Source of the DNA: an uncultured Ruminococcus sp.
Lineage (GTDB): Bacteria; Bacillota_A; Clostridia; Oscillospirales; Ruminococcaceae
Assembly (NCBI GenBank): GCA_937880065.1
Contig: CALFMA010000037.1
Coordinates: 1-6,392, forward strand
Length of the DNA: 6,392 bases
Direction of reading: 5' to 3'
Shown here: positions 1-6,392 of the stretch, piece after piece
How the letters are laid out: every line of letters starts with the position of its first letter
Position numbering within the stretch: the stretch's first letter is position 1
The notes under the pieces: generated by a model
What the model was told of the DNA's origin: nothing
The model's database searches: none
Seen by the model: only the letters and a program-made list of their open reading frames with translations
Made by a program: the position numbers and the translations under genes

Positions 1-9
1 CTCATTCAT
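1..9 (-). CDS. start of a downstream operon gene, cut by the window edge
   Basis: Only the first three codons (Met-Asn-Glu) of a minus-strand gene are present. The ATG at 9-7 follows a purine-rich stretch, AAGGAAAGGTG on the minus strand, that can serve as a ribosome binding site. The start lies 21 nt past the stop codon of the aroC-like gene, so the aro operon probably continues with at least one more gene. Its identity cannot be read from three codons. Confidence 0.45.
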
Positions 10-30
10 AGGTATCACCTTTCCTTTCTG

Positions 31-1047
31 TCAACAGAAGTTAGGGTAGTCAAGCATGGCGGAGAGAAGTGCCGTATTGACTGCCGATTCCACATATACA
101 ACGGATTTTGGAATATTACAGCAGGGGATAGTTCCCTTTTTCGGAGGGTGAAACGCCGCCCTCAGAACAACAGGCATACCCGATGTAATTCCGTTTATTA
201 TGCCGCCGTGGCTGTTTGTATGGGTAGCGGAATATCCCTGCTCGGTTGTGTAGGAATTGTCGGCATACTGACTTCCTGCCATTTCAGCGGAGGAAAATCC
301 TGCACCGAATTCAACACCCGAAATATCGGGAATTCCGAAAAGAAGCTGTGCAATATTATTTGTAAGACCGTTGAAAACAGGTGAGCCTACACCGGAGGGG
401 ACGTTGATTGACGCACATTCAACAATTCCGCCGAGGGTTTCATCGGCATCAGCGGCAGCGGAAATGGTTTCCAGCATTTTCCAGCCGTTTTTATCGTTGA
501 TGACGGGGAAATCCTTTGAACGGACGCATATTACGCCATCCCTGTCAAGTCTTACAGCATCAAAGGGGTTGTCCTTTACATTGTGGATTCGCAGGGCATG
601 AGCCGCTGTGTAAATTCCACGTCTTTCGAGAATTTGTCCGCATATTGCTCCCGCAAAGCATATGGGAGGGGCGAATATCTCGGCAGTACGGGATTTTTCG
701 AGGGTATCGCAGTAACCTCTGTTACAAACCGCACCTGTATAATCAGCGTGACCGAAACGATAATTTTTCGGGGAATCTTCGGCTTTTTTAGCAGGTACAT
801 CAATTTTCATAACAGCACATAATGCACCCCCTGTTGTGCGTTCATTTTCGATACCCGACATAATTCGGGGCATTGAAATTCTCACATTTCCCAGAGATTT
901 CGGGGAAAGTCTGCGGAGATAACGCTCGGTTTCTTCGGAATTTATATATTCTCCCGCAGGCAGTCCGCTTATGGTAATTCCCACAATTCCGCCGCTTTCC
1001 TCGCCAAAGCAGGAAATAGAAATTTTATTGTTCCAAATCAATGACAT
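31..1047 (-). CDS. aroC: chorismate synthase homologue lacking key active-site motifs
   Basis: This 338-residue protein is clearly related to chorismate synthase, the FMN-dependent enzyme that turns EPSP into chorismate. Family features are the MSxIWxNKISIS start, GLPAG (28-32), GHADYTG (99-105, keeping the second conserved His at 100), FAGAI (131-135), GVGSPVFNGL (219-228), GVEFGAGF (244-251), GSQ (258-260) and GGIINGITSGMP (281-292). Several hallmarks are changed. FGESHG reads FGEESG (14-19), with Ser18 where the first conserved His belongs. The DYRGGG...S-x-R-x-T stretch is replaced around 113-127. About 20 residues before the C-terminal GRHDPC motif are missing, and that motif reads GTIPCC (305-310). 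The frame is uninterrupted. GGAGG (plus 1056-1060) lies 8 nt before the ATG, and the start overlaps aroA by 23 nt, suggesting translational coupling. It may be a divergent enzyme or a pseudoenzyme; ordinary chorismate synthase activity is doubtful. Confidence 0.8.
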   Translation of the reverse strand: MSLIWNNKISISCFGEESGGIVGITISGLPAGEYINSEETERYLRRLSPKSLGNVRISMPRIMSGIENERTTGGALCAVMKIDVPAKKAEDSPKNYRFGHADYTGAVCNRGYCDTLEKSRTAEIFAPPICFAGAICGQILERRGIYTAAHALRIHNVKDNPFDAVRLDRDGVICVRSKDFPVINDKNGWKMLETISAAADADETLGGIVECASINVPSGVGSPVFNGLTNNIAQLLFGIPDISGVEFGAGFSSAEMAGSQYADNSYTTEQGYSATHTNSHGGIINGITSGMPVVLRAAFHPPKKGTIPCCNIPKSVVYVESAVNTALLSAMLDYPNFC

Positions 1048-2011
1048 CAGCTTTACCTCCGAGTTTTACGTAATCCTCGAAAAATGTGGGGTATGACTTT
1101 TCTGCCGCCTCTGCACCTTTAATAATCACATCACCTTTGCAGTTTAGAGCCGCAATTGCAGCTGCCATAACAATTCGGTGGTCGCCATAGCTGTCAATTG
1201 TACCGCCGTTCAAACCGTTTGTGGGCAGAATTTCAAGACCGTCGGAAGTTACGGTCACATTTCCGCCTAAATTGTTGAGCATATCAGCACAAGCGGCAAG
1301 ACGGTCACTTTCCTTTATGCGAAGTCTTTCCGCATTGTAAATAGTTGACGGCATATTTCCGTATGCACCGAGAACTGACAAAATCGGCACCAGGTCGGGA
1401 ATATCCGAACAATCAGCTTTATATCCTGTAACAGAGCCGTTTTTCAGAGTATCGGCAATAATATCGGTTATGGCTTTATCGCCCTGTACGCTGTCCTCTT
1501 TAAGGTTGAGGATATTGACATCAGAGCCGAGAGCATTTGCCACGAAAAAGAAAGCCGCCTGTGAATAATCTCCCTCAATATGTTCGTCGTAGGGAGTATA
1601 TTTCTGATTTCCCTTAATAAGGAAGCTGTTTTCTGTTTCGCTGATTTCAATGCCGTAGCGGCGGAGAATGTCAATTGTAATATCCACATATGGACGTGAT
1701 TCGAGGTGGGAAGTCATAATAATTTCCGAATCCTCTTTTGCAAGAGGGAGTGCAAAAAGAAGTCCCGTAATGAATTGAGATGAAACATTTCCCTCAATTT
1801 CGTACTTTCCGCCTGTGAGAACACCGCTGATTTCGTAGGGCATTTCCTCTGTGTGGAAAGTGATTCCGTGATTTTTAAGTTCACGCTTGTAAATATCAAT
1901 GGGACGCTGAGGAAGTCTGCCTTTGCCGACAAACTCAGAGTCCGTTCCCAGTGCCGCAGCAACAGGAATCAGAAAACGAAGCGTTGAGCCGCTTTCGCCG
2001 CAATCGAGCAC
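1025..2011 (-). CDS. aroA: EPSP synthase (3-phosphoshikimate 1-carboxyvinyltransferase), C-terminal part after a frameshift
   Basis: This is the larger part of AroA, which joins phosphoenolpyruvate to shikimate-3-phosphate to give EPSP. The open stretch reads LDCGESGSTLRFL, SSQFITGLLFALPL, ESRPYVDITIDIL, DIPDLVPILSVLGAY, ERLRIKESDRLAA, SYGDHRIVMAAAIAAL and KSYPTFFEDYVKLGG, all in the usual family order. The catalytic Asp of the DLVP block and the RIKESDR and GDHR motifs are present. The GTG at 2011 is only the first possible start codon in this frame. It has no ribosome binding site, and the frame is open and GC-rich back to about 2056, so it is not a natural start. Together with the N-terminal fragment the gene spans 1280 nt, one short of a multiple of three, which fits a single missing base in an otherwise normal gene of about 426 residues. 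The stop lies inside the start of the aroC-like gene. Confidence 0.88.
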   Translation of the reverse strand: MLDCGESGSTLRFLIPVAAALGTDSEFVGKGRLPQRPIDIYKRELKNHGITFHTEEMPYEISGVLTGGKYEIEGNVSSQFITGLLFALPLAKEDSEIIMTSHLESRPYVDITIDILRRYGIEISETENSFLIKGNQKYTPYDEHIEGDYSQAAFFFVANALGSDVNILNLKEDSVQGDKAITDIIADTLKNGSVTGYKADCSDIPDLVPILSVLGAYGNMPSTIYNAERLRIKESDRLAACADMLNNLGGNVTVTSDGLEILPTNGLNGGTIDSYGDHRIVMAAAIAALNCKGDVIIKGAEAAEKSYPTFFEDYVKLGGKADVIDLEQ

Positions 2012-2031
2012 CGCGCTCCCGGATCCCGCCT

Positions 2032-2304
2032 TCAGCGCCTGCGAAAGCGCGGAAATTCAGCAATACCGTCTATACCGCCGCTTATACCCTTTACAGTTAC
2101 AATATCACCATTGATTTCAAATGACGCACCAAGGGCTGTCATAGAGGAAATTGTAGCCTCAATATCCTTTGACATAGTAATTCCCGAAAGTGTGGAAACT
2201 CCGTCAGCAAGAGCCGCACAGATTACTGCTCTGTGAGCACAGCTTTTTGAAGCAGGAATACTGAGATTTCCTCTGAGTACGGAGGGGCTGATTTTTATAT
2301 CCAT
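2032..2304 (-). pseudogene. aroA: EPSP synthase, N-terminal part, ended by a frameshift
   Basis: This fragment supplies the first 85 or so residues of AroA. It has the substrate-binding IPASKSCAHRAV motif (16-27, Lys20) and the SKDIEATISSMTALGA helix typical of the family. After GIDGIAEFP the frame runs into FRRR and a TGA, while the family sequence resumes in the frame one base back. Restoring one base between 2050 and 2052 would read EFP-ALSQALKAGSGSAVLDCGES without a stop. The ATG at 2304 is convincing: GGAGG lies 8 nt upstream, inside the last codons of aroB, with only 3 nt between the aroB stop and this ATG. A real mutation, a base-call error and an assembly error are all possible. Since everything else in the gene looks functional, an error is at least as likely as decay. 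Confidence 0.8.
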
Positions 2305-2307
2305 TGC

Positions 2308-3360
2308 TTAACCCTCCATAAGACGGAAAAATTCCGCAGTTGATGTTTTTCTGATTTCGCCCTTGCCGATTTCAGGGCATACAATGTAGCTGATTGACGA
2401 GGATTCACACTTTTTGTCCATTGCACAGAAAGGCAGAAGTTCGCTCATAGGTGCTTCGGAAGAAATGGGAAGCTTGTACGCTTCTACGCATTTTTCAAGC
2501 TTTTCAGCTAATTTTTCGTCACAGAAACGGCGTGTAATCATACACATACCTGCGGCTACTCCCATACCGTGGGTGTAGTTGGTGTAGTTGTGCCAGCCTT
2601 CGATAGCGTGTCCGAGAGTATGTCCGAAATTGAGGAGCATACGCTCGCCCCTGTCAAATTCGTCATTTTCCACAACCTGTCGTTTAATGTCAACGCAGGT
2701 GGAAACGATTTCGTCCATAACTTCGTGGATATTGCAGATATTGTGGTTTTCGCAAATCTCAAAGAGGTTTTCGTCACGAATCATACCGTACTTGATAACC
2801 TCCGCCATACCGCATCCCAGTTCATCTTCGGGGAGTGTGGTGAGGGTGTCGCTGTCGCAGATAACGAGGGCAGGCTGTTTGAAAGCACCTACAAGATTTT
2901 TTCCTCCTGTGATGTCAATGGCAGTTTTTCCGCCGACTGAGGAATCTACCTGTGCCAGCAGAGTAGTGGGAATCTGAACAAATTCAATTCCCCTTAAAAA
3001 AGTAGCTGCGGCAAATCCCGTAATATCGCCAACAACTCCGCCGCCAAGGGCAATGAGGAAATCGCTTCTTGTGATACCGTTGTCGCAAAGGCAATCATAA
3101 ATTGCACTGAGAGTTTTAATATTCTTTGACTGTTCACCGTGGGGGAAAACGAAAATATCAAAGGAAATACCCGATTTTTCAAGGCTTTCTCTGAGAGTAT
3201 CACTATACAGTTTGTCCACTGTATCATCAGTAATAATCACAGTTTTTTTCGAGTTCAAAACGGCAGAAATAAGCTCGCCGCTTTTTTTCAGGCTGCCTCT
3301 TTCGATATGTACATCATAAGGGCGGCTTGTTCCGATTCTGATATTTTTCAAAGAAATCAC
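2308..3360 (-). CDS. aroB: 3-dehydroquinate synthase
   Basis: AroB converts DAHP to 3-dehydroquinate, the second step of the shikimate pathway, using NAD and a divalent metal in the cytoplasm. The 350-residue frame has the normal family length and order: GGGVVGD (106-112, nucleotide binding), PTTLLAQVDSSVGGKTAID (131-149), GMAEVIKYG (184-192, metal ligand Glu187), NFGHTLGHAIE (244-254, His247 and His251) and HGMGVAAGM (264-272). All expected catalytic and zinc-ligand residues appear intact. It is the first gene of the operon, directly behind a strong promoter. The frame opens with GTG at 3360, but the only GGAG (minus strand, about 3362-3365) ends one base before that codon, too close to work. 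A TTG at 3351, 10 nt further down, is better placed and gives MKNIRIG, a usual AroB start. Confidence 0.95.
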   Translation of the reverse strand: MISLKNIRIGTSRPYDVHIERGSLKKSGELISAVLNSKKTVIITDDTVDKLYSDTLRESLEKSGISFDIFVFPHGEQSKNIKTLSAIYDCLCDNGITRSDFLIALGGGVVGDITGFAAATFLRGIEFVQIPTTLLAQVDSSVGGKTAIDITGGKNLVGAFKQPALVICDSDTLTTLPEDELGCGMAEVIKYGMIRDENLFEICENHNICNIHEVMDEIVSTCVDIKRQVVENDEFDRGERMLLNFGHTLGHAIEGWHNYTNYTHGMGVAAGMCMITRRFCDEKLAEKLEKCVEAYKLPISSEAPMSELLPFCAMDKKCESSSISYIVCPEIGKGEIRKTSTAEFFRLMEG

Positions 3361-3393
3361 GCTCCGTTGATTAGTTTATAGTTTACCTTTATA

Positions 3394-3422
3394 ATTATAT
3401 CATAGATAGCAAGGCTTGTCAA
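3394..3422 (-). promoter_or_regulatory. sigma-70 promoter of the aro operon
   Basis: On the minus strand a perfect TTGACA (3422-3417) is followed after exactly 17 nt by a perfect TATAAT (3399-3394). Transcription would start near 3387, about 25 to 35 nt before the aroB start. The leader is too short for an attenuator or riboswitch. No other promoter is apparent inside the operon. Confidence 0.85.
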
Positions 3423-3428
3423 GGGAAT

Positions 3429-3449
3429 TTTGTGCAAAAACACGAAAAA
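3429..3449 (+). repeat. direct repeat, copy 1 (21 bp)
   Basis: The sequence begins TTTGTGCAAAAACACG and ends in a run of A. It matches the copy at 3627-3647 exactly. It lies just upstream of the -35 box of the aro operon promoter, where a regulator could bind. The core GTGCAAAAACAC has a short GTG/CAC dyad. Confidence 0.7.
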
Positions 3450-3489
3450 TAATGTAGTTTTGCGTTGAATCTGTGCAGCAGCGGAATAG

Positions 3490-3518
3490 TTGACTTTTCA
3501 GCGGAAATGGGGTATAAT
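3490..3518 (+). promoter_or_regulatory. sigma-70-like promoter with no obvious gene
   Basis: TTGACT (3490-3495) is followed after 17 nt by a perfect TATAAT (3513-3518). A transcript would begin near 3525, 300 nt before the lipoprotein ATG. It could make a long leader for that gene or a separate small RNA. No coding frame of note follows it directly. Confidence 0.6.
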
Positions 3519-3626
3519 TATGACAAATTATCAGGTATGGTTTGAAATGTCAGGGCGGAGGGAGATAAAACCGAAATCCGTGCAGGAGATTTAATAAAGG
3601 CTAAGTGTAGAAAATAACAGTTTGAA

Positions 3627-3647
3627 TTTGTGCAAAAACACGAAAAA
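3627..3647 (+). repeat. direct repeat, copy 2 (21 bp)
   Basis: Exact match to the copy at 3429-3449, 198 bp away in the same orientation. The preceding bases are nearly the same too (GAATTTG against GAATTTTG). It lies between the two plus-strand promoters, about 90 bp upstream of the lipoprotein promoter. Confidence 0.7.
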
Positions 3648-3734
3648 ACAGGGTTTGTATTAGGAAATATCAAAGGAAAAAATGTGCGGATTTGCTGAAA
3701 ATGTGAAAGATTTGAAAAAATTTTCATTTTGCTA

Positions 3735-3763
3735 TGGACAAAACGGAAAAAATGTAGTATAAT
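3735..3763 (+). promoter_or_regulatory. sigma-70 promoter of the lipoprotein gene
   Basis: TGGACA (3735-3740, one mismatch to consensus) is followed after 17 nt by a perfect TATAAT (3758-3763). Transcription would begin near 3770, giving a leader of about 60 nt. That leader contains a small dyad, AGGT-ATCAG-ACCT, at about 3786-3798, too weak to call a riboswitch or terminator. Confidence 0.75.
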
Positions 3764-3815
3764 AAAAAAGCATATGATAATTATGAGGTATCAGACCTTA
3801 AATCAATTATATATC

Positions 3816-3820
3816 GGAGG
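3816..3820 (+). promoter_or_regulatory. ribosome binding site of the lipoprotein gene
   Basis: GGAGG lies 9 nt before the ATG at 3830. It fixes that start and matches the style of the aroA and aroC-like genes. No such site precedes the genes to the right of 4610. Confidence 0.8.
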
Positions 3821-3829
3821 CAAATTATA

Positions 3830-4696
3830 ATGAAAACATTGAAGAAAATCGCAGCTGCAACAGCAACATTAGCAGTAGCTGCATCATCAGTTGCAGGTTG
3901 TTCACCCTCAATCGGAGGTAATACACAGAATGCAATGACAATCAACGGCAGAGAAATTCCTGCCGGCGTGTTTATTTACTACACAATTCAGGCATACAGC
4001 GAGGCTTCAGCTATTATTCAGGGCGAAGGTACAACTGCTCCTGCCATTGAAGATGTAAGAAATGCCAACATTGACGAAATTGATTCCACAAGCTGGATTC
4101 AGAACAAGGCAACAGAATATTGCCTTGATTATGCAGGTCTTATTTCAGAATTTGAAGCTATCGGCGGACAGCTTTCAAAGGAAGATAAGGATTCTGCTGC
4201 TGAAATGGCTGAGTATTATTATTCTATGGATCCCAGACTTGCAGAAAACGGTGTAAGCCTTGAATCTATGAAATCCATTGCAGAAACTACATATATGGAA
4301 ACAGAGATTTTCAAGCACTACTATGACTTTGAGGGCGAAAAGGGCTGCTCAGAGGACGAGCTTAAAGATTTCTTCGACGAAAACTATGCAAGAATCAAGT
4401 ATGTGTCAATCAGCCTTAAAGATGAAGCAGGCGAAAAGGTTGACGCTGCACAGGAGAAGAAACTCCGCAATATGGCTAATGATTACGTAAAGCAGGTAAA
4501 TGCAAAGTCAGGCGACCTTAACAAGATGCATGAAATGGATGCAGTTCAGGAAGATTACGACGAGTATGTTGCAAAGAATACAACAACAGCTGTAGGCGCA
4601 ACTACAACAGCAATAAATAATACCGATGCTATTAATAATGCTTTTTTCATATATTCCGAATATCCTCAAATCTCTCAAAATCTTTTTTTATTCTAA
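3830..4696 (+). CDS. secreted lipoprotein, PrsA/SurA-like foldase type, with a foreign C-terminus
   Basis: The protein starts with a lipoprotein signal: charged MKTLKK, a hydrophobic Ala-rich stretch, then lipobox VAGC with Cys24 as the lipidated residue. It should therefore be anchored on the outer face of the membrane. The sequence NAMTINGREIPAGVFIYY (34-51), a long helical part, and SEDELKDFFDENYARIKYVSISL (about 174-197) resemble the N-terminal chaperone region and the run-in to the rotamase domain of PrsA/SurA-type peptidyl-prolyl isomerases. The match is by eye and moderate, and no complete rotamase domain is visible. A Thr/Ala linker (NTTTAVGATTTA, 250-261) follows. Residues 262-288 switch abruptly to AT-rich codons with no linker character and end at a TAA. 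The last 27 residues are probably not native, so the true gene is truncated. Start, promoter and ribosome binding site are clear. Confidence 0.75.
   Translation: MKTLKKIAAATATLAVAASSVAGCSPSIGGNTQNAMTINGREIPAGVFIYYTIQAYSEASAIIQGEGTTAPAIEDVRNANIDEIDSTSWIQNKATEYCLDYAGLISEFEAIGGQLSKEDKDSAAEMAEYYYSMDPRLAENGVSLESMKSIAETTYMETEIFKHYYDFEGEKGCSEDELKDFFDENYARIKYVSISLKDEAGEKVDAAQEKKLRNMANDYVKQVNAKSGDLNKMHEMDAVQEDYDEYVAKNTTTAVGATTTAINNTDAINNAFFIYSEYPQISQNLFLF
4555..4650 (-). CDS. possible 5' end of a broken gene for an exported protein
   Basis: A minus-strand ATG at 4650 opens a short frame reading MKKALLIASVLFIA, which looks like a bacterial signal peptide: two Lys, then a hydrophobic core. After about codon 13 the frame enters the antisense of the lipoprotein linker and ends at a TAA at 4557-4555. 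Only the first 13 or so codons would be genuine. A weak GAGG lies 13 nt upstream. It may be the stump of a gene cut off at the 4610 breakpoint, but a frame this short can arise by chance. Confidence 0.3.
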   Translation of the reverse strand: MKKALLIASVLFIAVVVAPTAVVVFFATYSS

Positions 4697-4749
4697 TTTT
4701 TAAACTTACGCGTTGTAGATATTGTGCGTTTGATAAATATATTATTTTT

Positions 4750-5229
4750 ATGGAAGAATTTGTTGAAATTATAGGGGTTGAACACTTAAAAACAGTTTTA
4801 TCTTCTTTAACACCGGAGGAGATTGTTAAACCGGCATTTGATAATTGGATGAGTGGTATGAAAACAGGCCATACTGTTTTGAATTTGGAAAATGCTAAAG
4901 TTTATGGTTTAGGTATTGAGTTAAATCAACTTCCGTTGGCTGATAATATTTATATTGAATTATTTACTATTAATTCTCATGAAGAACCTATTAAAGAAGA
5001 AGACTTTTTTTCAAAACATGAATATGAAGAGTTTTTGAAATTCAGCAGTGATGATCCATGTGAGTATATTCCAGATATTATTTATGAATTTTGCCAGTTA
5101 AATGGTATAGATGAATATGAAAGGTCAGTTGGTATTTTGGCATATAATTTTGAAAAAGAGGAATTGTCAAATTATAATATGTGGGAGTCAAAGATTTTAA
5201 ACAAGTATTATTTGATTATTTTAAAATGA
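4750..5229 (+). CDS. hypothetical acidic protein, C-terminus not native
   Basis: I do not recognise a family. The first 144 or so residues look like a real soluble protein: rich in Glu and Asp, with hydrophobic residues spaced as in helices and strands (EEFVEIIGVEHLKTVL, NAKVYGLGIELNQLPL, NIYIELFTI), no signal peptide and no membrane segment. The last 15 residues (SKILNKYYLIILK and nearby) are an out-of-frame reading of GH31 sequence, so the natural end has been lost near 5180. There is no Shine-Dalgarno site before the ATG at 4750. Either the start is leaderless, or the source organism makes little use of such sites, as in Bacteroidota (inference). The overlap of its TGA with the ATG at 5226 looks like translational coupling but is not, because GH31-like coding already begins upstream of that ATG. 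Confidence 0.5.
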   Translation: MEEFVEIIGVEHLKTVLSSLTPEEIVKPAFDNWMSGMKTGHTVLNLENAKVYGLGIELNQLPLADNIYIELFTINSHEEPIKEEDFFSKHEYEEFLKFSSDDPCEYIPDIIYEFCQLNGIDEYERSVGILAYNFEKEELSNYNMWESKILNKYYLIILK

Positions 5230-6392
5230 CAGGAGCTCCTGCTTTAATTCCTCGTTTTGCTTTAGGTAATTGGTGGAGTAGAAATACTATTTATGATAGT
5301 TTAGGAGTTCATGATTTAATTAGAAATTTTGAAAGAGAAAATATTCCTTTAGCTGTTATGGTTTTTGATCATGATTGGCATATTCGTGGTGACGAAAATC
5401 ATAAAAAAATAAAATCTGGTTTTACTTTTAATACTGATTTAATACATGATCCTAAAGAAATGATTGATGAATTTCATAAAAAGGGAGTTCATGTTGGTGT
5501 CGTTATTAATCCTACGAACGGAATATATCCTTTTGAACAAAATTATCCACAAGCATGTGAGTTTTTAGGAATGCAAGGTTCCAATTCTATTATTGAATTT
5601 GATCCTTTAAATCCTAAATTGTTAGATATATTATTTAAGGTTTTTTTACATCCACTTGAGTCATTAGGTATTGATTTCTTTTGGAATGATTCTGATGGTA
5701 AGATGGATTTGACTAAACTTTGGGCTTTAAATCACTATTTGTATTTAGATTCAGGACGTGATGGTAATAAGAGACCATTAATATTAGGACGTGGAGGAAT
5801 TTATGCTCCTCATAGATATCCTGTTTTATATGGTGGTTCAAGTGAAATAAGTTGGAAGGATTTACAAGCATTACCATTTAAATTTATTAATGCTGCTAAT
5901 ATTGGAGTAAGTTGGTGGAGTCATGATATAGGTGGTAATCATGGTGGTATTGAAGATGGAGAATTATATTTAAGATATGTTCAATTAGGAACTTTTGGAC
6001 CTATTTTACGTTTCCATGGTGCTCGTGGTAGATATTATAAAAAGGAACCATGGGTTTGGGATGCTAAAACTTCTAATATTGCTGCTGATTATTTAAGACT
6101 ACGTCATAGATTAATTCCATACATTTATACAGAAGCATATAATTATACTAAGTCTGGTACTCCTATAATTCAACCATTCTATTATAACTATATGTGGGTT
6201 TATGATGATGAAATTTATAAGAATCAATATTATTTTGGTTCACAATTGTTAGTATGTCCTATTTTGGAACCTAAGGACCCTATAATGAATAGATCAATTC
6301 ATAGATTCTTTGTTCCAGATGGTGTTTGGTATGATATGGTTACTGGAAGAAAATTCCCAGGTAATAAAAAATATGTATCTTTCTTTAAAGAA
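5178..6392 (+). CDS. GH31 family alpha-glycosidase catalytic domain, missing both ends
   Basis: Family GH31 enzymes hydrolyse alpha-glycosidic bonds, mostly in alpha-glucosides or alpha-xylosides. From the Met at 5226, an internal residue, 389 residues run to the window end without a stop. They begin TGAPALIPRFALGNWWS, the classic start of the barrel. Then come MVFDHDWH (45-52), GIDFFWNDSDG (148-158, with Asp155 at the nucleophile position of the WxDMNE motif), RPLILGRGG, PHRYPVLYGG, NIGVSWWSHDIGG (225-237), TFGPILRFHGARG and EPWVWD, followed by the hinge after the barrel. Before 5226 the same frame reads GVKDFKQVLFDYFK, the expected family lead-in, back to about 5184; a TAA closes it at 5175. 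The N-terminal beta-sandwich domain, normally 200 or more residues, is absent. No ribosome binding site is seen. Where the acid/base Asp is usual (W-x-GD), this protein has GGSSE (203-207). No export signal can be judged. Confidence 0.85.

Follow-up and report, generated by a model that had tools for sequence, protein, structure and literature searches.

Within the 6,392-nucleotide stretch of DNA from an uncultured Ruminococcus sp. analysed here (the window), aroB, aroA and a chorismate synthase homologue, termed aroC-B, lie in a row, followed by what are probably the first codons of a DUF4364 gene (Table 1). The aroC-B frame begins with an ATG at 1047–1045 and is open throughout, and the stop codon of aroA (1025–1027) falls inside it. 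The 338-codon open gene, the ribosome binding site and the overlap with aroA described in an earlier sequence-only reading were all confirmed. In the relative locus L001, the DUF4364 gene is complete (7030–7632) and starts 12 bases past the operon aroC copy.

Table 1. Features of the aroC-B locus, in positions of the window
Feature	Position	Strand	Basis or remark
aroC-B, degenerate chorismate synthase homologue, 338 aa	31..1047	minus	ORF, Pfam match, alignment
FGEESG where FGESHG is expected, residues 14–19	991..1008	minus	translation, alignment
aroC-B ribosome binding site GGAGGT (1060–1055)	1055..1060	minus	direct reading of the sequence
aroA (EPSP synthase)	1025..2304	minus	23-nt overlap with aroC-B; split here into ORFs 1025–2011 and 2032–2304
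aroB (3-dehydroquinate synthase), upstream of aroA	2308..3360	minus	ORF, profile match
DUF4364 gene, probable first codons, downstream	1..18	minus	inferred from alignment to L001

Two seams were noticed in the window, both outside aroC-B. At ca. 1950–2056, aroA contains a stretch that is 79% like L001, with ca. 47 nt extra and a frameshift, and the aroA of L001 is open (410 aa); this irregularity could be either an assembly seam or genuine recombination. Similarity to the Ruminococcus relative G001 ends at 4609, where the GC content drops from 44% to 29%. An ORF for a GH31 glycosidase lies beyond this point (5181–6392), the ORF at 3830–4696 is shorter than its L001 counterpart, and the segment 4610–6392 is probably a chimeric join.

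The replacement of FGESHG by FGEESG, the central claim of the sequence-only reading, was confirmed by direct reading and by alignment, and the second conserved histidine is retained, as claimed, as H100 in GHADYTG. This residue corresponds to the His of RPGHAD (His110 in S. pneumoniae) and is also retained in 77 of 94 degenerate relatives from the genus group described below. A base error as the cause of FGEESG was rejected because P0001, a protein 98% identical to the window protein that represents 55 member sequences on 12 contigs, and further relatives carry the same motif. The exact motif occurred in five proteins among the matches listed (120 of 3379 relatives).

The loss of the first catalytic histidine proved to be real but understated, as the greater part of the active-site residues has been lost. 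In the alignment, the window protein retains two of 12 active-site positions, and this histidine is one among ten losses. The Ser and His of FGESHG are replaced by E and S, the RGGGHFSGR loop aligns to LEKSRTAEI, the Arg-His-Asp of RHDP (Asp367 in Neurospora, Asp339 in S. pneumoniae) aligns to T-I-P, and the KPT motif is also absent. The FGESHG histidine is still present in 34 of the 94 degenerate relatives, in which the RHD motif is incomplete; therefore, the change at His18 is not the defining one. The description of the protein as full length holds for its open frame of 338 aa, but the stretch before the C-terminus, RHDPC included, is missing, and the protein is ca. 25 aa shorter than canonical AroC (363 aa for the canonical operon copy of G040). 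It passes the Pfam PF01264 cut-off (183.1 bits against 27) and falls below those of the equivalog models TIGR00033 (158.3 against 212.2) and PRK05382 (171.6 against 321). The predicted fold, from a model of moderate confidence (pLDDT 72.6; weak at 97–111 and 250–289), is that of a chorismate synthase, and all 28 PDB matches with E values up to 0.001 were chorismate synthases (TM score by query 0.57–0.66). Thus, the fold, the operon position, most glycine-rich stretches, GHAD and GVEFG are shared with canonical AroC (PF01264, TIGR00033), whereas the active site, the equivalog score and the length are not.

A survey of 125 genomes (MAGs) in the genus group of G001 (Ruminococcus sp.) identified a PF01264 match in 121 genomes and at least two matches in 95 of these 121, some being only pieces. 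Searching with an alignment of relatives as query yielded 108 matches of the operon type, of which 105 were fetched as lineage B; the pieces of operon copies at contig ends in G038, G041 and G044 were left out. Sixty-six second-locus genes were fetched as lineage A. In lineage B, 95 of the 105 copies were degenerate, with one to eight of the 12 sites, nine had all 12, and the copy of G046 was canonical where readable; no copy fell between eight and 12. The G046 copy, with four TGA codons, was considered as a stop-broken gene and rejected as such, given that its frame enters a run of N and its visible motifs are canonical. Counts out of 94 omit this copy (L143) and L139, which is cut by a contig end and remains among the 95. 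All 12 sites were present in 65 of the 66 lineage A genes, the remaining gene being contig-cut with 10. Active-site loss, as judged from these alignments, is a property of the clade and not peculiar to the window. One genome of this group, G010 (locus L010), carries both kinds of AroC; its record title, Alistipes sp., is probably mistaken.

Another AroC match was found in 90 of the 95 genomes with a degenerate operon copy. In 88 of these, it scored at least 366 bits, as canonical copies do, and G036 and G125 had fragments only. In none of the 10 genomes with a canonical-looking operon copy was any other AroC found. Starting from relatives of the window protein, 13 genomes were reached, all of which contain the operon copy by construction, and 12 of them had a second, canonical-scoring AroC; the relative G001, with 95% nucleotide identity over window positions 2–4609, carries one. 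The suggestion that the gene might work beside a second, normal AroC is thus supported in relatives.

Selection was compared in 54 genomes with both copies, using 99 pairs in which the B copies were at least 72% identical; 69 of these were not estimable. For the 30 estimable pairs, the median dN/dS was 0.060 (0.031–0.173) in degenerate B and 0.059 (0.024–0.102) in A, and the B value exceeded the A value in 15 pairs. A codon model fitted to 17 hand-picked genomes gave an omega of 0.075 for both copies, and nine canonical B genes gave 0.039. These codon comparisons show purifying selection on the degenerate copies like that on working copies. Frames were open in all 95 degenerate genus loci, one being contig-cut, and several residues, N160, W189 and C338 among them, have become newly fixed in the degenerate copies. 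Random decay, which the sequence-only reading had doubted, was disfavoured in relatives by both dN/dS and the open frames. Judged from the sequence, the window protein has probably ceased to be a chorismate synthase, and yet it is under selection.

Degenerate operon-type copies also occurred outside the genus. AroC was detected in 266 of 297 family genomes, 22 of which had two matches. Fifteen of these were re-searched, four genus members and three genomes with partial matches being left out; two near-full copies were found in 11 and fragments only in four. Each of the 11 had one B-lineage copy with three to seven of 12 sites and another that was canonical or nearly so. The partner was A-like in G152, G225, G303 and G425. 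In G273, G352 and G457 it was of another type and had an aroA of its own upstream, and G341, G255 and G450 carried an RGGGRSSGR type that has diverged far. The partner in G271 was odd, with TGASHA and aroA upstream too. This gene (L272) has TGASHA in place of FGESHG and a canonical C-terminus, and it shares a contig with the degenerate copy L277, a few kb away. For four pairs of out-of-genus degenerate copies and partners, dN/dS was likewise not estimable.

A tree with 104 rows placed all 24 of its degenerate B rows, the window included, in a single clade (SH-aLRT 100) that branches from within the AroCs of this family; its 14 A rows grouped in a second clade (99). A tree of the B lineage was built with the active-site columns removed. 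For the degenerate genus copies it used a thinned set of 14 rows and the window, and it excluded the long row L142. It required three changes, and none of 200 bootstrap trees united the degenerate copies; the AU test did not reject a single clade of them (p 0.379). The 22 live rows (18 of the lineage and four outgroup) all had 12 of 12 sites. A test of independent losses rested on two to three independent pairs and was not significant. Of the residues newly fixed in the genus, N160 occurred in none of the 11 out-of-genus copies and P161 in five, and W189 was also absent by eye. This pattern fits separate histories without proving them. Repeated loss of catalysis is likely from these trees, with one common origin allowed by the AU test.

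The gene order around lineage B was conserved. The neighbour scan covered aroA, aroB, DUF4364 and DAHP synthase. In the genus, aroA was directly upstream at all 105 loci and DUF4364 was downstream at 97 (92 within 150 nt and five farther); it was not seen at eight loci, six with room for it and two without. Outside the genus, DUF4364 lay downstream of 10 of the 11 degenerate copies, including L277, L279 and L281, at which aroA was not directly upstream; the upstream sequence of L282 was too short to judge. The family and class searches gave 58 AroC loci, and DUF4364 was near seven of them, namely six of nine live B-lineage loci (one 817 bp off) and L223; it was near none of the 66 A loci. Given that it was present in 37 of 41 class genomes (single copy in 35) and near so few of these AroC loci, DUF4364 has no general need of AroC. 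It was absent from all 12 genus genomes with canonical AroC but no full B gene; this absence does not support a partnership, because assembly gaps explain most of it (10 of the 12 also lacked a close match to the operon aroB). At the A loci, DAHP synthase (PF00793) was directly downstream of the canonical AroC in 54 of 66 cases (e.g., at L017, 1350–2387), an arrangement that pairs the first and last steps of the pathway.

Three scanned DUF4364 proteins matched Pfam PF14277. A model of one of them (pLDDT 88) had an N-terminal winged helix, and its PDB matches, none with an E value under 0.001, included two proteins of large complexes, ranked first, and below them many small winged-helix DNA-binding proteins of the F93, PadR and MarR types. 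From this weak resemblance, DUF4364 is predicted to be a winged-helix DNA-binding protein.

What was observed is the loss of active-site residues, purifying selection, the presence of a canonical AroC at another locus in relatives, and conserved synteny; from the sequences we infer that aroC-B is catalytically inactive. Very probably, it no longer makes chorismate but still has a function; that function is probably non-catalytic, and the gene is apparently retained alongside a second, working copy. In the reading that we prefer, with a probability of roughly 0.4, the native aroC of the aroB-aroA-aroC-DUF4364 operon became a pseudoenzyme with a non-catalytic role and DUF4364 as its proposed partner. 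Catalysis would have moved to a canonical AroC elsewhere in the genome, in the genus usually adjoining a DAHP synthase gene. The operon copy would have shed most active-site residues and been retained for a second, non-catalytic role of the lineage's AroC, which might be a partnership with the adjacent DUF4364 protein in the fashion of a trigger enzyme. DUF4364 is proposed because it mostly stays through the loss of catalysis, in some genomes without an adjoining aroA. As a mechanism, this partnership is hypothetical and we hold it tentatively, on the doubtful side, because inherited gene order alone could yield the same adjacency.

Two known systems resemble parts of this proposal. HisZ is likewise a pathway protein that arose from an enzyme, lost catalysis and was retained; unlike aroC-B, it derives from an enzyme of another pathway and has a known partner, whereas that of aroC-B is hypothetical. 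In trigger enzymes such as RocG, a metabolic enzyme controls a DNA-binding protein, which is the mode proposed for aroC-B, although RocG is catalytically active and contact of aroC-B with DUF4364 is hypothetical. HisZ is described as a histidyl-tRNA synthetase paralogue that regulates HisG (PMC10795190), and RocG with GltC is given as an example of trigger enzymes (PMC6794564).

Alternatively, aroC-B could be a regulatory or structural subunit, forming mixed tetramers with the canonical AroC or a scaffold for AroA, much as HisZ serves HisG. Chorismate synthases form homotetramers (PMC3509576), and the retained fold and the invariable position of aroA directly upstream in the genus would suit such a subunit. 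We nevertheless consider it unlikely, since the canonical partners are of at least three unlike AroC types, making one conserved mixed tetramer less likely, and L277, L279 and L281 have no aroA directly upstream. Because the chorismate-making partner differs between lineages, a partner-independent role is more plausible than mixed tetramers.

It is similarly improbable that aroC-B is a new enzyme that has kept the ability to bind FMN, or some other ligand, on the old scaffold and now catalyses another reaction. A and canonical B share 104 conserved positions. Of these, the 94 degenerate copies retain 44 at 95% or more (including E16, R46, D102, H150, E246, D263 and N278), partly retain 30 and have lost 30, and the losses are largely in or near catalytic motifs. 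New residues have also been fixed, namely N160 and P161 (93 copies each), W189 and C338 (91 each), S174 (89) and T25 (87); the window protein has Cys at 174. Both the retention and the new residues would be compatible with a changed activity. However, the degenerate copies differ widely from one another in the old catalytic motifs, which would not be expected of a new active site at that position, and no new conserved neighbour besides DUF4364 appeared among the four gene families scanned.

We give very little credence to aroC-B as a chorismate synthase that still works with altered residues. In its favour, the profile search found no second AroC in five of the 95 genomes with a degenerate copy (G011, G064, G076, G078 and G108), and G064 and G076 have the DAHP synthase of the canonical locus with no canonical AroC visible. 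In the other three, the missing copy fits assembly gaps: the DAHP synthase that usually follows canonical AroC begins at base 146 of its contig in G011 and was not found in G078 and G108. Against such activity stand the ten lost sites in the window protein and the other AroC match in 90 genomes. Furthermore, Asp mutants of the Neurospora enzyme lose activity 300–600-fold (PMC3509576), and the Asp of the RHD motif is retained in only 24 of the 94 degenerate copies. A decaying relic, or a frame kept merely to couple DUF4364 translation to that of aroA, might account for the overlap with aroA and the 12-base spacing to DUF4364 in L001, but it is hardly credible given dN/dS values like those of a working copy, the open frames and the newly fixed residues.

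Returning to the pseudoenzyme reading, a literature search, with many subscription papers and bioRxiv outside it, returned no report of an inactive AroC, judged by title, and within the same limits no paper naming DUF4364. The survey places a probable shikimate-pathway pseudoenzyme in about 95 species genomes within a single genus group, in addition to out-of-genus cases with unlike partners. P0001, P0018 and others are annotated as chorismate synthase, and the wrong gene may therefore be credited when the pathways of common gut and rumen bacteria are reconstructed. A broader and rather doubtful extension is that the AroC of this lineage is bifunctional, with a structural or signalling role tied to DUF4364, and that the operon copy was repeatedly reduced to that role once another AroC, whatever its source, took over catalysis. 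Such a hidden second function of AroC would be directly testable. If this extension is true, these pseudoenzymes would expose moonlighting by an enzyme of core metabolism and offer a first lead on DUF4364, a widespread protein of unknown function.
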